Part shown: positions 1 to 64,000 of the stretch, in pieces
Position numbering within the stretch: position 1 is the stretch's first letter
How the letters are laid out: the number at the start of each line of letters is the position of its first letter
Assembly (NCBI GenBank): GCA_029762595.1
Contig: JARVGJ010000007.1
Location: forward strand, 1 to 64,000
Length of the DNA: 64,000 nucleotides
From: Methanolobus sp.
GTDB taxonomy: Archaea; Halobacteriota; Methanosarcinia; Methanosarcinales; Methanosarcinaceae
Direction: 5' to 3'
Notes under the pieces: generated by a model
Told to the model about the DNA's origin: nothing
The model's input: only the letters and a program-made list of their open reading frames with translations
The model's database searches: none
Position numbers and translations under genes: made by a program

Positions 1-1
1 C

Positions 2-316
2 AAATCAATGGACCGTAGTGACCTGTGGGTATTCCCCATTGCAATTCCACTTTTAATAGGTCCGGGTACGATTACCACAACAATCGTACTTATGGGATCG
101 GCAGCTTCGGTCATGCATGGTACTTTGGTCATAGTATCGATACTCCTCAACTATTCGGTAGCATGGTTAATGTTCCATTACTCAAGAAAGTTCTACAAAC
201 TTCTTGGATACACGGGAATGCTGGTAATAACAAGATTAATGGGTCTTCTGTTAGCGGCTATTGCAGTAAACTTTGTCGCGATCGGGGTCTGGAACATTTA
301 CCAATCCTTCATGTGA
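2..316 (+). CDS. MarC family membrane protein, C-terminal part (cut by window start)
   Basis: This is the C-terminal half of a MarC-family (UPF0056) integral membrane protein. Its reading frame is already open at base 2, so the gene begins upstream of the window. An ATG at base 8 lies inside the conserved region and is not the start: the residues before it (K-S-M-D-R-S-D) align with K-S-T-S-R-S-D of the complete paralogue just downstream. It has the PLL-GPGTI-TTTI motif of the fifth-helix region and about three membrane segments. The family function is unsettled; the old multiple-antibiotic-resistance role of MarC was not upheld. It forms a tandem pair with the next gene. Confidence 0.85.
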   Translation, partial: KSMDRSDLWVFPIAIPLLIGPGTITTTIVLMGSAASVMHGTLVIVSILLNYSVAWLMFHYSRKFYKLLGYTGMLVITRLMGLLLAAIAVNFVAIGVWNIYQSFM

Positions 317-487
317 GATATGCAAGTCCCATATATGCAATGGATTGACACATGAGCATATGATATTTCAGATGGCTAATAATAAATAACAACATGTCAA
401 TCCTTATGCATCTAAAGGTTACTTAATGTTCAAACATCATGAAAAGAGGTAATTAGTACGGAAAGCATTGCATATCTGATATTTTCA

Positions 488-1090
488 TTGAGTACCTTAT
501 TTGCAATAGTAAGCCCTGTAAGTGGTGTAGTTACCTTTGTTTCACTTACAAGTGAGAAGACACTAGATGAAAAGAACTTTATTGCAACAAGATCGGTCAC
601 CCTGGCATGCATTATCGCTTTATTCTTTGCAATAACAGGCCAGATGCTATTGAATTTCTTTGGTGTGAGTATAGATGCTTTAAGAGTTGCCGGTGGCGTG
701 CTGCTCTTTGTCGTAGCTTTTGATATGATACTGGCAAAGGTCTCCCGTGAGAGCATCACTGAAAAGGAGATAGACAAATCGACATCACGTAGTGATATGT
801 GGATATTCCCAATAGCAATCCCCCTTTTAACAGGCCCTGGTACTATCACCACAACAATAGTCCTGATGGGCACAGCCGGTACACTGTTAAATCAAGTAAT
901 GGTACTTGTTTCTATATTGCTTACATTCTCAATTGCCTGGTTACTGTTCCATTTTTCCAGGAAGATATATAAATTTATAGGGTATACGGGAATGCTGGTA
1001 ATAACAAGACTGATGGGTCTTCTGTTAGCATCAATGGCAGTCAACTTCATATCAATAGGGGTATGGAACATTTATCTCTCGTTCCAGTGA
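488..1090 (+). CDS. MarC family integral membrane protein
   Basis: A MarC/UPF0056 multi-spanning membrane protein of about 200 residues, with PLLTGPGTITTTIVLMG near residue 110 and a conserved tail almost identical to the upstream copy. The transported substrate is unknown. The start is a problem. The TTG at 488 falls inside the first membrane helix, because upstream codons of the same frame (back to about 443) still encode helix-like sequence (ESIAYLIFSL). No ATG, GTG or TTG lies in that stretch. An ATG at 439 is in another frame, and removing one A from the four-A run at 442-445 would join it to the gene. The true N-terminus is therefore uncertain. Confidence 0.82.
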   Translation: MSTLFAIVSPVSGVVTFVSLTSEKTLDEKNFIATRSVTLACIIALFFAITGQMLLNFFGVSIDALRVAGGVLLFVVAFDMILAKVSRESITEKEIDKSTSRSDMWIFPIAIPLLTGPGTITTTIVLMGTAGTLLNQVMVLVSILLTFSIAWLLFHFSRKIYKFIGYTGMLVITRLMGLLLASMAVNFISIGVWNIYLSFQ

Positions 1091-1183
1091 TCATTCATCT
1101 GTATCCACCACCCTGAAAAACGGATAATAGCAATGAATATATCCAATAGCATCATAGATTTACAGATGTGTGGGTGTTTGTGA

Positions 1184-3898
1184 TTGTCAGATGAAAGGGA
1201 CTTCCAATGCAGACCCGTCGGTGATGAACATCGTGTCTCAGAGCAACAGATCCTTGAAAGGCTTAATGCAACAGCCGAAGGTTTATCATCTGATGAGGCA
1301 AAGCGCAGGATAGGACTCTGCGGAAAGAATGTTTTTGAGGAAACTGAAAAAGAAAATCTTCTTGCAAGATACCTGAAACAGTACAGGAATTTCTTTTCAA
1401 TACTGCTGCTTTTTGGATCCATGCTCGCATTCGTCGCTGAATGGCTTGGTCCGGGACAGGGCAATATATTCATAGCCATTGCACTGCTGGGAGTTGTGAT
1501 ACTCAACGGGAGTTTTACCTTTATCCAGGAATACCAGGCAGAGAGGATAATGGCGAGTTTCAGGGACCTCATCCCTTCAGGATCACAGGTCTTTCGGGAT
1601 GGAAAGCTCACAGAAATACCTGCAACCGAGATAGTTGTCGGTGATGTGATCTATATTGAGGAGGGAGACAAGGTCCCTGCAGATGGCAGGCTTATCGAAG
1701 AGAACTCACTGAAGGTTGATAACTCCCCAATAACCGGAGAGGCCGAACCACAATTGCGTTCCCTGCAATGCACAGATCCGGAAATGCTTGAATGCAGGAA
1801 CATGGTCTTTTCAGGAACACTTGTCCAGACAGGTAATGGTAAAGCCATTGTATTTGCAACCGGGTCGAATACCCAGATCGGCAAACTTGCAGCATTGACA
1901 GAAGAGACATCTTCTGTAGACACTCCCATTCGCAAAGAGCTCAATGATTTTATCAGGATAATATCCTCAATTGCCATATTCTTGGGTATTGTATTTTTCA
2001 TTATAGGTTTCCTCATCCAGGACAGGTTCCTGTCCAACCTCATATTTGCCATCGGCATCATTGTTGCAAACGTACCTGAAGGGCTCCTTCCAACAGTAAC
2101 CCTTGCCCTGAGCCTTTCCTCTAAAAAGATGGCAAAAAAAAATGCATTGATAAAACAACTGGAGTCCGTTGAGACACTGGGATCAACAACTGTGATCTGT
2201 ACCGATAAAACCGGTACCCTTACCCAGAACAGGATGAACGTACATTCCGTATACACCGGTTCAGGCCTGGTGGATGTCAAAAACAAGGAAAAACCGCCTC
2301 ATATGCTGCTCCGTGTGGCCACAGTGTGCAACAATTCATCACTTATAGAAGAGAGTCCGGGATACAGGGGCGATCCCACAGAGGGTTCCCTGCTTGTATA
2401 TGCAAGTGGGTTCACAGATATCGGGAAGATGAGAGACCTGTATCCCAGGAAAGAAGAATTCCCGTTTGATTCAAAGAAAGAAAGAATGCAGGTGATCTGC
2501 ACAACACCTGAGGGAGAGATGGAAGCATACCTTAAGGGAGCACCTGAAGTGGTCCTTGGGATGTGCAGCCATGTATTGGTTGACGGGGAAGAGATAGAAC
2601 TTGACAAAGAGCAGAGAAAGATACTGGAAGAAGAGCACCTCTCCCTGGCAGGAAAAGGAGAGAGGGTGCTTGCCTTTGCCTGGAGGAAGGCAGATACTGT
2701 CAGGGAATACGAGAACGGTTTTTCCTTCCTGGGATTTACAGGAGCTGTGGACCCGCCCAGACCCCAGGTGAAGGAAGCCATAAGGAAGTGCCACAGGGCA
2801 GGCATTAAGGTAGTGATGATAACAGGAGACCACCCTGTGACTGCACGCTCCATTGCTGCAACTGTTGGACTGACAAATGATGATATTGAACCTGAACTTA
2901 TAACAGGTTCTGAACTTGCAGAGCTTACAACAGAAGAGCTAATGCAGAGATTAAAGGCGCCCAGCATAATATTTGCAAGGACATCTCCCGTGCAGAAACT
3001 AAAGATAGTACATGCCTTCCAGGCAGCAGGTGAGATAGTCACGATGACCGGGGATGGAGTGAATGACGCACCGGCCATGAAGACTGCGGACATGGGGGTT
3101 GCCATGGGAAGCGGTACTGATGTTGCAAGGGAAGCAGCTGATATGGTCCTGCTGGATGATAACTTTGCAACCATCGTCAGCGCAATAGAAGAGGGAAGGA
3201 CAGTATATGATAATATAAAGAAGTTCATAGCCTACATCCTCACAAGCAATATACCTCAGATTTTGCCTTTTATAGCCTTTGTATTGCTGGGACTGCCGCT
3301 GCCGATGAACGTACAGCTCATCCTTGCCATAGACCTTGGTACCGACATACTCCCGGCACTTGGCCTGGCAGTGGAGAAAGGAGAAGGGGATATAATGAAA
3401 CGTCCACCGCGACAGAAGGATGAGAAACTGCTTACTCCACAGGTGCTGTTCACATCCTATGGCATTAAAGGACCCATTGAGGCAGCTGCAGGATTTGCCT
3501 GCTACTTTGCAGTGCTGTTTGACGGAGGATGGAAATGGGGTCAGCAACTTCCATTCACAGATATACTTTACATGCAGGCCATAACAGCTTTCTTTGCAGC
3601 TGTGATCATATGCCAGGTAGCAAACGTATTCACCTCAAGGACAAGGCGGGAATCCGTATTAACAAAAGGTATCCTGGGTAATCGAATGGTACTTGTAGGT
3701 ATCGCAAGTGAGATCCTTATCCTTTCACTCATCATCTTCAACCCATTTGTCGGTATGATATTCAACACTACGGCAATATCACTGAAATATATCATCATAG
3801 CAATACCATTTGCCCTGCTCTTGCTGCTAACAGATGAGCTCAGGAAATATGCCATCCGAAAAGAATCGGCATTTGCCACCCATGTCCTGAAATGGTGA
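1184..3898 (+). CDS. P-type ATPase, type IIC-like (Na,K-ATPase family)
   Basis: A cation-pumping P-type ATPase of 904 residues in the cell membrane. The order is an N-terminal cation-ATPase domain, two helices, the actuator domain (DNSPITGEAEPQ, matching the TGES-type loop of Na,K-ATPase), the M4 motif NVPEGLL (P298, E299), the phosphorylation site DKTGT with D341, the nucleotide domain, the hinge TGDGVNDAPA and six C-terminal helices. M6 reads IDLGTDILPA, so D717 and D721 match the Na,K-ATPase cation aspartates. M5 reads SNIPQ where Na,K-ATPase has SNIPE, so Q692 replaces a key glutamate. The TTG at 1184 directly follows an in-frame stop and is the only early start. The transported ion (Na+, K+ or H+) is not determined by sequence, and no beta-subunit gene is nearby. 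Confidence 0.9.
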   Translation: MSDERDFQCRPVGDEHRVSEQQILERLNATAEGLSSDEAKRRIGLCGKNVFEETEKENLLARYLKQYRNFFSILLLFGSMLAFVAEWLGPGQGNIFIAIALLGVVILNGSFTFIQEYQAERIMASFRDLIPSGSQVFRDGKLTEIPATEIVVGDVIYIEEGDKVPADGRLIEENSLKVDNSPITGEAEPQLRSLQCTDPEMLECRNMVFSGTLVQTGNGKAIVFATGSNTQIGKLAALTEETSSVDTPIRKELNDFIRIISSIAIFLGIVFFIIGFLIQDRFLSNLIFAIGIIVANVPEGLLPTVTLALSLSSKKMAKKNALIKQLESVETLGSTTVICTDKTGTLTQNRMNVHSVYTGSGLVDVKNKEKPPHMLLRVATVCNNSSLIEESPGYRGDPTEGSLLVYASGFTDIGKMRDLYPRKEEFPFDSKKERMQVICTTPEGEMEAYLKGAPEVVLGMCSHVLVDGEEIELDKEQRKILEEEHLSLAGKGERVLAFAWRKADTVREYENGFSFLGFTGAVDPPRPQVKEAIRKCHRAGIKVVMITGDHPVTARSIAATVGLTNDDIEPELITGSELAELTTEELMQRLKAPSIIFARTSPVQKLKIVHAFQAAGEIVTMTGDGVNDAPAMKTADMGVAMGSGTDVAREAADMVLLDDNFATIVSAIEEGRTVYDNIKKFIAYILTSNIPQILPFIAFVLLGLPLPMNVQLILAIDLGTDILPALGLAVEKGEGDIMKRPPRQKDEKLLTPQVLFTSYGIKGPIEAAAGFACYFAVLFDGGWKWGQQLPFTDILYMQAITAFFAAVIICQVANVFTSRTRRESVLTKGILGNRMVLVGIASEILILSLIIFNPFVGMIFNTTAISLKYIIIAIPFALLLLLTDELRKYAIRKESAFATHVLKW

Positions 3899-3900
3899 AA

Positions 3901-4755
3901 TTATGCGCCCTTTTTGCGAAAGACAACTTCGGTGTGTGGATATGCAATCTCCACATCATCTGATTCCTTTATACGGTCAAATATTTCCTTTGTTATCTTT
4001 GAGGAATACTCGTGCAACTGTCTGGCAGGAGAGAAATATTTCACCTGGACATCTATCCCGCTTGGCTGAAAATCGATACGTACCTTCGGAGCTGCCGGGC
4101 TGGTACCGATCATACCTGCCAGATATTTCCTTGCGGAAAGATCAGCTATTTCCATTGCCTTATCGAGGTTGCTCTCATATGTGACATTCACGATAACACT
4201 GTCAAGTACAAAATCATTGTTGAGGGTATAATCGATTACATTCTTCTCAAACAACATCCAGTTTGGGACCATGATTATCCTTCCGGATGATTCTTCATCA
4301 CCTGTCAGGCCTCCAACTTCCATAAGATGTATGTGGGTCAGATTTATGTCTGCAATATCCCCTTTCACATCACCTATGATTACCCTGTCTCCGATATCAA
4401 AAGGTCTCTTGGTTACCACCATCAGCCATGCAGCTACACCAGTGATGGGTTTCTGGAGAGCAAATCCTATTGCCGCTGAAAGAAGACCCAGGAACAGGCC
4501 AATACCAGACCCTGCGCCGGAATAGGAAAGAACAGCAAAGAGTACTATCAGAAGAGAGAGAGAGTATCTGAATATCTGAATGAAGATCTTTATATTAGAG
4601 CGCTGTTTCTTAGTCCTTCCCATGTTAATAAGGTTAGGCCTTATTATCTTGAAAAGAACATTCAAAGCGATCAACAGGAAAATAACGATCAGGGCTGTGA
4701 AACCAACAGACAATAATTTATCATAATCAAGCATCTGCTGTAAATCGAGTTCCAT
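3901..4755 (-). CDS. MscS-type mechanosensitive ion channel
   Basis: A small-conductance mechanosensitive channel of 284 residues that releases solutes under hypo-osmotic shock. It has three N-terminal helices (about residues 15-37, 62-82 and 88-115). The third is the glycine/alanine-rich pore helix (GLLSAAIGFALQKPITG) and is followed by the MscS beta-domain (RPFDIGDRVIIGDVKGDI) and an alpha-beta C-terminal domain. It ends two bases from the stop of the convergent P-type ATPase gene. It lies downstream of the four-repeat protein gene on the same strand, about 60 bases away, so the two may be cotranscribed. A second MscS (14613-15539) is only distantly similar. Confidence 0.92.
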   Translation of the reverse strand: MELDLQQMLDYDKLLSVGFTALIVIFLLIALNVLFKIIRPNLINMGRTKKQRSNIKIFIQIFRYSLSLLIVLFAVLSYSGAGSGIGLFLGLLSAAIGFALQKPITGVAAWLMVVTKRPFDIGDRVIIGDVKGDIADINLTHIHLMEVGGLTGDEESSGRIIMVPNWMLFEKNVIDYTLNNDFVLDSVIVNVTYESNLDKAMEIADLSARKYLAGMIGTSPAAPKVRIDFQPSGIDVQVKYFSPARQLHEYSSKITKEIFDRIKESDDVEIAYPHTEVVFRKKGA

Positions 4756-4815
4756 CCTACCAGCCCTTTTAAAACATCAAAAAAAGGAAAAAGTAAAGAA
4801 ATAATAAGGTAATGA

Positions 4816-5337
4816 TCACTTTTTCTTACCCATATCATTTATCTTTTCCTTAGTTTCGGTTGCAAGCTCCTCTGCCTCTTTTCCTGAGGACTGGGCCAGT
4901 TGTCTGACCTTGGCGGATATTTCATCCACTTCCTCCCTCATATCTACACTTCTGATAGAAACAGCTATTCTTTTAACTACATCCATGATATCTTCTGTAA
5001 GATTAGCTGCCTCATCACCGGTCACTTCAATAAGAGAATCGATCTTAGAATTGACCCTGTCATAATTCATTCCCAGATTTATCTTTGCTGAGAGTTCATC
5101 CAGCTGGGTATCAATATCCGAGGCCAGGTTCCTTGCTGCATCCCCGGTCTTACCGGCAAGTTTCTCTATACTTGCATATATCTTATCAAGATCATCATTA
5201 AGGTCAACGCTTCTTACTTCATCTGCAATACCTTTCACAGAGGTCCTGATGTTACCTGCAAGCCTGTCTGCCTCACCACCCGTTCTGTCAATGAGCTGGT
5301 CTATTTCTATTTTTATTCTATCTAACCTTTCTTTCAA
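4816..5337 (-). CDS. Hypothetical protein built of four ~45-residue helical repeats
   Basis: No known family was recognised. The product is soluble, very acidic and lysine-rich, with no signal peptide or membrane helix. The longest possible form starts at a GTG at 5346. However, a near-perfect Shine-Dalgarno site (GGAGTGATC, 5349-5341) lies just before a TTG at 5337, so that TTG is preferred (173 residues). In the longer numbering, the pattern hydrophobic-xx-L-xxx-(T/S)-G-xx-A-xx-L recurs with its T/S-G at residues 22, 67, 109 and 154. R-S-V-D blocks at 45 and 132 show a further twofold duplication. This suggests a coiled-coil or apolipoprotein-like helical rod. It lies upstream of the MscS gene. 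Confidence 0.7.
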   Translation of the reverse strand: MKERLDRIKIEIDQLIDRTGGEADRLAGNIRTSVKGIADEVRSVDLNDDLDKIYASIEKLAGKTGDAARNLASDIDTQLDELSAKINLGMNYDRVNSKIDSLIEVTGDEAANLTEDIMDVVKRIAVSIRSVDMREEVDEISAKVRQLAQSSGKEAEELATETKEKINDMGKKK

Positions 5338-5407
5338 ACCGATCACTCCCTGGTCAGTTAATTAGAATTATATTAGAATGGAAGTTCATATACATATCGT
5401 GACTTCC

Positions 5408-5428
5408 CCCACGACTAAAGTTCGTGGG
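5408..5428. repeat. Imperfect hairpin typical of an IS200/IS605 right end
   Basis: CCCACGA and TCGTGGG pair with seven bases and enclose the loop CTAAAGT. The stop codon of the TnpB remnant lies in this loop. Many archaeal IS200/IS605 elements carry a similar subterminal CCCACGACTTTAGTCGTGGG hairpin at the tnpB end. Confidence 0.7.
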
Positions 5429-5552
5429 CTTCTACGGATCTTATACCGACAGATTGCAATCCCGATAAGAGAATGTTGATAGCCGCATTGTGGTCACGGC
5501 CTAAGACCAGACCACAGATAAAGCAGTGGGTCTTCTCTACCCCTACACCCAG
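5415..5552 (-). pseudogene. tnpB: Remnant of IS200/IS605 transposon protein TnpB (C-terminal end only)
   Basis: Reading the minus strand from 5552 to the TAG at 5415-5417 gives about 45 codons. They contain KTHCFICGLVLGRDHNAAIN, the second zinc-ribbon cysteine pair (C-x2-C) and the R-D-x-N-A-A-x-N-I-L motif carrying the last RuvC-like aspartate of TnpB. A TAA stop at 5553-5555 closes the frame, and no more TnpB sequence is visible upstream, where the CNNM gene ends at 5589. No tnpA and no left end were seen. This is therefore an inactive fossil insertion, with the element end marked by the hairpin at 5408-5428. Confidence 0.85.
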
Positions 5553-5588
5553 TTAATCATAAAAACAACCCGGAAAGAAAATCAAGGG

Positions 5589-6614
5589 TCATTCGACCCT
5601 CACAACTATTCCCCTGAGCAGACGACCCAATATATCCGAGCCGGTTATGATTATCTTCTGCGGGTCATCCTTGTTCCAGTAGAGTATAAGGTCATTATCA
5701 ATAACATCATCTTCAGAATCTACCGGATATACCTTCAGTTTATGGAGCACATCACCTATCTTCTCTGAGGGATCTCTCACAACAATGGGATGATGACAGT
5801 GCCTGTAGGGATTGAAATCCATTTTCCTGTATATACCATCCCTCAGGAAAGAACCCGAATCAATGGCCATGACAGGTTCATTGTTCTCGTCCACAACGAT
5901 GATCCATTTCTTTGAGCTGGAAGCTATCTTCTCCAGCAGCTGGTCAAACCCTTCTTCCTCAAGGGGCGGGAATATGACAAGCCCGTTGTAAGTAGGTAAA
6001 GATATTATGCTTGCAGGGTCTATCAGGGAACCTTCCTGCTTGATATTAAGGTCATCAATGGAAAGGAAATTCAATGCACCAAGCCCTTCAAGGCGATCGA
6101 TATCACTGCTCTCAGAAACCATGTGCTTGGCAAGCATTATCCTTAGGGAGCGCTCTTTGAAGAATTCCATTTTCTCCTTCCCAAGCCAGATGTCCAGAAG
6201 CATTGCAGTCGGTTTTGCCACAGGGTACAATAGCATCATGTAAAGCTTAACAAGAGGAGATAATGCAGCTCCTGCCCTTAGCGCATTACGGGTGAAGAAA
6301 GCCTGTGGCATGATCTCACCGAACAATGTGATTGCTACAGTTGAAAAAGCAAAAGCGTATACTCCAGCCATTATAGTATCCGTAAGCAATGTCAAAAGAA
6401 CATTGACACCTACGTTACCCCATAACAGAGTGCACAAAAGCAGATGGGAATTGTGTCTTATTGCCAGGACTTTCCTTGCGTTCTCATTCTTCGCCTCGGC
6501 CTCGATCTCAAGACGAAGGCGGGTCAGTCCGAACAGACCTATTGTCAGTCCGGAGAAAATAGCTGACTGAAGTATGCAGAGAACTATTAAAAACCATATT
6601 ATTATTTCGTTCAT
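5589..6614 (-). CDS. CNNM (DUF21) domain membrane protein with CBS domains
   Basis: A membrane protein of 341 residues of the CNNM/CorB family, whose members are linked to magnesium efflux or Mg2+/Na+ exchange. The DUF21 transmembrane domain occupies about residues 1-165 and includes the helix-1 motif SGLTIGLFGL and the conserved FGEIMPQ segment. Residues 190-335 form a degenerate CBS pair, which in the family binds adenine nucleotides and gates transport. No CorC_HlyC domain follows. The gene stands alone and is flanked downstream by the TnpB fossil. The exact ion is inferred from the family only. Confidence 0.85.
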   Translation of the reverse strand: MNEIIIWFLIVLCILQSAIFSGLTIGLFGLTRLRLEIEAEAKNENARKVLAIRHNSHLLLCTLLWGNVGVNVLLTLLTDTIMAGVYAFAFSTVAITLFGEIMPQAFFTRNALRAGAALSPLVKLYMMLLYPVAKPTAMLLDIWLGKEKMEFFKERSLRIMLAKHMVSESSDIDRLEGLGALNFLSIDDLNIKQEGSLIDPASIISLPTYNGLVIFPPLEEEGFDQLLEKIASSSKKWIIVVDENNEPVMAIDSGSFLRDGIYRKMDFNPYRHCHHPIVVRDPSEKIGDVLHKLKVYPVDSEDDVIDNDLILYWNKDDPQKIIITGSDILGRLLRGIVVRVE

Positions 6615-6913
6615 ATATTATCCGCTGAGGCAATCTAACGTAACCTCAGGTCTTTTAATAGACATGAAAGTTATAAAACTTTTTGCAGATAAATAAGGAC
6701 ATTAAATGTAGATGAAGAATATATATCTGCTCAATTCAAAGGGGGTTGCTTTTTTTAGCTTGTTCCATTTAGCCACATTCATACAATTGCAGGAAGATCT
6801 GCCGTAACTCATTTATATAAGAAAGAAGAAACTTTTTTATATTAACACATGTGAACTCAAAGCGATTCACTTTGTATATAATTATTAATTTTATGGGTTG
6901 TGTGGTGAATGAT

Positions 6914-8281
6914 GTGAAAAGCATAAATAGATACAGAAAGATCCTGATGCTATCAATAATATCCATTTTTATTATTTCTGTGGCTGCAGGTGAAATTCCT
7001 GTGGATGAAAAGACCGTTGATCTAAACATGAAAGCTGCATACAATGATGATAATATTCATTTTTTGTTTGAGTTTAATTCTGCTGATCCAAGTTATCCAG
7101 GCATATACCATGATTACTACCGATACGAAAATGGATCATGGGTAGTAGATGGATACAATGAGGACCGTGTGTCCATGCTACTTGGTGGTCACCAGGTGAA
7201 TTCATTCAATACACTTGGTTGTTTTCTTACGTGCCATGATGATGTCAGGTTCATGCCGGATTCTCCTTCTTCAGAACAAGTAGCTGCAAGCAACTATTTG
7301 GGTGGCGTTCTTGGTGTTGGTGATGTGCGCAAATATATTCCTGAAAGCAGAGCTCATCCCCTAAGATGGGACAATGTGATCTCTCAAGAAGAGCTTGATC
7401 AATTGAGAAAGGAAGGTACATTCCTTGATCTGTTGCATTGGAGGGCTCACCGCAGCAATCCTATAGGATACTCAGATTCCCAGAATGTCCTGGAGTATCG
7501 CCACAGTGACACTGGCCAGTCGCCATACTATACTAACTGGAATTCCGAAGGCAATCATCCTGCATATATGTTCGATCCGCAGATAACAGGATCTGTGTCA
7601 CTAAGCTGGGATGACATAAATGACAGGAAGCTGACAATTGCTGACTATTATTATATAGCAGAGGATTTTGCAATATCCTTTGATCCGGAACACGATTGGC
7701 AGGAAGGAGATACCATTCCCCGAAGAATGTTGAGAATTCCATCAGAAAGCCGGGGGCAGATAACTGCAGACGGTACATGGAATGATGGTATGTGGACCGT
7801 GGAGCTTGTCAGAAAACTGGATACGGGATATACCGGGGAAGACGTTTCTCTTGTTGAAGGGGAAATCTATTACATTTCTCCTGCACTACACATAGGTGAC
7901 ACTGCAGGCCGTGACCATTACGTTACATGGGGTCATTCTCTTGGTATTGGCGTTGGAGCAGATGTAGAAGCCATCAGGTTCGAGGGCCAGTCCCCGAACT
8001 GGGATGATATCCCTGAAAGAACGATCACTCTGTTCTATCCAGGCGTGATGAGCTATGACCTACTACTTGATAATGACCTGCATGGGACAGGAGCAGCTTG
8101 TACTGAAGCTGGTTCACCAGTACCTCATAGTGCAGAAAGAATGGGAGATTTTGCCTTTGATCTTGAAAGAAGTCTTATCGAAGATACAGAAGACACTCAG
8201 AGAGAAGTACCAGGCTTTGGAATAGTGCTTGCGATATCAGGACTGTTATTTGTATTCTTTCTTGTTGGCAAAAGAAAATAA
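6914..8281 (+). CDS. Surface protein with ethylbenzene-dehydrogenase-like haem domain and PGF-CTERM tail
   Basis: An exported protein with an N-terminal signal segment, a long extracellular domain resembling the EB_dh (ethylbenzene dehydrogenase gamma/DMSO-reductase-associated, b-type haem) family, and a C-terminal PGFG motif, hydrophobic stretch and KRK tail typical of archaeosortase-processed PGF-CTERM proteins. The motif G-C-F-L-T-C-H followed by R-F-M-P-D is characteristic of one EB_dh subgroup. It is CX3CH, not a standard CXXCH haem-c site. The frame is open from 6851. The GTG at 6914 is preferred because GGTGA lies five bases upstream and it gives a better signal peptide. No redox partner gene is adjacent, so an electron-transfer or sensing role is inferred. 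Confidence 0.65.
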   Translation: MKSINRYRKILMLSIISIFIISVAAGEIPVDEKTVDLNMKAAYNDDNIHFLFEFNSADPSYPGIYHDYYRYENGSWVVDGYNEDRVSMLLGGHQVNSFNTLGCFLTCHDDVRFMPDSPSSEQVAASNYLGGVLGVGDVRKYIPESRAHPLRWDNVISQEELDQLRKEGTFLDLLHWRAHRSNPIGYSDSQNVLEYRHSDTGQSPYYTNWNSEGNHPAYMFDPQITGSVSLSWDDINDRKLTIADYYYIAEDFAISFDPEHDWQEGDTIPRRMLRIPSESRGQITADGTWNDGMWTVELVRKLDTGYTGEDVSLVEGEIYYISPALHIGDTAGRDHYVTWGHSLGIGVGADVEAIRFEGQSPNWDDIPERTITLFYPGVMSYDLLLDNDLHGTGAACTEAGSPVPHSAERMGDFAFDLERSLIEDTEDTQREVPGFGIVLAISGLLFVFFLVGKRK

Positions 8282-8293
8282 CTAATTCTGTAG

Positions 8294-8323
8294 ATGGGCA
8301 AATATCTTTGCCCATTATTTTTT
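8294..8323 (+). terminator. Hairpin terminator after the haem-domain surface protein
   Basis: ATGGGCAAA and TTTGCCCAT form a perfect nine-base stem around the loop TATC (8294-8315), followed by a T-rich run. It begins 13 bases after the stop codon at 8281. Confidence 0.75.
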
Positions 8324-8731
8324 GTTTAGCATGAAAAAAACATGTTACAGAAATTGTATATATAATTATTTAGATTCGGACATGTGTCTGTTGTAAAAAA
8401 ATGATTTTGATTTTTTACCTGTTTTAAAAAGGTTTGATGCCTCCAGTGAGATATTTCTATATACAATTGGAACTGTACATATAAAAGGAGAGGTTCTCTT
8501 CAACATCGTGTGGGTAATTTCAACAACAATATTTCATTAATCTACTGAAGAATAAGTGATCCTCTAGATGCTAAATGCAAGTTACAAATTAAAATCCGTA
8601 TCATTTGACATCATACAGGTTTATATCCCGGATATAGTCAGTATATATTGGCAGGTATTAAATGTAATCCCGTACAAATTTACCCACACAATCCTGCGGA
8701 GATCCAAAGAAGATAATTAAGGGAGACGGGA
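8324..8731. other. Intergenic region upstream of the glycogen synthase gene
   Basis: About 400 bases, AT-rich, with no convincing gene. TATA-like sequences occur at 8355-8366, 8478-8487 and 8641-8649; the last is best placed for the gene starting at 8732. GTGTGGGTAA (8508-8517) and its exact reverse complement TTACCCACAC (8680-8689) flank the nearest TATA box and could be regulator-binding sites. No riboswitch fold was recognised. Confidence 0.4.
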
Positions 8732-10534
8732 ATGATGCTGGAAAGCAAATGTATAATAATTGCAGGTGAGGAGGCTGGCCCCATATCGAATAAGATGGGC
8801 GGCATATGGAATGTTATCGATGCTGAAGCAAGGAATCTTGCCGGTCTGATAAATAAAGGTATAATCGATGAAAAGAACCCCCCGACCATAATAGTTGCTG
8901 GTCCTTACTACGGCCACAGCGGTTCTGACTGGAACAAGGGTCTAAACCGGATCACCGATATGAGCGGACTTGAAGAACTGGAACCGGAAGGTGAGATCTT
9001 TGAGACCGTGGAGGAGCTGAAAAAGCGGGGCATAGATATAATTGCTGGCACAGAACATGTAAATGGTGTCAGAATAATATATCTGATGTTCAGGACGGAT
9101 GATTTCTGCAGGGTCAGCAGAGACTACAAAGGACAGGAGATGTGCCTGGCCAGTATGATCAAAGCAGAAGCTTATGACCTTATAAGCCTGGACTCAATGA
9201 CATATGAGAACATGGGCAACGGCATCGAATATACACACTACCTGAATCTTTCCTATGCCATATCCGAGTTCATAAGAACCCTTGTTACATCCCGGGAAAA
9301 AAGTGCCGGGGAATATGAGGACAAAGCAATTTCCGAATTTGCAGCATCCCTCATGCCTGCAGTTCATGTTTCGTTGCATTGCCATGAGTTTGGGGTCTTC
9401 TATTCCCTGGCACGTCTGAAAAAACTTGGAATCAGTGTCAAAACCGTTGCTACCTATCATGCAACCCTTCCGGGCAGATCATCGGGACATCGCTCCATAC
9501 AGAAGATACGGGAAAACGAAAGCTCATGGGACAGCGGGGTTCCGTTGAACTTCGCAAAACTTGAGTCACTTTCTGCATATGCGGATGTCGTGACAGCAGT
9601 CGGGGATTCTACACGCAAGGAAATAAAACTGTTCTACGGCATAGATTCTATAATCGTCCGCAATGGTATAGACAGTGAGAATAATGACATCGAATGGGAG
9701 AAGAAGACCCGTTGCAGAAGGAAGATACAGGAATTCCTCTCCGAGAAGATATACAACGTATTTGACAGTAAGAACATACCACCTGACAGGATAATACCCC
9801 TTTTTTCAATATCACGTATTGAGATAGAGAACAAAGGATACCCTGACCTGCTGGATTCACTGTTATTGCTTGACAGGATGGTCAAGGCAGAGATCGATGC
9901 AGGCCATCTTGATGATAACTATCGCGTCATATGCTTTGTAATCGCAGCACATGGTCCAAAGACCAACCTGCCGGAAGATTTCCCCATCGACCTTCCCGAG
10001 GAAATACTTATAGGCGAGGAGATACGCCTCCAGAATATGATCCGGTCACGTGGACTGGAATGCTCGAAAATACCTGATGGAAGCAGACATGTTGCAGCTG
10101 TGCTGTATCCCCAGTGGATATCCGACCATGACGGGGGACTCAACCTCAGGCCCGACGAGTTCATGTCCGGATGTATTGCCGGGGTTTTCCCTTCAAAATA
10201 CGAACCTTTCCTGCTTACCGGTCTTGAGGCAGGCAAGGAGGCAACACCAAGTATTGTCAGCAAGGTCTGTGGCTTCAGTGATGCACTCAAGACCCTGAAA
10301 AGGCTTGTAATGGGAATGGGCGGTGTCATCGTGGTGGACAATATAAACATCCCGTATCTGGAATCTATTGCCGACTATGCCCTTGCCATGGATTATTTCA
10401 TCGATACGTACACAGATGACAAGGTGAAATACAACCTCCTTTGCCAGGAAGCGAGTCTGCTTTCAAAAGATATGAACTGGGAAGTACCTATCAGGACATA
10501 TTATGAACTTCTCACAGGAACGAGGATGGAATGA
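8732..10534 (+). CDS. Glycogen synthase, GT3-like (eukaryotic GYS-type fold)
   Basis: A 600-residue retaining glycosyltransferase predicted to elongate alpha-1,4-glucan from a nucleotide sugar. GT3-like features are the N-terminal MGGIWNVIDAEA loop, AGPYYG, HCHEFG with the following lysine-rich helix, ATYHATLPGR, and the C-terminal donor-site motif VFPSKYEPFLLTGLEAGKEATPSI. The last of these corresponds to the E-P-x-G-x-x-x-x-E region of GYS enzymes. It is longer than bacterial GlgA (about 480). It heads an operon with the GalT-like gene three bases downstream and the GT4 gene after that, which supports storage-glucan synthesis. The sugar donor (ADP- or UDP-glucose) is not determined by sequence. 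Confidence 0.82.
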   Translation: MMLESKCIIIAGEEAGPISNKMGGIWNVIDAEARNLAGLINKGIIDEKNPPTIIVAGPYYGHSGSDWNKGLNRITDMSGLEELEPEGEIFETVEELKKRGIDIIAGTEHVNGVRIIYLMFRTDDFCRVSRDYKGQEMCLASMIKAEAYDLISLDSMTYENMGNGIEYTHYLNLSYAISEFIRTLVTSREKSAGEYEDKAISEFAASLMPAVHVSLHCHEFGVFYSLARLKKLGISVKTVATYHATLPGRSSGHRSIQKIRENESSWDSGVPLNFAKLESLSAYADVVTAVGDSTRKEIKLFYGIDSIIVRNGIDSENNDIEWEKKTRCRRKIQEFLSEKIYNVFDSKNIPPDRIIPLFSISRIEIENKGYPDLLDSLLLLDRMVKAEIDAGHLDDNYRVICFVIAAHGPKTNLPEDFPIDLPEEILIGEEIRLQNMIRSRGLECSKIPDGSRHVAAVLYPQWISDHDGGLNLRPDEFMSGCIAGVFPSKYEPFLLTGLEAGKEATPSIVSKVCGFSDALKTLKRLVMGMGGVIVVDNINIPYLESIADYALAMDYFIDTYTDDKVKYNLLCQEASLLSKDMNWEVPIRTYYELLTGTRME

Positions 10535-10537
10535 ACA

Positions 10538-11518
10538 ATGTCTGAGATACGCAAACACTATTTCCTTGACGAATATTGCATAATAGCTTCCGGCAGAAGC
10601 AAAAGACCCTCTGCACCCAAAGCGTGCGGAGAGGAGAACGGTTCCCCAAGTTGTGTGTTCTGTAATGGTCATGAAAGCCAGACACCTGCTGCAGCTGCCG
10701 TTTACAAGAAAGGAGAGATATTAAAGGACAAGGATGAAGAACGTATCACTGACTGGGATGTGCGATGCATCCCCAATCTCTACCCTGCATTGTCCCCGGA
10801 TGCCCCGGATGTGGAAAACAGGGTCTTTGAAGTTAAAAGGGGATATGGTTTCCATGAAGTGATCATCGAAAACCCCCTTCATGAAAGCCGAATGCATCTT
10901 TTTTCAGATGAGCAGCTCCTGCTCCTGATGAAAGTCTACAGGGATCGTGTGATGCATTACCAGTCACAGGAAGGGATCAAGTACGTTTCCTTGTTCAAGA
11001 ACTGGGGAAAGAAGGCAGGTGCCTCCCTTGAACATACCCATTCGCAGCTAATAGCGATTCCCGTGATGCCATCCACCATTGTAAAAGAGAAGAAGGCAAT
11101 GGCAGAGATGGAAAACTGCCCTTATTGCAAGATCGTGGAAAAAGAGAAAGGAACAGAAAGGCAGGTCTATGAGAACAAGCACTTCATTCTCATAGCACCA
11201 TACTATTGCAGGGTCCCTTATGAGATGTGGATGCTTCCAAAACAGCATGTGAACCATCTTTCAGCCTTTAACGATGACATGCTCTTATCCCTGGGCGACT
11301 GTATAAGAAAAGCAGTGTCATTGCTGGACCGGACAATACCTGAACTTGCATATAATTACATGTTCTTTCAGGTTGAATACGACCTGAGTTACCATTTCAA
11401 TGTGAGTATCGCTCCAGTGACCTCGATTGCTGCCGGTTTTGAAAAGAACACCGGGATATACATCAATTCCGTGCCCCCTGAGATAGCTGTCGGACACCTT
11501 CTGGAAAAAGCATTATGA
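10538..11518 (+). CDS. Galactose-1-phosphate uridylyltransferase-like nucleotidylyltransferase
   Basis: A HIT-superfamily hexose-1-phosphate nucleotidylyltransferase of 326 residues. Seen directly are two C-x2-C zinc-type pairs (CVFCNG near residue 40 and NCPYCK near 195) and the active-site LEHTHSQ near residue 168, equivalent to the H-P-H-x-Q of GalT with its nucleophilic histidine. The family transfers UMP (or AMP/ADP) between hexose-1-phosphates. Between two glycogen synthase genes it probably supplies or recycles the nucleotide-sugar donor, possibly as a phosphorylase-type enzyme instead of a true GalT. No galactokinase or epimerase gene is nearby, so a Leloir role is unlikely. Confidence 0.82.
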   Translation: MSEIRKHYFLDEYCIIASGRSKRPSAPKACGEENGSPSCVFCNGHESQTPAAAAVYKKGEILKDKDEERITDWDVRCIPNLYPALSPDAPDVENRVFEVKRGYGFHEVIIENPLHESRMHLFSDEQLLLLMKVYRDRVMHYQSQEGIKYVSLFKNWGKKAGASLEHTHSQLIAIPVMPSTIVKEKKAMAEMENCPYCKIVEKEKGTERQVYENKHFILIAPYYCRVPYEMWMLPKQHVNHLSAFNDDMLLSLGDCIRKAVSLLDRTIPELAYNYMFFQVEYDLSYHFNVSIAPVTSIAAGFEKNTGIYINSVPPEIAVGHLLEKAL

Positions 11519-11539
11519 TCTGTTCTGTGAAGTGATCCA

Positions 11540-12706
11540 ATGAAAGAAAAACTACGAATTGCCATGTTTGCGTGGGAGAGCCTTCATTCAGTAAAGGTAG
11601 GAGGGCTGGCGCCACATGTGACAGAACTCTCCGAAGCCCTGGCTGCAATGGGACATGACATACATATATTCACACGTAACAGGGACATGACCCCTTACGG
11701 AATAGTTAACGGAGTGCACTATCACCGTATATACCATGCACTTGACGGAGGGATAGTCCAGCAGATGGACAGCATGTGTGATTCCATGCATACGGCTTTT
11801 GCAGAAGCCACTGCCATGTTTGGTAATTTTGACCTGACCCACGTACATGACTGGCATCCCGTGAACCTTGTCTGCAGGATCAAAGAAGAATACGGCATCC
11901 CTTTTGTCATAACCTATCATAGCACAGAATGGGGGAGGAACGGCAACCAGCACGGCACATGGTGGGAAGCCATGGAGATAAGCCACCGGGAATGGAGAGG
12001 AGGATACGAGTCAGCCGGAGTGATAATCACATCCACCAAACTGAAGGAAGAGATACAGCATCTTTACCAGATACCGGATACAAAGATATCTATCGTCCCC
12101 AATGGGATCCAAGGGAACAAGCTGATAATGGATGTGGACCCGGGTAAGGTAAAAGAAGAGTACGGCATACATCCTTATGCTCCGGTGGTCCTTTTTGTAG
12201 GAAGGATGAACTACCAGAAAGGCCCTGACCTTTTGGTCAAAGCTATTCCTGAAGTTCTTGCAGACCGATGGGACGTCAAATTCGTAATTATAGGCGAAGG
12301 AGAAATGAGACCTGTGTGCGAAAAGCTCGCACATGAGCTGCATGTTCATGAAAGCTGCCACTTTTTGGGTTATGCTGACGAAACTGTCAAAAAGAAATGG
12401 ATGAATGCCTGCAATCTCATTTGCGTCCCAAGCCGCAACGAACCATTTGGGATAATCCTTCTTGAAGCATGGGACGTGAGCAAGAACATAGTTGCCACAA
12501 ATGCCATATCCCTTATAGATAACTTCAGGGACGGGGTAATAGTCTACCAGACACCCGGGTCCATAGCATGGGGTATCAGTCATGTGTTCAATAACTATGC
12601 AGATGGTGAACTTGGAAAAGAAGGCAAGGAACTTATAGGTACCAGATATAACTGGGACAATATAGCCATAACAACAACAAAGATCTATCGGGACATGATC
12701 CCATAA
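11540..12706 (+). CDS. Family 4 glycosyltransferase (glycogen-synthase-like), copy 1
   Basis: A GT-B fold retaining glycosyltransferase of 388 residues. Visible are the N-terminal GGLAPHVTELSEALA loop, VHDWHPV, ITYHSTEWGRNGN, VPNGI, LFVGRMNYQKGPDLL and the donor-site SRNEPFGIILLEAW (E-x7-E). It is closely related to the 388-residue protein at 29741-30907. Both resemble archaeal GT4 enzymes annotated as glycogen or alpha-glucan synthases. It is the third gene of the GT3-GalT-GT4 operon, 21 bases after the previous stop. Work on the maltodextrin/glycogen pool is inferred from context. Confidence 0.85.
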   Translation: MKEKLRIAMFAWESLHSVKVGGLAPHVTELSEALAAMGHDIHIFTRNRDMTPYGIVNGVHYHRIYHALDGGIVQQMDSMCDSMHTAFAEATAMFGNFDLTHVHDWHPVNLVCRIKEEYGIPFVITYHSTEWGRNGNQHGTWWEAMEISHREWRGGYESAGVIITSTKLKEEIQHLYQIPDTKISIVPNGIQGNKLIMDVDPGKVKEEYGIHPYAPVVLFVGRMNYQKGPDLLVKAIPEVLADRWDVKFVIIGEGEMRPVCEKLAHELHVHESCHFLGYADETVKKKWMNACNLICVPSRNEPFGIILLEAWDVSKNIVATNAISLIDNFRDGVIVYQTPGSIAWGISHVFNNYADGELGKEGKELIGTRYNWDNIAITTTKIYRDMIP

Positions 12707-12756
12707 GCATTACCAACCCGGATAATTGCGAGTTTAGTTATCAAAGACAAAGGGAA

Positions 12757-13830
12757 GTGATCTTTATCAGGAAATTTGCAAATCGTTTTTCAAAGAAAGC
12801 AGGTCTTTCACCCGGATCCCTGGTTCATGTGGGTGAGGAGAGAACGGAAAAACCGAAGATAACCATAATAGATTATGACAGGGATAATTTCCAGGAAAGA
12901 GTGGTCGACAATATAGAGGAATGCTTTCCTTTCAAGGATTACCCGACCATCTCATGGATAAATATAGATGGTATCCATCAGGTGGACATCATTGAAAAAC
13001 TGGGTAAACACTTTGGACTGCATCCACTTGTCATGGAGGATATAGTCCACACAGACCAGCGACCTAAGATGGAGGACTACGATTCCTATATATATATAGT
13101 CCTGAAGATGTTATGGTTTGCAGATGATGATACAGATGTCAAGGCTGAGCAGGTCAGCATAATACTGGGCCAGAATTACGTAATTTCGTTCCAGGAGCTG
13201 GAAGGTGACACATTTAACTTTGTCAGGGAACGCCTGCGAACTTCCAAAGGCCGGATACGCCTTATGGGTGCAGATTACCTGGCATATGCACTTCTTGACT
13301 CTATAGTTGACAACTATTTCATAATAATCGAGAGATTTGGTGAGATAATAGAGGACCTTGAAGAACAACTTATAGAGAAACCGTCTCCTGAAACCCTGCA
13401 GAGCATCCATGACCTGAAGAAAGAGATGATATACCTGCGCAAGTCCGTCTGGCCCCTTCGTGAGGTTATAAGCGGACTTCAAAGATCGGAATCATCCCTG
13501 ATCAAAGAATCAACATTCGCATTCCTTCGGGACATCTACGACCACACGATACAGGTTGCGGATGCTATTGAGACATTCCGGGATGTACTCACCGGCATCC
13601 TGGACGTGTACCTTTCAAGCGTAAGCAATAAGATGAACGAAGTTATGAAAATCCTTACTATCATAGCAACGATTTTCATCCCCCTTACCTTTGTTGCAGG
13701 TGTCTACGGGATGAATTTTGAATATATGCCGGAACTTGGATGGAAACTGGCATATCCGGCCGTATGGTTTGTATTCACACTAATATTTGTTTCCATGTAC
13801 GCTTATTTCCGCAGGAAGAACTGGATGTAA
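12757..13830 (+). CDS. corA: CorA-type magnesium/cobalt transporter
   Basis: A membrane cation channel of 357 residues of the CorA (2-TM-GxN) family. The large cytoplasmic alpha/beta and stalk-helix domain covers about residues 1-290. Two C-terminal helices follow, with the signature YGMNF (G318-M319-N320) at the end of the first helix and a basic RRKNWM tail. It starts at GTG, preceded by AGGGA. It stands between glycogen genes and the DUF432-MscS pair on the same strand. Any functional link, such as magnesium for nucleotide-sugar enzymes, is speculative. Confidence 0.93.
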   Translation: MIFIRKFANRFSKKAGLSPGSLVHVGEERTEKPKITIIDYDRDNFQERVVDNIEECFPFKDYPTISWINIDGIHQVDIIEKLGKHFGLHPLVMEDIVHTDQRPKMEDYDSYIYIVLKMLWFADDDTDVKAEQVSIILGQNYVISFQELEGDTFNFVRERLRTSKGRIRLMGADYLAYALLDSIVDNYFIIIERFGEIIEDLEEQLIEKPSPETLQSIHDLKKEMIYLRKSVWPLREVISGLQRSESSLIKESTFAFLRDIYDHTIQVADAIETFRDVLTGILDVYLSSVSNKMNEVMKILTIIATIFIPLTFVAGVYGMNFEYMPELGWKLAYPAVWFVFTLIFVSMYAYFRRKNWM

Positions 13831-13854
13831 CACAAAAACGGACAACTGATATAA

Positions 13855-14616
13855 ATGTATAATATATACCACACACCTTTGAATTTAGAGATAGAAGACA
13901 CTTTCATCACAGTGGAGAAACAGGATGATAACCTGTTATACAGGCGTTTTTTCCGTGAGGAAGAAAAAAATAACGATAACCTTATAGTAAATAATTCATT
14001 CAAGGAAAAAGAATTAGCGGAAATCTTATTGCTCAATGATGATTGTGATATTTTGATAACTCCCATAGAACCTGTAAATATACCAAAGCCTTTAAGCTCA
14101 TTCTTGCTTATTGAGTTCAACTGCCCGGTAATTATAGGTCCGGGAGAGAAGAAAAAGATATATATCACATTTCCTGTGGAGATAGGTGTTTTTTTCAAAA
14201 ATAGAGAAGGTGATTATGAAATAATAGATATGTTCACTTTCTCAAAGGTAAAGTTCACACTATATGGAAGTCACACACATGGACTGATATGCAAGTACTG
14301 GGCAAGCGATGTGTTCACTAATCCCCCTGAAACAGACATTCTTCGTGAAGGATATATTGAGCTGGACATCATCAATGATTCCAGCAGTATGATGCAGATA
14401 GAAAAAACGGTCTTCAATGCATATGGAATGAAGATCTATTATGGTGACAAAAGGCTTGCCATGAAAGCGTCCCTGCGAATAATAAATAAACTTCTTGCAG
14501 AAACGGACTTTAGCACTTATCCTACCACTTCAAGGTTTAAAAGGTCAATGGAGCTTTATACTTCCCGCAAGCTGACTTTCTCAAGAACAAAGGGGATCAT
14601 GGAGTTTGGCTTATGA
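13855..14616 (+). CDS. DUF432-like cytosolic protein coupled to MscS
   Basis: A 253-residue protein without signal or membrane helices, resembling archaeal DUF432 proteins. It has a beta-rich N-terminal half with the P-V-I-I-G-P-G-E segment near residue 100, F-P-V-E-I-G-V-F near 122 and a basic C-terminal end. The start of the downstream MscS gene overlaps its stop by four bases (ATGA), which implies translational coupling. The family is often found beside mechanosensitive channels, so a channel-associated or regulatory role is inferred. No enzymatic motif was recognised. Confidence 0.65.
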   Translation: MYNIYHTPLNLEIEDTFITVEKQDDNLLYRRFFREEEKNNDNLIVNNSFKEKELAEILLLNDDCDILITPIEPVNIPKPLSSFLLIEFNCPVIIGPGEKKKIYITFPVEIGVFFKNREGDYEIIDMFTFSKVKFTLYGSHTHGLICKYWASDVFTNPPETDILREGYIELDIINDSSSMMQIEKTVFNAYGMKIYYGDKRLAMKASLRIINKLLAETDFSTYPTTSRFKRSMELYTSRKLTFSRTKGIMEFGL

Positions 14617-15539
14617 ATCTTACAGATATCACAGAGCATGTATATCCTCCCTCAAATCCCATTCTCATGCAAATTATCCTTGTTATTGTTATACTGTTCC
14701 TTGCCGTTGTGCTTGCTAAGGGTATAACTCTTTACATACAGCGCTATCTAAAGGATAAAATGGATAAAGAGAAACTCGCTTTACTGTTAAAGTTAATATA
14801 TTATAGTATAATCATTACCGCAATAACCGGATTCATCTTCCCGGTACTTAACATTGATACATCCGGCCTGCTTGTTGCCGGTGGTGTTGTGGGTATAATA
14901 CTCGGTTTTGCCAGTCAGAGCACAGTCGGTAATTTTATAGCCGGTATTTTTCTTATGCTGGAACGTCCAATAAAAATAGGTGATGCAGTAAGCATAAACG
15001 ATAATTTTGGTATGGTCGAGGACATCAACATACTCTCAACTATAATCCGCACATTTGATGGTCTTTATATGAGAATACCCAATCAGACCGTTTTCACTAC
15101 CAATATAACGAATTTTGTGGCCAACCAGGGTCGAAGGTTTGAATATTCTGTAGGTATAAGGTATAGTGATGATGCTGATAAAGCCATAAGGGTCATAAAA
15201 GAACTCATTGACGAGCAACCTTATGCCCTTGCAAATCCTTCTCCAAACATCTTTGTTGACACCCTGGGAGATAGCTCAGTTAATCTGATAGTACGCGTAT
15301 GGGCTCCAGCAACCGAATGGTTCGATCTGAGAACAAAGCTTCTGTGGTTAATTAAGGAAAGACTTGAAGCTAATGACATACAGATCCCCTTCCCACAAAG
15401 AAGGTTATGGTTTCCCAGCGATGTCAATATCAATGATGTCAAACTCAGTAATGTGCTCAATGATGACAAATCAAATATAAGTCCGACAGATAATGAGCAA
15501 ACCGAAAATATAGAGGACATGACAGAAAGGGGGAAATGA
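14613..15539 (+). CDS. MscS-type mechanosensitive ion channel (second copy)
   Basis: A membrane channel of 308 residues with helices near 17-38, 58-79 and 85-118. The pore helix region reads LLVAGGVVGIILGFASQSTVG, interrupted here only by family-typical substitutions, and is followed by ERPIKIGDAVSI, the standard MscS beta-domain entry, and NFVANQGRRFEYSVGIRYS. The C-terminal 35 residues after the fold are polar and probably disordered. It is translationally coupled to the DUF432 gene, and the GH57 gene follows six bases later on the same strand. Confidence 0.92.
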   Translation: MNLTDITEHVYPPSNPILMQIILVIVILFLAVVLAKGITLYIQRYLKDKMDKEKLALLLKLIYYSIIITAITGFIFPVLNIDTSGLLVAGGVVGIILGFASQSTVGNFIAGIFLMLERPIKIGDAVSINDNFGMVEDINILSTIIRTFDGLYMRIPNQTVFTTNITNFVANQGRRFEYSVGIRYSDDADKAIRVIKELIDEQPYALANPSPNIFVDTLGDSSVNLIVRVWAPATEWFDLRTKLLWLIKERLEANDIQIPFPQRRLWFPSDVNINDVKLSNVLNDDKSNISPTDNEQTENIEDMTERGK

Positions 15540-15545
15540 TAAGCT

Positions 15546-16679
15546 ATGAAGGCAGTTTGCGTTTGCTTAGAGGTTCATCTTCCTCTGCCAGTACGTTGGT
15601 ACTGGCCGCGGGAAGGATATGGCCAGGTACATATCGAAAAATACTTTGACATGGAAAGAGCATTACAAAACTTCACAAAACTGGCAGTAAACCTTGAGGT
15701 CCTGAACGACACCTTGTCAAAGTCCATCGATAACGGAGGTAGATATACCTTTGACATCTCCGGTGTTTTCCTTGAGCAATGCAAATGGGCACCTGAGGTA
15801 ATTGAGGGCTTTAAAAAACTTGATCCTGAAAGCATATCTTTTGCTGCCTCACCTTATTATCACTCTGTATGTTCGCTCTTTCCGGACCTTGAAGAGTTCA
15901 GGGAACAGGTTGAGAAGGACATGGAAGCAATAGAGGGACTTTTCGGGCAGCGGGCAGAGACATTTGTGAACACCGAGCTACTGTACGAGCCCAGGGCAAT
16001 GAAAATACTTGAAAAACTGGGATTTAAGTGCCTGATCTCGGAAGGTTCCCATAACATTATGAACGGCTACGATCCAATGCATGTATACAGCAATACGGTT
16101 CCCACACTGCTGAGGCATATTAACCTGAGTGAGGATCTGGAAATAAGATTCTCGGACAGGGCGTGGTCCGGATATCCCCTGATAGCTGACAAGTTTGCAT
16201 CATGGATGGCAAGCATGAAAGGGGATGTAATAACACTTTACATAAAATATGATGCCATAAACACACATCTGGAAAAGGATAAAGAGATACTGGGATTTTT
16301 AAGGGATATCCCGGTTTGCCTGGAAAAATATAACATCAGAATGCTTTTACCACAGGAGGCTGTCAAGATCTTTAAAGGAAGCGGTTTACCTTCCCTGGAT
16401 TCAAAGACGACGGCACGTTACGGGATGCACAACCTGCTGGGCAACCATGCACAACACCTGTTCATGCACGAACTTGTGGATATAGGCGTGCATCTGAAAA
16501 AGATCAAAGATCCTGTTAAAAGAAAAGAGATGCAAAGAGTGTACCGCTATCTGCAGCAGAGTGAGATATTCCTGGAAATGAACTTAGAGGAAAGACGCCT
16601 TGGATATGAGAAAGCCGTAAATGGCCTTTCGATACTGTCAGATCTCGAACGTGCAATAATATCGGAGGCAAGAAAATGA
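15546..16679 (+). CDS. GH57-like protein lacking the usual acid/base motif
   Basis: A 377-residue member of the GH57 alpha-amylase/glucanotransferase family by overall similarity to its neighbour. The N-terminal motif is EVHLP where GH57 enzymes have HQP. The nucleophile region is kept (NTELLY, E144). At the position of the catalytic D-Y-E-x-F-G-E-H of the neighbour it has K-Y-D-A-I-N-T-H (K234-Y235-D236), so the acid/base aspartate appears lost. It overlaps the active-looking paralogue by four bases (ATGA). It may be a non-catalytic subunit, a glucan-binding partner or an enzyme with changed chemistry. Confidence 0.8.
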   Translation: MKAVCVCLEVHLPLPVRWYWPREGYGQVHIEKYFDMERALQNFTKLAVNLEVLNDTLSKSIDNGGRYTFDISGVFLEQCKWAPEVIEGFKKLDPESISFAASPYYHSVCSLFPDLEEFREQVEKDMEAIEGLFGQRAETFVNTELLYEPRAMKILEKLGFKCLISEGSHNIMNGYDPMHVYSNTVPTLLRHINLSEDLEIRFSDRAWSGYPLIADKFASWMASMKGDVITLYIKYDAINTHLEKDKEILGFLRDIPVCLEKYNIRMLLPQEAVKIFKGSGLPSLDSKTTARYGMHNLLGNHAQHLFMHELVDIGVHLKKIKDPVKRKEMQRVYRYLQQSEIFLEMNLEERRLGYEKAVNGLSILSDLERAIISEARK

Positions 16680-17872
16680 ATTCCATCTGCCTTTTCTTTG
16701 AAGTTCACCAACCATACAGGCTCAGATGGTTCTGGCCGGATGAGAAGCAGGGTTTTGAACGTTATTTTGACGAAAAGGTGAACAGGGAGATATTCTGCAA
16801 GGTTGCAAAAAAGTGCTATCTTCCTGCAAACCAGACCCTGCTTGAACTCATAGACAGGACAGAGGGTGATTTCAGGGCAAGCATGTCGGTTACGGGCACA
16901 CTGCTTGAACAATGCAGCCAATGGGGTGAGGATGTACTTGATTCATTCCGTGATCTGGCACAGACAGGCTCTGTGGAGTTTTTAGATGAGACCTGCTACC
17001 ATTCACTTGCATCACTCTTTGAATCAAAAGAAGAGTTCATAGACCAGGTAAGGGAGCACAAGGACCTCATATCCGGCCTGCTGGGCGTCACTCCCCGTGT
17101 ATTCAGGAACACTGAGATGTTGTATAATAACAGTATTGCAGACATTGCAAATGCAATGGGATACAAAGCCATACTTACAGAGGGTATAGAACGCATACTT
17201 GAAGGGAGGTCTCCTGACCATGTATACAGGGCGAAGGATTCTGACATAGCAGTCCTGCTTCGCAATTATAAATTAAGCGACGACATTGGATATCGCTTCT
17301 CATCCAGGTGGTGGGAAGAATACCCGCTTACTGCCACCAAGTGGGCGGACTGGGCCTCCAGAAATCCGGGAGAGACCCTGAACATCTTCATGGATTACGA
17401 GACATTCGGAGAACACCAATGGGAAGAAACTGGTATCTTTGATTTCCTCCGGGCACTTCCGGGTGAGGTAAAAGACAGGGGAATGCGCTTTTTGACAGCG
17501 TCACAGACCATTGGAACATACTCACCGGTCGGTGAGATAGATGTGGGTGATTTCTCCACCATATCCTGGGCGGATATCGAAAGAGATACCAGTGCCTGGC
17601 TTGGCAATGATATGCAGCGGCGTTGTTTAGAGGAAATGAAGATCCTTGAGGGCTATGTAAAAAGAACGAAAGATTCAGAACTGCTTCGGATATGGAAACA
17701 TATGCTCACATCGGACCACTACTACTACATGAGCACTAAGTGGCTTGGTGACGGTGATGTACACTCATACTTCAGTATACATAGCAGTCCCTACGATGCA
17801 GCCGTGAACTTCATGGCGGCGCTTAATGATTTCAAAGCCCGTGTTTTCAGGAAGCTTGCGGGGACAGAATAA
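16676..17872 (+). CDS. GH57 alpha-amylase
   Basis: A cytosolic glycoside hydrolase of 398 residues predicted to cleave or transfer alpha-1,4-glucans. The conserved regions are all present: FEVHQPYRLRW (motif 1), GTLLEQ, the nucleophile NTEMLY (E147), the acid/base MDYETFGEHQW (D240) and a C-terminal W-L-G-N-D-M-Q helical region. No signal peptide is seen, so it probably acts on internal glycogen or maltodextrin. It is translationally coupled to the degenerate paralogue upstream, which suggests that the two act together. Confidence 0.9.
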   Translation: MNSICLFFEVHQPYRLRWFWPDEKQGFERYFDEKVNREIFCKVAKKCYLPANQTLLELIDRTEGDFRASMSVTGTLLEQCSQWGEDVLDSFRDLAQTGSVEFLDETCYHSLASLFESKEEFIDQVREHKDLISGLLGVTPRVFRNTEMLYNNSIADIANAMGYKAILTEGIERILEGRSPDHVYRAKDSDIAVLLRNYKLSDDIGYRFSSRWWEEYPLTATKWADWASRNPGETLNIFMDYETFGEHQWEETGIFDFLRALPGEVKDRGMRFLTASQTIGTYSPVGEIDVGDFSTISWADIERDTSAWLGNDMQRRCLEEMKILEGYVKRTKDSELLRIWKHMLTSDHYYYMSTKWLGDGDVHSYFSIHSSPYDAAVNFMAALNDFKARVFRKLAGTE

Positions 17873-17889
17873 AAGAGATTTTATGATTC

Positions 17890-18720
17890 GTGCACCAATG
17901 GTTCATAATGGTAATCAGACAACAAAATGAAAGTGGAACAGATAATGGGGTGGTTATTCTGAAAGATTTTTCAAAGATAGTATATCTGACAGGTTTCATA
18001 CTGCTTGTACCTGCTTTTTTTCTGTCCAATGTTGATATAGTTCCTCAGCATTCTTTTATATCGGTTTTCTTTATTGTCTTCTTAGCAATTCCATGTTTTT
18101 TAGCAGTATTTGTATGGCTTGGAAATAAGAAAGGGCTTCTCCTGTTGATAATAATGGGCCTATATGCCCTGTTTCTGGAGACCATGGCCATTATTACCGG
18201 AATTCCTTATTCTGAGTTCTATTACACAGAGATCATAGGAGCAAAATTGTTCGGCACAACACCTTTTACAGTTCCCTTTGCCTGGCTTCCGCTTTTCATT
18301 GGCAGCATGTACCTTGCAAGTGAGATCAGGATAAATGGCCAAAGACCCGGACCATTGCAGATAGCAATCCTGACTACTCTTCTGCTGCTTTTGGCAGATC
18401 TTGTGCTGGACCCTGCAGCGGTGGCCCTGCAGTTCTGGATATGGAAGGAACCCGGTATATTCTACGGTGTTCCTCTGATGAATTTCATAGGATGGGTAAT
18501 AAGCGGATTTGTAGCAGCTGTTATAGGCGTAGTTATGACCCGACATGAGCTAAGGGAAGACAAACCTGCAGCATTAGCCTCAAGTCTGCTTTTGATAATG
18601 TTCTTCTGGACCGGTGTTTGCGTTTATATGAAACTGCTAATACCTGCATTTGTAGGTATTGCTATGATAGCTTTCATTACATGGTCAACAAAAGGACATG
18701 CAGGTAATTTTGATAAATAA
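17890..18720 (+). CDS. cruF: Carotenoid biosynthesis protein, CruF-like (bisanhydrobacterioruberin hydratase)
   Basis: A polytopic membrane protein of up to 276 residues of the CruF/DUF422 carotenoid hydratase family. The diagnostic region reads EFYYTEIIGAKLFGTTPFTV followed by PFAWLPLFIGSMYLASE, and a later LADLVLDPAA carries the conserved aspartates. In haloarchaea this family hydrates the psi ends of bisanhydrobacterioruberin to give bacterioruberin. The start is uncertain: GTG at 17890, ATG at 17908 and GTG at 17950 are all possible. The last gives a first residue close to the first helix. A UbiA gene follows 39 bases downstream. Confidence 0.8.
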   Translation: MHQWFIMVIRQQNESGTDNGVVILKDFSKIVYLTGFILLVPAFFLSNVDIVPQHSFISVFFIVFLAIPCFLAVFVWLGNKKGLLLLIIMGLYALFLETMAIITGIPYSEFYYTEIIGAKLFGTTPFTVPFAWLPLFIGSMYLASEIRINGQRPGPLQIAILTTLLLLLADLVLDPAAVALQFWIWKEPGIFYGVPLMNFIGWVISGFVAAVIGVVMTRHELREDKPAALASSLLLIMFFWTGVCVYMKLLIPAFVGIAMIAFITWSTKGHAGNFDK

Positions 18721-18759
18721 GTTGAGTACATTGTTTAAGATCTATAGACCGGGTTTAAG

Positions 18760-19695
18760 ATGGAAAAGAAATATCCCAGTACTTTTGAGATGATCAGAGG
18801 ACATGGCCTTATAGCCATGCTTGTGCCTCTGCTGATCAGCACATCCATGGCTTTTATCATTACAGGACAATTGAATACCCCAGGCCTTTTACTGGCAGCT
18901 CTTGTTGGGTTTAGTATACATATATCGATGAATGTCTATAATGATATATATGACACAAAACAGGGTTCAGATACCCTGGATTCCAGCAAGAGCTTTTTCA
19001 GTGGTGGTTCTGCAGTATTGGTGAGCAATCCTGAACTTGAAGGAAAAATGTTTACAATTGCAAGAGCTGGCCTTCTTTTGGGATTTCTGGGTACCCTTGG
19101 GCTGATGTATGTTTCTGAAGCTCATCTCTGGCTGGTTTTTATATTTATATTCCTGACAGCTTCTTTCCTGAGCAAGTACTATACTGCCAGGCCTTTTAAG
19201 TTCGCATACAGGGGCTTAGGTGAGATTGTTGTTTGGTTTGGTTTTGGGCCACTGGCAATTCTTCTGGGTGCAGCCGCCCAGGGTGTACCCTTCCATCCGT
19301 TGATCCTTTCTATAATGCCTGTAACCGGTCTGAGCACACTTCTGTTTTCATGGAGCGGGGAAATGGTGGACATGCCATATGACATGAAAGCAAACAAACG
19401 CGGACTTGTACTCAGGATAGGACTGAAGAACAGCATATATATGCTTTTCATTTTCCATATGCTGCTTACAATTAACGTGCTTTTTGTCTCCTACCTGCTA
19501 AGAGATGGATGGATCCTTGTCCTGGCAATGATACCTTATCTGATCATGCTGCCAAAAATATTTGCAGATTTTAGAGGAAGTGTTAGAGACCGGGAAAATG
19601 TCTTGAAAGGGGCTAAAATGAACTTTTTCAGTTTCCTGGTATTTTCGCTGAGCATTATGCTTGGATTTATAATGATGGCCTTAAACTCAATTTGA
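18760..19695 (+). CDS. UbiA-family prenyltransferase, MenA-like
   Basis: An integral membrane prenyltransferase of 311 residues. The first aspartate-rich motif is N-V-Y-N-D-I-Y-D followed by T-K-Q-G-S-D. The second is D-M-P-Y-D-M-K-A-N-K-R-G. The G-G-S-A-V-L-V segment between them recalls 1,4-dihydroxy-2-naphthoate prenyltransferases (MenA). Such enzymes attach a polyprenyl chain to an aromatic or isoprenoid acceptor. No menaquinone genes are present here. In a methanogen the acceptor could be a phenazine (methanophenazine) or a carotenoid, but neither is shown. It follows cruF and is convergent with the HAD gene. Confidence 0.8.
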   Translation: MEKKYPSTFEMIRGHGLIAMLVPLLISTSMAFIITGQLNTPGLLLAALVGFSIHISMNVYNDIYDTKQGSDTLDSSKSFFSGGSAVLVSNPELEGKMFTIARAGLLLGFLGTLGLMYVSEAHLWLVFIFIFLTASFLSKYYTARPFKFAYRGLGEIVVWFGFGPLAILLGAAAQGVPFHPLILSIMPVTGLSTLLFSWSGEMVDMPYDMKANKRGLVLRIGLKNSIYMLFIFHMLLTINVLFVSYLLRDGWILVLAMIPYLIMLPKIFADFRGSVRDRENVLKGAKMNFFSFLVFSLSIMLGFIMMALNSI

Positions 19696-19711
19696 AATAG
19701 AAGGTACTACC

Positions 19712-20359
19712 TCAAAGTGTATCACTCATGTGTTCCCAGGCCTCATTGATATGAATGGCTTTCATTCCCATCCTCTTTGGGGCGATAATATCGTTCTCTG
19801 GCGTATCACCTATGAACAGTACCTCATCAGGCTTAAGTTGCATCTTATTAAGTGCAAAATGATATATTTTTGGGTTTGGTTTTTTATATCTGATATCCGA
19901 GGAGAAGATAACAAGATCAAAATATTCGTATATGCCCAAAAATCTCATCTCAAGCTCCGAGAAAACACGCTGGCCGTTAGAAAGCACACATTTTTTCAGA
20001 TGCGGATTATCTTTTATTAACTGATGGCTGCGGGGGAACAATTCAAGTCTGCGCAGTGAAGCAGAACGGAAAACCCTTGCTGTTTCAATTCCAAGCTCAT
20101 GGTTGTCAATATCCCAGATCGAATGATCTTTGCATATGCTTGAAAATATCTCTTCTACCCGGATCTCAGGATATTTAACCTTTGATGATCCCATTTTCTC
20201 TTCAATCCGGATAGCATACTCTGATTTTAACCTCTCAGGTGCTATCATAACACCCTGATACATCAACCATTTACTGACTGTCTGGTATGTAGCAAGGTCA
20301 CTTTCATCTGTATCGATATCTATGATGGTATTATAGAGGTCAAATATCAGACCTTTTAC
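19712..20359 (-). CDS. HAD-superfamily phosphatase with no canonical start codon
   Basis: A haloacid-dehalogenase-type hydrolase. The first possible TTG (20266) leaves out the catalytic motif, but the same frame upstream encodes VKGLIFDLYNTI with the nucleophilic aspartate at 20339-20341. Later motifs are CVLSNGQ (motif II), Y-K-K-P-N-P (motif III lysine) and FIGDTPENDI (motif IV). There is no ATG, GTG or TTG between a stop at 20420 and the TTG at 20266. The natural start would be the GTA at 20359-20357, which overlaps the TAA of the kinase gene as GTAA. A GTGA overlap would have given both a stop and a GTG start. It is the last gene of the carotenoid operon, with substrate unknown. Confidence 0.72.
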   Translation of the reverse strand, partial: VKGLIFDLYNTIIDIDTDESDLATYQTVSKWLMYQGVMIAPERLKSEYAIRIEEKMGSSKVKYPEIRVEEIFSSICKDHSIWDIDNHELGIETARVFRSASLRRLELFPRSHQLIKDNPHLKKCVLSNGQRVFSELEMRFLGIYEYFDLVIFSSDIRYKKPNPKIYHFALNKMQLKPDEVLFIGDTPENDIIAPKRMGMKAIHINEAWEHMSDTL

Positions 20360-21315
20360 TCTATAGCCTTCAAACAGGATAATGCCTCCTTTAGAAGATA
20401 TTGATTGTATGGTGAATGTCTATATAATCTTGCAGTCCGCAGAAGGCCTATGCTCATAAAGAATGGCAATATCATTGTGTTTTTGTGAAATTCATCTTCA
20501 CTTCTGCAATAATGCCAGAGGAAATGTCCGATATAAGGCTCAGCGTTCATTCCGGACCCACAATTTAGCTGAAAATAGTTTTTCATCTCTGCACAAAGTG
20601 TACCTATATCCCGTATAGGGTTTGCATGATGCCAGCAACTTTCCATATCAAGGATATATGGTATATCATTTGCCACAATATAATTCAGAGGTGAGGTATC
20701 TCTGTGGATCATGCACCCTTGTTCACGATCAAGAAGTGAGCTATACCACCATCTTCCAAGCATTTCATCAAAACTTTTCCTTATGTTGCGTTCTATTCTA
20801 AGCTGATCCAGCAAATAATGGAAATTTGCAAACTCCTTTCCCTTATCATAGTGTGATCTGGTGTTATCGTGCAGATCCCTTAGCATACGTGCAATGGAAC
20901 TAAGTACATCATAGAGGCTTTCACGATGTTTCAGATGCCAAAGAAGCTTCTTACCTTTTATATATTCTGTTACAAGAACACAGTTAAAATCACTTCTTAC
21001 TGCAATGGGCTTTGCAACATTGATGAACTGTCCGGCTTTGTGCAGATTATTGTACTCTGCCATCATTGCTCTGTATGCATCGTATTCTTTCAGTTCACCC
21101 AAAGGTTCTGCAAAGAACTTTGCAATAACACTATAATCCTCTCCTATGAATCTATATCTGCATACATTATGCGATGTTGATGCATATTTGAGGACATCGA
21201 CCGAGCAACCCTTATTCTTTATCCTGTCATCAAGGATCCCTACCAGCCAGTCTCTGAAGACATCCCCTGGTCCAAGCAGATTCACATATGAAGAAATTAA
21301 TAAGCACCCCATCAT
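20356..21315 (-). CDS. APH/kinase-fold phosphotransferase in the carotenoid operon
   Basis: A 319-residue protein of the aminoglycoside-phosphotransferase/choline-kinase-like fold. It shows a phosphate-loop-like N-lobe with V-I-A-K-F-F (probable ATP lysine), T-E-Y-I-K-G-K-K-L hinge, catalytic loop IHRDTSPLNYIV (H-x-D-x4-N) and the metal-binding D-M-E. It is soluble. The substrate cannot be read from the sequence. It lies 21 bases after lyeJ and overlaps the HAD gene, so it probably belongs to the carotenoid transcript. A kinase acting on an isoprenoid alcohol, a sugar or a lipid head group is possible. The ATG-ATG at 21315 is the earliest start; a GTG at codon 11 is an alternative. Confidence 0.72.
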   Translation of the reverse strand: MMGCLLISSYVNLLGPGDVFRDWLVGILDDRIKNKGCSVDVLKYASTSHNVCRYRFIGEDYSVIAKFFAEPLGELKEYDAYRAMMAEYNNLHKAGQFINVAKPIAVRSDFNCVLVTEYIKGKKLLWHLKHRESLYDVLSSIARMLRDLHDNTRSHYDKGKEFANFHYLLDQLRIERNIRKSFDEMLGRWWYSSLLDREQGCMIHRDTSPLNYIVANDIPYILDMESCWHHANPIRDIGTLCAEMKNYFQLNCGSGMNAEPYIGHFLWHYCRSEDEFHKNTMILPFFMSIGLLRTARLYRHSPYNQYLLKEALSCLKAIE

Positions 21316-21336
21316 TAGTAGATGTTATCATGTTGT

Positions 21337-22194
21337 TCATATCCAGTTAAATACATGATGATTTATCAAAGCCAAAAACAATAGTCCACCTAAGCTGGTG
21401 TTTACATAGGGAAGATACCAGTATAGTTTCTCAATTCTCAGGTCCCTGAACAAAAGCAGACCTGATGGGAATAATGGGTATATTAGAACCAAAAAGCTCA
21501 AAGGATTGAACTGTGCCGTCTGCAGGACTATCAGTGAAAGTGTTGTCCAGAATATCAGGCATAGTATCAGAGATGCTTTTTCGCCTATGACCACCGGGGT
21601 GGTCCTGATCCCTGTTCTCATATCATATTCTATGTCCGGTATTGCAGAGAATATATGCATGGCTGCTATGTGGCAATACGCAGCCAGCATTATGAACCAA
21701 GCTGGCAGTTCCCCCGCCACCATGTAGTAGGCAAATAATCCAGGCATTATATACAGATAGTTTGATGAAAAATCCAAAAAAGGCCTTTCTTTAAAGCGCA
21801 TGGGCGGTGCACTATAAAAATATGCCAGGAGAAGGAAACCTGCAAATATCAGGCGCTCTCCAAAATTCTGGAATAACATCAAGATCAAGCTCAGCCCTGT
21901 AATCGCATAGATCGAGTATAAGAGTCGTTTTCTTTCCCTGCTTTTTAACCTGTGTTCCTTCTCATCCTTTTTTGGGTTAAGCTCGTCTGTATCCTGGTCC
22001 CAGAAGTCGTTGACACCATATATGAAGACATTGGCAGGGAAAAAGAAATATGCCAGGTAAATATAGTACTCAAGGCGCATGAAATCAGAGAACAGGGTTG
22101 CTGCCAGGGCATAACCTACTACGTATGTTCCTCCGGTGTATATCCAGAACCTAAATCGGGAAACCTTGAATAAAAATGAAAGTATGTTCTTCAT
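21337..22194 (-). CDS. lyeJ: Lycopene elongase/hydratase-like UbiA prenyltransferase (LyeJ)
   Basis: An integral membrane prenyltransferase of 285 residues. It starts like haloarchaeal lycopene elongases (SRFRFWIYTGGTYVVGYA) and carries Y-G-V-N-D-F-W-D-Q-D-T-D-E-L-N-P-K-K as first aspartate motif and I-P-D-I-E-Y-D-M-R-T-G as second. In bacterioruberin synthesis this enzyme adds C5 units to both ends of lycopene to make C50 carotenoids. It is third in the minus-strand operon after crtI and crtB, and it pairs functionally with cruF on the other strand. An AAGGATG ribosome site precedes the ATG. Confidence 0.87.
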   Translation of the reverse strand: MKNILSFLFKVSRFRFWIYTGGTYVVGYALAATLFSDFMRLEYYIYLAYFFFPANVFIYGVNDFWDQDTDELNPKKDEKEHRLKSRERKRLLYSIYAITGLSLILMLFQNFGERLIFAGFLLLAYFYSAPPMRFKERPFLDFSSNYLYIMPGLFAYYMVAGELPAWFIMLAAYCHIAAMHIFSAIPDIEYDMRTGIRTTPVVIGEKASLILCLIFWTTLSLIVLQTAQFNPLSFLVLIYPLFPSGLLLFRDLRIEKLYWYLPYVNTSLGGLLFLALINHHVFNWI

Positions 22195-22244
22195 TCAACA
22201 TCCTTTACCGTGTTCACATGCCTATAAATAACATTGGCTGCCGG

Positions 22245-23078
22245 TTACAACCTAAAGCTCCTTAGGGAATTTGCAATAATGGTACTGACTATCCTTGGTA
22301 TGCGGGGCTTGACCTTTTTGCGGTATACAACAAGTGGATCCCTATAGATCTGATCTCCGGTCCATGTGTACATATCCGAGGCAGTTCTTATCGGAATCAG
22401 GTAACGGCGGGGAATAAAGCAATATCCTTCCTCTCCACGGACCTGCCATGACTTGTAGACATCTATTTGCTCTTTGATGAAAGCTTCAAAGCCATCTTTA
22501 TTGGATTGGGCATCCTCAAGACCGAGTCCTTGCAGCCCATGCTTTCTTAACTCGCTTTTTGGGAAGTAGATCCTTCCCAGAGCAATATCCTCATCAATAT
22601 CGCGTATGAAGTTCATATACTGCATGGCACGTCCCAGATAACGGGCACTGTTATATGATTCTTTAGGAAGGCCCATTATACAGGCCATGAACAACCCTAC
22701 AACCTCTGATGATCCATACAGATATTTTTTAAGCTCATCAAAACTTTCATATTCAGATATAGTTATATCCATTTCCATAGACTTTAAAAAAGCATTTGTC
22801 CATAAAGGATCAAATCCCTTAAGACGACTTAGATCTGCAAATGAATCAACTACTATATCGCCGGTCATTTCCCCTTTCATTGCCATTTCATATCTTTGCC
22901 AGAACGCATAGAACTCGCTGACATCCTGGGGGATGGCATCAACATAATCATCGGCCTTTCTGAGAAAACTATACAGAGTGAATACGTCTTTTTTAACCTC
23001 TTTTGGGAAAAAGATAGTGCTGTAGTAGTAAGTTTTACTACCCCTCTTGAATATTGAATGGATTGTCTTATCTATCAT
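22245..23078 (-). CDS. crtB: Phytoene synthase (squalene/phytoene synthase family)
   Basis: A 277-residue trans-isoprenyl diphosphate head-to-head synthase that joins two geranylgeranyl diphosphates to phytoene. Both aspartate-rich motifs are visible: RKADDYVDAI near residue 40 and NFIRDIDEDIALGRIYFPK near 155. The basic R-x-Y-L-x-P-I-R segment follows near 226. Its position between crtI and lyeJ supports phytoene instead of squalene synthase. It is 17 bases downstream of crtI. Confidence 0.93.
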   Translation of the reverse strand: MIDKTIHSIFKRGSKTYYYSTIFFPKEVKKDVFTLYSFLRKADDYVDAIPQDVSEFYAFWQRYEMAMKGEMTGDIVVDSFADLSRLKGFDPLWTNAFLKSMEMDITISEYESFDELKKYLYGSSEVVGLFMACIMGLPKESYNSARYLGRAMQYMNFIRDIDEDIALGRIYFPKSELRKHGLQGLGLEDAQSNKDGFEAFIKEQIDVYKSWQVRGEEGYCFIPRRYLIPIRTASDMYTWTGDQIYRDPLVVYRKKVKPRIPRIVSTIIANSLRSFRL

Positions 23079-23095
23079 ATATTATCCATGACAAA

Positions 23096-24571
23096 TCATT
23101 TTTTCAGTTTTTTGTTTATCTCACTTACAACTATCTGTGAGGATATCAGGGTCATGGGCACTCCTATACCAGGGTGTGTATATTGTCCTGAATAGTAAAG
23201 GTTCTTGACGAGCTTACTTTTATGAGCTGGTCTCCAGTGAGCGGTTTGCTTTAAGGTATGAGATATCCCCAGAGCGGTTCCCTTATAGGCATTGTAGCGA
23301 TCTTTGAAATCATCCAGTGCAAAGATCCTTTTTACTACCACATGATCTCTGATATTTTCTCCTGTCTTCTTTTCCAGATCATCCATAATGTGATCATAAA
23401 GTGCCTCCCTGTTATCAGTACTATCCTCTATACCAGGTGCAAGCGGAACAAGAAGAAACAAAGTATCAGTTCCTGCGGGAGCTGCCGTAGAATCTGTGCG
23501 TGAAGGTACATTTACATAATATGAGGGGGAATCTGGCCATGTTGCCTTCTCAGGGTCAAAGAGCTGGTCGAACTTGTTGGCCCAGTCCTCTTCAAGGAAC
23601 AGATTATGGTGGTCAAGTGATTCCACAACCTTGTCCACGCCCACATAACCCACAAATGCTGAGGGTGCCATGACCCTGGTGTCCCAGTATTTATCATCAT
23701 AGGTCTGGTATTTCTTATCCACAAGATCCATTTCACTGTGCGGATAATCTGCATTGACAAGTACCAGGTCCGCTTCATAGCTTCCCTTTGGAGTGTGGAC
23801 CTTTGTGACTTTGTTCTTCTCTATCTCAATGGATGTCACAGGTTCGTTGAACTTAAACTCAGCACCATATTCAGTGGCCAGGTCATAAATGGAATCTACT
23901 ACTTTTCTCATCCCGCCTTCAGGGTAAAAGACACCCATTGTCAGATCTATATGGGACATGATATGATACATTGAAGGAGTATTCTGGGGAGAGCCACCTA
24001 AAAACCCAATGGAGTATTCCACAACCTTGCGTGCCTCATCGCTTTCAAAACGTTTATTGACAAAATGTTCAAGGCTTTCAAATATGTTCAGCTTTATTCC
24101 CTGCAAGAGCATCTTACCACTTAACAGATCTAGTGAGGACTTAAAATCCCTGTACAGCATATCCTTTACAGAGGAGTCGTAGAGTTTTCCTGCCGATTCC
24201 AGATACTCCTTTAACTTATCTCCCCCGTTCTCCTCAAAGGAGTCAAATAGTTTAAAATTCTCCTTCAGGTCAGAAGCAATATCCACAACTCTTTCATCGC
24301 CAAAGAAAATGCGATAGGAAGGATCCAGTCGCTTTAGTTCGAAGAGATCCTCCGGCTTTTTGCCAAATTCTGCATAAAAGTTCTCATAGATATCAGGCAT
24401 GAGATACCAGGATGGGCCCATATCGAAATTAAAGCCTTGTTCACTATATACACTGGCCCTGCCGCCTGGACCCTCATTCTTTTCAAAGACCACAACATTA
24501 TATCCTTCCTTTGCAAGCAAAGCTGCAGCCGAAAGACCACCAAAACCGGAACCCACTACTACCACATTCAT
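23096..24571 (-). CDS. crtI: Phytoene desaturase (CrtI family)
   Basis: An FAD-dependent carotenoid desaturase. The N-terminal dinucleotide fold reads VVVGSGFGGLSAAALLAKEG with the acidic end VFEKN, followed by G-P-G-G-R-A-S-V. The C-terminal signature G-Q-Y-T-H-P-G-I-G-V-P-M is complete. The frame opens at a TTG at 24595, but the ATG at 24571 is preferred because AAGTGAT lies just upstream and it starts directly at the FAD motif (491 residues). It is the first gene of the minus-strand operon. No second desaturase (CrtD) is seen here, so this enzyme may do more than one step or CrtD lies elsewhere. Confidence 0.93.
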   Translation of the reverse strand: MNVVVVGSGFGGLSAAALLAKEGYNVVVFEKNEGPGGRASVYSEQGFNFDMGPSWYLMPDIYENFYAEFGKKPEDLFELKRLDPSYRIFFGDERVVDIASDLKENFKLFDSFEENGGDKLKEYLESAGKLYDSSVKDMLYRDFKSSLDLLSGKMLLQGIKLNIFESLEHFVNKRFESDEARKVVEYSIGFLGGSPQNTPSMYHIMSHIDLTMGVFYPEGGMRKVVDSIYDLATEYGAEFKFNEPVTSIEIEKNKVTKVHTPKGSYEADLVLVNADYPHSEMDLVDKKYQTYDDKYWDTRVMAPSAFVGYVGVDKVVESLDHHNLFLEEDWANKFDQLFDPEKATWPDSPSYYVNVPSRTDSTAAPAGTDTLFLLVPLAPGIEDSTDNREALYDHIMDDLEKKTGENIRDHVVVKRIFALDDFKDRYNAYKGTALGISHTLKQTAHWRPAHKSKLVKNLYYSGQYTHPGIGVPMTLISSQIVVSEINKKLKK

Positions 24572-24840
24572 TGTATCACTTGTACCTATTTTCAAAACTA
24601 CGTAACTATTTATGGGTTAAAGGTATATGAAACTTCCACCAAAATAAGGACAATGTATGCTCATTTTTTAAATCACTTTTATCATAATAAGAAATGAATA
24701 AAAATAGCTGCAACTTTAATGCAACGATTACTCCGATAGCATTCAAACATAAATTATTCAGAACCAGATGTTTAAGAGAACATAAAGTAAAATAATACAG
24801 AAACAATATTGATAATATCAGGAATCAACAGGTGATATGT

Positions 24841-25650
24841 GTGGTCAGGGATCTATATATGTTCTCGGGTATTGACAAAGAAGCAGAAGTTGTCTGGTTC
24901 AGGCTCACATACGAGAACACGATGCATTCGGAAGCTGATATAACATTATTTTTTGCAGAGAAGGGACTTGACATAAGGTTTGCTTACCTTGACTGCTCTG
25001 AAGATCCTTCAAGGGGCAAATACGTCATGTTCACTGAGGTTGAAAAAGGCAGGGATATCCAGGGAATTGCAGATGAGCTTTTGAAGATGGATGTGGTACT
25101 TGAGCTGGAATGGGGATTTTCAAAGAACAGGGTCATCCAATCAATAGATTTCCCATTGCATCTGCTTGGGCAAAGGGCTGTCATAATCAGGGCAAAGACA
25201 TTTGTGAACATCCTGAACATCGTCTATGAGAATATAACGCAATCCGAAGGATTGTTCACCATGATGGGACTTAAGAACGGAGAAGGAGCGGTCAGATATC
25301 TCAGGGAACTTGTTGAAGTGAATGAGAACAACTTCCTTGAATTATTAAAAGAACTCCTGATGGCTGCAGGCTGGGGTATCCTTGAATATGAAATGGACAC
25401 AACTGAGCTTAAAGGGACCGCAAGGATAAGTGATTCGTTCATTGCTGAAGAATACAGGCAGAGCGATGTGCCGGTATGTGGATATATAAGCGCTTTCCTT
25501 GCAGGATATATATCACAGTCCCTGGGAAGAACAGTGCAGGTGCGGGAAACAAGATGCAAAGGCATGAATGATGTCTTTTGCGAACATGTTATCTCCCCGG
25601 TTCCAAAAGGAGTGAATATAGAGCACATACTCAGGGGAGAGTCAAATTGA
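24841..25650 (+). CDS. V4R-domain protein with N-terminal ACT-like region, probable sensor/regulator
   Basis: A cytosolic protein of about 269 residues. The N-terminal 85 residues look ACT-like and bind small ligands in related proteins. The C-terminal 150 residues match the V4R (4-vinyl reductase) domain, with the terminal C-K-G-x4-F-C-E-H cysteine pattern. A GTG at 24832 begins inside the Shine-Dalgarno site GGTGAT, so the GTG at 24841 is preferred. Its stop overlaps the TTG start of the glucoamylase gene (TTGA). It could tune glucan breakdown, but this is inferred from coupling only. Confidence 0.7.
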   Translation: MVRDLYMFSGIDKEAEVVWFRLTYENTMHSEADITLFFAEKGLDIRFAYLDCSEDPSRGKYVMFTEVEKGRDIQGIADELLKMDVVLELEWGFSKNRVIQSIDFPLHLLGQRAVIIRAKTFVNILNIVYENITQSEGLFTMMGLKNGEGAVRYLRELVEVNENNFLELLKELLMAAGWGILEYEMDTTELKGTARISDSFIAEEYRQSDVPVCGYISAFLAGYISQSLGRTVQVRETRCKGMNDVFCEHVISPVPKGVNIEHILRGESN

Positions 25651-27608
25651 TACGGCAGCCAAATGCCATTCTTGGCAATGACAGGTTACTTGTTACACTT
25701 GGCAAAAAAGGAGAGATATTCGGCTATTACTATCCAGGCAGGGATACTGCACAACATGTAGAAGAGTCACAGGCATGCCTTTATGACGGGAAGGAGCTCA
25801 TATGGTCAAATGCCCGGGAATGGGTTGCAGACCAGAGATACATAGAGAACACAAATATAGTGAGCACAGAGCTTATCCATTACAAGGGACTTACAATGAA
25901 CATCCTGGATTTCGTTCATCCGATCCTGCCGGTACTTGTACGCCGGTACAGGATAAGTTCTAAAAAACAATTCCATGGAAAATTCTTTTATTACTCCAGC
26001 CTGCAGGTCGGGGAAATGAAGAAAAAGAACTCGGCATTCTGTGATCATGATTCCGGATTGCTGGGGCAGTACTGGAAAGACTACTATATAGGCATCAGTT
26101 CAAATCCCAGATTCGAACAATGGCAGGTAGGAAAAGCCATGGACACGATCTGGTGGACGAATGCCAAATATGACATGGAAGATGGAGTACTCCAGAAGAA
26201 CAATGAGGATATAGGCAACCTTAACTGCGCTCTGGGATGGAAACTGGACATTGATGTTTCAAGACCTGCCGAGATCACAGTGCTTATCGGTGCAGCCCCG
26301 GATAGAAAGGGACTTTACAGGATAATGCGCAAGGTACAGAGCGAACCAGTGGAGAACATCTATAACGAGACCCAGGAAAAATGGATCAAATGGCTATCAA
26401 AAAAGACGCTTCTTGAGTTGCCTGATCATCCTGGTTTTGAGAGTTTCAGACAGGAACTTATGAAGGGTTTTAACCGCTCTCTGCTGGCATTGAGCATACT
26501 CAATGATCCGGATAATGGTGCGTTTGTCGCAGCCCCGGAGTTTGACCATGAGTTTGAGATGAGTGGAGGCTACGGATATTGCTGGAACAGGGACTGTGCG
26601 GAGATAGTCACTTCCCTGATGGATGCGGGTTATCCGGAATATTGTAAACGTTTCTTCAAATGGTGCAAAGATACACAGCTTCCGGACGGGTCTTGGTTCC
26701 AGCGTTACTGGCTTGACGGAAGCACTGGGCCCTCATGGGGTAATTTCAGTTTTTCAACACAGATCGATGAAACCGGAAGCACCCTCTTTGCAATGGATAG
26801 ATACTGCAGCACACTGGAACAGAACTTAAAAACCGAGTTCCTTGATACTATGTGGACTACAGTACTGTGCGCTGCAGAATATCTCATGAAAAGGACCCTG
26901 GATGGCCTGCATGATACCTGCCTGTGCCTCTGGGAGACACATGCGGGGATATTCACCTATACCAATGCTGCCATATATGCAGGGCTAAAAGGAGCTGCAA
27001 ATATGGCCCGGGAATATAACGATAAGGAACTTGCAGACAGGTGGGCAGAAAGGGCAGAGTTCATCAAGAACACTACCATTGATAGACTATGGCTTGATGA
27101 AGGTTATTTTGCAAGGGGGATAAGATACGGAGAGGTAGACAGTGCCATAGATGCAAGCATTATTGGTACATTCGTCCCTTTCAACATGCTCTCGGCCCGG
27201 AATAAAAAAGAGCGGGAAATGATCATCTCCATTATCAGGAATATAGAAAAACATCTCCGGGTGCCTGTGAATGAGCACTTTGGGATAAAAAGGTATGTAG
27301 ATGACAATTACATCGAAGGAAACCCATGGATAGTCACAACGTTGTGGCTCTCAAAGGCTTTGCTTGAGCTTGCAGTGACCTGCTGTGATAAAAAGGAGGA
27401 AGAAGAAATGGGGACACTGATAAACGATGCCCTCAAATACATCCGGTGGTCACTAAAGGGTAGTACTGATGCAGGAATGTTGCCGGAACAGGTCAACAAA
27501 TACACCGGCAAGCCTGCATGGGCGATACCCCTGAGCTGGAGTTGTGCCCTTATGCTTGATAATGTACTGCTGCTGGATAAGCTCAGGAAAGGATCCAGGC
27601 CGGAATAA
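25647..27608 (+). CDS. Glucoamylase-like glycoside hydrolase, GH15 family
   Basis: An (alpha/alpha)6-barrel glucan hydrolase of 653 residues releasing glucose from alpha-glucan ends. The N-terminal beta-sandwich begins with ILGNDRLLVTLGKKGEIFG. The barrel carries YCWNRDCAEI, LWETHAGIF (probable general acid E), EGNPWIVTTLWL and LPEQVNKYTG (probable general base E). The open frame extends upstream to 25578, but the TTG at 25647 overlaps the previous stop and has GGGGAG at a good distance. No signal peptide is present, so it acts in the cytosol on glycogen or maltodextrins. It is followed by the debranching-enzyme gene 58 bases later. Confidence 0.9.
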   Translation: MIRQPNAILGNDRLLVTLGKKGEIFGYYYPGRDTAQHVEESQACLYDGKELIWSNAREWVADQRYIENTNIVSTELIHYKGLTMNILDFVHPILPVLVRRYRISSKKQFHGKFFYYSSLQVGEMKKKNSAFCDHDSGLLGQYWKDYYIGISSNPRFEQWQVGKAMDTIWWTNAKYDMEDGVLQKNNEDIGNLNCALGWKLDIDVSRPAEITVLIGAAPDRKGLYRIMRKVQSEPVENIYNETQEKWIKWLSKKTLLELPDHPGFESFRQELMKGFNRSLLALSILNDPDNGAFVAAPEFDHEFEMSGGYGYCWNRDCAEIVTSLMDAGYPEYCKRFFKWCKDTQLPDGSWFQRYWLDGSTGPSWGNFSFSTQIDETGSTLFAMDRYCSTLEQNLKTEFLDTMWTTVLCAAEYLMKRTLDGLHDTCLCLWETHAGIFTYTNAAIYAGLKGAANMAREYNDKELADRWAERAEFIKNTTIDRLWLDEGYFARGIRYGEVDSAIDASIIGTFVPFNMLSARNKKEREMIISIIRNIEKHLRVPVNEHFGIKRYVDDNYIEGNPWIVTTLWLSKALLELAVTCCDKKEEEEMGTLINDALKYIRWSLKGSTDAGMLPEQVNKYTGKPAWAIPLSWSCALMLDNVLLLDKLRKGSRPE

Positions 27609-27666
27609 CACATAATACAGGCAGCAAAGATCCAAAACAAGAGGATCTGAAACTGGAAGGATTATA

Positions 27667-29622
27667 ATGGATCATTCAGAATACAGCAAAGCAACAGCCA
27701 ATGAATGGATAGTTGCCAATGGTCTTGGTGGCTATGCATCCTCCACGGTCATCGGAGCGAATACACGCAAGTACCATGGCCTGCTTATCGCTTCACTAAA
27801 ACCCCCTGTTGAGCGCAGACTGCTTCTCTCATCCCTTGATGAAGAGCTCATTACGCAAAAAGAGACCTTCAGGCTTGCAGTACACAAATACCCGGATGCC
27901 ATATATCCCCGTGGTAACGACCTTCTTGTGGATTTTTACAGGGAACCTTTTCCAACTTTCATGTTTAATGCAGGTGGAATGAAAATTAAAAAGCAGATTA
28001 TGATGCTTCATGGCCTAAACAGTACCGTGATAAGGTATCATATCAGCAACCCGTCTGGAACAAAAGGACTTTTCAGGATATTGCCACTGGTGAACAACCG
28101 GTCTGTGCACCGTATGACCCGCTCAGATGATTTTACGTTCATGCAGGAAGTTATGCCCGGGAAGATCTCACTGGAATGGGAAGATAGTTCTTTCAGCCTT
28201 TATTCGGACATGAGGTACCAGGCAGACGAACACTGGTACTACAATTTTGAATACGATGCCGAACTCTTAAGGGGATATCCTCACAGGGAGGACAATTTCA
28301 ATCCGGGACATTTTGACCTGGAAATAAGCGGGAAAGATGCTTCCTGCTTCATTGTGGCAAGTACAGAAAATGATGAAGAATGGAACTGGAAAAGAATACA
28401 GGAACTTTTTGATAATGAAAAGAGACGCCTTAAAGGACTTGCCGGTAAAAACACAACAGATGATCCTTTCTTAAAAAAACTGGTGCTTGCAGGGGATTTA
28501 TTTATCGTTGAGCGCAGATCCACAGGATCAAAGTCGGTAATAGCCGGCTACCACTGGTTCGGGGATTGGGGCAGGGATACCATGATATCCTTACCAGGAC
28601 TGACACTTGTTACCGGACGCTATGATGATGCAAGGTCAATACTGTCCACTTTTGCAGCCCATTGTAAAGAAGGGCTGATACCCAACCTTTTCCCTGAGCA
28701 GGACAGCGGGTCACCGGCCTATAACACAGTGGACGCATCCCTCTGGTTCGTTCATGCTGCAGGAAGATACATGGATTATACCAATGATACGGATTTCATC
28801 AAGATGATCTGGCCTACGATTGAAAATATACTGGAAAATTATCGAAAAGGGACTGCATATGACATCCGAATGGATGAGGACGGACTTATAGAGCATGCAG
28901 GACAGCTTACATGGATGGACGCAAAAATCGGGGATCTGGAGGTGACACCCAGAAAGGGAAAAGCATGTGAGATCAATGCCCTGTGGTTCAATGCCCTAAT
29001 GTATGCAGGAAAAATTGGGAAAAGGATTGGAACCGATGTTTCAGGCTTCACAAACGATGCAAAACTGGTAAAGCGAAGTTTCAGGGAACAATTCTGGAAC
29101 AATGAAAAGAAATGTCTTTATGATTGTATTCAAGGCTCCTGGAAAGAAAGAGACCATGAAAAAGACGATTCTGTCAGGCCTAACCAGATACTTGCTGTTT
29201 CCCTGCCACACACCATGCTTTCAGCGGACATGGAAAAGAATATCGTTGATGTGGTCACTGAAGAGCTGCTAACACCCTACGGACTAAGAACACTTTCACC
29301 TTTTGACAAAAGGTATAAAGGCATCTATGCAGGAAACCCTGAAAGAAGGGACAGTGCCTATCATAATGGAACTGTGTGGCCCTGGCTGCTTGGTCCTTAT
29401 ATAACGGCCTTCAGGAAGGTCTACGGGGACAAGCCGGATCTTAAAGGAAAACTCAGGTCGTTTTTACAGATGATAGAAAAACATATGGATGAGGCCTGTA
29501 TAGGAACAATCTCAGAGGTTTTTGATGGGGATATACCACATTATCCCGGAGGCTGTGTTTCACAGGCATGGAGCGTGGCAGAGATAATGCGTTGTTACCT
29601 GGAGGATATCCTTGCAGAATAA
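27667..29622 (+). CDS. Glycogen debranching enzyme (amylo-alpha-1,6-glucosidase, GH133)
   Basis: A 651-residue debranching enzyme. The N-terminal GDE_N-type domain begins with ANEWIVANGLGGYASSTV and N-T-R-K-Y-H-G-L-L. The C-terminal catalytic barrel has WFGDWGRDTMISLPG, N-T-V-D-A-S-L-W-F (catalytic aspartate), C-E-I-N-A-L-W-F-N-A-L (catalytic glutamate), N-G-T-V-W-P-W-L and S-Q-A-W-S-V-A-E-I. It removes alpha-1,6-linked glucose at branch points. It lies between the GH15 gene and the second GT4 gene on the same strand, which makes a coherent glycogen-turnover operon. Confidence 0.93.
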   Translation: MDHSEYSKATANEWIVANGLGGYASSTVIGANTRKYHGLLIASLKPPVERRLLLSSLDEELITQKETFRLAVHKYPDAIYPRGNDLLVDFYREPFPTFMFNAGGMKIKKQIMMLHGLNSTVIRYHISNPSGTKGLFRILPLVNNRSVHRMTRSDDFTFMQEVMPGKISLEWEDSSFSLYSDMRYQADEHWYYNFEYDAELLRGYPHREDNFNPGHFDLEISGKDASCFIVASTENDEEWNWKRIQELFDNEKRRLKGLAGKNTTDDPFLKKLVLAGDLFIVERRSTGSKSVIAGYHWFGDWGRDTMISLPGLTLVTGRYDDARSILSTFAAHCKEGLIPNLFPEQDSGSPAYNTVDASLWFVHAAGRYMDYTNDTDFIKMIWPTIENILENYRKGTAYDIRMDEDGLIEHAGQLTWMDAKIGDLEVTPRKGKACEINALWFNALMYAGKIGKRIGTDVSGFTNDAKLVKRSFREQFWNNEKKCLYDCIQGSWKERDHEKDDSVRPNQILAVSLPHTMLSADMEKNIVDVVTEELLTPYGLRTLSPFDKRYKGIYAGNPERRDSAYHNGTVWPWLLGPYITAFRKVYGDKPDLKGKLRSFLQMIEKHMDEACIGTISEVFDGDIPHYPGGCVSQAWSVAEIMRCYLEDILAE

Positions 29623-29740
29623 GGATGTCTGCAAATATCCATTCGCAATCTTTAAGATTGCTGAGATTCATGTTAGAACAACGTTTTAGGGATTTGGGAT
29701 CGATTGAATATTTGGGATTTATAATTTAGGTTGTGGGAAT

Positions 29741-30907
29741 ATGGAATCTATGAGAATTGCAATGTTCTCATGGGAGAGCCTTCATTCGGCAAAAGTGGGC
29801 GGGCTGGCTCCCCATGTGACAGAGTTATCAGAACAGTTGGTAAAATCAGGGCATGAGGTCCACATATTCACCCGGGCAGGGCGGTACAGGGACTACGATG
29901 AAATAAACGGCGTACATTACCAGAGATGTCACTTTGACGAGTCAGGAGATATACTTTCCCAGATGGATAAAATGTGCGATGCCATGTATTCAAGATTTGT
30001 CCGGGTATCTGAGGATAATGGTAAGTTTGACGTTATACATGGACACGACTGGCATCCGGTTAATGTGCTCAACATGATAAAATATCAGCATGGATTGCCC
30101 TATGTGATTACCTACCATAGTACAGAATGGGGACGCAACGGGAATGTTCATCTGAGCTCACCTACATCATCAGAGATATCCCACCGCGAATGGCTTGCAG
30201 GGTATGAGAGCTCTGAGGTAATACTCACTTCAGAGAACTTCAAAAAGGAAGTTCAGAATATATACTCTATTCCCGATGCTAAGATATCGGTAATACCTAA
30301 TGGCATATCCCCCGGAAAGGTAAAAAAGGACATAGACCCCGGTTCTGTCAAGAAGGACTATGGTATCCACCCCTTTGCCCCTGTTGTTCTTTTCACAGGC
30401 AGGATGCATTATCAGAAAGGTCCTGACCTGCTTGTAAAAGCCATCCCCAGAGTCCTGGATGGTAACTGGGGCGCACATTTTGTATTCATAGGTGAAGGAG
30501 AGATGAGACCATACTGTCAGAATCTTGCAGATGAGCTTAATGTGGGACAGTCCTGTCACTTCCTGGGATATTCACCTGATGAGATCCTCAGGGACTGGAC
30601 AAATGCCTGTGATATGACGTGTGTCCCAAGCAGGAACGAGCCTTTCGGGATAGTAGTACTTGAATCATGGGATGCGAGCAAGGCAGTAATTGCAACAGAT
30701 GCGGTCAATATAGTGGACAACTTCCAGAACGGACTTATCAGTTACAAAACACCTGAATCCATTGCATGGGGGATCAACTATGCCCTTGATGGACTGGATT
30801 CCATCACACCTGTAATGGGCAACAATGGGAAAAAACTTGTAGGAACGAAGTTCAGCTGGAACACAATTGCCGGAGCAACAGTTGATGTTTACAAGAGGAT
30901 AAACTGA
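29741..30907 (+). CDS. Family 4 glycosyltransferase (glycogen-synthase-like), copy 2
   Basis: A 388-residue GT-B glycosyltransferase, the same length as the copy at 11540-12706 and clearly its paralogue. Shared blocks are F-S/A-W-E-S-L-H-S, GGLAPHVTELSE, HDWHPVN, TYHSTEWGRNGN, VIPNGI, GRMHYQKGPDLLVKAIP and SRNEPFGI. Substitutions are spread evenly, so this is an old duplication and not a recent copy. It follows the debranching enzyme by about 120 bases and is followed immediately by a small winged-helix gene. Confidence 0.85.
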   Translation: MESMRIAMFSWESLHSAKVGGLAPHVTELSEQLVKSGHEVHIFTRAGRYRDYDEINGVHYQRCHFDESGDILSQMDKMCDAMYSRFVRVSEDNGKFDVIHGHDWHPVNVLNMIKYQHGLPYVITYHSTEWGRNGNVHLSSPTSSEISHREWLAGYESSEVILTSENFKKEVQNIYSIPDAKISVIPNGISPGKVKKDIDPGSVKKDYGIHPFAPVVLFTGRMHYQKGPDLLVKAIPRVLDGNWGAHFVFIGEGEMRPYCQNLADELNVGQSCHFLGYSPDEILRDWTNACDMTCVPSRNEPFGIVVLESWDASKAVIATDAVNIVDNFQNGLISYKTPESIAWGINYALDGLDSITPVMGNNGKKLVGTKFSWNTIAGATVDVYKRIN

Positions 30908-30917
30908 AGTGATATAT

Positions 30918-31130
30918 ATGGAAGAAATGTGTTTTAATATAGGTGAAGCAGCCGGTTACATATACAGACTGCTGGAAAATGGGGAATCTAACCTGGCAAA
31001 CCTGAAGAATCATCTTAAAGATAATGGTTTTGATTCACAGGTAGTGTTCATGGCCATCGGATGGCTTGCAAGGGAAGATAAGATATGCATAAGCAGGAGC
31101 AGGAACTCTTGGTCCCTGAAACTTAAATAA
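30918..31130 (+). CDS. Small winged-helix protein (DUF2582-like)
   Basis: A protein of about 70 residues with the pattern of archaeal one-domain winged helix-turn-helix proteins: I-G-E-A-A-G-Y-I-Y-R-L-L, A-N-L-K-N-H-L, A-I-G-W-L-A-R-E-D-K-I and a basic wing. A GTG at 30909 is also possible, but the ATG at 30918 fits the family start. It begins about ten bases after the GT4 stop, so it is cotranscribed with glycogen genes. A regulatory DNA-binding role is inferred from the fold. Confidence 0.7.
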   Translation: MEEMCFNIGEAAGYIYRLLENGESNLANLKNHLKDNGFDSQVVFMAIGWLAREDKICISRSRNSWSLKLK

Positions 31131-31519
31131 GGACTTCAAATTCCAATTCTATCAGATCATATCTGTTTTGGAACCTTTTTTCTTTTTCAGGCTCTGCAGA
31201 AAAGTTATTATCAATCATTTGTGAACCGCAGATACACTCACCTCTTACAGAGTTGAGTGCCTGCTAAACCTCCGTTTAGCAGGTAACCCTGATGCACGCA
31301 GATATTTTTTATCTGTGGTCTATTAATAAAGAAAGGATTTCTACAGAGCCCTTTTTTATTATCATGGAAGTGAAATACTGTTTATAGGCTACGTGACAAA
31401 CCTGTAACAAAAGTGCTTATCAATTGGGTTACTTCTTTCTATTATTCCATAAGACAAGGTAAGTTGATATAGTATTACCTAGCATATATAAGATACTAAT
31501 AAATAAGCGGGGGAATAGT
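31131..31519. promoter_or_regulatory. Leader and promoter region of the S-layer gene
   Basis: A 389-base gap with no open reading frame of note. It holds two hairpins: CCTGCTAAA/TTTAGCAGG (31260-31283, extended by two weaker pairs) and CAGATA/TATCTG around a T5 loop (31299-31315). A T-run follows near 31350 and could end the glycogen transcript. A good TATA box (atatataa, 31484-31491) lies about 30 bases before the ATG, so the S-layer transcript probably has a very short leader. Confidence 0.55.
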
Positions 31520-34117
31520 ATGGAAAATAAGAGAGTAGTTTATCTGCCGATATTAGCAATAGCAGTTGTTGTAATGCTGACAGGCGTTGCCATTGCTGCA
31601 AACAATAGTACCGGTAATCGTATATGGGACGCAAATGAGAACATGTCCCTTGAATATACATGGACCGCACTGAGCTATTCAGGATTCTATTACGATCTTG
31701 ATTCAGGTGTAGGCTCGGAAACACTTACAATAAAACTGGACAGCAACACTGACAGGAGTATAGGTGAGGGAGACCTTGAATATTCCACATCGCCTATAAC
31801 TACGGGTTTTGAACAAAGGGCCTGGGGGTCCTACCAGGTGATCGGATTCATGGCTGAGCGTTACTTTGCAGGTTACACGGATGATACCGGCTTTACTGAT
31901 GAGGTCAGCCTCATATCTGATGGTATACTTACAAAGGTGCTGCTTGACAATGACCAGAGGTTTTCCCTTTATACAGGTGCCTCACTTGTACTTGAAGAAG
32001 GATACGAGTTGAATATTGTGGAAGTTGACCTGAATGGTAACAGTGTGATGGTGACCCTGGAAAAGGACGGGACTGAAATTGACACCGATATTATATCATC
32101 AGGTAGCGATTATGTATATGATACAGAGCTTGGTACGGATGATGTGGTGATAATAGCCGTACATTTTGACAATATATTCCAGGGAAGAGAGACAAATGCC
32201 GTGTTTGTGGAAGGTGTGTTCCAGATATCTGAGAATTATATCGAAATACAAGCAGGTGATTCTTTTGGCAGGATGGAAGTCACAGCCCTGAGTCCTGATG
32301 AAATAAAAATGGAGAACTCACGTTCTATCAGTCTTGGAAGAGGAAATACCATAAATATTATGGGCAAACTGAAATTTGTGGTTGCTGATGACAGCACCCT
32401 GAGATTTGGTCCGGTGCTTGACATGTCAGTTCCTGGCATATATGAGCTAAGAGGTACTGTTGCAGAGAGTGAGTTCAAATGGACACCATTGAATTTTGAA
32501 GGATTCTACTACAATATTGATGAAGGTGTTGGAACCGAATCCCTTGAGATAACAGAGCTCACAGGCAGAAATATACGTATCGGTGACCTTGTTTACAGGA
32601 GCGAGCCTTTGGAAGTCAGTTTCGAGCGTAATCAATGGGGTCAGTTCCAGGTGATAGGATTCATGGCAGAGAAATACTTCGCCGGATACCCGGACAATGA
32701 ATTCACAGATGATGTAAGTCTTCTTTCTAGCGGCCAGCTCTCAAAGGTGCTTATCGATGATGACAGCAAAAAATCCCTTTACACAGGTTCATCCCTGATA
32801 CTTGAGGAAGGATATGAGCTGCGTATAATAGAAGTTGACCTTAACGGCAACAGCGTAATGATCGATCTTATGAAGAATGGCAATAACGTTGATACAGATA
32901 TAATTTCTGCCAATGACGACTATGTCTATAAGATGGATATCGACTCAACAGATGATGTACCTGTAATAGTAGTGCATCTTGCTAGTATATTCCGGGGAAC
33001 AGAGACAAACGCTGTGTTCGTTGAAGGTATCTTCCAGATATCCGAAGAAGTGATCGAAATAGAATCAGGTGAGCGCTTTGGACGGATGGAAGTCGTAAGC
33101 TTCTCTGAAAATGAGATAGTCCTTGAGAACAGGAATTCGGTCTCACTGTCAAGAGGAAACACTATCAACATCATGGGAGATGTCTCATTGAAAGTCGCTG
33201 ATTCCGGTGATATACGCTACTATCCATTCTTACAGGTATCCACTCTTCCTTCACAGTCACTATCCATTGATATGCCTGCTGTTATTAGACAGAACGAAGC
33301 AGTGGGAATAAAGGTTACTTCCAGAGGGGCAGCCGTGGACAATGCTGTTGTGATGTTTGGCAATAACAACGTGGGCAGAACTGCAACTGAAGGGACCATA
33401 TCCTATATACCAATAAATGCAGGCACTTTTACAGTCACTGCTGAGAAGGACGGCTTTGTCTCTGCGAGCAAGAGAGTTGAGGTAATCTCACCAGAGGATG
33501 CCAGCAGAAAACTTGTAATCGAAGTATCCCCTGAAAAGATAATTGAAGGAGAGACTATTACGATCTCGGTGATCACTGCCATCGCCGGGGACCCGGTTGA
33601 AGACGTGCAAGTCTACTATGATAAAAACCTCATTGGAACTACCGATACGGATGGAAACCTGGCATACATTGTAACAGAACCGGGCATGCATAAACTGAGC
33701 ACTTCGGCAGATGATTACCTTGAGGCTGAGCTTAATCTGGAGGTCCTTGCACTTGAAGCGAAGTTCTCATATTCCAATCTGCAGGTGACACCACTTCTGG
33801 TCAGGACCGGGGAAGATGTCACTGTTACCGTGGATGTGATGAACACAGGCACTTCTGCCGGCCAGACAGATGTGATGCTGCTTATCAACGGTGCTGTTGC
33901 AGGATCTGAGAACGTCTCACTTGATGCAGGAGAGGAAACAACATTGACATTTACCATCTCACAGGATGAGGCAGGGAGCTATGAAGTACAGGTTGGCGAT
34001 TCTACCGCGGTTTTTGTAGTGGAGAAAAGCGCCCTCCCTGCACCTGGTATTGTTGTTGCTGTTATCGCTGTGATGGCAATGGCCTTGCTGATCCGCAGGA
34101 AGGAACGACAAAAGTGA
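31520..34117 (+). CDS. Major S-layer protein, tandem DUF1608 (sarcinarray type) with CARDB domain
   Basis: The likely S-layer lattice protein of the cell wall, 865 residues. An N-terminal signal peptide is followed by two DUF1608 copies starting near residues 48 and 321, about 273 residues apart (WTALSYSGFYYDLDSGVGSE and WTPLNFEGFYYNIDEGVGTE). Two Ig-like beta domains (about 575-745) and one CARDB domain (about 750-833, LLVRTGEDVTVTVDV) follow. The C-terminal LPAPGIVVAVIAVMAMALL stretch with an RRKERQK tail resembles PGF-CTERM anchors, though the motif reads A-P-G-I. Related Methanosarcina S-layer proteins are shorter (about 670), so the CARDB/Ig part is an extension. A strong TATA box precedes it. 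Confidence 0.92.
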   Translation: MENKRVVYLPILAIAVVVMLTGVAIAANNSTGNRIWDANENMSLEYTWTALSYSGFYYDLDSGVGSETLTIKLDSNTDRSIGEGDLEYSTSPITTGFEQRAWGSYQVIGFMAERYFAGYTDDTGFTDEVSLISDGILTKVLLDNDQRFSLYTGASLVLEEGYELNIVEVDLNGNSVMVTLEKDGTEIDTDIISSGSDYVYDTELGTDDVVIIAVHFDNIFQGRETNAVFVEGVFQISENYIEIQAGDSFGRMEVTALSPDEIKMENSRSISLGRGNTINIMGKLKFVVADDSTLRFGPVLDMSVPGIYELRGTVAESEFKWTPLNFEGFYYNIDEGVGTESLEITELTGRNIRIGDLVYRSEPLEVSFERNQWGQFQVIGFMAEKYFAGYPDNEFTDDVSLLSSGQLSKVLIDDDSKKSLYTGSSLILEEGYELRIIEVDLNGNSVMIDLMKNGNNVDTDIISANDDYVYKMDIDSTDDVPVIVVHLASIFRGTETNAVFVEGIFQISEEVIEIESGERFGRMEVVSFSENEIVLENRNSVSLSRGNTINIMGDVSLKVADSGDIRYYPFLQVSTLPSQSLSIDMPAVIRQNEAVGIKVTSRGAAVDNAVVMFGNNNVGRTATEGTISYIPINAGTFTVTAEKDGFVSASKRVEVISPEDASRKLVIEVSPEKIIEGETITISVITAIAGDPVEDVQVYYDKNLIGTTDTDGNLAYIVTEPGMHKLSTSADDYLEAELNLEVLALEAKFSYSNLQVTPLLVRTGEDVTVTVDVMNTGTSAGQTDVMLLINGAVAGSENVSLDAGEETTLTFTISQDEAGSYEVQVGDSTAVFVVEKSALPAPGIVVAVIAVMAMALLIRRKERQK

Positions 34118-34169
34118 GGAAACGTATGTTAGTACAGACCATTGAATCATAAAGAACGGAAGTATCCTT

Positions 34170-34200
34170 GTGCCTGCCTTTTTGGCAGGTACATATTTAT
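34170..34200 (+). terminator. Hairpin terminator after the S-layer gene
   Basis: GTGCCTGCC and GGCAGGTAC pair (nine bases with one G-U) around a T5 loop and are followed by an AT-rich, T-containing tail, about 50 bases after the S-layer stop. Confidence 0.65.
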
Positions 34201-34354
34201 TTAAAGTTATTTTTGAAATACCATTATATTCATATAATCTCAATATCCTGAATACGTCCATTCCAAATGTGAGTAGTATATGGACAAAATATGGACAAGA
34301 TTTGATAATTGTGCTTTTAATGAGAAAACAAGTTCAAAATAAACGGTGAAAAAC

Positions 34355-34822
34355 ATGAAAAAAGAGATCATAGTAATTCTGTCTCTTCTCTTTGCATTAA
34401 GCTTTCTGATACTACCCGGTCCTGCCTTTGCCTGTGATATCTGTTTACTGGATTCACATGAACAGATGTTTTTATATTCGGACATGAACATTACACCAAT
34501 TGTGGCAAATACCGGAGAAGATGTCACTGTCAGGGTTGATGTAAGGAACATTAATACTTCCAGAGGAGAGACAGAAGTCCAGTTAGTTATAAATGGTGAG
34601 GTTGCCGACTCCAAGCCCATGTCACTGGATGCAGGAGAGGAAAAAACGGTCACATTCATGATCTCTGAAGAAGAAGCGGGCACCTATACGATACAAATAG
34701 GTTATTTATTAGAAGAACTGGTGATCGAAGATAGATCAGTTCCGGCATCAGGCATTACATTTACACTGATAATGATAATTGCCGTTACCCTGTATTCCCG
34801 CATTAGAAGAACTAAGAGCTAA
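34355..34822 (+). CDS. Small exported CARDB-domain protein, satellite of the S-layer protein
   Basis: A protein of about 155 residues with a signal peptide, a short C-D-I-C-L cysteine pair just after it, one CARDB domain and a C-terminal hydrophobic anchor with a basic RIRRTKS tail. The domain is a clear paralogue of the S-layer CARDB: T-G-E-D-V-T-V, S-L-D-A-G-E-E and E-E-A-G-T-Y occur in both at the same spacing. The ATG at 34355 is preferred over the GTG at 34346 because GGTGA lies five bases upstream. It probably sits in or under the S-layer. Confidence 0.75.
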   Translation: MKKEIIVILSLLFALSFLILPGPAFACDICLLDSHEQMFLYSDMNITPIVANTGEDVTVRVDVRNINTSRGETEVQLVINGEVADSKPMSLDAGEEKTVTFMISEEEAGTYTIQIGYLLEELVIEDRSVPASGITFTLIMIIAVTLYSRIRRTKS

Positions 34823-34854
34823 TGTAAGACGGACATATATAAGGGTAATTTCAA

Positions 34855-34885
34855 AGCCTGCTTTTTTACAGGCTCGCCTTTTTTA
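34855..34885 (+). terminator. Hairpin terminator after the CARDB satellite gene
   Basis: AGCCTG (34855-34860) pairs with CAGGCT (34869-34874) and is followed within five bases by a T-run. Confidence 0.6.
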
Positions 34886-35038
34886 AAGATCATAGGGATA
34901 GCAGTTGATCCTATTTACTTTCATGATCAACGTTATCATATTATCCATAATATGATATAGAGAGACTTAAGTAATTTAGACATAATATATCAGGTATTCT
35001 TCCAATGGCCGTACCTGGCATATGAGAGGTCAGTAAAA

Positions 35039-35662
35039 ATGGATGCAACTTCTTCTTTATTCGCAATACTATACACGTTCTCAGCTTCATTGCTCTATCC
35101 CGTGGTGATCACTCTTATACTGCTGGTGATCTTTTCACTTATGCTTATAGGTGAATTCCTCGCAGAGTATTCAAAAAGGAAAAGGGATACTGCAAATCTT
35201 GAAATGAGATGCAATGATGTCAGAGAACATATCCGTTTGCAGGATTTCCTCATGGCTGCCGAATCACTTAGGAATATAGAACAGAACTACCTGGTTACGG
35301 GTTTTGCTAAGGATGCATCAGTCCATGTGAAAAATAACATGATCCCTGCCATCGAGTGGCTCTCTCAGGACTATGAGATCAGGATGGCAAAGAGGCTGGA
35401 ACAGACAAGGATCGTTGCAACCATCTCCCCGATGCTGGGACTGATGGGAACACTCATACCTCTGGGGCCTGCCCTCATCGGGCTTTCACAGGGTGATATC
35501 GTGCAACTTGCAAACAACCTGATGATAGCCTTTGCAACAACTGTAATAGGTCTGTTTGCAGGAAGTATAGGCTACGTACTAACCCAGGTGAGGAAGAGAT
35601 GGTACTGGCAGGATATGGCTGATATAGATTACATCCTTGACAGCCTGGAGGTCGTTGAATGA
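35039..35662 (+). CDS. MotA/TolQ/ExbB-type proton channel subunit
   Basis: An inner-membrane ion-channel subunit of 207 residues. One N-terminal helix (about 10-38) is followed by a cytoplasmic region and two C-terminal helices with the family signature I-S-P-M-L-G-L-M-G-T-L-I-P-L-G-P and L-M-I-A-F-A-T-T-V-I-G-L-F-A-G. In bacteria such subunits use the proton or sodium gradient to drive mechanical work. The DUF2149 gene overlaps its stop by four bases and is likely its ExbD-like partner. The pair lies next to the S-layer genes. Confidence 0.87.
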   Translation: MDATSSLFAILYTFSASLLYPVVITLILLVIFSLMLIGEFLAEYSKRKRDTANLEMRCNDVREHIRLQDFLMAAESLRNIEQNYLVTGFAKDASVHVKNNMIPAIEWLSQDYEIRMAKRLEQTRIVATISPMLGLMGTLIPLGPALIGLSQGDIVQLANNLMIAFATTVIGLFAGSIGYVLTQVRKRWYWQDMADIDYILDSLEVVE

Positions 35663-36027
35663 GAAAGAGGACAAGATACGATCGAAGACGACTCATTGAC
35701 AATGAGGATGAGCAGAATCCCCTGACAGGGGTTGCCAATCTATTTGATATCGCCATGGTATTTTCGGTAGCATTGCTTGTGGCACTGGTCATGTCATACC
35801 AGTTGCCTGAACTGCTCAGTCCCACGGATGACATAACTATAATCAAGAATCCGGGACAACCGGACATGAAGATAATCATCAAGGAAGAGGGAAAACCTAT
35901 CGAGGTACTGAACATGACAGACCAGATAGGTGGTGGAACCGGAGAGGCTTTGGGTACGGCTTACAAACTGGCTGATGGCAGGGTCGTGTATGTGCCGGAA
36001 AATAGTGGTAATGAGAGCATTGGCTGA
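35659..36027 (+). CDS. DUF2149 protein, probable ExbD-like partner of the channel subunit
   Basis: A 122-residue protein with a basic cytoplasmic N-terminus, one membrane helix (about 29-49, N-L-F-D-I-A-M-V-F-S-V-A-L-L-V) and an extracytoplasmic domain of about 70 residues. This is the ExbD/TolR/MotB layout, with a possible ion-carrying aspartate just before the helix (N-L-F-D). DUF2149 genes regularly accompany MotA/TolQ/ExbB genes in methanogens. It is translationally coupled (ATGA overlap) to the upstream channel gene. Confidence 0.82.
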   Translation: MRKRTRYDRRRLIDNEDEQNPLTGVANLFDIAMVFSVALLVALVMSYQLPELLSPTDDITIIKNPGQPDMKIIIKEEGKPIEVLNMTDQIGGGTGEALGTAYKLADGRVVYVPENSGNESIG

Positions 36028-36085
36028 TAAGACAGGAATGGATCATATCCATTCCATACTGATCTTTTCTTCAAAGACAGTAGCT

Positions 36086-36310
36086 TTATTTCTTTGCTGT
36101 ACTGAAACCTATCAGAGAGTAGGGTGTACAGTGGCGCATGATGGCTGAGAAAAGTCCTGCAAAAGCAATTATGGCAAGCACCCAGCGCAACAGACCGGGA
36201 CCAACAAGGTCCATTGCAAGGATTGTTATCGCCAGCGAACCGAAAAATGCTCTTAAAAAGAGGTCAAAACCCCCTACATTCTCCTGAAGGAATATTTGTT
36301 TCATATCCAT
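36086..36310 (-). CDS. DUF2892 (YgaP-like transmembrane) small membrane protein
   Basis: A 74-residue protein with two membrane segments and the family ending R-H-C-T-P-Y-S-L-I-G, as in the membrane part of YgaP rhodanese. The N-terminal N-V-G-G-F-D-L-F-L-R is also typical. It has no rhodanese domain here. Its function is unknown, with a role in sulfur handling suspected from relatives. It is a single gene on the minus strand between two plus-strand operons. Confidence 0.8.
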   Translation of the reverse strand: MDMKQIFLQENVGGFDLFLRAFFGSLAITILAMDLVGPGLLRWVLAIIAFAGLFSAIMRHCTPYSLIGFSTAKK

Positions 36311-36558
36311 ATATTATCACCCGTTCCCAGCTGAACAGAAAGCATGCGCTTTTGTCCTATGAATATTTTGTTCTATGAATAATAAGATTAATGAGTGAAT
36401 CGCACATAAAGCATGTGCCTGGAAAAACTAAATTTGTTTGTCAAGAAAATGAGAATAATATTCGCAACTCTCTTGTAGTATTAATCTAATTAAATGTAAA
36501 ACTAAAATCTACCATTATGTGAACAAGGGAATAAGGTCAGAGGAATTGGGAGAATATC

Positions 36559-37248
36559 ATGATACAGGATTTCAAAGAAACGTTCACAGAGGTTGTCCAG
36601 GCAGTATTGCCCCTGACATTGGCTGTTCTTCTGATAATGTTTGCCATAGGCATGGATTCGGGTATGTTCCTTTCGTTTATTTCAGGTTCATTAATGGTAA
36701 TTGCAGGAATGGTACTTTTCCTCATGGGTGTTAAACTGGGAATGTTGCCAATTGGAGAGGCCATTGGTGCCGAACTCCCAAAACACAATTCTGTGCTGTT
36801 CTTAGTAGGGGTTGCATTTTTGCTCTCATTCATGGCAACAGTTGCAGAACCTGATGTCAGGGTGCTGAGCGCAATGATCGATTCGGTTTCAGATAATGGG
36901 ATCTCACGGAACGCATTGATCCTTTCCATTGCTTTTGGTGTGGGTTTCTTTGTATCGGTATCCATGCTAAGGATCGTGTACGGTGTTCCGATCAAGTACC
37001 TTCTCACAGCAGGTTATCTGATTGTCATAATGCTGTCCTTTTTCACAAACCCTGAATATATTGCCATAGCCTATGATGCAGGAGGTGTGACCACCGGACC
37101 CATGACCGTACCTGTTATCCTGGCACTGGGAATAGGAACTGTATCCGTACTGGGTGAGAAGTCAGAACTGTCAGAAGGTTTCGGACTGATCGGGCTTGCC
37201 TCTATCGGACCGATAATCAGTGTGATGTTGATGGGGGTGCTTGCTTGA
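36559..37248 (+). CDS. DUF1538 integral membrane protein, subunit A
   Basis: A 229-residue multi-helix membrane protein of the DUF1538 family, with A-E-P-D-V-R-V-L and A-Y-D-A-G-G-V-T-T-G-P-M-T-V as conserved blocks. In bacteria DUF1538 proteins often carry two such halves in one chain. Here the halves are separate genes that overlap by four bases (TTGA). The glycine-rich D-x-G-G-V-x-T-G-P motif occurs in both and could line a transport path. The operon ends with a PII-like gene, which suggests a regulated transporter of unknown substrate. GGGAG precedes the ATG. Confidence 0.85.
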   Translation: MIQDFKETFTEVVQAVLPLTLAVLLIMFAIGMDSGMFLSFISGSLMVIAGMVLFLMGVKLGMLPIGEAIGAELPKHNSVLFLVGVAFLLSFMATVAEPDVRVLSAMIDSVSDNGISRNALILSIAFGVGFFVSVSMLRIVYGVPIKYLLTAGYLIVIMLSFFTNPEYIAIAYDAGGVTTGPMTVPVILALGIGTVSVLGEKSELSEGFGLIGLASIGPIISVMLMGVLA

Positions 37249-37982
37249 GCGTTGTGGAACATGGCCAGAGTCTGATAGCTATCATTCTTGAGGTTTTCGA
37301 GGCTTTGCTGCCTTTAGTTGTGTTTTTCATCATATTCCAACTATTGTACCTTAAATTCCCTTCATCTCAACTTGTAAAACTCGGTTTGGGCATATCTATG
37401 ACAGCTGCAGGGATGATACTGTTCCTATATGGGGTCTATAATGGTTTTTTCCCTGTAGGAACCGGGATAGGAGAGTTCTTCGGCAAGTTCAGCCATCAAT
37501 GGGTATTGATACCAATTGGTTTTCTCCTTGGGTTCCTTGCAACCTATGCAGAACCAGCTGTAAGGGTATTGTGCTACCAGATAGAAAAATCATCCACCGG
37601 ATATATCCGGTCAGAGCTCATGCTCTACACATTATCCATAGGTGTTGCCGTGTTTGTTAGTATCGCAATGGCAAAGCTGGTTTATGGCATTCCCTTTATG
37701 TACATAATAATACCAGGCTACCTTATAGCCCTTATTCTGATGTGGTTTAGCGATAAAGACTTCATAGCAATTGCCTTCGATTCCGGAGGAGTTGCCACGG
37801 GTCCCATGGCTGTCACTTTCCTTATGTCAATGGCTGTTGGTGTTGCTTCTTCACACGGGAACAGGGACCCTGTTATTGACGGTTTTGGCATGATAGCATT
37901 GATTGCCCTGGCACCCATAATATTTGTAATGATCTTAGGCGTATACATGCGATATATAGGAAGGAAGGAAGAATATGAATGA
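37245..37982 (+). CDS. DUF1538 integral membrane protein, subunit B
   Basis: A 245-residue second DUF1538 half with T-Y-A-E-P-A-V-R-V-L and A-F-D-S-G-G-V-A-T-G-P-M-A-V at the same relative positions as in subunit A. It starts at a TTG that overlaps the upstream stop, and it overlaps the PII-like gene by eight bases. The two halves probably form a heterodimer equivalent to the fused bacterial protein. Confidence 0.85.
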   Translation: MSVVEHGQSLIAIILEVFEALLPLVVFFIIFQLLYLKFPSSQLVKLGLGISMTAAGMILFLYGVYNGFFPVGTGIGEFFGKFSHQWVLIPIGFLLGFLATYAEPAVRVLCYQIEKSSTGYIRSELMLYTLSIGVAVFVSIAMAKLVYGIPFMYIIIPGYLIALILMWFSDKDFIAIAFDSGGVATGPMAVTFLMSMAVGVASSHGNRDPVIDGFGMIALIALAPIIFVMILGVYMRYIGRKEEYE

Positions 37983-38376
37983 TGAAAGTAATCTGGTACT
38001 GGTAGTAACGATAGTAAAGAAAGGATGGGGTGACAAAGTTGTTAAAGCATCCCGTAAAGCAGGCGCAAAAGGTGGAACCATATTCTTTGGACGTGGTACC
38101 GGGGTCCATGAGAACAAGAGCCTCCTTGGAATGCTCATCGAGCCTGAAAAAGAGATGGTGCTCACCCTTGCAGAATCCGAAAATGCTGATGCTATCGTGG
38201 ATTTTATCAGAGAGGAGGTCAGACTGGAAAAACCAGGACGAGGGTTGGGTTTTGTAATACCTGTCAACCAGGTTTTTGGAACTGCACACATAATATGCGA
38301 CCAGGATAATAGCTGTAAGCTCCACATACTGGAAGAAGAGGAAGGGGCAGAAGAAAAAGAAGAAGAGAAAGTTTAA
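37975..38376 (+). CDS. PII-like (GlnB-fold) regulator of the DUF1538 transporter
   Basis: A 133-residue protein with the GlnB/PII fold: V-V-K-A-S-R-K-A-G-A-K-G-G-T at the end of the first beta-alpha unit, a short T-loop (F-F-G-R-G-T-G-V-H-E-N-K), and the PII-type P-G-R-G-L-G-F-V. The uridylylated tyrosine of GlnB is not seen. A glutamate-rich tail of about 15 residues follows. PII-like proteins bind nucleotides and gate membrane transporters, as with AmtB-GlnK, so it probably controls the two DUF1538 subunits. Confidence 0.85.
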   Translation: MNDESNLVLVVTIVKKGWGDKVVKASRKAGAKGGTIFFGRGTGVHENKSLLGMLIEPEKEMVLTLAESENADAIVDFIREEVRLEKPGRGLGFVIPVNQVFGTAHIICDQDNSCKLHILEEEEGAEEKEEEKV

Positions 38377-38409
38377 AATGATTTCTTTTTCCCTTATTCA
38401 TTTTCATTC

Positions 38410-39840
38410 CTATTTCCGGCCGAAATACAATAGCCCAAGCCCACCCCAGAATAACATGGCAACGGCTGCAAAGATAAGCACAGGCAGCGGACCGAAGTAG
38501 AATATAAGAGGGACAGAGGCAGCTGTGAAGATCCCACCTCCCACGATAGGTTCAAATAGGAGTTGCTTATAGCCAAAACCTTCCATGGCCGGGGATCTGT
38601 TACCCGGGTCAGCGATTCTCATAAGGAGCAGGCCACTTGCTGTCATACCCATGGATTGTCCGAAATTCCCTATACTTCTTTCAAACCAGTAGGAAGGCAT
38701 CATCTTTGGACCCAGGAACAGGAATGCCACCACGTTCCACACAATACCCACTGTTGCAAGGATCAAAAAAGGTATAAGGTTATTCCCGATCACGGTCAAT
38801 GAGAGTGTTGCTATTGCACTGGTTATCAGTATATCCAGCGACAATCCCTGTATCCTCATCATGAGGTCACGGTCCAGGGTCTGGTGTACGTCGAACCTGT
38901 CAAGGAAAAGCTGGAGAAGGATGCCCCCTATCATTGCCATTGGAAAGAGCGGTATGTGGGACAGAAGGTATACATCTGTAGCCTGGCCCCAGGTTATTTC
39001 CTCTATCAGAACAAAGGCCTGGAGTATAAGATAGCCTATTCCGATGGCAACCCCTACATATGCAAAATGGAGTGAAAGAGGTTCAATGGACTCAGGTCTT
39101 GTGGTGATCTTGCCGGCAGACTCCCTGGAATCAAAATCAATTATACCGCTCTGGTATCTCTCATCAAGGGATATATGGTCCTCATTTGTCAATACCTCCG
39201 TTTTACCTTTCCTTATTCCATAATTCAGGAGTACGATCCCAAAAACGACACCAAAGAGGATTCCCACTGTGGCAAGACCAAGCGCCAGATCTGCTGCATC
39301 TGAAAAACCCAGCTCTTCAAAAGTTGATGCCATGCCGGCTGCAGTACCGTGTCCGCCTTCAAAGGATATCTCAATAAGGGCACCTGCCATCGGGTCTATC
39401 CCGAAGAATGGCGTCAGGATGAGAAGTGTCACCATTATTCCAAATACATACTGACCCCATGCTATGGTCTGTCCGTGAGCTACCTGCGGACCTGCCAGAA
39501 GCCATATATCCCTAATACCAGGTATCTTTTTTCCCAGGAAGAGTGTGGCAAATATTATATTGATAAAGAGTCCGGGAAGGGTTGCCCATGCATCAAACAT
39601 CTCTGCCGGGAATAGACCGCCAGCTAGGAAAGAGTCATTAAAACCTGCCCATGACACCATGTTACCAAGCAACTCCGGGCCAAGGAAAAGGCCAAGGAAG
39701 CCTCCTATAAGCGAACTTGGGATAAAGAGCCTTTGAAGCGGAGGGGACATAACCCTGATCCATTTCCCAAGCAGCAGGACAATACCAAGCACAAGAAAAC
39801 TCATTCCTATCATGGAAGCGGACATTGGAGCAAACCTCAT
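38410..39840 (-). CDS. gltS: Sodium/glutamate symporter (GltS, ESS family)
   Basis: A 476-residue membrane transporter with about ten or more helices. The ESS signature G-G-H-G-T-A-A-G-M-A is present near residue 160, and the second-half repeat has R-S-I-G-N-F-G-Q-S-M-G. A hydrophilic loop of about 60 residues (about 210-265) separates the halves. It probably imports glutamate with Na+. Glutamate also serves as an osmolyte in such methanogens. It is convergent with the PII-like gene, 33 bases apart, and has its own promoter region at 39841 onward. Confidence 0.88.
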   Translation of the reverse strand: MRFAPMSASMIGMSFLVLGIVLLLGKWIRVMSPPLQRLFIPSSLIGGFLGLFLGPELLGNMVSWAGFNDSFLAGGLFPAEMFDAWATLPGLFINIIFATLFLGKKIPGIRDIWLLAGPQVAHGQTIAWGQYVFGIMVTLLILTPFFGIDPMAGALIEISFEGGHGTAAGMASTFEELGFSDAADLALGLATVGILFGVVFGIVLLNYGIRKGKTEVLTNEDHISLDERYQSGIIDFDSRESAGKITTRPESIEPLSLHFAYVGVAIGIGYLILQAFVLIEEITWGQATDVYLLSHIPLFPMAMIGGILLQLFLDRFDVHQTLDRDLMMRIQGLSLDILITSAIATLSLTVIGNNLIPFLILATVGIVWNVVAFLFLGPKMMPSYWFERSIGNFGQSMGMTASGLLLMRIADPGNRSPAMEGFGYKQLLFEPIVGGGIFTAASVPLIFYFGPLPVLIFAAVAMLFWGGLGLLYFGRK

Positions 39841-40119
39841 GGAATTAGATGAACATACAAAGATGAGAGAATGAATGTACCGTTTTGTCAGGAACGCTAT
39901 ATACCTTTTTGCCTAATATCCTTTTACCTTGCAGACCTGGAATAAGTAACAAATCGATAGATTGATAAGTACATATAGAGACTATAGAGACAAATCATAC
40001 AGAACCATTTTTATTAAAACGTCTATACATTGCCATAACAACTGCAATTTTCAAATGAAAGAACCATAATATGCCATACAATAATAAGTTATTTATCTTT
40101 TCAGCTATCTATTTCATTC

Positions 40120-42765
40120 ATGGCAGAGGAGCAGTGGTGTGGCATCCCTTCAGAGGATGTGTTTACTTTACTCAACAGTCATCCTGATGGTCTGAGCCAG
40201 GATGAAGCAGAAATAAGACTTACAAAGGATGGATACAATGAAGTATCCGCCAAACCTGAACATGGACCAATATATCGTTTCCTCAAACAGTTTGCAAGTC
40301 CCTTGATATACCTGCTTATCGGAGCGGCTGTTGTGGTATTCTTCCTGGAGCATTATGTAGATACTGTCGTTATACTGTTAGTAGTGCTTGCAAACGCCAT
40401 AATAGGTTTCATACAGGAAGGAAAGGCACAGAACGCACTTGAGTCCCTGTCAAAGCTGCTTGTACCGGAAGCAAGAGTGATAAGGGGTGGTATGAGTTCT
40501 GTGCTTCAAAGCAGGGAGATCGTTGTCGGTGATGTAGTGCTGCTGGAAGCCGGGGACAGAGTTCCGGCTGACATGAGACTGTTCTATACAAAGAACCTGA
40601 GAGCAGATGAATCCATACTTACAGGTGAGTCCGTGCCGGTGGAAAAGAAAGAGCACACCATCGACACCGGATGTATGGCATTTGCAGACCAGAAGAACGT
40701 GTGCTTTGCCGGTACCCTGATAAACCAGGGACAGGGGAGAGGCGTTGTGGTGGCCACAGGGAGTAAGACCCAGATCGGCCGGATATCCGAATTCATCAGG
40801 GAAAGTAAGGAGATGTCCACACCCCTTTTGCGTAAGCTATCACATATGAGTGTAATACTGTCTGTAGTAATACTTGTCATATCCGCCCTGACATTTGCCG
40901 TCGGCCTGCTCAGAGGATTTGAGACCGTAGAGATCTTCATGGCTTCTGTAAGCCTTGCTGTTGCTGCAATACCCGAAGGTTTGCCTGCAGTCATTACTAT
41001 CTCCATGGCTATCGGAGTTAACAGGATGGCTGCAAGGAATACCATCATCCGTACGGTGCCAGCGGTGGAAACTCTTGGCAGTGCCACTGTTATCTGTTCA
41101 GACAAGACCGGCACCCTTACAAGGAACCAGATGACAGTGACCCAGGCCTATGCAGCCGGAAAACTGTATGAACTGACAGGTACAGGTTATGTCCCAGAAG
41201 GGGCTTTCCTGCTGGATGGGGCAAAAGTTGACCCACTTGAGAATAAAGCCCTTGTGGAAACTCTCAGGGCAGGAGTGCTGTGTAATGATGCTTCTTTCAG
41301 GGGCGTTGATAATATAGACGGAGACCCCACAGAGGGTGCGCTTTTGATCTCAGGTATGAAAGCCGGGAAATTCTACCTTCCAAGGAAGGATATCGTTCCC
41401 TTTGAGCCTGAAGAAAGGTTTATGGCAACCCTGCATGAGAAAGAGGATGGCTCAAAGGTCATTTACGTAAAAGGTTCACCTGAAAAGATCCTGAGTATGT
41501 GTATCTCCCAGTTTAACGGAAAGGACACAGGACCAGTAGATACGGAAGGAATCGAACATGCTGCCGAACAGATGGCTTCCAACGCCTTGAGAGTTTTGGG
41601 TATGGCATACAAGGATGTGCCCGGGGATGTTGAAAGGATCGAATCGGAGGATATAAAGGACCTTGTTTTCACCGGCCTGCAGGGTATGATGGACCCTCCC
41701 AGAGATGGGGTGATGGAAGCTATCGAAAAATGCAAGACAGCAGGTATCCGTGTGATAATGATAACAGGGGACCATCTGAAAACAGCTTATGCCATAGCCA
41801 CGAAGATAGGGATAGAAACAGAAGGTGCCCTTTCCGGAAAGGATATTGAGGAAATGTCCGATGAGCAACTGAAAGAGGTTCTCAAAAAGGTATCTGTGTT
41901 TGCAAGGACGTCGCCTGGTGACAAGCTGAGAGTTGTAAAACTCCTCAAGGAGATGGGCGAGGTTGTCGCTGTGACAGGAGACGGTATCAATGATGCACCT
42001 GCCCTGAAGACCGCAGACATCGGCATCTCCATGGGTATTACAGGTACAGAGGTTGCAAAAGAAGCTTCCAATATGGTACTGGCAGATGATAATTTCTCCT
42101 CGATAGTTGCAGCCATCGAGGAAGGCAGGGATGTCTACAGCAAGATACAGAAGATCCTGATATGGACACTGCCCACAAACGGAGGACAGGCTTTGTCTAT
42201 TGTATTTGCCGTGATCCTGGGTTTAACACTGCCTCTGGTACCCCTGCAGATACTGTGGCTTAACACGGTCACAGCCATCTGCCTTGGTGTTCCCATAACC
42301 ATGGAGCCAAAGGAAAGGGGCATACTGGAAAGGCCACCCCGGCCTCCAAAAGAACCAATACTTACCCCACTCATCAAAAGAAGGGTGATATTCGTCTCAC
42401 TGCTCATTGTTGCAGGTGCATATCTAAACTTTTTCACGAAACTGGAAAATGGAGGAAGCCTTGACGCTGCACGTACCATCGCGCTTAACACCATAGTATT
42501 CTTCCAGATATTCTACCTGTTCAACTCCAAGTCAATGTACGAATATGTTTTCAGGGACATCATGTCAAACAGGATAATGCTGCTGGGAATAGCCATGGTC
42601 CTGGTACTCCAAATGATAATAACCTATGTACCCGCAATAAACTCCATCTTTTCCACAGCCCCCATCCAGGCAGCGGACTGGCTGATGATAGTAGTCGTTT
42701 CCAGCTCGGTGTTCTTCCTGATAGAGATCGAGAAATACCTTCATAAGAAAGGGTATTTCCCATGA
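40120..42765 (+). CDS. P-type ATPase, type IIA-like, with altered cation site
   Basis: An 881-residue P-type ATPase in the cell membrane. Seen are the actuator-loop L-T-G-E-S, M4 A-I-P-E-G-L-P-A, the phosphorylation motif DKTGTLT with D328, the hinge TGDGINDAPALK and six C-terminal helices. By overall motif use it groups with the SERCA/PMR1-like type IIA pumps. However, M5 has T-N-G-G-Q (Q690) where SERCA has its glutamate, and M6 has L-N-T-V-T-A (N715, A719) where SERCA has N and D. Calcium transport is therefore doubtful, and a proton or another cation is possible. It is a single gene, with neighbours unrelated. Confidence 0.9.
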   Translation: MAEEQWCGIPSEDVFTLLNSHPDGLSQDEAEIRLTKDGYNEVSAKPEHGPIYRFLKQFASPLIYLLIGAAVVVFFLEHYVDTVVILLVVLANAIIGFIQEGKAQNALESLSKLLVPEARVIRGGMSSVLQSREIVVGDVVLLEAGDRVPADMRLFYTKNLRADESILTGESVPVEKKEHTIDTGCMAFADQKNVCFAGTLINQGQGRGVVVATGSKTQIGRISEFIRESKEMSTPLLRKLSHMSVILSVVILVISALTFAVGLLRGFETVEIFMASVSLAVAAIPEGLPAVITISMAIGVNRMAARNTIIRTVPAVETLGSATVICSDKTGTLTRNQMTVTQAYAAGKLYELTGTGYVPEGAFLLDGAKVDPLENKALVETLRAGVLCNDASFRGVDNIDGDPTEGALLISGMKAGKFYLPRKDIVPFEPEERFMATLHEKEDGSKVIYVKGSPEKILSMCISQFNGKDTGPVDTEGIEHAAEQMASNALRVLGMAYKDVPGDVERIESEDIKDLVFTGLQGMMDPPRDGVMEAIEKCKTAGIRVIMITGDHLKTAYAIATKIGIETEGALSGKDIEEMSDEQLKEVLKKVSVFARTSPGDKLRVVKLLKEMGEVVAVTGDGINDAPALKTADIGISMGITGTEVAKEASNMVLADDNFSSIVAAIEEGRDVYSKIQKILIWTLPTNGGQALSIVFAVILGLTLPLVPLQILWLNTVTAICLGVPITMEPKERGILERPPRPPKEPILTPLIKRRVIFVSLLIVAGAYLNFFTKLENGGSLDAARTIALNTIVFFQIFYLFNSKSMYEYVFRDIMSNRIMLLGIAMVLVLQMIITYVPAINSIFSTAPIQAADWLMIVVVSSSVFFLIEIEKYLHKKGYFP

Positions 42766-42805
42766 TCTGCCTGTTTGAAATAATTGCCATGAACAGTAAT
42801 ACTGT

Positions 42806-43588
42806 TCAGGCAAGACCTCTTTTTTTAGGTATTATCTCCTGATCAAGGACTTTTCCATAGGGACAGGCCAGGTTGCACAGGGTACATTCCATGAACCCAC
42901 GTTCCGTTATCCTTCGGATGTGTTTTTCCCACTTGCTGTTTATATCCTTTTCAAGTTCATGGGATACAACACATTTATCGTAGATCACTTTCTCCCCGGC
43001 CGGCACTCCCTGTGAAGGACCCGGAATAATAGCACCATAAGGACATGCTTTCACACACAAGGATTCTTTCTGGCATAATGGTTGTTCTGCACACAGATCC
43101 CTTGTGAAAGGCTTGTCGGGTTCAAGCTCAGCCGTGCTAAGTAAAGCTATCCAGCGCACCCTCGGACCATACTCAGGTGTTATCACCTGCGTATTATGGC
43201 CTATAAAACCCAGACCTGCAAGATATGCTGCCACTTTCACATGCACTGAATGAGTAGGTGCGGCTTTGATACCTTTTTCATCCCAGAGCCACTGTGCCAG
43301 CCTCCATGCACGTGTTTCCACGGTCTCATAATAAAGATTATAGTACTCTGCCTCGCCTCCGCTGAAATCACCTGTTCCCGGAGTGCATATCGCAGCATTC
43401 ATACCCTCATCCCAGATCACCATACCCATCACAATAAGTGATCTGGCATCAGCCATGAAATCAGACGGCTTTTCAAGACCACGATCTGTGGGGAATTCAA
43501 CAGTCTCCAGTTTATCCATATCCGAAACACCAAAAAGCTGGAATCCTTTTTCCATAGCCTTAGCTCTTATCTCCTCTTTAAGATCCAA
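42806..43588 (-). CDS. QueG-like 4Fe-4S double-cluster protein
   Basis: A 260-residue protein related to epoxyqueuosine reductase and to methanogen corrinoid-activating Fe-S proteins. Two ferredoxin-type cysteine sets are visible near the C-terminus: C-x6-C-x5-C-x3-C-P (near 175-195) and C-T-L-C-N-L-A-C-P (near 237-245). The N-terminal half has the cobalamin-binding-type fold of QueG with G-L-G-F-I-G-H-N-T. It is shorter than QueG (about 350) and lacks the C-terminal HEAT repeats. Substrate unknown. Confidence 0.78.
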   Translation of the reverse strand: MDLKEEIRAKAMEKGFQLFGVSDMDKLETVEFPTDRGLEKPSDFMADARSLIVMGMVIWDEGMNAAICTPGTGDFSGGEAEYYNLYYETVETRAWRLAQWLWDEKGIKAAPTHSVHVKVAAYLAGLGFIGHNTQVITPEYGPRVRWIALLSTAELEPDKPFTRDLCAEQPLCQKESLCVKACPYGAIIPGPSQGVPAGEKVIYDKCVVSHELEKDINSKWEKHIRRITERGFMECTLCNLACPYGKVLDQEIIPKKRGLA

Positions 43589-43650
43589 TTGTTGCCTCCT
43601 GCAGTTTCATCTGCATAGCAAAGATTGTTACCTGACTATATAAAACAGAG

Positions 43651-43707
43651 TCATGACAATATTCAATACCCATGATAACATTCAAAAGCCATGATAACAT
43701 TCAAAAG
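43651..43707. repeat. Three tandem 19-base repeats
   Basis: CCATGATAACATTCAAAAG occurs twice back to back (43670-43688, 43689-43707). It is preceded by a diverged copy, TCATGACAATATTCAATAC (43651-43669). There are no spacers between the copies. Confidence 0.85.
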
Positions 43708-43840
43708 CCTTATTGCATTAATACAGCTCTTACATCGATCTTATGCATTTTTCTGGAATACAGGAATTTATTGTTTCCGGAAAACAAGGTTTAACTATTA
43801 AAAAAACAACCGAATATTCACAAAACATAAAAAAGAAAGT

Positions 43841-43911
43841 ACATCAGCCGGGATTCGAACCCGGGTTCGAGCGTTGGCAACGCCCGGTGATGACCGCTAC
43901 ACTACTGATGT
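43841..43911 (-). tRNA. tRNA-Gly (GCC)
   Basis: The minus strand folds into a cloverleaf of 71 bases: acceptor ACATCAG/CTGATGT, anticodon stem GGGCG/CGCTC around the loop TTGCCAA (anticodon GCC) and T-arm CCGGG-TTCGAAT-CCCGG. No CCA is encoded and no intron is seen. It is last in a three-tRNA row read from Val through Phe. Confidence 0.93.
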
Positions 43912-43923
43912 GCTCTGTTTAGG

Positions 43924-43996
43924 TGCCCAGACCCGGACTTGAACCGGGGACAACTGCCTCTTCAGGGCAGCGCTCTCCCAACTGAGCTACCTGGGC
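43924..43996 (-). tRNA. tRNA-Phe (GAA)
   Basis: The minus strand gives a 73-base cloverleaf with acceptor GCCCAGG/TCTGGGC, D-arm GCTC/GAGC, anticodon arm CTGCC-CTGAAGA-GGCAG (anticodon GAA) and T-arm CCCGG-TTCAAGT-CCGGG. A discriminator A follows, with no complete CCA encoded. No intron is seen. Confidence 0.95.
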
Positions 43997-44063
43997 ATCA
44001 TGACCCGAAGCACCTAAATGTTGCTTTTGGATTTAAAGTTAACTGTTCTCTGAATGTTTATGG

Positions 44064-44137
<74 letters not shown>

Positions 44138-44577
44138 ATGGACAGTTAACTAATGGCCGCAAACACCTTGCAGCTTAATGGCAACTTCATTGCTATTATC
44201 GCATGCCTTGGCGCTTATCAGCACCCCACATAATGCATAATAGATAATAAAGCTTTTGGGCAAACAGATACAATATGATCATTACCATATAAAGAACAAT
44301 AATCCTGATAGTTTTCAGGCGATATACTGACAAACAAATTAAATGATGTAACTGATAACAGAGTGACACCAGAGATTACTTTGTGTAAAAGCAACTCTCC
44401 CTATTTACCCATAGTGCCAGCATATGCGGCATCCGGATGAATCTGGATTGATCGGGATATTGTCATCAGTGAACCAATTCACCAGTTATCACAGGGATCA
44501 TACGGGTTAAAAAGTATTCTAGCTGTGAAGATAATGGTTAAAATATTCCATTTTTCGGATCTGGAAAAGATAAAGGA
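44138..44577. other. Intergenic region between the tRNAs and the exported 150-residue protein
   Basis: About 440 AT-rich bases with no supported gene, terminator or repeat. It must contain the minus-strand promoter of the tRNA row near its left end, but no clear TATA box was singled out. Confidence 0.35.
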
Positions 44578-45027
44578 TCATCCACTATAGAATGTATCGG
44601 GTGTGGATCTGACACCTGACATACTTCTTGTTGAACCGTCCGGATATACCAGTGTCAGGACCTTTACCCTACTACCCAGTTCATGTGAATCGTGCAGATA
44701 GTATGCATCGTTATTACGTGACACATCACTGGCAAAGACAACTGCATGGTCCCTTCCTATCTCAAGAATCTCCACCTCTGCAAAATCCAGGAAAAAATCA
44801 TCAAGAGCAGGCTCCAGATTATATGCCCCCAGCAAAAGGACATACATGCGGGAGAACATATCAAGGCTGTAAGAAACTGAAATCACCGCATCGTTTCCCT
44901 GGAATCTCATAGATACCTGATCATACTGCATATATTGTCCTTCATTTGAAATGATATCATTGGTGACCGAAAATGACAGAATGAATATCATGAATGCAAA
45001 TAACAGGAAGGGTGTCAGCTTCATCAT
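44578..45027 (-). CDS. Conserved-looking exported protein of about 149 residues, function unknown
   Basis: The frame opens at 45051, but the ATG-ATG at 45027-45022 gives a clean signal peptide or membrane anchor (MMKLTPFLLFAFMIFILSF) and is preferred. The mature part is a small, beta-rich, acidic domain with Y-V-L-L-L-G-A-Y-N-L-E-P-A-L-D-D-F-F. It has no cysteines and no known motif. It is divergent from lonB with about 175 bases between starts. No family was recognised. An extracytoplasmic location is inferred. Confidence 0.65.
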   Translation of the reverse strand: MMKLTPFLLFAFMIFILSFSVTNDIISNEGQYMQYDQVSMRFQGNDAVISVSYSLDMFSRMYVLLLGAYNLEPALDDFFLDFAEVEILEIGRDHAVVFASDVSRNNDAYYLHDSHELGSRVKVLTLVYPDGSTRSMSGVRSTPDTFYSG

Positions 45028-45153
45028 ATAAGGGCCCCCGGAAAAAAACACATAGTTTCTTATAGTCTGATGCCACTATAGCCATATTAACTTTACTCAC
45101 AAGTTACAGCACAAATACAATAAATAAGGTTTACATAGTTATAAAACCGTCAA

Positions 45154-45161
45154 GTATATAT
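45154..45161 (+). promoter_or_regulatory. TATA box of lonB
   Basis: GTATATAT about 48 bases before the ATG predicts a transcript start near 45185 and a short leader carrying the ribosome site. Confidence 0.5.
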
Positions 45162-45201
45162 TTTGTACGTACAACTGTGAACAAACATTAATCTTTGTGA
45201 G

Positions 45202-47109
45202 ATGACTATGGAAAAAGAGATCACTACTCCTAGCGATGAGATTGAACTTTATGGAGACAATTTCCATACCACAGACTCCATAGATGTTCCTGAGCTTTTG
45301 ATAGACCAGATAATCGGACAGGAACATGCAGTGGAGGTGGTGAAAAAAGCAGCAAGCCAGAGAAGGCATGTCATGATGATAGGCAGTCCAGGTACGGGTA
45401 AGTCCTTACTTGCAAAAGCCATGGCAGAACTTCTTCCAAAGGAAGAGTTACAGGACATAATGGCATATCCTAACCCTGAAGACAGCAACAACCCAAAGAT
45501 ACGCTCGGTTCCTGGCGGAAAGGGCAGGGAGATCGTCATGGCTCACAAACTGGAAGCACAGAAAAAGCTCCAGTCACGTAACATGCTAATGATGATACTG
45601 ATATTTGGTATAATCATCTATTCATTCTATGTCGGTCAGCTTTTATGGGGTATCATAGCTGCAATAATGATACTACTCCTGACACGCCAGTTCATGCCAA
45701 AAGAAGAGATGATGATCCCAAAGCTGATAGTTTCCAACTACCAAAAGGATCACGCACCTTTCCTGGATGCCACCGGTACACATGCAGGTGCACTGCTTGG
45801 TGATGTGAGGCACGACCCATTCCAGTCTGGAGGACTTGAGACACCGGCACACGACAGGGTAGAGAGCGGTGACATACACAAGTCACACAAAGGTGTACTC
45901 TTCATAGATGAGATCAACACCCTGAGCCTTGAGTCCCAGCAGAGCCTGCTTACAGCCCTGCAGGAAAAGGAGTATCCCATCACCGGACAATCCGAAAGGA
46001 GTTCAGGTGCCCTTGTAAAAACAGAACCTGTGCCCTGTGATTTTATCATGGTCGCTGCAGGTAACCTTGATGCTATGGAGAAGATGCATCCTGCACTAAG
46101 ATCCCGTATAAAGGGTTATGGATACGAACTATTCATGAGGGAATCCATGGAAGATACACCTGATAACCGCAAGAACCTTGTCAGGTTCGTGGCACAGGAG
46201 GTCATGAGAGATGGACGCATACCTCCTTTTGACAAGAGTGCTGTTGACGAGGTTATCAGGGAAGCTCAGAGAAGAGCAGGAAGAAAAGGCCATCTCACCC
46301 TGAAACTCCGTGACCTTGGAGGACTTGTGAGAGTGGCTGGTGACATCGCGCACTCAGAAGATGTACCTGTGGCCACTGCAAAGCATGTGCTTGCAGCAAA
46401 GAAAATGGCAAGGTCCATAGAACAACAACTTGCTGACAATTACCTGGAACGCAAGAATGACTACCAGCTCTTCCAGAAAACAGGCGGTGCCGTAGGAAGG
46501 GTCAACGGTCTTGCAGTAATGGGCGGAGATTCCGGTATCGTTCTGCCAATAATGGCAGGAGTCACACCGGCACTTTCCAATACTGGAGGTAAAGTAATTG
46601 CAACAGGAATGCTGAAAGATATAGCAAAGGAAGCTGTACAGAATGTGTCTGCCGTGATCAAGAACGTCACCGGCAAGGATATAATGAACCGTGACATCCA
46701 CATCCAGTTCATAGGGACCTATGAAGGTGTGGAAGGTGACAGCGCCTCCATATCCATAGCAACCGCCGTCATATCAGCACTTGAGAACATTCCGATCGAT
46801 CAGTCTGTAGCCATGACTGGTTCACTATCTGTCAGAGGGGATGTGCTCCCCATCGGAGGTGCGACCTACAAGATAGAAGCTGCAGCAAGAGCCGGCATCA
46901 AGAAGGTCATTATTCCTAAATCCAATGAGGATGATGTTCTTATCGAAGAGGCATACAAAGACATAATAGAAATAGTTCCGGTAACCAACATAATAGAAGT
47001 TATCGAGCACAGTCTTGTAGGACCCGAAAAGAACAGGATTGTTGAAAAACTTAAAAACCTTAGCAATCTCAAGGTCAGCGCAGATATGCCCGAGATAGTC
47101 CCTGCATAA
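45202..47109 (+). CDS. lonB: Membrane-bound ATP-dependent protease LonB
   Basis: An archaeal Lon protease of 635 residues, anchored in the membrane and degrading misfolded or regulatory proteins. The AAA+ domain has Walker A GSPGTGKS (G61-K67) and Walker B V-L-F-I-D-E-I-N. Two helices inserted between them (about 130-165) give the membrane anchor typical of LonB. The C-terminal protease has catalytic S514 in G-D-S-A-S and K557 in A-T-Y-K-I-E, 43 residues apart as in other Lon enzymes. ATG at 45202 and 45208 are both possible. tldD follows 53 bases later. Confidence 0.95.
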   Translation: MTMEKEITTPSDEIELYGDNFHTTDSIDVPELLIDQIIGQEHAVEVVKKAASQRRHVMMIGSPGTGKSLLAKAMAELLPKEELQDIMAYPNPEDSNNPKIRSVPGGKGREIVMAHKLEAQKKLQSRNMLMMILIFGIIIYSFYVGQLLWGIIAAIMILLLTRQFMPKEEMMIPKLIVSNYQKDHAPFLDATGTHAGALLGDVRHDPFQSGGLETPAHDRVESGDIHKSHKGVLFIDEINTLSLESQQSLLTALQEKEYPITGQSERSSGALVKTEPVPCDFIMVAAGNLDAMEKMHPALRSRIKGYGYELFMRESMEDTPDNRKNLVRFVAQEVMRDGRIPPFDKSAVDEVIREAQRRAGRKGHLTLKLRDLGGLVRVAGDIAHSEDVPVATAKHVLAAKKMARSIEQQLADNYLERKNDYQLFQKTGGAVGRVNGLAVMGGDSGIVLPIMAGVTPALSNTGGKVIATGMLKDIAKEAVQNVSAVIKNVTGKDIMNRDIHIQFIGTYEGVEGDSASISIATAVISALENIPIDQSVAMTGSLSVRGDVLPIGGATYKIEAAARAGIKKVIIPKSNEDDVLIEEAYKDIIEIVPVTNIIEVIEHSLVGPEKNRIVEKLKNLSNLKVSADMPEIVPA

Positions 47110-47162
47110 GGCCGGGACTCTCATTTAATTTATGTTTCATTTACACCCGGAGGATAAAGATC

Positions 47163-48494
47163 ATGCATAGTGTAGACTTTTTTGATACAAGGATCATAGA
47201 GGGTACCACCACATCCATTGTCCTTGATAATGGAAAGATAGAGCAGATATCTGTCAATTTTACAAAAGGCGCCGCAGTGCGTGCATTGAAGGGTGGTTCC
47301 TGGGGATTCACATCCGCAGACGGGGATTTCGATATCGAAAAGGCGATACGTGCCGCATCAGAGCTAGCCATTAGCATGGATGAGAAATCACCAAAAGAAA
47401 AGGTGCAGATGAAAGAAATAGCAAAACCTGTTGTAAACAACCTCCCAAAAGTGAAGAAGAACCCCATGGACATATCCCTTGAGGAAAAGGTGAGTAACCT
47501 GACGGAATTTGGCAAACATGCCAAAAAGGAAGGTATCAGCAGCACTAGTGCCATCTATAGTGAATCATCATACAGGATAATGTACACCGACTCTACCGGT
47601 ATAGTGGGTGAGTATGATGTTGTACGCACCGGTTTTGCCATCAGTGCGGTGGCATCAAGGAACGGCATTTACCAGGCAGGCAGGGAAAGTCGCTTTGGCA
47701 CCACAGGATATGAGATCTTTGACAAATATAATGCTGCGGAGCTGGCAGAAGAAGCTGCTAAGAGCGCATTACAGCTGCTTGATGCAAAACCAGCAAAAGG
47801 AGGGAATATGCCAGTCATACTCGATCCGGAACTTGCCGGGGTCTTTGCCCATGAGGCCGTCGGACATGCATCAGAAGCAGACCTTGTGCTGGAAGGGAGT
47901 TCGGTACTTGAAGACCGTATAGGTCAAAATATTGCCTCTCCCCTGATCACGATCATCGATGATCCCACAATGCATGAATACGGTTACTTCCCCTTTGATG
48001 ATGAAGGTGCACAATCAGAAAAGACCACAATCATAGAGAATGGCGCACTGAGATCATACCTGCATTCCAGGGAAACGGCTGCCAAACTAGGAGGCACTCC
48101 CGGACATTGTCGTGCCCAGGGTCATTCCCGGCCAATAGTGCGTATGAGCAATACATATATAGACAACGGCCACTCCGAATTCGGAGAAATGCTGGAAGAT
48201 ATAGGCAATGGAATGTATCTTATAGGCTCCCGGGGAGGACAGGTAAACACCGGTGAAGGAGTATTCCAGTTCAATGCGGAAAAAGGATACCTGATAGAGG
48301 ATGGGAAACTCACAACATTGATAAGGGACGTATCACTCTCCGGGAAGATACTGGAGATACTGAAAAATGTGAAGATGGTTGGCAATGACCTGAAAATGAA
48401 CTCAGGCAGATGTGGCAAGGGAGGGCAACTTGTGCCTGTGACCGACGGTTCTCCGCATCTGATGATATCAGAAGCCATGGTCGGAGGTGCCTGA
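47163..48494 (+). CDS. tldD: TldD-type metalloprotease subunit
   Basis: A 443-residue zinc protease subunit that in other organisms works as a heterodimer with TldE to digest unfolded peptides. The metal site H-E-A-V-G-H (H230, E231, H235) is intact in FAHEAVGHASEAD. The C-terminal G-G-Q-V-N-T-G-E-G and C-G-K-G-G-Q segments are typical. The ATG has CCGGAGGA just upstream. It is coupled to tldE and lies downstream of lonB, forming a proteolysis cluster. Confidence 0.95.
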   Translation: MHSVDFFDTRIIEGTTTSIVLDNGKIEQISVNFTKGAAVRALKGGSWGFTSADGDFDIEKAIRAASELAISMDEKSPKEKVQMKEIAKPVVNNLPKVKKNPMDISLEEKVSNLTEFGKHAKKEGISSTSAIYSESSYRIMYTDSTGIVGEYDVVRTGFAISAVASRNGIYQAGRESRFGTTGYEIFDKYNAAELAEEAAKSALQLLDAKPAKGGNMPVILDPELAGVFAHEAVGHASEADLVLEGSSVLEDRIGQNIASPLITIIDDPTMHEYGYFPFDDEGAQSEKTTIIENGALRSYLHSRETAAKLGGTPGHCRAQGHSRPIVRMSNTYIDNGHSEFGEMLEDIGNGMYLIGSRGGQVNTGEGVFQFNAEKGYLIEDGKLTTLIRDVSLSGKILEILKNVKMVGNDLKMNSGRCGKGGQLVPVTDGSPHLMISEAMVGGA

Positions 48495-48495
48495 T

Positions 48496-49806
48496 ATGTA
48501 CGACCTTGCTGAAAAAGCCCTCAATGCAGCCACAAAGTACGGCGCAACAGAGGCAGAAGTATACATAATGGAAAGCCAGAAGACATCCGTAAGTATACAG
48601 AAGGATGTCATAGAAGGGGCAAAAGAAAACATTACAACAGGTATAGGCATACGTGCTGTAGTAAATGGTGCTATTGGCTTTGCAAGTACCAACATAATGA
48701 GCCACGTTGATGAGGCAGCCAAAAACGCTGTCGCCTCTGCAAAGATACAGGACAGCGATCCCGACTGGAAATCATTACCATCCAATCAGAAATATCCGCA
48801 AGTTTCCGGTATCATGGACCCTGCCATAAAGAACATGGAACTTGATGACTGCATCGGGCACACCATGGAAATGATGGAGGGAGCAAAGACCATACCAGGC
48901 ATTATAGTCACTTCCGGAAGTTTCAGCCGCAGTCATGGTAAAAGGCTTATATTGAACACAAACGGAATAGAAATATCAGAAGAAGGAACCGGCGTTTCAG
49001 GATTCGTAGATGTAATCACCAGTTCCACAGAGGCATCTACTGCCTATGACTTTGCTATATCACGCAGCAATGATATCGATTTTGCATGCATTGGCAAGAA
49101 TGCTTCCATACTTGCGAAAAGATCCCAGAACGCAGTGGCCATTGAAAGCCACAGAACAGAGGTGATCCTTCATCCCTTTGCATTCTCAGACCTGATAGAG
49201 AACACGCTCATACCTTCCATAGACGCTGACAACGTTCAGAAAGGACGTTCCAGTCTGATTGGAAAGCGAGGGGAAATAATAGCAAACAATGATCTTTCAA
49301 TATATGATGACGGTCTTCTGGAAGGTGGCATTGAGACCGGCGTTGCAGATGATGAGGGAGTTGCGTCACAGAAGACAACCTTAATACAGAAAGGGGAATT
49401 CATGTCATACCTTTATGACACCTACACTGCAGGAAAGGACAACGTGGAAAGTACTGGCAACGCATCCCGTAATTCTTATCTATCCACACCTTCGGTGGGA
49501 ACCAGGAACCTTATAATTGATTTCCCCAGATGTGATGTTGTAGCTGACACTGATCGTGGCGTTTATGTAAATACGGTCATAGGCGCTCATACGGCAAACG
49601 CCATATCAGGGGATTTCTCCGTGGAAGCAAGGAATGCCTTTACTATAAAGGACGGTCAACTTGACAAGCCTATCAAGTCACTTATGATTTCCGGAAATAT
49701 ATTTGATATGCTTAAGAACATCAACGGAGCAGGCACTGATGTCAGGAAAGTAGGTGGCACTATAACTCCTTCCATAAGGGTTTCGGACATTAGTGTAGTA
49801 GGCTGA
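48496..49806 (+). CDS. tldE: TldE/PmbA-type protease subunit
   Basis: A 436-residue partner of TldD with the same fold but no H-E-x3-H site, as expected for TldE/PmbA. Conserved blocks are G-I-G-I-R-A-V-V-N-G-A-I-G-F-A and G-I-E-T-G-V-A-D-D-E-G-V. The frame opens at a GTG at 48487 inside the Shine-Dalgarno GGAGGTG. The ATG at 48496, six bases after it and one base past the tldD stop, is the better start. Confidence 0.94.
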   Translation: MYDLAEKALNAATKYGATEAEVYIMESQKTSVSIQKDVIEGAKENITTGIGIRAVVNGAIGFASTNIMSHVDEAAKNAVASAKIQDSDPDWKSLPSNQKYPQVSGIMDPAIKNMELDDCIGHTMEMMEGAKTIPGIIVTSGSFSRSHGKRLILNTNGIEISEEGTGVSGFVDVITSSTEASTAYDFAISRSNDIDFACIGKNASILAKRSQNAVAIESHRTEVILHPFAFSDLIENTLIPSIDADNVQKGRSSLIGKRGEIIANNDLSIYDDGLLEGGIETGVADDEGVASQKTTLIQKGEFMSYLYDTYTAGKDNVESTGNASRNSYLSTPSVGTRNLIIDFPRCDVVADTDRGVYVNTVIGAHTANAISGDFSVEARNAFTIKDGQLDKPIKSLMISGNIFDMLKNINGAGTDVRKVGGTITPSIRVSDISVVG

Positions 49807-49837
49807 ACCTAAGGTATGAGAAATATCCGGATGTCTT

Positions 49838-49864
49838 CATTTCATTTTTTTTCTTCTTTTTTTT
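49838..49864 (+). terminator. T-rich transcription stop after tldE
   Basis: A 27-base stretch consisting almost only of T with a few C and A begins about 30 bases after the tldE stop. Archaeal transcription often ends at such U-tracts without a hairpin. Confidence 0.55.
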
Positions 49865-50004
49865 GATTAAATCGGTAAACAGATATTTGCCAGACCGTGC
49901 ATTTTCCTAAAGTGTGCATCCTGTTAAATATTATTATTTATTAAAAAGGAGAAGACATACTTAAAAGAGTTGACTTTGTAAATGTGCAGAAAATTTAGAA
50001 ACAA

Positions 50005-50012
50005 TTATATAT
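50005..50012 (+). promoter_or_regulatory. Probable TATA box of the histidine kinase gene
   Basis: TTATATAT in an AT-rich region about 80 bases before the ATG at 50087. It would give a leader of about 50 bases. Confidence 0.4.
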
Positions 50013-50086
50013 AGATATAAATTATAAGGGGTTTATATTCCAATAAAGACAATGATGAACTGTAATTTTCCTTTTAAGGCGAGCAA

Positions 50087-52138
50087 ATGGCGAGTTTACA
50101 TAAAAAAACCATGGGAATCATTGCTGTAACTCTTTTAGGAATGATATTTGTAATATATCTGAGCTCGCATTTTATAATAATGGAGAGCTTTGACAAACTG
50201 GAGGAGAGGGAAAACACAAGAAATGCCTATTGCCTGAAGAACACATTTCTGTCACAAACCCATGACTTTGAAAAGAAAGCTGCAGATTGGTCAGCATGGG
50301 ATGAGACTTACAAGTTCGTCCAGGATAATAACAGTGAATTTGTTGAAAAATACCTCATCAACGCGACCTTTTACAACCATAGACTGGATTTTATACTTTT
50401 CTACGATGATAAAGGAGACCAGGTCTACAAAAAAACGGTCCTTCTGGATGTGAGCAATGAAGGACCTATCCATGAAATGGAAAAGCATCTTCAAAAGACA
50501 AGCTCACTTCTGGAACATACCAGCGAGAACAGCACAAAGACAGGGTTTCTCATACTTGAAGGCAAACCTATACTGATAAGCTCACAGCCTGTTATCAGAA
50601 GTGATATGAGCGGACCTATTGCAGGAACTGTGCTTGTGGGAAGGATAATTGGTGATGATGAGATTGAAAGGTTACACAGGATAACAGGCCTGGAAATAAG
50701 TGTTAAAGATCTTAACGACCACAAGGTTGAACGCAACACTTCTGAAGTATTTGCCCACATTATCGATCAACAATATCAAGATGAGAATATAATCATCTTA
50801 ACTGATGCGTCATACGTTCTATCATATGTTAATTTCAATGATATATATGGAAATGATGCTTTTGCACTGGAGATCCGCACACTCCGGGACATACACCAGC
50901 AGGGAATCACCACAATAAATTATTTATTTCTCTTTTTAATCCTTATAGGCATCATCTTTGGCAACTCTGCCACCATTTTGCTTAAAAGATCACACATATC
51001 CCGCCTCAAAAGACTTCGTGATGAAGTAAGGCGCATCGGAGAAAAGGGAGATTTTTCAAAGAGGGTCGCATATAAAGGAGACGACGAGGTTGCCGGATTG
51101 GGCGAATCTATAAACAGTATGCTCGAATCACTTGAAAGGTCGCAGTATCTTATAGTGAAAAGAGATACCACCATAAATGCAATTTTACAGGCAATGCCTG
51201 ACATGATGTTCCAGATAAAAAAAGATGGCAGCATCTGTAATTATAAGCTCTCAACGGATAAATGCCTCTACCAGTCCCCGGAAACAGAACTTAATATAAA
51301 TCTGGAAGATATACTGCCTGCACACATAGCCGCGATGGAGCTTAAAGTAATAGAACAGGCCCTGCGAACAAATAAGATACAGACCATGCAATATACTATG
51401 CCTGTCAAGGGAGAGATCAGGGATTTTGAAGTTAGGATAGTGGTCTGCGGGGAGGATGAGGTCATGGCTATCGTTAAAGATATAACCGAGATAAAGCAGG
51501 CAGAGGAGATGCGCAGGAAAGATCTGCTCCTAAAAGAGATACATCATCGCGTCAAAAATAATCTTCAGATAATATCAAGTCTGCTACGGTTACAATCACG
51601 GAATTTTACAGATATTAAAACAGTGGAGGCTTTCAGAGAGAGCCAGAACCGTGCAAAGATGATGGCTATTGCTCACGAAAAACTCTATCAGTCCCAGGAT
51701 ATGGAGAATATAGAACTTGAGAATTATGTGGAGACACTCTCGAATTATTTGCTTCATACCTATGGATATGAACCAGAAGATATCAAAATTGATATAAATA
51801 TTAAAAACTTAATACTGGGTATTGATACTGCCATTCCTCTGGGGCTTATCATAAATGAGATCGTATCAAATGCCCTGAAGCATGCTTTTAATAACCATAA
51901 AGGGAAAATACAAATAGATATGCTTCCTGAAGATAATGGGCTTTACTTGCTGACCATTATGGATGACGGAATAGGATTTCCGGAAGATATCGACTTTATG
52001 AACACAGAATCATTGGGGATGCAGATAGTTGTCTCTCTGGTAGAACAGATCGAAGGAAGGATCGAACTTAAGAGAGATAACGGTACTGAATTTAATATCA
52101 CATTCAAGGAACTATCCTATAAACGAAGGGACTATTGA
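50087..52138 (+). CDS. Membrane sensor histidine kinase (CHASE4-HAMP-PAS-HisKA_2)
   Basis: A 683-residue sensor kinase. The first helix is at about 9-29, then an extracytoplasmic CHASE4-like domain (K-K-A-A-D-W-S-A-W-D-E-T-Y near 65) and a second helix near 278-303. A HAMP linker follows, then a PAS domain (about 360-470). The kinase core has E-I-H-H-R-V-K-N-N-L-Q (probable phospho-H487) and the ATPase boxes N-E-I-V-S-N-A-L-K-H and D-D-G-I-G-F. It is coupled to a REC-PAS response regulator, whose start overlaps its stop. The signal is unknown. Confidence 0.92.
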   Translation: MASLHKKTMGIIAVTLLGMIFVIYLSSHFIIMESFDKLEERENTRNAYCLKNTFLSQTHDFEKKAADWSAWDETYKFVQDNNSEFVEKYLINATFYNHRLDFILFYDDKGDQVYKKTVLLDVSNEGPIHEMEKHLQKTSSLLEHTSENSTKTGFLILEGKPILISSQPVIRSDMSGPIAGTVLVGRIIGDDEIERLHRITGLEISVKDLNDHKVERNTSEVFAHIIDQQYQDENIIILTDASYVLSYVNFNDIYGNDAFALEIRTLRDIHQQGITTINYLFLFLILIGIIFGNSATILLKRSHISRLKRLRDEVRRIGEKGDFSKRVAYKGDDEVAGLGESINSMLESLERSQYLIVKRDTTINAILQAMPDMMFQIKKDGSICNYKLSTDKCLYQSPETELNINLEDILPAHIAAMELKVIEQALRTNKIQTMQYTMPVKGEIRDFEVRIVVCGEDEVMAIVKDITEIKQAEEMRRKDLLLKEIHHRVKNNLQIISSLLRLQSRNFTDIKTVEAFRESQNRAKMMAIAHEKLYQSQDMENIELENYVETLSNYLLHTYGYEPEDIKIDINIKNLILGIDTAIPLGLIINEIVSNALKHAFNNHKGKIQIDMLPEDNGLYLLTIMDDGIGFPEDIDFMNTESLGMQIVVSLVEQIEGRIELKRDNGTEFNITFKELSYKRRDY

Positions 52139-52944
52139 TGACAAATGAAAGGATAATGATTGTCGAAGATGAGAAAATAGTAGCTCTGGACATAAAGGGA
52201 AGTCTTGAACATTTAGGATATTCTGTGCCCTGTATGGCTTCCAGCGGTGAGGAGGCCATCATATCTGTTGACCATTGCCATCCAGACCTTATACTAATGG
52301 ACATTGTCCTCAAAGGTAAGATCGATGGCATCGAAGCTGCAAGGACCATACACGAGAACTACAATATACCGATCATTTACCTTACAGCTTATTCGGACGA
52401 ACGGACCCTGCAAAGAGCAAAGCTCACAGAGCCTTTCGGGCACATCCTCAAGCCCTTTGATGAAAGAGAGCTTCGCACGAACATAGAGATAGCACTCTAT
52501 AGAAGAGAAAAGGAAAAAGAAAAACGGTTCGATCGTGATAACTGCATCAACTCGATGCTGAATAATATCGGAGATGGAGTCATATCAACCGACAGGTACG
52601 GTATCATAAAATATATGAACCCCCTTGCAATGGCACTTACCGGATACTGTCAGGAGGAGGCTTTGGGCCAGAATATAGGCAAGGTATTCAAAGTCATTAC
52701 CGAAGATAACAGAATTGCTGACGATCCGATATCAAAAGTTCTGCGGGAAGGTGCTTTTTTTGGTCTTGCTGAAAACACTACGCTCATCTCAAAAGACAAT
52801 ACCCGCATACCACTTGACATCATTGGCTCCCCGGTCACAAACAAACGAAATGAGACCATTGGAACAGTAATCATCTTCTACGATATCTCAGAGAGGAAAG
52901 AGATAGAGAGATCATTCAGAAGCTTTGAAGTATCCTATAGTTAA
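52138..52944 (+). CDS. Response regulator with REC and PAS domains
   Basis: A 268-residue partner of the upstream kinase. The receiver domain (about 5-120) has the acidic pair E-D-E near residue 10, phospho-acceptor D55 in LILMDI, T-A-Y and the switch lysine in L-K-P-F. A PAS domain (about 135-260) follows and ends in D-I-S-E-R-K-E. Most such methanogen proteins continue into a further PAS or kinase domain, but this one stops about ten residues later. There is no DNA-binding domain, so output is probably by protein contact. ATG at 52138 overlaps the kinase stop (TGATG). Confidence 0.9.
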   Translation: MTNERIMIVEDEKIVALDIKGSLEHLGYSVPCMASSGEEAIISVDHCHPDLILMDIVLKGKIDGIEAARTIHENYNIPIIYLTAYSDERTLQRAKLTEPFGHILKPFDERELRTNIEIALYRREKEKEKRFDRDNCINSMLNNIGDGVISTDRYGIIKYMNPLAMALTGYCQEEALGQNIGKVFKVITEDNRIADDPISKVLREGAFFGLAENTTLISKDNTRIPLDIIGSPVTNKRNETIGTVIIFYDISERKEIERSFRSFEVSYS

Positions 52945-52986
52945 AACACTTACTGAATGATTCCCAGAGGAAATATTGCAAGGATA

Positions 52987-54129
52987 TCAGGCATAATTTT
53001 TATTATCAAATGATCCGGGTTCCCGGATGAACACTATCAACAGGATCAATGACACCATTAACATGATCGCACAGAGATAAAAAGGCATTTCAAAGGAAAT
53101 ATAACCTGCAAGAAGACCACCCATAATAGGTCCAAGGGCCATTCCTGCAGCCTGTGAAGCGGTTATTGAACTGACCCTTGAGCTGACAGCCGGTCCTGCC
53201 AGGTCCACAGCCAGGGCCATTACAGGCGTTTCCACTGCTGCCATGGATATACCCTGCAGCGCACGTAATATTATAAGCTGGGTGACATTATCAACATGCC
53301 CCAGGCCGATAACAATAGGTATATTCAGGAGAAGACCCATGGCAATTATACGTTTTCTTCCAAGCCGGTCGGATATGAATCCTACTGGGACCTGGAAGAG
53401 CACCCTTACAATGACATAGGCAGAGACCGCAATACTGAGAGATATGGCACCTGTGTTGAGTCTGGTCTCATACTCCGGCAGGAAAGCAAAGATGATCATA
53501 ATCCCTGCCATCATCATAAACATTGCTATTGAAAGTATAGTGAACTGTAAACTATGACCAACAGACGGCACATTCTTCTTTTCTATAACAGTATCATGCG
53601 TCTCAGACACAAAAAAAGAGATCAATATAAGGCTGGCAAGCCCCAGTAAAGCACATACGTAAAATGCTGTGGCAAAACCATAATAGCTGGCCACTATGCC
53701 ACCTGTCACAGAACCTAAACCAAAACCAAAACCACGGACAGTTGAATATATTCCGATGGCCACACCTCTTGTAGATGCTGATGACATATGGGTGACCATT
53801 GCAACGATCGCAGGGACCGTTGCGCCTACGGTTATGCCCTGTACCATGCGCAGCAGCACAAGTTCATCGAAGTTATGGGTATTTGCATAAATGAAGGATA
53901 TAAGGGTAAATCCCAGCATACCTGCAATAACAAAAGGTTTTCTCCTGTCAAGGGAATCGGACAGACGGGCAAGGAATGGTTGTGACAGGGCATTTGAAAT
54001 TCCAAAAACCGTAGCTATGATACCTGCCTTTACAACTATGGGCGTGTCAGAGAAAATGTTGCTGTCAAGGCCTACAATATATAATGGGAGCAGAAATGCG
54101 AGCATCCCTGTACCAAGGTCCTTGAACAA
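52987..54129 (-). CDS. MFS transporter with uncertain N-terminus
   Basis: A major facilitator superfamily transporter of about 12 helices and at least 380 residues, probably an exporter of unknown substrate. The A-motif-like R-L-S-D-S-L-D-R-R-K-P and the second-half G-F-I-S-D-R-L-G-R-K-R are present. The TTG at 54129 is the first possible start, but the same frame upstream encodes ALYILSLSKLFKDLGTGM, the usual family start, with no ATG, GTG or TTG. Adding one A to the six-A run (T6 at 54172-54177) would connect an ATG at 54191. The C-terminus is intact. Confidence 0.85.
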   Translation of the reverse strand: MFKDLGTGMLAFLLPLYIVGLDSNIFSDTPIVVKAGIIATVFGISNALSQPFLARLSDSLDRRKPFVIAGMLGFTLISFIYANTHNFDELVLLRMVQGITVGATVPAIVAMVTHMSSASTRGVAIGIYSTVRGFGFGLGSVTGGIVASYYGFATAFYVCALLGLASLILISFFVSETHDTVIEKKNVPSVGHSLQFTILSIAMFMMMAGIMIIFAFLPEYETRLNTGAISLSIAVSAYVIVRVLFQVPVGFISDRLGRKRIIAMGLLLNIPIVIGLGHVDNVTQLIILRALQGISMAAVETPVMALAVDLAGPAVSSRVSSITASQAAGMALGPIMGGLLAGYISFEMPFYLCAIMLMVSLILLIVFIREPGSFDNKNYA

Positions 54130-54212
54130 CTTGGAAAGGGAAAGGATATAAAGTGCAGGATCTATTCCCTGTTTTTTATTCTGGTTTTCATGGGAACTAT
54201 TGTATACTTCAG

Positions 54213-55157
54213 TCAGTATCGACCATCCCTTTTATGTGAAATCGATGTTGAAACATTGATTTTGCCTATTATAGTTTTATGATACCTGGTAGCCAAATAA
54301 TAACTAAGAGTGGCAAGTATGATACCGGCAACAAAATCTGTGAACCAGTGTATGCCCAGATAGAATATCGTGAACTGGATAGCCAGGGTTATAAACACCG
54401 CAATGATCTTGAAGCCTTTAAGGTCTGTCTTGAAGACTACAAATAGCATTGCAAGGAAAGAAAGAGCTGCATGAAGACTGGGGAAACAATTGTCAAAGAA
54501 GGGGTCAACACTTTTCAGACCTTCCAGGATCACCGGACTCAGGTTGTAAAGCAATGGGACAACATCAGGTAAAGTATAGCCTGTGACCTTTACAGGGGTG
54601 AAGATATAGAACGGAAAGGCGATTATATATATGATTGCAACAGCCAGTGCATATTCCTGAAGTGCACGTATCCTCCTTGTAAATATCAATGCTACAAATG
54701 TAAATATGAGCAGGAAAGAGAATCCGAAAAGATAGATGAATGAACTGACATAGGTAAGCAGAGGGTTAGTAAAGACCTGGAACATACTGACACTATTGCC
54801 TTCTATATGCAGTATATATTTTGCAAGAGCATAATCAGGGGAGATCTCAAACACAGTTACAACCACCCCCTGGGACTTTACAAGAATGTAGATGAATGAG
54901 ACCAGAAGCAGGTAAGGCAATACCTCCGATGGGAATGAAACTGCGTTTCTGTTTCCTGAAGAGATCTTTTCTTTTCCGTTCCTGTATTCTTGTGGTATGA
55001 ATACGAAATAAGCAACTATATTCATAAGTATGACCACAGGAACCAGTATCATCATCAGCTGAGTATCCATCATTTTACCATTCCAAAGCTTTTGATCGTT
55101 GTTTAGTAATAAGGGTTGTTTAGTGCTAAGGATATGATTAAGTAAATTTACATTCAA
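54213..55157 (-). CDS. PAP2-family membrane phosphatase or phosphotransferase
   Basis: A membrane protein of up to 314 residues with about six to seven helices. The PAP2 active site shows D-N-C-F-P-S-L-H-A-A-L-S and Y-L-G-I-H-W-F-T-D (catalytic histidines). The first K-x6-R-P motif is not obvious, as in the inositol-phosphoceramide-synthase-like subgroup. It may act on lipid phosphates or polyprenyl diphosphates. The ATG at 55157 leaves only 11 bases to the divergent radical SAM gene. ATG-ATG at codons 29-30 (55073) is a plausible alternative. Confidence 0.82.
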   Translation of the reverse strand: MNVNLLNHILSTKQPLLLNNDQKLWNGKMMDTQLMMILVPVVILMNIVAYFVFIPQEYRNGKEKISSGNRNAVSFPSEVLPYLLLVSFIYILVKSQGVVVTVFEISPDYALAKYILHIEGNSVSMFQVFTNPLLTYVSSFIYLFGFSFLLIFTFVALIFTRRIRALQEYALAVAIIYIIAFPFYIFTPVKVTGYTLPDVVPLLYNLSPVILEGLKSVDPFFDNCFPSLHAALSFLAMLFVVFKTDLKGFKIIAVFITLAIQFTIFYLGIHWFTDFVAGIILATLSYYLATRYHKTIIGKINVSTSISHKRDGRY

Positions 55158-55168
55158 AGATAAAGATT

Positions 55169-56203
55169 ATGGTTAAACCTTTATTCCTTGACAATTACCT
55201 GAAGATAGCAAATGATGAACTGCCTTCAGGGTCTAAGCTGCTAAAGAGGATACCTGTGGCCTATGATGACAATGAAAGTGAAAATGAGCTCTGGAACAAG
55301 CATGACCTATATATGAGAACATACCGGGATCAAAAGCAGAATATATACTTTTCAGGGATGAGAACGGATGAAAGACAAGCAGATAAAAGCCTTTTTGACC
55401 TGAAGACAGATATCGCAGGGAAGATGATAGATAACTGTCACTTCTGCCAGCACAGATGCGGAGTCAACAGAAGAAATGGTGAAAAAGGCTTTTGCAAACT
55501 TACCGATACATCCCGATATGCAGCAGAATTCCTGCACATGGGTGAGGAGCCCGAACTTGTCCCCTCACATACGATCTTCTTTACCGGATGTGTGCTATGC
55601 TGTATTTACTGCCAGAACTGGGACATATCCATGCATCCTGAAGCCGGGAGAGAGGTCAATGCAACAGAACTTGCTAGGAGGATTGACAAAAGACGAAGAG
55701 AGGGAGCAAATAACCTGAATCTTGTAACACCTACACCACATCTGCATAATATCCTGAGGACCTTAAGTGAAACATCTGTAAGCACACCTGTTGTATGGAA
55801 CTCCAATATGTACCACTCCCCTGAAGCAGCAAGATTGCTTGAAGGTGTTGTGGATGTGTTCCTTGCGGACTTCAAGTACGGTAACAATGAATGTGCCCTG
55901 AGGTATTCAAAAGTAGAAGATTACATGCAGACTGTCATATCAAACATGAAGTATGCTTATCAGGATGCTGAGCTCCTTGTTCGCCATCTTGTACTTCCCG
56001 GACACCTTGACTGTTGCTCTGTAAAAATAATAGAATGGATCGCAGCAAATACGCCCGATATCCGTTTTAACCTTATGTTCCAGTACAGACCCGGGTATCT
56101 TGCCTTCATGTATCCTGAAATTAACAGGAACCTGCTGCCCGGGGAAAAGGAGGAAGCTATAAGAATGGTAAAGGATGCAGGACTTAAGGATATCCTGCTT
56201 TAG
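55169..56203 (+). CDS. Radical SAM protein, PflX/PflA-like
   Basis: A 344-residue iron-sulfur enzyme. The cluster motif is C-V-L-C-C-I-Y-C (C141, C145, C148; CX3CX2C) followed by Q-N-W. An upstream H-F-C-x3-C-G-V-N-R and a G-F-C-K-L cysteine set near residues 90-110 is typical of PflX-type proteins related to pyruvate-formate-lyase activase. The target is unknown in methanogens. It is divergent from the PAP2 gene with a very short gap and convergent with the cupredoxin gene, two bases apart. Confidence 0.85.
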   Translation: MVKPLFLDNYLKIANDELPSGSKLLKRIPVAYDDNESENELWNKHDLYMRTYRDQKQNIYFSGMRTDERQADKSLFDLKTDIAGKMIDNCHFCQHRCGVNRRNGEKGFCKLTDTSRYAAEFLHMGEEPELVPSHTIFFTGCVLCCIYCQNWDISMHPEAGREVNATELARRIDKRRREGANNLNLVTPTPHLHNILRTLSETSVSTPVVWNSNMYHSPEAARLLEGVVDVFLADFKYGNNECALRYSKVEDYMQTVISNMKYAYQDAELLVRHLVLPGHLDCCSVKIIEWIAANTPDIRFNLMFQYRPGYLAFMYPEINRNLLPGEKEEAIRMVKDAGLKDILL

Positions 56204-56205
56204 AT

Positions 56206-56586
56206 CTATTCTACCACTATGAATCCGCCCTTTGTCCAGGGATGGGTCACAATTTCGTACTTGTAGCTGCCCGGTTTTTCAAAAGTGTATGCAAAAGTGT
56301 CCCCTTTCCTGAGCGTGGGGGACTGGAAACTGTCCCCTCCCACAATGTTGCCTTTTATGATAAATGCCACAGAGTCATTGTTTATCCAGAGTACTGTATC
56401 CCCCGGGGCAATAGTCGTTGAATATGGGTGGAACTCATAACTATCGATATATACTATGGCATCTGCCTCTATCGGCTCTGAAACAGTATCATCGGACTGT
56501 GATCCTTGCTCCCCCACACAACCGGAAAAAGGCAATACAAGTAACACCAGGATCATAGATATAAGTACAAGATTTTTCATTCTCAT
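56206..56586 (-). CDS. Cupredoxin-fold lipoprotein lacking most copper ligands
   Basis: A 126-residue exported lipoprotein with lipobox P-F-S-G-C (C23). The rest is a plastocyanin/azurin-like beta-barrel (A-P-G-D-T-V-L-W-I-N-N-D and K-P-G-S-Y-K-Y-E). In type-1 copper proteins the ligands are His, Cys, His and Met. Here F75 or its neighbours replaces the first His, I112 sits at the Cys place, H115 is kept in T-H-P-W, and T118 replaces Met. Copper binding is therefore unlikely. It may bind another ligand or be structural. Confidence 0.8.
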   Translation of the reverse strand: MRMKNLVLISMILVLLVLPFSGCVGEQGSQSDDTVSEPIEADAIVYIDSYEFHPYSTTIAPGDTVLWINNDSVAFIIKGNIVGGDSFQSPTLRKGDTFAYTFEKPGSYKYEIVTHPWTKGGFIVVE

Positions 56587-56615
56587 AAACTGAACAATTT
56601 CTATTCATTAATAAT

Positions 56616-56661
56616 GCTTTTGATGAAATTGCTTTTAATGGAATTATTTTTGATGAAAATT
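56616..56661. repeat. Imperfect 15-base tandem repeats
   Basis: GCTTTTGATGAAATT, GCTTTTAATGGAATT and ATTTTTGATGAAAATT follow each other between the cupredoxin gene and the ligase gene. They lie directly upstream of the cupredoxin gene and downstream of the ligase gene. Confidence 0.65.
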
Positions 56662-56689
56662 ATTTATGAAAAGTTGATTTTGATGGACT

Positions 56690-58381
56690 TCAGTTCCTTT
56701 CACGCTGCATCAGGTACATTTCCTCAAGACGGCCGATGGTCTCCACATCCTCTATGGATTTATCAATCCTCACATTGACAAGACGTGGAAAACGTAAGGC
56801 ATAACCGGATTCGTAATTGGAGCTTTTCTGTATCTCCTCAAAAGCCACCTCAAAGATCACCTCGGGTTTGATATCAACCTCTGTTCCAGATTCCATGACT
56901 ATCATATCTGCAAACATTTCTGTAAGTTCTGCAAGCTGCTCATCTGAAAACCCAGTGGCAACGCGACCAACAGGCAGAAAAAGACCCGTGTCAGGATCGT
57001 GACATGCAAGAGCGTATGAACCAAGGAAACTTGTACGTCTTCCGTATCCCCACTGAGCCCCGATGACAACAAGATCCAGTGTTTCCATCACAGGTTTCTT
57101 TTTCAGCCAGTTCTTACCACGCTTTCCGGGAGAATAGATAGACTCAGGGTTCTTTATCATCACACCCTCATGACCTGCCTTTAGTGCATCATTATATATC
57201 TCCAGGATCTTGTGGGGATCATCTGTCAGGTACTGGGTATCAACCCGGATCTTATCCCCACTACTGACACATTCTGTAAGCTTTGACCTTCTCTGTACAA
57301 GAGGAAGATTGAGAAGTTCCTCGCCATTGAGGTACATAATGTCAAAAAGGTTCAGTGTGAGAGGTATGTCCCGCGCAGTGGACTGTACATCGTATTTTCG
57401 CCTGAAGCGTTTCAGTATCTCCTGAAATGCCCTGGGCCTGCCATTCTCATCAATGGCCACAGCCTCGCCATCGAGTATGGCAGTATCCGCTATGACATTT
57501 TCCTTAACCGCTTCCACGATGTCAGGGAGTGAATCCGTTATATTCTCAAGCCTGCGGGAGAAAAGTGTGACATTGTCACCGTCTTTATGTATCTGGACCC
57601 TGGCACCGTCAAATTTCCACTCCACAGCAGCAATGCCGATATCTGAAATTGCCGCATCAAGACTTGGTGTCACCTGGGCCAGCATCATACGTATTGGGCG
57701 ATTAAGCCTGAGGCCAAGGGATAAGACCCCATTTCTGCCTTCGGTGCTGGCAGTGCTTGCAACGAGTCCAAGGTCGTTGGTAAGCATGAACGCACGTTCG
57801 ACCTCTTCTGCGGGAACATCAAAGGCCATTGATATAGCATCCCTGACTATGCCTTCACCCACACCTATCCTTAGCTCTTCCAAAGCCAGGCGGGCGATAT
57901 AGCTCACCTCCTCAGGTGAAGCCATGTTGAAGAGATACTGGAGGTTCTTGATCTTAGAGGCCTGGGAACCTTTACCTGAGGCTTTGGAAATGGCTTTGAA
58001 ACGTTCAAATACCTCAATTATCGAAAGTTCATCCGAACTACCCAGGAAAGAGGAGAATGTTGCCTGGCCGCCGGAAACTTTTTTCAGTGCTCTGACGGCA
58101 GTCTCACCGATATCACCGGTTTCCCTCACAAGTTCCTTTATACCAGAAACAGGAAGCCCTGCTGACTTTGCAAGAGCATTGTAGAGAATACCCGCACCCA
58201 CACCTATATCCTCACTGCTCCATGCAGGGAATATCTCCCCCATTACGAAATGTGTCACAACAGGAAGCTCCTCAGGAGTTACCTCTTGAAGCAATTCGGC
58301 AACCCGGGCAGTCATATCCAGTGAGCCGGAAGTAGCTTCGATTACCTTACATGCCTTGGCAAATTCTATGAAACCTGTCAT
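56690..58381 (-). CDS. lig: ATP-dependent DNA ligase
   Basis: An archaeal DNA ligase I of about 563 residues that seals Okazaki fragments and repair nicks. The N-terminal helical DNA-binding domain covers about 1-215. The adenylation domain has the active-site lysine in E-W-K-F-D-G-A-R-V (near 250), followed by D-G-E-A-V-A, G-H-E-G-V-M-I-K and W-L-K-K-K-P. The OB-fold domain ends with Y-A-L-R-F-P-R. A GTG at 58387 is also in frame, but the ATG at 58381 (MTGFIEFAK) fits family starts. Confidence 0.95.
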   Translation of the reverse strand: MTGFIEFAKACKVIEATSGSLDMTARVAELLQEVTPEELPVVTHFVMGEIFPAWSSEDIGVGAGILYNALAKSAGLPVSGIKELVRETGDIGETAVRALKKVSGGQATFSSFLGSSDELSIIEVFERFKAISKASGKGSQASKIKNLQYLFNMASPEEVSYIARLALEELRIGVGEGIVRDAISMAFDVPAEEVERAFMLTNDLGLVASTASTEGRNGVLSLGLRLNRPIRMMLAQVTPSLDAAISDIGIAAVEWKFDGARVQIHKDGDNVTLFSRRLENITDSLPDIVEAVKENVIADTAILDGEAVAIDENGRPRAFQEILKRFRRKYDVQSTARDIPLTLNLFDIMYLNGEELLNLPLVQRRSKLTECVSSGDKIRVDTQYLTDDPHKILEIYNDALKAGHEGVMIKNPESIYSPGKRGKNWLKKKPVMETLDLVVIGAQWGYGRRTSFLGSYALACHDPDTGLFLPVGRVATGFSDEQLAELTEMFADMIVMESGTEVDIKPEVIFEVAFEEIQKSSNYESGYALRFPRLVNVRIDKSIEDVETIGRLEEMYLMQRERN

Positions 58382-58407
58382 TTGCACCCTTTTCCTGATG
58401 AGGAGCT

Positions 58408-59403
58408 TCAGTTTCTGTAGATAGAGATCAGATCACTGAGTATCGCACTGGCGGTTTCTATAGAACCGGCTCCACGCCCTGTTACAGTAATGGGGCCTGA
58501 AAGGTCGGTCTGCACCGATGCGACATTCAGGGAACCGGCCACAGCAAGAGGATGTCCTATGGGAACCAGTTTTGGAGCCACATTTATCCTGCTGTCGTTG
58601 ACCTCACCTATTAGCTTGATAACATAACCGTCATTATGTGCCAGCAGGAGTGCCTCGGGAGTTATCTTTGTTATGCCGGTGACAGTAACATCCTCATAAG
58701 TTGCATTCATTCCAAATACACAGTTGGCAAGTATTACCAGTTTACATGCAGTATCAATACCTTCCACATCATAGGTAGGGTCGGTTTCTGCATATCCGAG
58801 TTCCTGTGCCTCTGCAAGCATCTGTTCATAAGGTGCATGCTCCTCTGTCATGCGGGTAAGGATATAATTACAGGTTCCGTTGAATATACCCTCTACATCG
58901 GTAATCCTGTTTCCTGCAAGTGAGTCCTTTGTAAGGTTCAGTACAGGCATAGCACCACCGACAGTAGCCTCGAACCGGAATTTTGAGCCACTTAGCTTTG
59001 ATGCTTCCATAAGCTCTTTGTACTTCACTGCCAGAGGACCTTTGTTAGAAGTGACCACATCCCTGCCTTTTCTGAAAGCCATGAACATGTTCTCAAGACC
59101 TGCACCACCTGTTACTATGTTGGTCGGGGTCGTCTCCACCACAAGCTCATGATCGATCTTCTCTATGATCTCAAGACCGGTCATGTCCTGGGAACCTACC
59201 GTCTTTTCAGTCTTCTTTCTGGAAATGACCGCACCAAGATCAACACCATCAGTGTCGATCACAGCGGTCCTGGAATCAGCGATAGCAACAACCCTAAGAT
59301 CAAGCCCTATATCTTCCAGCTGGTCCTTTTTAGCAAGCAGGACCTTTGCAACGCCCTGCCCGACAGCACCAAATCCTATTATGGATAAACGTACTGTTCT
59401 CAT
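58408..59403 (-). CDS. hom: Homoserine dehydrogenase
   Basis: A 331-residue NAD(P)H-dependent enzyme reducing aspartate semialdehyde to homoserine for threonine and methionine synthesis. The dinucleotide motif is I-G-F-G-A-V-G-Q-G-V. The catalytic region has N-G-T-C-N-Y-I-L-T-R-M and A-E-T-D-P-T-Y-D-V-E-G-I-D. It has no ACT domain of its own. The regulatory ACT domains are encoded by the upstream gene, whose stop overlaps this ATG by one base (TGATG). This split arrangement is common in methanogens. Confidence 0.94.
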   Translation of the reverse strand: MRTVRLSIIGFGAVGQGVAKVLLAKKDQLEDIGLDLRVVAIADSRTAVIDTDGVDLGAVISRKKTEKTVGSQDMTGLEIIEKIDHELVVETTPTNIVTGGAGLENMFMAFRKGRDVVTSNKGPLAVKYKELMEASKLSGSKFRFEATVGGAMPVLNLTKDSLAGNRITDVEGIFNGTCNYILTRMTEEHAPYEQMLAEAQELGYAETDPTYDVEGIDTACKLVILANCVFGMNATYEDVTVTGITKITPEALLLAHNDGYVIKLIGEVNDSRINVAPKLVPIGHPLAVAGSLNVASVQTDLSGPITVTGRGAGSIETASAILSDLISIYRN

Positions 59404-59915
59404 CAGAAGGCCCCCAGTTCACTTTTAATAGGTTCGATGACCAGCAGGTCCTTCTTTTTAGCGATTTCCTTGAGAATATCAATTGCCTGTGTAAGATGTT
59501 CCTTGCTTACAGCATCTATCTTAAGTGATGCAGAGGATGGCATCTTGACCTTTGGCATTGAAAGGTTAAGGTCCACAACCTCTGCATAACCGGTGTTATC
59601 GATAGTGTCGATAGTGTCCTGGATATCTGTGTGGACTATATGCCCTATAAGAATGACTGCGCCATGCTCGAAGTATCTCTTCTCGTCAATGCGCACAATA
59701 CCAATCCCGCTCTCCTCAAGACTGGAAACTATGTTGTAAAGATTATCCGGTTTAGTCTCAAATACCACCTGGACCGGGATCGTACCTCTTGGAGTCCTCT
59801 TCTCATGGTGGTGGACCACCGATATGAGATTGCCTTTGAACTCTGATACCGGCTTTAAAGCAAGAAGCAACTGCCCGGGGATATCTTTTAATTCAATGTC
59901 CATGGAAACTCGCAT
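59403..59915 (-). CDS. ACT-domain regulatory protein coupled to homoserine dehydrogenase
   Basis: A 170-residue protein with an ACT domain at the N-terminus (M-D-I-E-L-K-D-I-P-G-Q-L-L followed by G-N-L-I-S-V-V-H-H-H) and a second, weaker ACT-like half. ACT domains bind amino acids. As the gene overlaps hom, the product probably provides feedback control of homoserine dehydrogenase by threonine or another end product. Confidence 0.88.
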   Translation of the reverse strand: MRVSMDIELKDIPGQLLLALKPVSEFKGNLISVVHHHEKRTPRGTIPVQVVFETKPDNLYNIVSSLEESGIGIVRIDEKRYFEHGAVILIGHIVHTDIQDTIDTIDNTGYAEVVDLNLSMPKVKMPSSASLKIDAVSKEHLTQAIDILKEIAKKKDLLVIEPIKSELGAF

Positions 59916-59981
59916 GTATACCCTCGTAAATTGTAAATATAACTATTTTTAAATGCTTATCCCCATACACATTAAATGCAG

Positions 59982-60818
59982 TTATATATTTTGGTTTGTA
60001 TCAACCGTATCTTCAAGAATAACTATATTACCCCTGCCTTTCCTGTATTTCCGGACTATACCACGACTTTCAAGGTCAGATATCATCAGGCTGACCTTTG
60101 CTTCAGAATGTCGTACCTTTGTACGTAACTCCCTCTGGGTTATGCGACCATCGTTCCTGGCAATTATATCGACAAGCTCCCTTAGATCGGCTGGAAGGTC
60201 CTGTGATCTGTCTGCAGGTAATGCCATGTGGCCTTCCTCACCGGTGACCTCTTCTTCTTCTTCTTCTTCAGGGACAGAAGCAGCTCTTCTGCGTCTTGTG
60301 TAAAAATAGGCAAAAAGCACTACAATGAGGAAAAGGACCAGCATAATAGAAATTGGTGTGGAAATGAATACATTTTCTTCATCCACATCTGCAAAAAAAG
60401 CAATTTCATCAAGTTCTGTAAATTCATTTTCATCGAATAAAGGGTCATAATATACAGGAAACAAGAGCAGGTCCTTTACATAGTCACCGTCATCAGCGAT
60501 GTATATTTTCTCTTCGGTATATGCCACCAGGTCATCCCCTGTATAGTAGCTGGCAGATATGACATAATGACCCGGCACCAGATCAAAGGAATATATACCA
60601 TGCTTTGCAAGCATGGATTGTGGCGGTGTGGAGTTCACCTGAACGATCACATTCTCCAGAGGATCAAAGGATCCCCACTCATACACCGCTCCGTGTATGG
60701 TGGAAACCCCCCCTGCAGCGTTCGAAGTATGAACACCTGAAAGTAGCACAATGCCCATTAAAAGTAGCAGCATTACATTTTTCCGGAACACAGGATTATA
60801 TTTATCAAGTAAAACCAT
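59982..60818 (-). CDS. Membrane-anchored winged-helix transcription regulator
   Basis: A 278-residue protein with a signal peptide (about 13-36), an external beta-sandwich of the carboxypeptidase-regulatory-like type (G-G-V-S-T-I-H-G-A-V-Y-E-W near 37-120) and one helix (about 152-175). The cytoplasmic part has a basic R-R-R-R stretch and a run of eight glutamates, broken once, then a C-terminal winged helix (I-T-Q-R-E-L-R-T-K-V near 225). It looks like a one-protein signal transducer linking an outside signal to DNA binding. GGGAGA precedes the ATG. Confidence 0.82.
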   Translation of the reverse strand: MVLLDKYNPVFRKNVMLLLLMGIVLLSGVHTSNAAGGVSTIHGAVYEWGSFDPLENVIVQVNSTPPQSMLAKHGIYSFDLVPGHYVISASYYTGDDLVAYTEEKIYIADDGDYVKDLLLFPVYYDPLFDENEFTELDEIAFFADVDEENVFISTPISIMLVLFLIVVLFAYFYTRRRRAASVPEEEEEEEVTGEEGHMALPADRSQDLPADLRELVDIIARNDGRITQRELRTKVRHSEAKVSLMISDLESRGIVRKYRKGRGNIVILEDTVDTNQNI

Positions 60819-61064
60819 ATAATTGTTTCTCCCTAACTCAAATTAAAGAGTTACAAAGTTTCATGAAGTAAAATAAACGATCAAAAGCCTTCTTTTCATT
60901 CAGGAATACCCTTTCGGCTCCCATAAAGTAAAGCATGCTTATATCCTTCACGGAGAATCCTTTAATTACAAGTGCAAGTTGTATTTACCACATGGCTACT
61001 GCCAGCCCCCCTTCTTGCACTTACATAGAAATTATATGAAAACGCCAGAAATGGAGGAAGAACT

Positions 61065-61349
61065 ATGAGTACAAAGAGATTTACATTAATTGCTGTAGCG
61101 CTTATGCTGACCAGTTTATTCGCAGTGACTGCCATGGCGGCAGACCAGCTAATAGAACAGTCCAATAATCAGCTGGAATATGGATCATGTCCGAATTTCA
61201 TTGATGAAGATGGTGATGGTATTTGTGACAATTTTGCAGATAGGTCATATAAAGGTCTTGGTAACAACTTCAGGGGAACCGGTACATGTGATTGGACCGG
61301 CCCGGACAGAATCCAGGAAAGAATAAGAGAGCGTTCATGCCAGAATTAA
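61065..61349 (+). CDS. Small exported protein with a calcium-type DxDGDG loop
   Basis: A 94-residue protein with a signal peptide (about 1-25), four cysteines in the mature part and the loop D-E-D-G-D-G-I-C-D near residue 50, which resembles a dockerin or thrombospondin-type-3 calcium site. GGAGGAA lies eight bases before the ATG. The C-terminus is rich in arginine (R-I-Q-E-R-I-R-E-R). No anchor is present, so it is probably secreted. Function unknown. Confidence 0.72.
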   Translation: MSTKRFTLIAVALMLTSLFAVTAMAADQLIEQSNNQLEYGSCPNFIDEDGDGICDNFADRSYKGLGNNFRGTGTCDWTGPDRIQERIRERSCQN

Positions 61350-61403
61350 AATGAAGTATGATGAATAAATAGAACAGAAGAACAGGGTGTCAAAAGAAAT
61401 TAA

Positions 61404-61442
61404 TCCGGCTACTATAAGAGAGAGAGAGCCAGAGAGAGCCGG
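61404..61442. repeat. Inverted repeat with GA-rich direct repeats upstream of the acidic secreted protein
   Basis: CCGGCT (61404-61409) and AGCCGG (61437-61442) flank a purine-rich stretch with two copies of AGAGAGAGCC. It lies about 75 bases before the start at 61517. Confidence 0.5.
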
Positions 61443-61516
61443 ATATTTTCAATTATAATATCACCAAAATTATTAGAAATCATAAAATGAATATTAGAGA
61501 ACTGGAGGATTATCTT

Positions 61517-62866
61517 ATGGAAAAAACAGAATCGAGAATATTTGCAGTCTTTGCCGTACTTTTGATGCTGATGAGCATCCTTCCGGCAGGAGCACTTGCA
61601 GCATCTGACAATGCAAAGAATGATGATATGAGATTTAAGGTTGGAAACGCTGCAAATGAAAATAGGACTTATGATAATGATCAGACAGAAGACAATGCCG
61701 ATGAAGATGATCCCACAGATACAGCACCAGCACACATCAGGGTCCATGACAGGGACAGGGACATGGTGAACGCAATTGAGGATGCCACAAGAAAAAAGAA
61801 TGAAGCAATGAATGATGCAGCCAGATATCAGGCAGCTAAGAACAATTTTGCTCAAATGAGGGCAAACAACCCTAACATTGACACTGAAGAAGCGATCAAT
61901 GCTACCAGGGAATATCTCAACAGTTCGGTCAGCTATATGATATCACTTCTTGACGAGGAAGAAGACAATGAATACATCGAAAAACTGGAAGCTATAAGGG
62001 AAGATGTGTATGCTGCAACAACAAGAAAGGAACTTGCCGATGCTGCAAAGGATATCAGGAATGTCTGGAATGATGGCCGTAAGGATCGTATCGTGTCTTC
62101 AGGAAAAGCCATAGACAACAGGATGAATGCAATTATCAGGACATCAGAAGGCCTTATGCTACGTCTGGAGAATGAGATTGCTACGATGAAGGAAAATGGA
62201 GAGGATGTGGAAGAGCTGGAAGAAATGCTTGTAGAGTACAAGGAGCTCATATCTGAGGCGAAAGAGAACAGGGAACGTGCAATGAATACCTACATGAACG
62301 GAAACGGAAACGTCGGGGAAAATGTAAGGGAAGCTAATAGGTACATCACAAAGGCAGGTCAGGACATCAGGGATGCAAATGCAATCCTCAAAAACATGCT
62401 CAAAGAACTCAAACAACATAGAGAAGGCGTGATTGCACTATCAGGAAATGAGGATCTGAATGCTGAAGGTGATGGTACAGCTGTCATCTCAGGTAATATC
62501 AGTATAGACCTTACGGTCAATGATTCAAAACTTGTGGTCAAAGACCTTGCAGGTGATGCCAGGATAGATGGCCTGGATAATGCACAATACGGATCATCAA
62601 ACATGGATGCAGGCAACAGTACGGACAACAACCGTGCATTTGTCTTCATGAACATCACTGCTGACCTGTACATTGAAGGAAGCCGCCTGACTGTCATGGT
62701 CCGGGGATCGGATATTGAACTGACAACCAGGGGAACTGGGACGGCAGTACTCTCCGGCAATGGAACATATGAAATAGGAGAAGAATCCGGCAGCTGGGCA
62801 GGTAACTATGCAGACCCCGATGATGTTGAAGAAAATGAAGAAGATAATGGAGAGGAAGAAGAATGA
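61517..62866 (+). CDS. Acidic exported coiled-coil protein, function unknown
   Basis: The frame opens at 61487, but GGAGG at 61504-61508 and the signal peptide fit the ATG at 61517 (449 residues). After the signal peptide come an acidic linker, about 200 residues of charged helix (probable coiled coil), and a beta-rich C-terminal domain. In that domain G-D-G-T-A-V-I-S-G-N and G-T-G-T-A-V-L-S-G-N mark two related halves. A run of E/D residues ends the chain. No anchor is seen. It overlaps a lipoprotein gene by four bases, which may provide the membrane attachment. Confidence 0.72.
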   Translation: MEKTESRIFAVFAVLLMLMSILPAGALAASDNAKNDDMRFKVGNAANENRTYDNDQTEDNADEDDPTDTAPAHIRVHDRDRDMVNAIEDATRKKNEAMNDAARYQAAKNNFAQMRANNPNIDTEEAINATREYLNSSVSYMISLLDEEEDNEYIEKLEAIREDVYAATTRKELADAAKDIRNVWNDGRKDRIVSSGKAIDNRMNAIIRTSEGLMLRLENEIATMKENGEDVEELEEMLVEYKELISEAKENRERAMNTYMNGNGNVGENVREANRYITKAGQDIRDANAILKNMLKELKQHREGVIALSGNEDLNAEGDGTAVISGNISIDLTVNDSKLVVKDLAGDARIDGLDNAQYGSSNMDAGNSTDNNRAFVFMNITADLYIEGSRLTVMVRGSDIELTTRGTGTAVLSGNGTYEIGEESGSWAGNYADPDDVEENEEDNGEEEE

Positions 62867-63144
62867 ACTTCTTCAGAAAGATCGTGACCTTTGCCCTCAT
62901 ACTCTCCATTGTTGTGGTTTCAGGATGTATGGATGAAAGCATCACTGAAGATGGAAACGCAAGTGATGATCTAGCAGGTCCGGGTAATGAGCAGGAGATC
63001 AGTGTTGCAGACATGGCCCTTAGTGAAGATATGGTAGGTATTACAGATAGCGAGATGCAGGAACTTGAAGCACAGATTGAAGAGCTTGAAGCACTTATTA
63101 ATGAAATGAGCCTTGAGGAAGAAATTGTTCCTGAAGAGATATGA
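62863..63144 (+). CDS. Small acidic lipoprotein coupled to the coiled-coil protein
   Basis: A 93-residue lipoprotein with lipobox V-V-S-G-C (near residue 22) and a mature part that is mostly glutamate-rich helix with heptad-like leucines (L-E-A-Q-I-E-E-L-E-A-L-I). It is translationally coupled to the preceding gene (ATGA overlap), so the two products may form a complex at the cell surface. No known family was recognised. Confidence 0.72.
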   Translation: MNFFRKIVTFALILSIVVVSGCMDESITEDGNASDDLAGPGNEQEISVADMALSEDMVGITDSEMQELEAQIEELEALINEMSLEEEIVPEEI

Positions 63145-63290
63145 GTTATCTTAATTCATATCTATTTTTATATTATTGATCATATACATTGCATGTATTT
63201 ATATGTGCATTTATACAATTGCAGCAGCAACACATTAATCGAGTACATAAGAGCTTTTTCATTTCAAATTAACAGAAAAGTAAGAGATAA

Positions 63291-63299
63291 TAATATATA
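63291..63299 (+). promoter_or_regulatory. TATA box of htpX
   Basis: TAATATATA about 62 bases before the htpX ATG. It is consistent with a start of transcription near 63322. Confidence 0.5.
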
Positions 63300-63360
63300 G
63301 TCGAACAAACAATCTATTTGCACTTAGAAATGATAGTACACCATATCTAAGGGGAAAATT

Positions 63361-64000
63361 ATGGGAAACATGATAAAAACAACTTTACTGCTGGCATCCC
63401 TTACCGGTCTGCTGGTCATTGTAGGTCAGCTTATGGGCGGGACGTCAGGAATGATCATTGCATTCATATTTGCGATCATCATGAACTTTGGAACATACTG
63501 GTACAGTGATAAGATAGTGCTAAAAATGTATCATGCAAAAGAGGTCACTGCAGCAGAGGCCCCTCAGCTCTATGGAATAGTCCAGACGCTGGCCATGAAG
63601 GCAAACCTTCCGATGCCAAAAGTGTATATGGTGCATACATCCATGCCAAATGCATTTGCAACCGGCAGGGACCCAAAACACGCTGCAGTAGCTGCAACTA
63701 CAGGGATACTTGATCTACTGACAGCAGAAGAACTTGAAGGTGTGCTTGCCCATGAGCTTGCCCATGTCAAGAACCGTGATACATTGATCAGTGCTGTTGC
63801 AGCAACTATCGCAGGTGTCATAACAATGATTGCAACATGGGTGAAATGGGCAGCCATATTCGGAGGAATCGGCGGACGGGACGGTGAAGGAGCAAATAAC
63901 TTAATTGGGTTCCTTGCCCTTGCCATTGTAGCACCACTGGCAGCAACGATAATACAACTTGCAATATCAAGATCAAGGGAGTTCGCTGCCGATGCAGAAG
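63361..64000 (+). CDS. htpX: HtpX-type membrane zinc protease (cut by window end)
   Basis: The N-terminal 213 residues of an M48-family membrane protease involved in quality control of membrane proteins. Two helices (about 7-50) precede the catalytic domain. Visible motifs are P-N-A-F-A-T-G-R, the zinc site H-E-L-A-H (with V-K-N-R-D) and the third-ligand region [11 protein letters not shown] at the window edge. AAGGGG lies at a good distance before the ATG. The gene continues past 64000. Confidence 0.95.

Follow-up and report, generated by a model that had tools for sequence, protein, structure and literature searches.

The only DUF1538 proteins for which we found a functional study are UmpA and UmpB of Halomonas zhaodongensis, which according to the available parts of that paper act as a Na+(Li+,K+)/H+ antiporter in everted vesicles and co-immunoprecipitate as a heterodimer (PMC5484666). 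The pair was active in E. coli from a cloned 4.2-kb fragment in which umpB is the last listed ORF, and UmpB alone gave better NaCl tolerance than UmpA alone (PMC5484666). DUF1538 is also listed among pH-adaptation genes in a 2026 machine-learning paper (PMC13255231), and PII terms are absent from the available parts of both texts. For transporters controlled by PII proteins, a 2023 review, in the sections available, names Amt, Nrt, Urt and SbtA, describes direct gating in the known linked pairs GlnK-AmtB and SbtB-SbtA, and states that the use of PII appears restricted to transporters able to be trimers (PMC10710835).

We analysed a window of 64,000 nucleotides from a Methanolobus contig, in which a preliminary description had placed three overlapping genes, two for DUF1538 proteins and one for a PII-like protein; the positions given were exact to the base and all three products have Pfam matches. 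The genes, called A, B and P here (Table 1), encode proteins of 229, 245 (from a TTG start) and 133 amino acids and overlap by 4 bases (A/B) and 8 bases (B/P). A and B are about 40% identical, scored 237.7 and 244.8 bits respectively against the DUF1538 profile (cut-off 22.6) and both carry the D-x-G-G-V-x-T-G-P block that had been pointed out. P gave a weak but passing match to the P-II family (PF00543, E-value 9.7e-9, 35.9 bits with a cut-off of 25) and contains no tyrosine at all, in agreement with the description of a GlnB-fold protein without the modified tyrosine. The term “half-size” used for A and B suits the paired genes found here; otherwise it depends on the viewpoint, since the family occurs as two genes, as one fused gene and as a true single gene.

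Table 1. Positions of the module, its main sequence features and one neighbouring gene in the window
Feature	Position	Strand	Evidence
DUF1538 protein A, predicted N-in/C-out, one putative transporter half	36559..37248	+	Pfam PF07556 1.1e-70; positive-inside count
Protein A E97-P98, invariant EP, break in broken helix TM3	36847..36852	+	Alignments, fused-relative model, conservation E100/P100
Protein A DAGGVTTGP block, break in TM6	37075..37101	+	Sequence; conservation D100 G100 T98 T98 G100; model break
DUF1538 protein B, predicted N-out/C-in, charged cytosolic tail	37245..37982	+	Pfam PF07556 7.1e-73; positive-inside count opposite to A
Protein B E103-P104, break in TM3	37551..37556	+	Alignment, conservation
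Protein B DSGGVATGP block, break in TM6	37779..37805	+	Sequence, conservation
PII-like candidate regulator P, acidic C-terminal tail	37975..38376	+	Pfam PF00543 35.9 bits; structure model
P signature GRGTGVHE, base of shortened T-loop	38089..38112	+	57-row alignments
P B-loop LEKPGRGLGF, without K90 equivalent	38224..38253	+	57-row alignment
P-type cation ATPase, nearby context outside the operon	40120..42765	+	Pfam

The window pair resembles UmpAB in consisting of paired DUF1538 membrane proteins with seven transmembrane (TM) segments each, encoded by overlapping genes (NF041627/NF041628). Against the NCBIfam UmpA/UmpB equivalog models (cut-offs 490/500), A scored 132.5/90.9 bits and B 114.4/89.5 bits, far under the cut-offs, and the window pair probably derives from a separate duplication (see below). 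The best UmpA-model score in the proteobacterial class, 408 bits in genome G338, is also under the 490 cut-off; the gene order there is DUF1538-DUF1538-P-CBS, and these closest proteobacterial relatives share the PII-like gene next door with our locus. The two systems further differ in that proteobacterial loci add a CBS gene and that the Halomonas paper, in its available parts, makes no mention of a PII gene.

The module is flanked upstream by an ExbB-like/DUF2149 pair and downstream by a GltS-like gene and the P-type cation ATPase. The upstream pair (35039-36027, + strand), a MotA/TolQ/ExbB-like gene followed by a DUF2149 gene, lies just downstream of S-layer and CARDB genes and has the appearance of an archaeal ExbB/ExbD-like energiser pair near cell surface genes. 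Directly adjoining the module on the other side (38410-39840, - strand) is a sodium/glutamate symporter-like protein (PF03616, 55 bits), with no NCBIfam match at the threshold used.

Linkage of the PII-like gene with DUF1538 across genomes

A scan of a collection of named genomes yielded 80 DUF1538 loci from archaea, Bacillota, Balneolota, Chloroflexota and Pseudomonadota, the best matches to the trio being in Methanolobus genomes. P was encoded on the DUF1538 strand in 77 of these loci and no more than 300 bases away in 76; the median distance between the two domains was 30 bases. The three loci missing P comprised two at contig or locus ends (L090 and L116) and one whose genome has P elsewhere (L132). 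An order kept in 77 of 80 loci is not a chance arrangement.

The PII-like profiles derive from neighbours of DUF1538, so selection accounts for part of the adjacency in those loci, and genome-wide searches are therefore the fair test of linkage. In the phylum of the window, 31 of 196 genomes had a DUF1538 match above the cut-off, and the same 31 genomes scored at least 88 bits for the P family (the two lists were matched by reading); a 32nd genome (G077) had a DUF1538 match below the cut-off, and in genomes without DUF1538 canonical PII proteins reached at most about 29 bits against the P family. The two genes were adjacent in 30 of the 31, the exception being G204, where they are 2.7 kb apart. 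In this locus (L219, 1305-5774), the roughly 2.7 kb between P and DUF1538 hold, as if by insertion, a frame which we take to be TnpB-like and an acetyltransferase-like one. In the proteobacterial class, DUF1538 was detected in 90 of 274 genomes and P in all 90 (E-value 2.5e-11 or better), these lists too being matched by reading; P was seen in 29 of 30 loci from this class, the remaining one (L168) stopping at a contig end, and a CBS-domain gene followed P in 20 of 20 regions. In these regions the filter applied masked one DUF1538 gene in each of L237, L238 and L242, and in L238 also the P gene. The phylum of the L117 genome had DUF1538 in 8 of 198 genomes with P beside it in 8 of 8, two of these P matches being weak (41 and 51 bits). 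Finally, in the phylum of the L124 genome, 67 of 199 genomes had DUF1538, and P was beside it in all 30 loci examined, which were drawn from the 67 positive genomes with four more fetched (L291-L293 and L301).

P is thus a near-obligate partner of DUF1538 in both archaea and bacteria, and A, B and P almost certainly constitute one module. The proposal that DUF1538 has a dedicated PII-like regulator is thereby strongly supported by gene linkage; the accompanying idea of nucleotide sensing like that of GlnK did not hold as stated (see below). Two genomes of the 274-genome class (G347 and G440) encode P without a DUF1538 match. In G347, the lone P gene (L222) sits with a CBS gene and an antiporter with PF00999 and TrkA_N domains, a context which suggests that P can serve another antiporter; the lone P gene of G440 lies at L221. 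Within Methanolobus, DUF1538 was present in only 11 of 27 genomes, so the module is dispensable. One genome of the genus (G026) has two copies of the pair with equal scores (C1:20779-22737 and 793038-794347), one of which has an extra DUF1538 fragment upstream.

The gene forms varied. A and B were fused in 8 of 80 loci, P was in tandem or doubled in 22 of 80, and a true single-gene DUF1538 accompanied P in seven loci (L217, L218, L020, L291, L292, L293 and L281), the L281 genome also having a fused form. Two genomes (L294 in G542 and L295 in G625) have frames of 710-736 amino acids in which the second DUF1538 match is split or interrupted, followed by frames of 374-386 amino acids with several weak PII-like matches. 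Elsewhere (L023 in G034) a fused DUF1538 protein adjoins a protein of 285 amino acids with a PII-like C-terminal part, a long Glu/Lys-rich linker and an N-terminal part that is PII-like by eye. Cation/proton antiporters with PF00999 and TrkA domains occurred within 15 of the 80 DUF1538 loci and a related cation P-type ATPase near 7 of 80, neighbours that point to the same function as the antiport of UmpAB; the recurrent neighbours listed for these loci included no recognised nitrogen gene.

A distinct family of PII-like proteins

A structural model of P (pLDDT 80.3) had as its best Foldseek match the PII/GlnK structure 2j9d (E-value 9.5e-8) and aligned to 1hwu with a VIA Z of 11.2 (rmsd 2.6, 90 aligned). 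Comparisons with SbtB, CutA, PstA and PII were tied (VIA Z 10.3-11.2 for all).

We then compared 57 PII-like rows with four canonical PIIs of the same genome, whose four other PF00543 proteins score 81-111 bits. The stretch from G37 to K58 has 16 residues between these positions in all 57 P rows and 21, 21, 17 and 30 in the canonical ones, which makes the T-loop of P shorter by five residues than in two of them, by 14 than in a third and by one than in the fourth. T29 (57/57), K58 (55/57) and the B-loop glycines are kept. In contrast, none of the 57 P rows retains Q39, K90 or R101 (the last always being Gly), and 52 of the 57 have lost R103; among the four canonical rows, R101 is likewise absent from one or two. 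None of the 57 rows has a tyrosine at the T-loop Tyr51 column, which two to three archaeal canonical rows lack as well, and a GRGTGIHE signature was specific to the P family in this comparison. On these alignments, P is a family of its own, with a short T-loop and without the modified Tyr, K90, R101 and, mostly, R103.

Nucleotide binding in methanogen GlnKs uses residues of the Q39, K90, R101 and R103 type (PMC8395244, as far as its available parts show). Because these pocket residues are missing from P, sensing of ATP, ADP or 2-oxoglutarate cannot be assumed. P may have a ligand site, which should not be equated with the ATP/2-oxoglutarate site, and we put the chance that its ligand is a nucleotide of any kind at slightly under even.

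The module resembles AmtB-GlnK in having a transporter gene beside a gene of the PII family and a partner of PII fold. It differs in that Amt is unrelated in sequence and trimeric and that GlnK keeps Tyr51, K90, R101 and R103 (PMC8395244, in its available parts). With SbtA-SbtB it shares an arrangement of a putatively ion-coupled transporter and a small PII-like partner, P aligning to SbtB with a VIA Z of 10.9 (2.1 A, 81 aligned), tied with PII. SbtA is a bicarbonate transporter, no sequence match was found between P and SbtB, and P gave no evidence of an R-loop of the SbtB kind.

Topology, structure and origin of the DUF1538 pairs

A naturally fused A-B protein of a Balneolales genome (locus L127) modelled well (pLDDT 89.2, pTM 0.88). 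The model has seven helices per half, of which TM3 is interrupted at the invariant EP and TM6 at the DxGGVxTGP block, the latter being the likely substrate-site break. A Foldseek search against known structures returned no match at an E-value of 0.001, and VIA gave nothing above background, its best row being NCX_Mj (Z 5.0, rmsd 6.9, 171 aligned), a score that we did not take as evidence of kinship; dicarboxylate, nucleoside and amino acid transporters were among the other weak rows. A search of PDB chains with the DUF1538 profile gave no match at an E-value of 10. We therefore make no claim about the fold.

The positive-inside rule orients membrane proteins by loop charge. Using the helix borders of the fusion model, we counted K+R per loop in 64 of the 80 loci plus the window, after dropping fused, partial, broken and multi-copy loci. 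The N-terminal, 2-3, 4-5 and 6-7 loops had 6.63 K+R against 1.22 for the 1-2, 3-4, 5-6 and C-terminal loops in A, and 3.49 against 7.26 in B. The excess was on the first set of loops in 65 of 65 A proteins and on the opposite set in 60 of 65 B proteins, with 5 ties, both signs being as predicted in 60 of 65 pairs. Proteobacterial pairs followed the same pattern in 17 of 18 and 16 of 18 cases (both signs in 16 of 18), as did fusions in 10 of 10. Given these opposite charges, A is predicted to be N-in/C-out and B N-out/C-in, and the two are very probably antiparallel.

Paired members with opposite charge bias are also found in SMR, Fluc and DUF606, dual-topology or antiparallel families with single, paired and fused forms; DUF1538 is a different family, with seven TM segments per unit and a linked PII-like gene. 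The seven single-gene forms had loop-charge differences of +2, +3, +4, +1, -2, +2 and 0, the first three being nearer A than B; this near balance is no more than suggestive of a dual topology.

In a maximum-likelihood tree of 70 rows, the A and B proteins of archaea, Bacillota and Balneolota formed two clades, while proteobacterial A and B of the UmpA/B type grouped together (100/100) near the single-gene forms, with the window proteins outside this clade; the tree was built without the Halomonas UmpA and UmpB proteins themselves and its long branches call for caution. Forcing all A rows together cost 74.8 lnL and was rejected (p-AU 0.00032). The same pattern was seen in an 87-row tree, where two long rows (L250_A and L250_B) fell apart and the number of duplications is uncertain at that point. 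With a single shared A/B duplication rejected, proteobacterial UmpA/UmpB-type proteins are not one-to-one orthologues of the window pair. The paired forms may have originated on two or more occasions, or the proteobacterial pair may have been homogenised by gene conversion; under both scenarios the window pair lies outside one-to-one orthology with the UmpA/UmpB type.

A candidate PII-gated antiporter and its alternatives

We moderately favour a reading in which A and B form an antiparallel cation/proton antiporter gated by its dedicated PII-like protein. A and B would be halves of inverted topology that together form, in antiparallel orientation, a Na+(K+)/H+ antiporter of the UmpAB/DUF1538 family. 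Two helices would be broken in each half, at EP and at DxGGVxTGP, and the acidic residues of these motifs are the likely place where ions and protons bind. An oligomer of P would dock on the cytosolic loops (2-3, 4-5 and 6-7 of A; 1-2, 3-4, 5-6 and the C-terminal tail of B), and a small ligand bound to P would raise or lower the rate of antiport. P would be a modulator and not a required subunit: the active Halomonas fragment ends with umpB, so P would not be needed for activity and a modulating role is more likely. The better tolerance given by UmpB alone counts against a strict two-half transporter, which does not predict it. Further points against our reading are the low UmpA/UmpB scores of A and B, their place outside the UmpA/UmpB-type clade, the lack of a confident structural match to any antiporter, the nucleotide residues missing from P and the presence of DUF1538 in fewer than half of the Methanolobus genomes.

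For the transport step, the substrate had been described as unknown, a statement that is outdated at the level of the family by the work on UmpAB, the ion in this organism being one that we infer from that distant relative. Antiport of monovalent cations and protons by A and B is reasonably likely. The alternative that they carry something else (an anion, a metabolite or a divalent ion), with the Halomonas result not transferable, gains from the separate duplication, from the distance to UmpAB (132.5 and 90.9 bits against 490 and 500) and from the transporters of other substrates among the weak structural rows; we nevertheless think it rather doubtful, because genes for cation antiporters and cation ATPases are repeatedly found nearby, the proteobacterial clade has the same invariant acidic EP and D-blocks and DUF1538 is listed among pH-adaptation genes in the available parts of PMC13255231.

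Direct gating of A and B by P is probable. P could instead be a co-transcribed protein that reports transport to other targets, or act on expression, without gating A and B. Linkage is not in itself proof of binding, P occurs without DUF1538 in two genomes, and in one of them its neighbours are another antiporter and a CBS gene, so P may serve several partners; the near-perfect co-occurrence of P and DUF1538 over four groups of genomes and the direct gating in GlnK-AmtB and SbtB-SbtA, as described in the sections available of PMC10710835, make such a role unlikely. A further possibility, an ordinary GlnK that senses nitrogen and works on a DUF1538 transporter, would fit the PII fold of P and the retention of T29, K58 and the B-loop glycines. 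This we regard as highly improbable and have discarded as the main reading, given the altered pocket residues, the four canonical PF00543 proteins elsewhere in the genome and recurrent neighbours among which no nitrogen gene was identified.

Extending the PII-gated antiporter to the whole family, we tentatively suggest, at rather less than even probability, that all DUF1538 transporters are PII-gated, that oppositely oriented pairs evolved on at least two independent occasions from an ancestral dual-topology cation/proton antiporter encoded by one gene and accompanied by a PII-like protein, and that P acts as a trimer on a two-fold, non-trimeric antiporter, responding to a ligand different from the canonical ATP/2-oxoglutarate and, in proteobacteria, working together with the CBS protein.

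The antiport activity of DUF1538 is already known from UmpAB; we found no description of its PII-like partner, of the opposed orientation of the two proteins or of a repeated duplication in the open-licence literature that we searched, subscription papers and preprints being outside the search. Two candidate papers were set aside: a Borrelia paper containing “PII-like” and “genomic context” has an unrelated membrane protein as its subject, and the sole PII-like mention in a Heliorestis paper is a reference title.

Cells set the pH and salt balance of the cytoplasm through Na+ and K+/H+ antiporters, and the near-constant presence of P beside one antiporter family, seemingly unmentioned in the sole functional paper found, suggests that an overlooked regulator controls this balance. 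If the transporter is a two-fold pair, P and DUF1538 would be an exception to the restriction of PII to trimers; if the proposal is true, PII control would extend past the trimeric transporters named in the 2023 review (PMC10710835, in its available sections) and a new branch of PII signalling would serve ion and pH homeostasis. The single, paired and fused forms of DUF1538 offer a natural series for the evolution of antiparallel membrane proteins.

Follow-up and report, generated by a model that had tools for sequence, protein, structure and literature searches.

The genes B and C of this Methanolobus locus, which encode an exported coiled-coil/beta protein and a lipoprotein, show strong linkage to a divergent gene, H, encoding a predicted membrane-anchored winged-helix regulator. 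We consider it somewhat probable that the three constitute one module, in which an archaeal transmembrane transcription regulator, served by exported proteins of its own, would autoregulate an envelope module. This reading is based on the linkage of the genes, their co-occurrence, the independent arrangements in which they recur, the architecture of H, and promoter elements that are nearly private to the module.

The window analysed is a 64,000-nucleotide stretch of contig JARVGJ010000007.1 from Methanolobus sp. As reported in the first-pass annotation, it carries the open reading frames A (61065–61349, + strand), B (61517–62866, +) and C (62863–63144, +) ahead of htpX (63361–64000, +, cut by the window end), which is listed on the basis of synteny and encodes an M48 membrane protease. 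H (59982–60818, − strand), divergent from B, lies outside the coordinates covered by that annotation. Judged by the B gene, the closest relatives are Methanolobus genomes. The gene order lig-hom-act-H followed by divergent (A)-B-C-htpX is kept in Methanolobus, Methanomethylovorans, Methanococcoides, Methanohalophilus and one ANME-3 genome, and the lig-hom-act-H/B-C order is kept in Methanosarcina-like genomes. By gene order, htpX is a conserved neighbour in Methanosarcinaceae that may possibly belong to the B-C-H module. A methanogen-type B-C-htpX arrangement also lies on a contig titled Clostridia bacterium (SZUA-448; L059), which is probably mis-binned. The cluster of three proteins originally described stands in part: B and C are conserved throughout the family and outside it, A is optional, and it is B, C and H that stay constant.

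Protein A is an exported 94-aa DxDGDG protein with a signal peptide (FIDEDGDGICDN). Of 24 Methanolobus main loci, 15 carry its gene and 9 do not, and it is missing from most other genera, so that co-occurrence in relatives holds for B and C and fails for A. The first-pass annotation had suggested that A, B and C form a calcium-dependent surface structure, an assembly that would suit three proteins that are all exported and acidic, one of which carries a DxDGDG loop and is probably co-transcribed with B. The losses of A speak against it, as does a Pfam search in which A matched no calcium-binding family (EF-hand, dockerin, thrombospondin type 3) and resembled them in the DxDGDG motif alone. We dropped this idea, which we regard as very improbable, because A is not conserved together with B-C. 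The S-layer family PF07752 was matched neither by A, B or C nor by the B homologues in the families searched.

The longest open reading frame of B begins at 61487 (459 aa); the start at 61517, giving 449 aa, was preferred because a ctggagga ribosome site lies 8–9 nt upstream and homologues start there. The resulting protein has a signal peptide ending in LPAGALA, helices at residues 72–301, a beta domain at 305–426 and an acidic tail. An alignment of 35 homologues confirmed that the two G-x-G-T-A-V-(I/L)-S-G-N halves noticed at first are real and conserved, with G318, G320, G326, G406, G408 and G416 invariant or nearly so. In profile searches A, B and C fell below every Pfam and NCBIfam cut-off, in agreement with the earlier statement that none could be assigned, and the conserved parts of the 35 B homologues likewise remained below these cut-offs; PKD domains occur in the tails of a few of them. 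The AF2 model of B (pLDDT 75) is helical plus beta. Searches with the whole model (Foldseek, VIA-align) returned generic helical bundles and nothing more specific, and a profile search of the PDB gave just coiled-coil noise and weak matches to phage gp5 spikes, with E above 0.01. Of 60 Methanosarcinales genomes, 54 were found to carry B. A 20-row alignment of B served for the contig scan, the set of 35 being too diverse.

Protein C is a 93-aa lipoprotein with the lipobox VVSGC, whose cysteine is invariant in 26 sequences, and a coiled-coil tail. Its gene comes after B at 24 of 25 Methanolobus loci and also across Methanosarcinaceae, and divergent C homologues adjoin distant B genes. Stop/start overlaps between B and C are frequent (at the locus itself, the four bases ATGA) and recur in distant lineages (L210, L211, L213 and L215). 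This conserved adjacency and the repeated four-base overlaps bear out the coupling of the two genes proposed from the sequence. The extreme C-terminus, ENITVEEI-like or DNISFDV-like, is among the most conserved parts of C and may serve as a recognition tail; its last residues, in EEI or ISFDV type endings, are kept even in distant lineages. At one locus a decayed tandem B copy has left a remnant (L051:3401–3640), and its C survives (3823–4110).

The 278-aa H protein is predicted to comprise a signal helix (residues 9–29), an extracytoplasmic beta domain (39–121), a transmembrane helix (154–180) and a cytoplasmic winged helix (202–268). The winged helix matched Pfam DUF7343 (E 6.6e-15) and HTH_24 (E 4.8e-5), both over the cut-off. 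In Foldseek searches with the AF2 model (pLDDT 80), the winged helix matched AF1382, and the ectodomain matched 3mn8, 5aq0 and 6hif_Y, which have a CnaB/transthyretin-like, Ig-like fold. The model thus portrays H as a single-pass protein with a CnaB/transthyretin-like domain outside and a winged helix inside. Both features used to recognise transmembrane transcription regulators, a predicted DNA-binding domain and at least one transmembrane region, were found in H.

Of the 82 H loci in the 60 Methanosarcinales genomes, 69 have a B gene no more than 3 kb away, compared with a chance expectation of roughly 1%, estimated for a 2.6-Mb genome with some three B genes. The pairs are divergent in 40 cases and arranged as B-then-H in 29; none is convergent. 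Adjacency recurs in separate families: H and B diverge in Methanosarcinaceae, f4, f5, f9 and f27, and f32 has a single B-C-H operon (L210). In f2, f3 and one f4 genome, H occurs away from B. In one Methanosarcina-like genome, a transposase-like gene (L216:4014–5006) sits between the divergent H and B and splits their shared promoter region. In a set of 296 genomes from the phylum, both genes occur in 100, B only in 5, H only in 4 and neither in 187 (counted by hand from listings, with an H threshold of E below 1e-25), giving a phi of 0.93 that is inflated by the relatedness of the genomes. Weak matches to the H profile (E about 1e-11 to 1e-18) occur in many other genomes of the phylum, which is consistent with these genomes sharing just the winged helix with H.

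The main rival to the module reading is that B and C could be the output of H rather than its sensor: B, C and also A would be structural or protective parts of the envelope and the main regulated product of an H that senses the outside alone. We hold this to be possible, though doubtful. It draws support from the mean identity of the H ectodomain, which at 0.61 exceeds that of B (0.38–0.52). The co-occurrence of B and H even where they are unlinked, however, fits partners better than it fits an exchangeable target. Distance-matrix co-variation was set aside as a main argument, since residual values were weak overall (0.05–0.44), with 0.44 for the H ectodomain and C versus 0.05–0.30 for H and B.

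Further copies of the pair, denoted B'-H', occur as operons in many genomes, at times in tandem. Their codirectional layout leaves little room for separate control of the two genes and again argues against B and C being a mere output. B' corresponds to residues ~217–436 of B and often starts with a lipobox, otherwise with a hydrophobic anchor; no separate C accompanies it, suggesting C as the anchor of B. In Methanosarcina-like genomes the B of the main locus has retained the coil but is without a beta domain; taken with the extent of B', this leaves the second helical region (~196–303) as the part common to all. An ABC operon encoding an ATPase, an exported protein of CARDB/NPCBM type and a permease of MacB/FtsX type adjoins B'-H' (L048:8413–11649, L082:7882–11157 and L033:8336–11726, in Methanolobus, Methanosarcina-like and Methanococcoides genomes). 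Also divergent from B'-H' are genes for exported coiled-coil proteins whose signal peptides resemble that of B (L032:10138–10911, L048:4969–5649, L082:4370–5329 and L217:10011–10841).

Two promoter elements and a leader stem were located between H and A. Element II (60854–60876, + strand) has the consensus TAAAGTWTNATCAAGYAAAATAR, with 2 mismatches at this locus, and element I (60923–60944, +) reads ATAAAGTAAAGCATGCTTATAT and likely includes the BRE/TATA box of the A-B-C transcript. Element I is kept upstream of B in Methanosarcinaceae and has one other match in its own genome, with 3 mismatches. Pattern searches over 27 Methanolobus genomes returned 28 matches to the element I 19-mer (up to 1 mismatch) and none to its reversed control; 25 lie upstream of B-operon copies, 2 at an S-layer gene and 1 on a small contig. 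Element II yielded 24 matches, against 2 for its reversed control, almost all of them at loci that also carry element I, 50 nt further downstream. In these 27 genomes, both elements are thus nearly private to the module. The match on the small contig (L146; G011:C105:1116) is exact and precedes a short uncharacterised ORF, possibly a mobile element carrying the promoter. At the paralogous loci, a 15-base core of element I was found ahead of B' in three genomes: G004, G024 and, with one mismatch, G019. It also precedes the ABC operon in Methanococcoides, and G028 has just two exact core matches, on either side of the B'-H' genes, one preceding the ABC operon. The core was likewise seen at the start of the L048 coiled-coil gene and, with one mismatch, upstream of that in L032.

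The mRNA leader contains a conserved stem, with arms at 60970–60978 (5' arm, + strand) and 61014–61022 (3' arm, +). Within the stem 98% of cells are paired, compared with 25–52% in slid controls, and 3 of its 8 pairs change on both sides; fold z-scores of the leader range from −0.9 to −4.2 in 8 sequences. Methanolobus start sites lie 19–22 nt downstream of BRE/TATA (PMC5378194), so that, with the start of the A-B-C mRNA predicted near 60965, only a few bases should separate its 5' end from the stem.

The same spacing, together with the TATA box inside element I, accords with an alternative in which the elements are simply the core promoter (BRE/TATA) and leader, strong and conserved, of surface proteins made in large amounts, and H regulates something else; element I may then be no operator of H. 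Two Methanolobus genomes, G004 and G024, carry B-type promoter elements on an S-layer orthologue, in G004 (L126) with the leader stem as well. This sharing of a promoter type speaks for the core promoter and, like the strong-looking promoter and structured leader that B-C possess, for B and C as output. A generic promoter should nevertheless mark many genes, whereas nearly all matches to the 19-mer fall at B, and element II lies outside a core promoter. Moreover, a second copy of element I, AAAGYATGCTTA, occurs about 27 nt upstream at some loci, and this points to more than a TATA box, namely a site bound by a protein. We therefore judge the core-promoter explanation unlikely. The S-layer (PF07752) gene of the window (31520–34175, +, end approximate) lies about 28 kb before B, in a synteny kept in relatives, and carries no match to the element. 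The S-layer gene was rejected as a conserved regulon member because the element is found in 2 of 25 orthologues; in G004 and G024 it apparently has a captured promoter.

Returning to the module reading, we propose that B and the lipoprotein C would sit side by side at the external surface of the membrane, with C anchoring B. The pair would respond to the state of the envelope, be it S-layer contact, a misfolded surface protein or a ligand, and alter H through its ectodomain. H in turn would bind the AAAGTATGCTTATAT-type element, which overlaps the TATA box in front of A-B-C, and probably also the element upstream of it, thereby autoregulating the module and, at paralogous loci, the adjacent MacB-like ABC operon. 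The initial suggestion that these proteins sense envelope stress remains plausible, with B-C linked to a membrane-anchored regulator, to a MacB-like ABC operon at the paralogous copies and to htpX. A full envelope-stress pathway, in which C reports surface damage to H and HtpX tunes the signal, appears to us a long shot. If true, this would be a transmembrane circuit tied to proteolysis and working without phosphorylation, independent of the sigma-E and Cpx types of bacteria. How envelope damage is sensed in archaea, with just an S-layer outside the membrane, is largely an open question, for which B, C and H offer a concrete conserved gene set with a candidate operator and leader stem. The H-B-C synteny is conserved in genetically tractable Methanosarcina, which makes the module testable there.

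DUF7343 is not mentioned in the papers searched, and no paper on the B-C-H module was found. Comparison is with systems of related architecture. The cytoplasmic domain of H belongs with the archaeal DUF7343 winged-helix proteins. Its ectodomain shares the fold of carboxypeptidase-regulatory, transthyretin-like and CnaB domains; unlike these, it has neither a carboxypeptidase nor a pilin context and is the presumed sensor. ArnR/ArnR1 of Sulfolobus, which regulates the archaellum and pili, is the archaeal entry in a table of characterised transmembrane regulators (PMC10269533, PMC6396743), the one such archaeal protein in that survey, and it has no known partner (PMC10269533). Like ArnR, H is an archaeal membrane-bound, predicted DNA-binding regulator without a kinase pair; in ArnR, unlike H, the HTH is N-terminal and no associated protein is listed (PMC10269533, PMC6396743).

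No sequence relation of H, B and C to ToxR/ToxS-type systems was found. ToxR itself has an N-terminal cytoplasmic winged helix and a C-terminal periplasmic domain, a topology reversed in H, where the ectodomain is N-terminal and the winged helix C-terminal. Some transmembrane transcription regulators work with associated proteins as cocomponent systems, such as ToxR/ToxS, and the ToxR/ToxS-type systems include TcpP/TcpH, PsaE and VtrA/VtrC (PMC10269533). In such cocomponent systems the associated protein changes how active or stable the regulator is, and many partners, though not all, are lipocalin-like; the model of B is helical plus beta, and its structure searches gave generic helical matches. 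The partners of H, a coiled-coil/beta protein and a lipoprotein, and its archaeal host are further points of difference. The likeness to ToxR/ToxS is that H is a predicted single-pass, membrane-anchored winged-helix regulator whose gene stands, at most of its loci, beside that of an extracytoplasmic partner.
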